From Spongospora subterranea (taxonomy: Eukaryota; Endomyxa; Phytomyxea; Plasmodiophorida; Plasmodiophoridae): a stretch of DNA of 14,953 nucleotides. The position numbers were made by a program, and so were the translations under genes. The DNA lies in the NCBI GenBank assembly GCA_900404475.1, contig OUQQ01000511.1, positions 1-14,953 of the forward strand, read 5' to 3'. Below the pieces are notes generated by a model. That model did no database searches. It worked only from the letters and a program-made list of their open reading frames with translations, and had not been told where the DNA came from. Positions 1 to 14,953 of the stretch are shown here, piece by piece; position 1 is the stretch's first letter, and each line of letters opens with the position of its first letter.

Positions 1-165
1 GCAACCATTCCCGAAGACATCAGCTAAAGTTGCCAAGTCATCGCTGTCCATGTACTCGTAGTTTTTGATTAAAATATCAATTGCGTTTGCAACACGATCA
101 TCTTGAGGACTTAATAATAATGTCGCAATTCTTTGGAAGAATAGTGTCGAAGAATTCCAAATTTA
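1..165 (-). CDS. Possible 3'-running exon of an unidentified gene, cut by the left edge
   Basis: On the - strand one frame stays open from 165 down to base 1 (55 codons). It includes RVANAIDILIKNYEYMDSDD and then LATLADVFGNG, and leaves the window without a stop. The amino-acid mix is that of a soluble helical protein. A TAA lies in frame just upstream, so this would have to be an internal exon; a weak acceptor (CCAAAG) is visible near 139. I do not recognise the family. Its neighbour on the right is a reverse-transcriptase relic on the opposite strand, so it may belong to unrelated host sequence or to an element. Random opening over 55 codons is not negligible, hence the low confidence. Confidence 0.28.
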
Positions 166-201
166 ATTATGTATTGATTTGATGCGCTGGGTGTTAACTA
201 A

Positions 202-648
202 CAACTATTTTCAATGTGCCAGAAAATCAAAGGAGCGGCAATGGGAGGCAACGCCTCTGGAGTATTCACTGATCTTGTCTTGATAGCATTAGAGACACAC
301 AATCTTCCTAAAGTATCAAAAGAACATGAAACAGTTTGATACAGAAGATATCGCGATGATATTCTTATCGTTGAAGAGTCTCTGAAAAGTGCTAACGCCA
401 TTACAGACCACCTGAATGGGGCCGACATGTTGACTTTTGGTGACGCTCGAACTATTCGATGACGTATTGATACCCCAGGTCTCAGCAAATTTGCCGTCAA
501 GTCAACTGCGAGGAATTTCAACAAAAAATCGACTCCATTCACAGAACGTCAACGAGTTGAACTCGAATTAACGACTAATGTGGACAGTTTTCTCGTGAAC
601 GGTTTGCACCGTGGACCACATCCCGATATGATTGCGATCCCCGCAAAG
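202..648 (+). pseudogene. Reverse-transcriptase palm fragment, interrupted
   Basis: One + frame runs from 202 to the TGA at 649 and is broken only by TGA at 337 and TGA at 460. The first segment contains GAAMGGNASGVFTDLVLIAL, which resembles RT motif B (G-x-x-M-G-x-x-x-S/A, then A/T-D-L and hydrophobics). About 20 codons later comes YRRYRDDILIV, which resembles motif C, the Y-x-D-D catalytic box, with Arg at the x position. The order and spacing of the two motifs fit an RT palm such as those of Penelope-like or other retroelements, but the clade cannot be set from this fragment. Finger and thumb regions are not visible and there is no intact start. The segment after 460 is not recognised. I read it as a dead insertion upstream of the G-alpha gene. 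A 345-nt open frame on the opposite strand (198-542) is probably its antisense shadow. Confidence 0.45.
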
Positions 649-769
649 TGACAAGACCGATCAAAAGTTGTACCTGTAGTATCATCAATGAAATTAGTAG
701 GACCAATATTGACCGAAAGGCAATCTTGATAACGAGATTGAGACCCCGGATTTCAACGGGGCCGCTTAA

Positions 770-2169
770 ATGGGCTGCGGCCTGAGTCGGATCCATGACG
801 AATCCACCTACACCAAATGCATAACCGTGCTAGTATTGGGTGAGTGCATTCTGGCGATAACGCGAAATGCTGTTATGAGTTTCGAGCAGGTTCAAAATCA
901 TCCGGGAAGACGACCATGATCCGGAGAACGGAAATGCTGTTTCGAAAGTATGATGAATCGGGACGATTGGCATTAATATCTACAATACGCTCCGTAATTT
1001 TTGAGGAACTACTGGCTGTCTGCGATATCGCATCCGACGCAGCCGCATTGACACCAAACCTGGTGAACGCAAAGCACGCCGCGTTCGTCGATAGTTTAGA
1101 AAGAGAGCCTGGATTAAATCAGGAAGGTCTGAATAATGTTGATCGATGAGCATAGTGTAAATTTAAAACGGTGTTTTGATTCCGAGATGTTTCAACTTGT
1201 GTAAGATAAAGTTAATGAATGCAATTTTTAGCGGCGACGATGGTAGATTCAATGTACCGTAGCGGTGCTTTACAGGCGTTTTACAATGCGGCAGAAGTAG
1301 AGCCAATATCTGGCGATTTGACATTGTAACTACAATGTCAATACAACAATATATATCCAAAGCTGATAAATGTTGGTGATAAAGTGTTAGGGACGCGGCC
1401 GTCAGAGCAAGCGAGGTCCTCTATGTTCCGACAGATAAAGATATATTGTTATGCCAATGGAGCACCCGTGGCATACATTTCAAAGACTGCCCCGTATCTT
1501 CCAAATCATGTATCCGATTTATTGACGTTGGCGGCAGTGAGCAAGAACAGAAAAAGTGGATTGAGGCAATTCATATCCCACACAATGAAATCGTCTTCGT
1601 ATTACCGCTCGATTCAATTTTACGATTTAGGTACGTAAACTGCAATGTGTTTGAGGAATAACTAACTCGGTTCTAGCGTAAATGGAAACAGCTGTTTCCT
1701 CGATGAGCTGACTTTGCTCAGGCGGCTTCTGTCGCTGAACGAGATAAAATCTTCGAAAATCGTGGTATTCCTCACGAAACGGGATAGATTAGAACAATTG
1801 GCGACGCCTGAGCGTCTGGTCGCCGCCAGGAATAAGCTTCCAGGTGGGGATGTTGTTCCATCCGTGTCTCGATTGCCAAAACAGTTTGCCTTTCTGCACA
1901 GTGGAGTTCGCCGACATGTCGAGCTCCAAAGACGCTATAGCTTTAATCGAAAAATCGATCGAAACAATATATAATGAATGTAACGTCGTATATAAGAGAT
2001 CATGTAAGGAAACGAAATATACATCAGTCGCGTGTGTTTACGTTACTGAGATGGCAATGTGTGCTGGGCTGCGCCATGTTCAGGTCTGTTTGATAGCGTT
2101 GGGTCGGAGGTGAAAACGACCGCAACCATCCAGCGTATCATTGACGAATATCTACTGAATAAACCATAA
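770..2169 (+). CDS. Divergent heterotrimeric G-protein alpha subunit
   Basis: Guanine-nucleotide-binding signalling switch expected at the inner face of the plasma membrane. Exons: 770-839, 890-1126, 1232-1325, 1391-1630, 1677-1843, 1902-2083, 2134-2169; together 1026 nt, 341 residues, close to the usual 350. Every junction is GT-AG and keeps phase. A TAA stands in frame directly before the ATG, which fixes the start. The N-terminus MGCGLS has the Gly2 myristoylation and Cys3 palmitoylation pattern. The P-loop is GSKSSGKT (residues 24-31). YVPTDKDILL matches the family Y-x-PT-x-x-D-I-L segment; it is followed by QWSTRGI (156-162) at switch I and DVGGSEQEQKKW (179-190) at switch II. G4 is TKRD (247-250) and G5 is TEMA (318-321). 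Oddities: the switch-I catalytic Arg is Gln156, the switch-II catalytic Gln is Ser183, the second P-loop Gly is Lys26, and both termini are short. Partners and receptor are unknown. The gene is convergent with the M16 gene. Confidence 0.93.
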
Positions 2170-2479
2170 TTAATATTGCTTTAATGGAAAGAGGAACGAA
2201 CCAGTATGTGCTATTGATGGTGATCTTTTACAGAATGAACGAGACAAGTCGCCGGTATGGATGAGGACAGACTGAGTCCGTCAAATCACAGAAAAAAGAC
2301 ATGAAAGTCATAAAATTCGGCAGTTTGGCCGTGTGTGAACAATTTCACTGGCTAAGCTTGGCTACAACGATGAGCTATCATTGGCATAAACAAGCACAGT
2401 TCACCAAGACAAAAGAATATCAATTTAACGCATCGGATTAGGGAGATGGCTGTATATATAATCAAGGATTTTGCATTGA
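2170..2479. other. Convergent 3' intergenic spacer
   Basis: These 310 bp separate the stop codons of the G-alpha gene (+) and the M16 gene (-), so both 3' untranslated regions must lie here and may overlap. I see no AATAAA on the expected side of either gene. A small stem (TGA-GGAC with GTCC-g-TCA, 2262-2283) is present but has no assigned role. No gene is seen. Confidence 0.75.
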
Positions 2480-5400
2480 TCAATGGTTAAAATAAGCGTC
2501 AGGTTCAGTTTGCACTAATGAGATTCCAAATTCCTTGAAACCAGTGCATATGTCGGAGACAAACGTAGTTCCAGTTACGATAACCAAACGGTTATGCGGA
2601 GCCTCGAACGACGGCATCACATACCTCGACAACACCGTTAGCAACTCCTCTTTTGTCACATGCTGAACCTGAATACGCGAAAACAGGTAAGCCAAACACG
2701 ACACAGCTGCAGAATAGTGTAGCGTTTCGAAAGTTTGGAACTGTGTTGAAACTGACAGCAGAAATTGTTTGTTAAAACCCGCAAAATATCGCGGAACTGC
2801 GAACAAACGTTTGATAAAGGAAAAGATTCAAGCAGTTGCGTGAAAAATATGAATCCCAATGGTTTCACCTTTTTGAGAAGACATTTTTGATAATCGCTGC
2901 CAAGACCGCGCAGAGAGTCATCCAAATGTTCACGGGCAGCAGAGAAGGCATTATCTCGAGATCTGGCAAGAAACTATCGATGCCCTTTCACTAAAAAGTC
3001 GAGAAAACAACTTACGACACGATTTCGAACGACAGCGAAGAGCGCGCAGCTTGTAGGGCAACGTCCGAGATGGCGCTTGTACCGCCGGACACAAGCTCGC
3101 GGACAACGTTGCGTGCCTCGCCATAAGCGGCGACGACATTTGTCGCTTTGAAAAGCGTGCACACCATTAATCCAGATTCGAAATCAGCAGATAAGCCATA
3201 GCTATAGCTGTACCCAGCACCGCGAATACGCTTCCACAGCGGGCCCTCGCAAGCGGTGATGTATTCCAACGCCAATCTGACTGCCGGAACGCATTCGGCG
3301 TCGAATGATGCTGGTAAAACGGCACCTGTTACCAAACAATTAGACACAATACTGGAAGAAAGAAATTAAGGCTCAAGCGAACGAATTGGTCAGCACAAAG
3401 AAACAGGATCAGAACTGGTTTGTTGAACATTGTAGAAATTGAGACGATAGACACAGATTCAAATGAAGAAATGAAAATACAAGTGACAGAACGATAGGAA
3501 CTAAACCTGTTTGATATAGGTACGAAGTCTCAAGGCCTGCAACGACAATGGCGACAGGAGCACGACCTTCGCCAGGGCTCTGGAAAAGACCTTAGCGACA
3601 TGCATTACGCAAATCTAGCGGTTTTATAAAACAACCTTGCAGGACAGAAGGTACCGATTCGAGAATGGGAATGGAAGAGCCATCTTAGTGATTGGCAACC
3701 CTGAAAACGCGGTGAGTTTTGCGAGCTAGCCACTCGCCCAAATGTATTGGTGACAGGAACAAAAAAAAACTATAAAAGGCATTCATAACGATGACAATAT
3801 TGCCGGTTATGTGACAGTACAAGAAGAGATGTTTGAATGACGCGAGAGGAGTATCCAATGCATTGGATAACGCAAAAAAGGAAAATGTATTGAACCTTTG
3901 ATTAACAAAAACCTACCTTCAAAAGCTGCGCGCCAGGGTTCAACAATTTTTTCATGGCGAGTGACATCCAAGGAAACATGGAACATGGCATTGGATGACA
4001 AATAATTTTGCAGCTTTACCAATTCCGCAACGACCGAGTCAGGAGCAGAATCAAGATCGGATAAAACCCGGGATAGGAAACGATCCTATCAGGGGCAAAA
4101 CATGTTTATGATTGACCATACATCACTAAAAATACTGCAAATGAGCAAAAAGAATAAAACGGCTAATTCTGAATTTTTGACAGGTATTCGGTGACGCAAC
4201 ATGGTGATCACTCGGGAAAACAGAAACCAGGGGGTCTGAAACCGTCTTTGTAAGGAGAGGAGACAAATAGAAAGAGGGAGTGAAACGTGACAAATTTGTA
4301 CTTGTTGAAACATCGATGTGGTAACGTGATTTGAGGTCATCTCGAAATTCTCGACATGAATGGCAGCGACTGCTATTCTGTTTCCTTTCCGCTTCAACGA
4401 CGCTATTGAACTGCATTACGTTAGAAAAAGCAGCAATACTGATAAGAATGAAACTCGTTAGACAGAATGACACCCCAAACTTAACCCCGCGATTGGTCTA
4501 CACGAAAAAATATCCCAAAACTGATATCCAAGTGAAACATGTTTGTAACTTCTCGTGCCTATGCAAACGTGTGCAGACAATACGAATGCGATCGGGGTTG
4601 AAAACGACTCCTGTCATAACTGAGAAACAAGGACGATCAACAGCAGCATCAAAAAAGACGCGAGGAATCATTACATGTCCGCATCCAGTTGACAGCAGTG
4701 GTGTAGGTGGTCTCTGGAAATTTTAGCCCAAGCTGAAACGACTGCGAGAAGGAGCCACACGAAAATGGGGCTGAAACAAGCTTAATTCCAGACTGACAAA
4801 AGAAACATATTTGTAGGTGTTGGAAAAAGCAAAAAATATGGGTATATTAAATGGCGAAGTTGAGGAATCCCTCTTGAAGGCGTAAAGCAAATTCCGACCC
4901 AAAAAAATATATGGAAATAACGTACAAGACGAGCTGCCGGTGTGCGCGACCCATGAAACGGCCTGTTGGTCAAGCATCGTAATCACATCGTGAAGCGCAA
5001 TAACATTGTTTCCCTACATTAGAGCAATTAGAAAACAAAGCATAAAGCGTTGTCAAGCTCCAGGCTGTACGGGAAAGAGACGAACGTCACTTTCAAAGAT
5101 GAGCTCAGCATAAAGTTCAAGTAAAAAGCGCTGCTCCAGTGGCAAAGTCTCCGTAGAACAGATCGTGGTCAGTTCAACAAATCGAGTCGGAATACTATCG
5201 CAGATGAGAGAGAACGGCAATGACGAAAGCTGTTTCGATAGGTGCGAAGTTTCGAATCCGACATTGCTGGCCGAAACAAGTGGAACAAGCTCAACCTACG
5301 CAAAGTTGAGTTACGTAGAGAAGAATGAATAAAAAAAAGCATTGATATGATTAAAGAAACGTTTGTACGAAAAATATACTTTTGAGATATCAGGGACAAT

Positions 5401-8400
5401 GAACGACTCGAGCAAGGAAACAGGGGATGGAACGGCGTTTGCTTGCTCTGCCAACGCCAGTTTAGCACCACAGGACGCCAGACCACCAGGCCCAAGATGA
5501 GAAATCTGCTCCTCTATTCTCTTACATTCGAACCGATCCATGTCAACCGAAAGACCTAATACAAAATTGGCCTTCAAGCATACGAAAATATGGGACATAT
5601 CAGAGAAACGCGCTAACGCCATAAAACTACAGGATTACACACAAACGCAATCACGGAATTTTTTCAAAGTGTGAATTTGTTGAACGGAAGAAAAAAGCGA
5701 CTTTGCAATGAACCGACAGAAAGGTGCAAGCTTCGTACCTGAAGATGGACGGCCAATAACCGTAACATGCGGAGCGTCAATAATGGAGTCGTTTAGAATT
5801 GAAATCCAAAAATTCGTTGTTGCAGCCTGCAGCTCCAGCAAAAGACTGTCCGCCTGCAACTCCGAGGAGATATCTGAAGCATCACCATAAAGGAATACCT
5901 GGTAATTGAGTTCAGCATCATGCAAAAATTTACGGAAGGGAAGGGAGAACAAAGCGGATTGTGAGGAAAGGAAAACGTGTTTTTTCAAAAAAAGCAGTTG
6001 ACCTCGATGGACTTTCCAGCAAGAAACTCGTGTGCTTGCTCCTGTAACACAGGTAAAAAAATGGAATGCATCCCACAAAGTCAGAACTCAACCTCCAGCG
6101 TGACATAAAATTCGCGGATGCTCTTGCCGACCAAACGCCGCATTCTCTGCAAAAATACCACAGCGTAAGATTTAACAAATTGAAAACGCCAAGATACAAA
6201 CCTCGATATCGAATGTTGTTGGGTCCCGTTGAATACTTTTCAGCACTTCGAACATGCGTGGAGCAACTTGGTCCACACTACACCAAACAATGGAATAAAA
6301 AAGAAGATACACTCACCAGTTGCTAAAAACTGTTTCTCTCAATTTTGACAATCTGAATTGTCTGGTGAGTAAAACGTACGTTTCGGTATTGGCGTCGGTA
6401 AACGAAACGTGCAGTAAGGTTGTTGAAAACTCGTTCAAACCGGCATCAATGTTGGCACAGAGTGGTTCGTCGCATTCAATCAAGGCCTTCTGAAGCGGCG
6501 CAAGGGCTGCATTATGTGATCAAAATTATGGACGAGCTCGTGATCACAACAACATGTTTGAAAAAAACAGTTGAAAAACAGCAAACCATGACATCATATC
6601 GAAAATATGTGTAAAAAATTCCAGCGCAACAAATGCAGAACCTCCACAAGAATGATGATGAAGTGACATCTCATTGGTTTCTATATTTACGTACGAGACT
6701 CTGATAGGTACCGCCATAACAGTGTGAGCGCCAACTTCTGCTTGAGATTACCCCATTTCGGTCCTGCGACGCAAGCAGGTACACAACTTAGCGAACACAA
6801 AACCACTACAGGACAGCACAACCGCTCAGTACCTGTCCACGCGACCGTAACTGTGCCGACAGATTCCTAATTTGAACCAATTCGACTCAAAATTCCATCG
6901 AACACTATGCAGAATGAAAACCACATGCCATTGTACAGAAATGCATGTTTATGTGTAAAAAAGAACACAAAAAATGGATAACGTCATGACCTCAACAATT
7001 CGCCATTTGTGCAGCAGTAACAGAAACGATAAAGTAAAGTGAGTTGAGCATTTCATCTCAAACTTACATCATCTGTTGGGAAGTAAACGACCTGTTCAGT
7101 TGTTTGAAGTGGAGGAACAGACTGCCGCCATGAGCGCTCAGGCGACGTGACAGCTCCAACTTAGAGGACAGTTAGAAAACAGAAGATGCGCCTCGACAAA
7201 ACGGGTCTTACATTTTCGGCAAACCTTATCTATAAATGGTGTTAGAACAGTAAATAACTCCTCACGGTTTACCATCCCAGTGATTATGAGACACCTGCAG
7301 AACGTGTTATTGCGCTGGATCCGGCAAACATATGTTTGAATGCGCAAAAAAAAATACGAAAAAACAAAACAAACGCATCAGCTTCAGCGAAAAAACAATA
7401 ATTATTTGCGTAAGCTATCAGAAGCAACACTGAGTCTTCACTGACAGATTTTCTGGGCGGTAATGCTGAGAATGATATTGACGAATGGTATCAGCAGTTA
7501 ATTCACGAATGTCATGCAAGAGACCTCCGGTTTCCGATGAATATCCTGCAAACACTGTTGAAGAAGATAAAACCGCAAATTACAGCCGGGAAACACATGA
7601 AAACTATGGAGTCTGGAATAAAACTGGGAGACACTAACGAACCAGAAATGTACATGATAAGAAAGTCACGCGTTACCATGCTTGGGATAGCACAACCGAT
7701 GCAAAGCTAAGGAGGTTCGTGAGGCGCACGTGTTTTCGCGCGCCTGCATTTCGCAATAGACAACCCCGGCGCTGAACTCAAAAGTTCATACACGAAAATA
7801 TGAAAGTAGAAGTAATTACTTTTGACCAGATTCTGTGATATGGTGAACTTCGGTGACGAACCCGGCGTCTGTGATCGTGGGGAACAAGATGTGATCCAAA
7901 TACACAGGTAGCAGCGCAAGGAACCCTTCGGATCCGGCCGTTGTCAAAGTATAGGCTGTGTGGTCCGTCGCCGTCCATGCATTTGTGCCTAAACATTGTT
8001 GATGTTTACAGAACATAATCATATTGACGATCACCTTGGGACATGTTCCGGTTGGCGAGTTCGTCCAAAATTCCCTTATACGGATAATCTTCAGACCTTT
8101 TCCATGATTGGGCTCAGTATTAGCGTCATGAGACAGCGTCACGAATCGTTTACCCGAGAAATATTAGGTGCTCGAGCGTATGCGGACATCTACGACGATT
8201 GTTTTAAATCAGCATCTTAACGAATGTTAGAAAAATTGCCAGAGAACAAGTCTTGAACACAATCTGTTCAAGATGCCACAGCAAATCGAGGGAAAAGACG
8301 CAAAAAAGTAATTGATGGTCACGAATTAGATATAAAAGACGCTGGCTGCTGAGAAGAAAACAAAACAAAACAGAAAAAACCATACCCATCGTCACGATTC

Positions 8401-8564
8401 GATTCTGTGGCAAGGGCAAACACACCGTTGACTAGTGGCCCTTGTATTGGGGACATTACCACCGTCAAACCGGTGACGCTGCAACGATAGACGCAGACAT
8501 TAGGAACGGGACCGCCGTTCTGCTGCGACTTCGAACTGGCTTCGGCAATACAACGGAAAACCAT
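2480..8564 (-). CDS. M16-family zinc metallopeptidase (C05D11.1/YOL098C-like)
   Basis: Large insulinase-type peptidase predicted to cleave peptides inside a closed chamber. Exons (descending): 8564-8386, 8189-8154, 8096-8035, 7988-7820, 7771-7677, 7545-7446, 7294-7212, 7159-7068, 6866-6833, 6763-6695, 6506-6380, 6277-6202, 6146-6093, 6041-6003, 5898-5739, 5555-5380, 5295-5071, 5013-4926, 4770-4675, 4619-4550, 4410-4302, 4085-3917, 3700-3636, 3579-3524, 3351-3016, 2962-2869, 2668-2480. They sum to 3048 nt, 1015 residues, the usual size of about 1000. An in-frame TAA at 8577-8579 supports the ATG. The zinc motif HTLEH is at 63-67 and the likely third ligand is Glu156 in VVYCEMQ. Other family blocks: TNAWTATDHTAYTLTTAG, GYSSETGGLLHDIRELT, RPENLCLIITG, and in the C-terminal half EGPLWKRIRGAGYSYSYG. 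All 26 introns are GT-AG (46-216 nt). Least certain junctions are at 3524/3351 (donor GTACCT chosen to hold frame), 4550/4410 and 6003/5898. No clear targeting peptide is seen. Confidence 0.94.
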
Positions 8565-9121
8565 TTTGGTGTGAAATTAGCGGCGATTTTGATTGATAAA
8601 CTGGAAAAAATGATACTGTGGTGTTTAAGTCCGAGAGGGAATGAAGTAGTTTCCCTTCAGCGCAGCCTTTCCTACAGCAATCACCGTGTTGAATCGGATG
8701 GACAAAAAATTCTGCCCGGTTTGCTCCATCCCCACATCATCACAATGACTCCGATCTTCGTCTCGTCTCTAGCGGAACAGCGTAGGCAACAAAGAATAAC
8801 GTCCTTCGTGTATTTTGAATTTGATTTCGGATTTCTTGTTCCTGTTGTTTATTTGCACTTGACCTGGTGCATTGGGTGGTTTTGTGTATTGGGTGATCAA
8901 CCTCGTAGCAGTGACGCTTCTGGCCTGGACGAGGGACCGGATAACCCGTCATGAACGCTCCGGTTTTGTCCACCGACACTTTGCCCACAATTGTGTACAT
9001 CTGTTGCCTTGCCGCGTTGAACGAGCTGTATTTGCTCCCACGATTACGAGTATATGATGACTGTTAATGGTCGTGACCCGATGTGATCACTGACCCCCAA
9101 TTGTCATGAAGGGCATTCACA
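8565..9121. other. Gene-free stretch upstream of the M16 gene
   Basis: This should hold the M16 promoter and 5' leader (reading leftward), but no clear TATA or other core element is visible. An 86-codon open frame on the - strand (8740-9000, beginning MYTIVGKVSVDKTGAF and preceded by CAACAG, which could be a splice acceptor) has no recognised relatives and no supported continuation. A splice into M16 exon 1 is blocked by the in-frame TAA at 8577-8579. The 170-codon + frame over 8442-8954 overlaps M16 exon 1 in antisense and has no family motif. Confidence 0.5.
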
Positions 9122-9194
9122 TTCTCATTCGTGATCTCACGAATGAGAAGGAGGCTCGGATCCATTCAATGAACAACGCACATTCGCGTTGTTC
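9122..9194. repeat. Two adjacent inverted repeats
   Basis: The first is a perfect palindrome with 13-nt arms (9122-9134 and 9137-9149) and a 2-nt centre, core TCTCATTCGTGA. The second has 9-nt arms GAACAACGC (9171-9179) and GCGTTGTTC (9186-9194) with a 6-nt loop. Only 21 nt separate them, and they sit directly before the left end of the homology shared by the two F-box/ankyrin relics. They could form cruciforms or mark a break point; function is unknown. Confidence 0.85.
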
Positions 9195-9195
9195 C

Positions 9196-10428
9196 TTAAT
9201 GGCGATGCAGACAGATGACGACAAATTCAGCATTTTGTACCGTTCTCGTGCCAATTTTTACAGGAAGAAACGTGACTGGTACTCACAATATAAACCATGA
9301 GCCGTTTTGACACAATGATAAATGATATTTTTGGGTGTTCACTATTCAGAGTCGGCGTGATCGAAAGTCACTCGACCGAAAATTTAATGTCGCCGATAGT
9401 ATCGTAGGCGACCGCATCGGCGCCGACTGCTATGGGCAACGACGCTGATGAACACAGCGTGTCATGATGTCATTGTTCGCTCTCATTTTCGAACAAAAGT
9501 TACCAACGAAAACCTGAGTTTTTTTCATTTTTCTCCGTTTTACTTTTGTCTGTCTGTTTTCACGTAGGCGTCAGCAGAATTGTTGGGAAATTTATTTTTA
9601 CGCCAGATGGTCAACAGATGTTATAGCCCTCAAACTGAGTCAATTTTTGTTATAGGTAATCAATCGTGTTTCATTTGCACTGGTATTCAGAATGTCGTGA
9701 GATGTTGTCCATCCCCTTTGGTGAAACCAGCGAATTTTCCTTTTTTCTAGAACGTCGTTCCCTTTCTTCCATTGATTGGTTGAAAGGCGTTTACAACACG
9801 GGGCGGACGTCGGTGCTCGTGACGAAGAGGTGGATAGGGCATGACTCAGTGCATCAAGTGAATGCGAGTACGACTCTCCCGAAATCGAGTCTGGAAAGAC
9901 TGAGTTTTTTCAGCGTGATAATTGGCGTTCTTCTCCTGAAATATGGGGCAGGCATTGCCGCCGCTGAAGACGATGGACGAATGGCGCTGATGAACGCTTC
10001 GATAAAGGACAGGTATTTATTTGCACTCCTTTGCAGTCGTTGATAGCCAGAGTTTACTGGCTGTTTTCGTTAATTTGCCCTGGCAATCACATAGTGTTCG
10101 ACAGAACTGTTGGAAAGTGGATCATTGACGAGACCGGTTATTGGCGACTGTTAAATCCCTCATAGCCTCAGCCTGAGTTAGGTTCTGTTATTGGATCGTG
10201 GTAGTCACATTGGGCAATGACATTAAGAACATTGTGTTTTCGAATTCCTGAAAATTGTCGATATCGGTGTTTCACACTCTGTGTTGATAGTGGCGAGGCT
10301 CTTGTATTTTTCTAGAACGTCGTTGCTTCCTCTTATATCTGTGTTTAACTTGGATTAGGGCTGATTTGGTTGAGGTGCTGTTGGAGCACGGGGCGGACAT
10401 CGCTGGACAGGACGAGAATGCTCAATAA
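9196..10428 (+). pseudogene. F-box/ankyrin gene relic, copy A
   Basis: Homologous along its length to copy B (11678-12715). It opens with a stretch containing RSRANFYRK (about 9241), which matches RSRAKFYRK in copy B; about 130 bp holding the F-box in copy B are missing here. A first ankyrin segment follows (about 9770-9867, HGADVGARDEE), then a 46-nt intron (9868-9913), an intact 99-nt ankyrin exon (9914-10012, LLLKYGAGIAAAEDDGR), a 346-nt intron and an end exon (10359-10428, LVEVLLEHGADIAGQDEN, then TAA). The first ankyrin segment has lost its acceptor, is out of frame at its start and carries a TGA. These lesions make a working product unlikely. In an intact relative, ankyrin repeats would bind a substrate and the F-box would link it to an SCF ubiquitin ligase. 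Confidence 0.7.
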
Positions 10429-11557
10429 CAATTCACATTCCTGATCATCCCCCTTGATCACACTTTTGACGGTGCCGTTGGCTTGTCGATTACTTCCATT
10501 CTGATTTGGAGAAAAATGGGTCACCAAATTCGAAGTTTAATTTCAGTACCGTTTCTACCATTCTATATCCCATCAAATTCGTCTTCCCGCTTTTAGCCGT
10601 CAACCTCCTCAATGCGCCTCTTTATACACAACATACCGGTCTGTTGAAGATCTTTCTGCCCCAGATGACCCATGTCTAATTCGCTTGACGTCTATTTCGT
10701 GGGCTCGTGCCCAGATCCTGGAACGCCCTCGCGTTCCGAAGCGATTCAAGAGCGTGGTTCAATAACAATTCGGACAGCGTCAACCTGCGCCTTGAATATC
10801 TTCGTCATGACCAAATTTCGCCGCCACCGCAGTTGAGGTGCTCGGTCTGCTCAGCAAACACCACTGCGCCGTCTCGTTGAGCTCGGACAGGAGTGGATAA
10901 TGTGGGACCATTATTTTTGAACTTCATGATCTTCTGGCTGACCACTGGAGGCCTTAAACCCGATTCATCCTTGTCGCTGGGCGATGATCCCGATCGACGG
11001 GAGAGAAACTGCAGGAGATGGCGAGCGTTCCATCGGCAACTCTATGCGCCGATTCTTCTGGTGTTGTTTTCCGACATACAGCCCCAATTCGGCCAACACT
11101 GAAATCGAGATTGCAACGGCAGTGTTTCGATTGGCCTCGGGCGGCAAGCTGTAGGTCGGAAAACAACACCACATCGACAACGCCCACATAAGGAGTTGCG
11201 GGCGATCCGCCGTCGTTGACGAACGTCAATTTGCTTGGACACGGATCCCACGCCGATTGCTTGAGGTTGACCGTTATGATATCGGTATGCAACCGTATTG
11301 TTGCATCACAAACTTGCGGTCAAAAGTGCAACTGGGTGCTACAGTGTTGGCCCATCTGTCGTACAAATAGACTTTCGGGCATGAACCGGACACGAACACC
11401 CATGTCGGCCAGGGCTGCAATAACCTTGTCCGCATTGAGAACCATGATGGCTCCAGGACCCGCGGCTTACACTGCCGGACGTTGACAACCGTCGGGGCGC
11501 GCGAACTCGATACCCAGTCAAGGAATATATCCCGGACCCCGGCCCACGCCGCGCCAG
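10429..11557. other. GC-richer unassigned segment between the two relics
   Basis: Base composition by eye shifts upward from about 10.68 to 11.56 kb compared with both sides, and the copy A/copy B homology does not extend through it. It may be an insertion or part of another decayed gene. A - strand frame (10954-11292, 112 codons from its first ATG, open about 12 codons further upstream) and a second - strand run near 11340-11460 (containing NADKVIAALADMGVRVRFMP) read like protein, but I recognise neither. The first overlaps the 113-nt hairpin. A small perfect hairpin GGAACGC-cctc-GCGTTCC lies at 10720-10737. No gene is called. Confidence 0.5.
11059..11171. repeat. 113-nt long-armed hairpin
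   Basis: Outer arms 11059-11082 and 11148-11171 are 24 nt each and complementary at 23 positions; the single mismatch is 11076 against 11154. Inside them GGCCAACACTG (11091-11101) can pair with CAGTGTT plus GGCC near 11120-11136, leaving a 6-nt bulge and a terminal loop of about 18 nt. The left inner loop is 8 nt and the right 11 nt. Size and shape resemble a miRNA precursor or the end-to-end remnant of a short inverted-repeat element. I cannot tell which, and a chance structure of this quality is unlikely. Confidence 0.85.
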
Positions 11558-11672
11558 TTGTCCACGGGGGTGTCGATTAAACTGGGGACCGTGGGAGCGG
11601 ACTCGCTGTGTTGATTGTCCACGGGGGGTGTCGATTAAACTGGAAACCGTGGGAGCGGACTCCCGGTGTTAC
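11558..11672. repeat. Two-copy 57/58-nt tandem repeat
   Basis: Unit 1 is 11558-11614 and unit 2 is 11615-11672. Both contain TTGTCCACGGGGG, TGTCGATTAAACTGG and ACCGTGGGAGCGGACTC. Unit 2 has one additional G in the G-run and a few substitutions, including GGGG to GAAA after AACTG. The repeat ends just before the start of copy B homology at about 11678, so it may lie at the junction of the duplication. No function is suggested. Confidence 0.9.
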
Positions 11673-11677
11673 AGTTG

Positions 11678-12715
11678 ATGGCGATGAAGACACATGACGG
11701 TGGCTCAACATGTCGATATCGGACCCTAATACAGTAAGACGTCTGCCCAGCAACGTCCTTGTCGAAATCTTCAAGTTTCTTCATGTGTCGTGGATTGACT
11801 TCTCGTTTTTCGAGGAGTTTTCAATCGAATTCGGCATTGTGGTCCGCTCTCGTGCCAAATTTTACCGGAAAAACACTGGACTCCTCGACGCTATACAATA
11901 CCATGAGCCGTACGACACAATGATGAATAATATTTCTAGTTCTTTTTTCGCTTTGTTTCTGAATTACATATCAATGTTGGCAATAAATGATTTTCAATAA
12001 TTTTGATTTTTGAGAAGCAGGTTGTTACACTGGCACTGTCATTCAAAATGTTTGTTTTTCAAATTTTGAAATTTGTCAATATCGTGTTTTTTGTGTTGGT
12101 TGTCTCGATGCGCTTTCTTTATTCTCGAACATTGTTCTTTTTTCCGTATCTGTGTTCAACTGTAATCAGGGCTGATTGGGTCGAACTGCTTTTGAAGCCG
12201 GTGCGAATCCCGCCGCTCGTGACTACCGCAGTAGGACGGCGTTGATCTGTGCCGCAATCAATTGCGAATGCGAGTAAGACTTTCACGATATCGAATCTAT
12301 GAAGACTGAGATTGTTCAGTGTGAATATTGGTCTACTTTTGCTGCAGTACGGGGCAGATATCAATGCTGCCGATGACAGTGGGCGAACGGCGCTAGTCAA
12401 CGCTTCGGAGTGTGGCAGGTATGCCTTTGCTTTCGAGTTTCGTTTTTTTCTTCACATTTTGTGGTTGCTGCAAAATCTATACTGAAGGCCATTAGCCTGA
12501 GTTCTTTTATCTTTTTCGGTTGCCACTGACATTCACAACATCGTATTTCGATATCTCGTTTTTTGCCGATATCATTGGGGATATTCTCTTTTCTAGATTG
12601 TCATTCCTCTTCCGTATCTGAGTTTAACTGTGTTAGGACTAATTGGGTCGAAATGCTCTTGAAGCACGGGGCGGACATTGACGCTCGTGGCGAGAATACG
12701 TGTAATAACAATTGA
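11678..12715 (+). pseudogene. F-box/ankyrin gene relic, copy B (more complete)
   Basis: An ATG at 11710 opens a frame with RRLPSNVLVEIFKFL, which fits the start of an F-box (L-P-x-x-x-L-x-E-I-F-x-x-L), then RSRAKFYRK and YDTMMNN; the frame runs open to 12000. Three ankyrin exons follow: 12170-12273, 12320-12418 and 12637-12715. They are joined by a 46-nt intron (12274-12319) and a 218-nt intron (12419-12636), and every boundary is phase 2, so the exons are interchangeable modules. Exon 12320-12418 reads LLLQYGADINAADDSGRTAL and the last reads WVEMLLKHGADIDARGEN, ending at TGA 12713. Exon 12170-12273 is 104 nt, one short of a multiple of three; a frame break falls between WVELLLK and AGANPAARDYRSRTALI. 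The F-box exon's own splice donor is not clear. The one-base loss suggests decay, though a sequencing error would look the same. Confidence 0.7.
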
Positions 12716-12804
12716 AAGAATAATGGTCACCCTTGTTGGTGTTTCCTCGGCGGTCACGTCCACTCTGAATCAGGAAGAAAGGTGATTAAGTGGTGTCCAA
12801 ATCC

Positions 12805-13081
12805 TTTTTTTTTTTAATAAACGCTTTGAATTCTTTATTGGCAATAATGTTCGTTTTTCCGCCTGCCGAGGGCAGGTTCAGGAAGATCATCCGGCCAGCC
12901 GCCCCAAGTCTGCTTCTCTTGACGTCTCTCTCAACTGCTCTGCCAATGTCCATATTGTGCCCGGTTGATTTCCCCATGCGCTCGGGGCACCGACCACAGC
13001 TGGACCAACAACTGCGGGAGCAACTACAGCTGCACCAACGATGGCCAAACGCGACCTTTCGACAAAGGACATCCGTTCCAT
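12805..13081 (-). pseudogene. Probable retrocopy of a short polyadenylated transcript
   Basis: Read on the - strand: ATG at 13081, a 64-codon frame ending at TGA (12887-12889), about 50 nt of trailer with a 6-bp stem (CCTGCC-ctc-GGCAGG, 12862-12876), AATAAA (complement of 12834-12839), then 18 nt later a run of 11 A (complement of 12805-12815). A poly(A) tract at that distance from AATAAA in genomic DNA is the mark of a reverse-transcribed mRNA. The protein has a hydrophobic Ala/Val/Pro stretch (AAVVAPAVVGPAVVGAPSAW) that could be a membrane segment or low-complexity filler; I do not recognise it. No certain target-site duplication was found. A native short gene beside an A-tract remains possible. 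Confidence 0.4.
12834..12839 (-). promoter_or_regulatory. Canonical AATAAA polyadenylation signal
   Basis: TTTATT on the + strand gives AATAAA on the - strand, 18 nt upstream of an 11-A run (12805-12815). It belongs to the short transcript or retrocopy that reads leftward here. None of the three main genes has so clear a signal after its stop. Confidence 0.55.
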
Positions 13082-13108
13082 CTTGCCACCATATCCCCCC
13101 TATCCTTG

Positions 13109-13203
13109 ATCGCATTTCATCACAAGTCATTGCCATTCCCTATTCCTCACCAAGGTCCGAGACAGTCGGTTGACCACCCCATTATCGCATTTCATCACAA
13201 GTC
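13109..13203. repeat. Perfect 20-nt direct repeat, 75 nt apart
   Basis: ATCGCATTTCATCACAAGTC occurs at 13109-13128 and again at 13184-13203. The sequence before each copy is weakly similar (runs of CCAC and CCCC), so this may be the worn remains of a 75-nt tandem duplication at the 5' side of the probable retrocopy. Confidence 0.85.
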
Positions 13204-13504
13204 GGTGGTCCATTTGTGTGCATTGGGGCGAAGGTCTGACGGTGACTTAGATATTGCATCGATTGATGATGCCCAGTTAACCGAATGCGGATGTCGGCGA
13301 TTGTAAATTAATAGCGGTTTTGTTGATACAATGAGTTGGGAGCGCACCGCTTAACGGCTGCCTCGGTATCATGACAGTGGTAAATTCAGGACTCATTGAA
13401 CGGGAACGTTTCAGACTAATGATGCTCTGCACAATCGAAGGAAGGTGCTCATCCAACTAACGTTCGCCAAACTACAAAATAGTGCCAAGTAAGTATGTAA
13501 TAAT
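13204..13504. other. Gene-free spacer downstream of FANCL
   Basis: About 300 bp between the 20-nt repeat and the FANCL stop codon. The FANCL 3' untranslated region must lie at its right end (reading leftward), but no AATAAA is visible close to the stop. Nothing else is recognised. Confidence 0.6.
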
Positions 13505-14788
13505 TTAAAGAGCAGCGGTGATTTGCGTTGAACAATAGGGACATGACCCAAACACGGTTTGGAAAGATTGGCGCGAATTTGGAATCGCCTTCAGCCATTC
13601 AATCAGACATGAATTATGAAATGGCCTTCCACATCGAACATTATCGCAGATACGATCAGCCACGACCTGATCAAACATTTAGATAATGCAGGAAATAAAT
13701 AAGGGACATTACGCCGTCATGCTCCGGAGCGTAGCAAATACCGCATTCCAATAAAAACTCGGTGTCCTCTCCTTGGACCTTTTTGGCTGGAAGTTTCAAG
13801 TTGAGTATGGCCTCCAGATTCTCGCGAGGCAGTAAACGCTCATCCCAGTCTGACGATTTCAACATTAGCCGCTCCATGAGAGGCATGACAGCGCTTTCCG
13901 GGCCTATGAAACGGCATTCTGGAAAACGAAATGGCGCGGACGGATTGATGTTGATCAAAACTGAACAATGATCTTCCATTGCGACCCGGCGGGATTTTGA
14001 CGATCGTGTTGGATTTTCAGGTTCAATAACGTGGCAGAATTTATCGATGTCCTCGAGAACACACCAGAAATTGTCGAATTGCGATATCGCGGAAATACAT
14101 TGTTGAACGATATGATGTAATGTAGATTTTGTCGACCAGGATAACTGAAATTCGTCCGGCATATCGACTAGACACTCGGGTGCACTAACGGGGTAGTCGG
14201 GCTCCAACCGAACACTGAATACGTGATTTCGCCCTCGCTCATCGCTGTTGCAATATTCATAGTCTGGTTTTGAAGATTCGGTAATCGACTCACAGGATTC
14301 TAAGGCGTAATCTGGCCAGACTAGGGTCAAGCTCTTCAACATGATCCCACCCGATCGAACCAATTTCTTTGATAATACATTCGTAATATTTTTTGCTAGG
14401 ATATTTGTCCACTGAAATTGCCCTATTATCCGATATATTAGGACCGCATCCGACGATACGCTCCTAGATACGATGCGTTCAGGAACAACAGAACCGAAAC
14501 TGAGTGTGAAAGTGGTCAAACCATAATGTCTTGAATCTCAACGAGAAATTCTGCAAGATTGTCATGGTTACTATACTGGGACATTCGCTGCTGTATCAAA
14601 TCCGAAACAAGATCGGATGAAGTGGAGCAAGCGTTATGTACCAGGTTGATGAGCGACTGATCGCATTGAAACTCCAATGCATCCTTAGACGTATTACATC
14701 GAATGGGGTATTGGCGATTGAATATCTTCAATAAACCGATGAACCATGGCGAACCCGACTGTGGATCTTCTGGTAACAATATGCTCAT
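13505..14788 (-). CDS. FANCL: FANCL, RING E3 ubiquitin ligase of the Fanconi anaemia pathway
   Basis: FANCL monoubiquitinates FANCD2 and FANCI at DNA interstrand crosslinks, inside the nuclear core complex. ELF-like N-terminal part: ATG 14788 to about 14522 (LIQQRMSQYSNHDNLAEFLV matches the family QQRM helix). Central RWD-type region: 14519-13713 (HVFSVRLEPDYPVSAPECLV, VIEPENPTRSSKSRRVAM, INPSAPFRFPECRFIGPE). C-terminal RING: CGIC at the end of that exon, then after a 46-nt GT-AG intron (13712-13667) exon 13666-13505 with CDNVRCGRPFHNSC and CPYC. All eight zinc ligands (C4HC3) are present; stop TAA is at 13505-13507. Oddity: the ELF frame meets TGA at 14516-14518 and the RWD frame is shifted by one base. 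A plain frame repair gives about 411 residues. A 110-nt intron (14521-14412) would keep frame and give 375, but would remove a conserved helix (LIYRIIGQFQ). The start is uncertain because the upstream minisatellite is also open in frame. Confidence 0.93.
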
Positions 14789-14953
14789 GACATGTATGTG
14801 TAGCGTGTGTACTTGTTTAGTACACCGAGAGTGGTCAATTGGGAGGGTTGCGTCATGAGTCATGACGTGTATGTGTATCGTGTGTACTTGTGTAGTACAC
14901 AGACAGTGGTCAAGGATAAGGATTGGGAGGGTTGCGTCATGAGTCATGACATG
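14786..14953. repeat. Minisatellite at the FANCL 5' end, in frame with the gene
   Basis: Unit 1 is 14786-14860 (75 nt) and unit 2 is 14861-14944 (84 nt; 9 nt longer). A third unit begins at 14945 and leaves the window. Both full units keep a small hairpin GTGTACT/AGTACAC (14807-14825 and 14882-14900). At each unit's right end the palindrome GTCATGAGTCATGAC (14852-14866, 14936-14950) contains TGAGTCA, the AP-1/Gcn4-type bZIP site. Unit lengths are multiples of three, so on the - strand they encode repeated peptides (MTHDATLPI ... QVHTIHIHV) continuous with FANCL. Each unit carries an ATG in frame. Confidence 0.95.

What the first reader, a model, noticed from the sequence alone, without database searches (positions are those of the whole stretch)
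1391..1630. G-alpha with both GTP-hydrolysis residues replaced
In canonical G-alpha the switch-I Arg (R-x-x-T-T-G-I) and the switch-II Gln (D-V-G-G-Q) are needed for GTP hydrolysis, and RGS proteins act through the same transition state. Here the aligned residues are Gln156 in QWSTRGI and Ser183 in DVGGS. The Mg-binding Thr159, the DVGG and the P-loop Lys30/Thr31 remain. The P-loop also has Lys at the second Gly, G4 is TKRD and G5 is TEMA. Exons and phases are clean, so simple decay does not explain it. I infer a switch that is GTP-locked, hydrolyses very slowly, or binds nucleotide in an altered way.
Basis: partly seen in the sequence, partly recalled or inferred. Interest (0 to 1): 0.75.

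Follow-up and report, generated by a model that had tools for sequence, protein, structure and literature searches.

The report
Divergent G-alpha with a disabled switch
A potato-infecting protist carries an intact but very divergent gene for a signalling switch protein (G-alpha) in which the parts that normally turn the switch off, and some that let it flip, have been replaced, so it probably does not work as an ordinary on/off switch.

Summary
The window lies in Spongospora subterranea (Rhizaria): two of its Galpha genes match proteins recorded under that name. Exons 770-2113 encode a 339-residue Galpha. Switch-I Arg is Gln156 (CAA, 1455-1457) and switch-II Gln is Ser183 (AGT, 1536-1538). Of 121 public Galpha rows, 118 keep both residues, as do 7 of at least 9 Galpha genes of the genome. 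A second gene, C447, lacks both too (Thr, Arg), also reads TKxD for NKxD, and has a database entry.

Neutral decay is unlikely: simulations to similar divergence gave about 12 stops, none of 200 stop-free; the gene keeps near-invariant columns preferentially, an intron shared with two paralogues, and an MGCGLS start. But no database protein matches it, and sister-species dN/dS was impossible.

"GTP-locked" is only one option. The P-loop Lys sits where Arg (G42R) stops Galphai1 adopting its active shape (PMC3285607); Lys180, Arg205, Arg208 and Arg242 are lost too, and the N-terminus is short. A membrane-anchored, RGS-blind, non-switching Galpha is my favoured reading, by inference. Atypical Galpha are known (plant XLG; deviations reported in Dictyostelium, Naegleria): a new variant of a known kind.

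The parts
770..839 (+). exon 1: MGCGLS... N-terminus (MGxxxS lipidation-type motif) to beta1
   Evidence: frame, joined; donor 840 scores 7.1; intron 1 lies at the same position and phase as in paralogues C469 and C499
890..1126 (+). exon 2: P-loop GSKSSGKTT and first part of helical domain
   Evidence: acceptor 889 scores 7.8, donor 1127 scores 6.0
895..897 (+). Lys26 at the second P-loop Gly (Ras Gly12 / Galphai1 Gly42 position)
   Evidence: Gly in 120 of 121 public rows and 8 of 9 own genes
1232..1325 (+). exon 3: helical domain (boundaries provisional)
   Evidence: acceptor 1231 scores 2.6, donor 1326 scores 2.5
1391..1630 (+). exon 4: end of helical domain, switch I, switch II (the finding)
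   Evidence: Pfam G-alpha 42.5 bits on this frame alone; also found by the whole-genome scan; acceptor 1390 scores under 2, donor 1631 scores 6.8
1455..1457 (+). Gln156 in place of switch-I Arg
1467..1469 (+). Arg160 in place of Thr182 of Galphai1 (RGS contact, recalled)
1524..1535 (+). DVGG retained
1536..1538 (+). Ser183 in place of switch-II Gln
1677..1843 (+). exon 5: switch III remnant, TKRD guanine motif (Thr247 1774-1776)
1902..2113 (+). exon 6: beta6/alpha5 and stop (favoured C-terminus ...VYVTEMAMCAGLRHVQVCLIALGRR)
   Evidence: frame; aligned; donor 1844 scores 7.5, acceptor 1901 scores 3.6
2084..2169 (+). alternative last exon ending ...IQRIIDEYLLNKP, spliced from 2003 or 2033
   Evidence: acceptor 2083 scores 9.0, the best in the stretch scanned; frame read; not decided without RNA

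Best explanation
This is most likely a real, intact, fast-evolving Galpha paralogue of Spongospora subterranea that no longer runs the standard Galpha cycle. Shown from sequence: a Galpha-family protein with a kept P-loop Lys/Thr, Mg-binding Thr, DVGG, the K and D of the guanine motif, and an MGCGLS start, but without the catalytic Arg and Gln, without the P-loop Glu that contacts that Arg, with Lys at the second P-loop Gly, and without Arg205, Arg208 and Arg242 of the conformational switch. Inferred: it is attached to membranes by N-terminal lipids, can probably still hold guanine nucleotide, hydrolyses GTP hardly at all, is not a target of RGS proteins, and does not move between the usual inactive and active shapes. 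It would then act as a fixed-state (nucleotide-state-independent) subunit, a competitor or scaffold for partners of the canonical Galpha proteins, and not as a timed switch.
For: Catalytic and switch residues lost against 121 public rows and 7 own canonical genes. Nucleotide-holding residues kept. Family membership 102.4 bits, cut-off 48.8. No stops in 339 codons, while simulated neutral decay of C367 to 25% identity gives 11.7 stops on average and 0 of 200 runs without a stop; 49% match at 59 near-invariant columns against 9-21% in the four less conserved bins. Intron 1 shared with C469 and C499. MGxxxS/T start as in 64 of 121 public rows. G42R of Galphai1 blocks the active state, displaces Arg178 and Lys180, and would clash with switch III (PMC3285607, abstract and passages); here 178 and 180 are Gln and Ser and the acidic switch III is replaced. 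A second Galpha of the same genome, with a database record, also lost both catalytic residues.
Against: No biochemistry. The effect of Lys is argued from Arg at that site in a protein that still had its Arg and Gln; that mutant kept normal GTP hydrolysis. Loss of basic residues is not special to the switches: of 17 conserved basic columns 10 are lost, among them Arg178, Lys180, Arg205, Arg208 and Arg242, but Lys209 and Lys210 of switch II are kept and 5 lost columns lie elsewhere; paralogue C338, otherwise catalytically normal, also has Ser at 180. No transcript or protein of the window gene was found. The short N-terminus could reflect a missed exon. Gbeta/gamma partners were not shown (uninformative).
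Confidence: 0.47

Rival explanations
1. GTP-locked, constitutively active Galpha: it loads GTP spontaneously, cannot hydrolyse it and signals permanently until degraded.
For: Loss of Arg and Gln each gives GTPase-deficient Galpha (recalled; Q/L and G42V are stated in PMC3285607, passages). [quoted passage not shown] Self-activating Galpha exist in Naegleria and Trichomonas (PMC9283941, passages).
Against: Lys at the Gly42 position and loss of Arg208 and the switch III acids argue against a normal active shape.
Confidence: 0.27
2. Relic: a once functional divergent paralogue that is now silent or dying, too recently for stops to appear.
For: No database protein of the gene although C447 and C591 of the same genome have one. 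Longest branch of the tree, 10 changes per column. Weak splice sites at introns 2 and 3. A stretch that looks like a degenerate retroelement lies just upstream (no Pfam support).
Against: Open frame through 339 codons, preferential retention of near-invariant columns, lipidation-type motif and nucleotide-holding residues kept.
Confidence: 0.17
3. Slow but working GTPase with substituted chemistry: other residues position water and charge, giving a slow timer.
For: Nucleotide and Mg contacts kept.
Against: I see no candidate replacement for both residues except Lys26; several nearby basic residues are lost too.
Confidence: 0.09

Closest known systems
Canonical Galpha (e.g. own-genome paralogue C367, 45-53% identical to its six best public rows)
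   Same: Galpha profile, P-loop GxxxxGK(S/T)T, DVGG, KxD, interdomain Asp150
   Different: No Arg178, Gln204, Glu43, Gly42, Arg205, Arg208, Arg242, Asn269; short N-terminus
C447 Galpha of the same genome (UniRef A0A0H5QFJ3, P0121)
   Same: No catalytic Arg (Thr) and no Gln (Arg); TKxD; Glu43 lost; Ser47 to Thr; the window gene's best relative within the genome (27-30% identity)
   Different: Keeps Gly42, Arg180, Arg205, Arg208, Arg242 and switch III acids; its record starts without MGxxxS; C447's own best relative in the genome is C367
Plant extra-large G proteins (XLG)
   Same: Atypical Galpha, low or no GTP affinity, reported to work without nucleotide; review speaks of deviating catalytic motifs in plants, Dictyostelium and Naegleria (PMC8584482, passages)
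   Different: XLGs have an extra N-terminal region with zinc-finger-like and nuclear localisation motifs (same review); the window protein has 23 residues before its P-loop Gly
Galphai1(G42R) and fungal MagB(G42R) laboratory mutants
   Same: Basic residue at the second P-loop Gly; failure to adopt the active conformation, predicted here (PMC3285607, abstract and passages)
   Different: Those keep Arg178 and Gln204 and hydrolyse GTP; the window gene is natural and changed at many sites
Protist Galpha with altered P-loop or self-activation (Naegleria fowleri Galpha1, Galpha5, Galpha7)
   Same: Protist Galpha; in Galpha1 a P-loop deviation at the Gly42/Glu43 positions slows hydrolysis (PMC9283941, passages)
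   Different: No statement in the passages I saw that both Arg and Gln are missing

Membership tests
Heterotrimeric G-protein alpha subunit | Pfam PF00503 over its curated cut-off | tested here: met
   102.4 bits, cut-off 48.8, residues 10-309 of a 347-residue version
Heterotrimeric G-protein alpha subunit | helical domain inserted between P-loop and switch I | tested here: met
   about 120 residues between Thr32 and Gln156, aligned with 8 paralogues
Heterotrimeric G-protein alpha subunit | catalytic Arg and Gln | tested here: not met
   Gln156 and Ser183
Heterotrimeric G-protein alpha subunit | binds Gbeta/gamma and a receptor | not testable with these tools
   N-terminus short: 23 residues before the P-loop Gly against a median of 42 in 113 public rows, 4 of which have under 28
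Plant extra-large G protein (XLG) | extra N-terminal region before the Galpha domain | tested here: not met
   23 residues before the P-loop Gly in my model
Plant extra-large G protein (XLG) | low nucleotide affinity, nucleotide-independent function | not testable with these tools
   needs purified protein
PseudoGTPase | GTPase-family sequence without catalytic residues | tested here: met
PseudoGTPase | no measurable GTP turnover | not testable with these tools
   needs assay
GTP-locked constitutively active Galpha | adopts the active conformation with GTP | not testable with these tools
   sequence argues against it: Lys at Gly42, Arg208 lost

The most novel reading that the evidence does not exclude
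A Galpha with a rewired active site: the P-loop Lys at the Ras Gly12 position replaces the lost switch-I arginine finger by holding the nucleotide's phosphates from the P-loop, and Ser183 and the neutral residues at 178 and 180 make room for it, so that the protein holds nucleotide permanently in a shape of its own and signals from the membrane outside the receptor/RGS cycle. With C447 it would mark a plasmodiophorid class of non-cycling Galpha proteins, independent of plant XLGs.
Probability: 0.08. Interest if true: 0.75.

Novelty: new variant of a known kind. Interest (0 to 1): 0.42.

Why it matters
Laboratory and disease mutants of Galpha show what single losses at Arg178, Gln204 or Gly42 do (partly recalled; PMC3285607 for Gly42 and Gln204). 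A natural protein that has changed all three and kept an open frame, a membrane-anchor motif and its nucleotide contacts asks whether a Galpha can be useful without being a switch, outside the well-studied case of plant XLG. The genome also has 17 RGS-domain matches over the cut-off and 7 Galpha genes with the usual Arg and Gln, so the parts of a normal cycle are present beside it.

Tried and rejected
Tried: rRNA family search of the own genome for identification failed twice with a machine error; one exact 18S pattern gave no match. Identity came instead from C591 (295 of 309 modelled residues in two exact blocks of the S. subterranea record P0002; I attribute the rest to my splice model) and C447 (328 of 328 modelled residues inside P0121). 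G-gamma search: nothing, and uninformative because no control rang either. Ric8: one short match just over its cut-off (26.1 against 25.7). dN/dS: not done; no orthologue was found, and the paralogues are too divergent for it (my judgement). Structure prediction was not run: the spliced product is not a contiguous translation of the window.

Considered and rejected: (1) frameshift in switch II: no indel against the canonical motif, and AGT differs from CAA and CAG at all three bases. (2) A hidden alternative exon with the usual residues: a motif scan of six frames of 601-2400 for DVGGQ-type, R-x-x-T/S-x-G-I-type and NKxD-type strings found one NKSD on the minus strand only. (3) A duplicate locus: 770-2170 gave one DNA match in the assembly, itself. 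(4) Arf identity: Pfam Arf 20.2 bits, cut-off 22.3. Five other contigs matched by PF00503 (C62, C270, C359, C240, C280) read as Arf/Sar-like to me (motifs recalled) and were left out of the Galpha count. (5) WIN and C447 as proven sisters: support 97/93 in a tree of 47 rows, 78/65 in one of 34 rows without C499 and C469; holding WIN with C591 instead is not rejected (AU p 0.34); both are long branches, and the tool warns that such joins may be false. Left open.

Limits of the counts: one search reported 300 proteins among 7996 scored candidates; 120 were listed and used, plus P0121 (121, two of them S. subterranea records of C591 and C447). They are the best hits of a mostly canonical profile, so they under-represent divergent Galpha. 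The conservation bins leave out P0121 and P0002. The trees used 47 and 34 rows. My models of C55 and C469 stop before beta6, so those columns are blank for them. One search did not find the C447 record either, so that search finds only close relatives.

Full report
What the window is. The window is contig C518 of a 20.6 Mb, 679-contig assembly. Of 309 modelled residues of its C591 Galpha, 295 lie in two exact blocks of a Spongospora subterranea record (P0002), and all 328 modelled residues of its C447 Galpha lie inside another S. subterranea record (P0121, UniRef A0A0H5QFJ3). The species is a plasmodiophorid (Rhizaria, Endomyxa) that causes powdery scab of potato (PMC4471660, passages). Published assemblies are 28.08 and 31.51 Mb (PMC12883290, passages), so the one held may be incomplete.

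The gene. Exons 770-839, 890-1126, 1232-1325, 1391-1630, 1677-1843 and 1902-2113 give 339 residues without a stop. A 347-residue version that differs only in its last exon scores 102.4 bits against Pfam G-alpha (cut-off 48.8, residues 10-309) and matches 257 distinct Protein Data Bank sequences at E up to 0.001, best 3.3e-14. Intron 1 splits the first P-loop Gly codon at the position and phase found in paralogues C469 and C499. The start, MGCGLS, has the MGxxxS pattern of N-myristoylated Galpha with a neighbouring Cys (lipid attachment is recalled knowledge); 64 of 121 public rows have MGxxxS/T and 41 have MGC. Scored with matrices from 43 introns of the paralogues, the sites of introns 1, 4 and 5 are mostly good, while the intron-2 acceptor (2.6), the intron-3 donor (2.5) and the intron-3 acceptor (under 2) are weak; real sites ranged from 1.3 to 9.0 (donors) and 1.1 to 10.6 (acceptors). 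The last exon is ambiguous: reading on to 2113 aligns well to canonical C-termini (by eye), but the strongest acceptor in the stretch (9.0) is at 2083 and leads to a second open ending at 2169. Neither choice touches the catalytic codons.

The residues. In an alignment of 9 own and 121 public Galpha rows, with Galphai1 numbering (recalled): Arg178 is Gln156, Gln204 is Ser183, Gly42 is Lys26, Glu43 is Ser27, Lys180 is Ser158, Thr182 is Arg160, Arg205 is Glu184, Arg208 is Gln187, Asn269 of NKxD is Thr247. Kept are the first P-loop Gly, Gly45, Lys46, Thr48, a Thr at 47, Asp150, Mg-binding Thr181, Asp200-Val-Gly-Gly, Glu207, Lys209, Lys210, Lys270 and Asp272. Arg242 is Cys, and the acidic switch III (YED in C367) is SVN. 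Of 121 public rows 118 keep both Arg and Gln; P0099 has Cys for Arg, P0112 His for Gln, and only P0121 lacks both. TKxD is usual in other GTPases such as SRP GTPases and dynamins (recalled), so Thr247 does not by itself exclude guanine binding.

A second double-loss gene. C447 has Thr for Arg178, Arg for Gln204, Gly for Glu43, TKxD, and Thr at 47. It has a database record; that this record comes from a transcriptome is an inference from PMC4471660, whose abstract reports one for this species. It is the window gene's best relative in the genome, but the trees do not settle whether the two are sisters, so the double loss happened once or twice. In both genes Glu43 went with Arg178, which it contacts (PMC9283941, passage); in public rows the two were not always lost together (P0099 lacks Arg and keeps Glu; P0084 and P0108 lack Glu and keep Arg).

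Decay or constraint. Mutating the C367 coding sequence at random to 25% identity gave 11.7 stops on average, and 0 of 200 runs were free of stops; starting from C447 gave 11.5. The window gene matches the consensus at 49% of 59 near-invariant columns and at 21, 18, 18 and 9% in the four less conserved bins; relative to the mean consensus frequency of each bin this is about 0.50 against 0.24-0.37 (my arithmetic), whereas unselected decay would give equal proportions. So most of its divergence arose in a working gene. Against expression: two searches of a 5.8-billion-protein database found nothing among 6402 candidates or only C447 among 7996 scored. A fragment under 0.55 of the query length would have been missed. 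Recent silencing therefore remains possible.

How it may work. Loss of Arg178 and Gln204 should remove intrinsic hydrolysis and RGS acceleration (established Galpha biochemistry, recalled). Three further facts point elsewhere. First, in Galphai1 an Arg at Gly42 keeps the protein from the active conformation, displaces Arg178 and Lys180 and would clash with switch III (PMC3285607, abstract and passages); the window gene has Lys there, Gln and Ser at 178 and 180, and no acidic switch III. Second, Arg208 and Arg242 are lost. This must not be overread: of 17 columns that are basic in at least 80% of canonical rows, 10 are lost in the window gene, and Lys209 and Lys210 in switch II are kept, so the losses are not confined to the switches; C338 also has Ser at 180. 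Third, only 23 residues precede the P-loop Gly against a median of 42 in 113 public rows, 4 of which have under 28, which would shorten the helix that contacts Gbeta/gamma (recalled). I therefore favour a membrane-anchored, RGS-blind Galpha held in one state, acting as a competitor or scaffold. Shown: the anatomy. Inferred: lipidation, nucleotide state, partners and function.

Setting. The genome has at least 9 Galpha genes (the search gives lower bounds), 18 RGS-domain matches of which 17 are over the cut-off (matches, not genes) and a weak Ric8 match, so parts of the ordinary cycle exist beside this gene. Gbeta was not searched; the G-gamma search was uninformative.

Known or new. [quoted passage not shown] Term searches in the main text of two Plasmodiophora genome papers (PMC4471660, PMC4815078) found no occurrence of 'G protein', 'GPCR' or 'RGS', and one in the powdery scab resource review (PMC12883290) none of 'G protein'. 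Of the papers listed by searches (7; 1; 10 of 1,471, a loose query) none is, by title, a study of a plasmodiophorid Galpha; the library is open-access only. The protein is thus a new variant of a known kind. It lacks the XLG N-terminal region and should not be filed there.

Noticed in passing
L009 (G000:C447, about 2688-3727): A second Galpha gene of the same genome lacks both catalytic residues (Thr for Arg, Arg for Gln) with TKxD; one intron in the modelled part; it has a UniRef record (A0A0H5QFJ3).
   Followed up: partly
window 13671-14953, minus strand: FANCL gene: UBC-like domains 3 and 2 well over cut-off, domain 1 below its cut-off (18.0 against 23.8). A Fanconi-pathway E3 in a plasmodiophorid.
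   Followed up: no
window 193-462, plus strand: Frame with YRRYRDDILIV, which from memory resembles a reverse-transcriptase YxDD motif, interrupted by stops; Pfam gave no match to the one piece searched. Perhaps a degenerate retroelement just upstream of the gene.
   Followed up: partly
window 12303-12485, plus strand; similar-looking stretches near 9950, 10370 and 12645: Ankyrin repeat (Ank_4 24.4 bits, cut-off 22.7) with related-looking fragments along 9.9-12.7 kb by eye (Pfam gave none for 9660-10043), perhaps a broken or many-exon ankyrin gene.
   Followed up: partly
window 2480-6300, minus strand: Several open frames of about 100 residues with short gaps, looking like one multi-exon gene; from memory they recall an M16-type metallopeptidase, but the pieces given to Pfam gave no support.
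   Followed up: partly
window 14787-14953: Two similar copies of about 75 bases (one with a short insert) at the contig end, seen by eye; the contig may end in a tandem repeat.
   Followed up: no
L014 (G000:C469): Galpha with DVAGQ instead of DVGGQ (Ala at the Gly202 position), grouping with C55 at 100/99 support.
   Followed up: no
G000:C68:2697-5832: Three RGS-domain matches within about 3.1 kb, a possible cluster of RGS genes.
   Followed up: no
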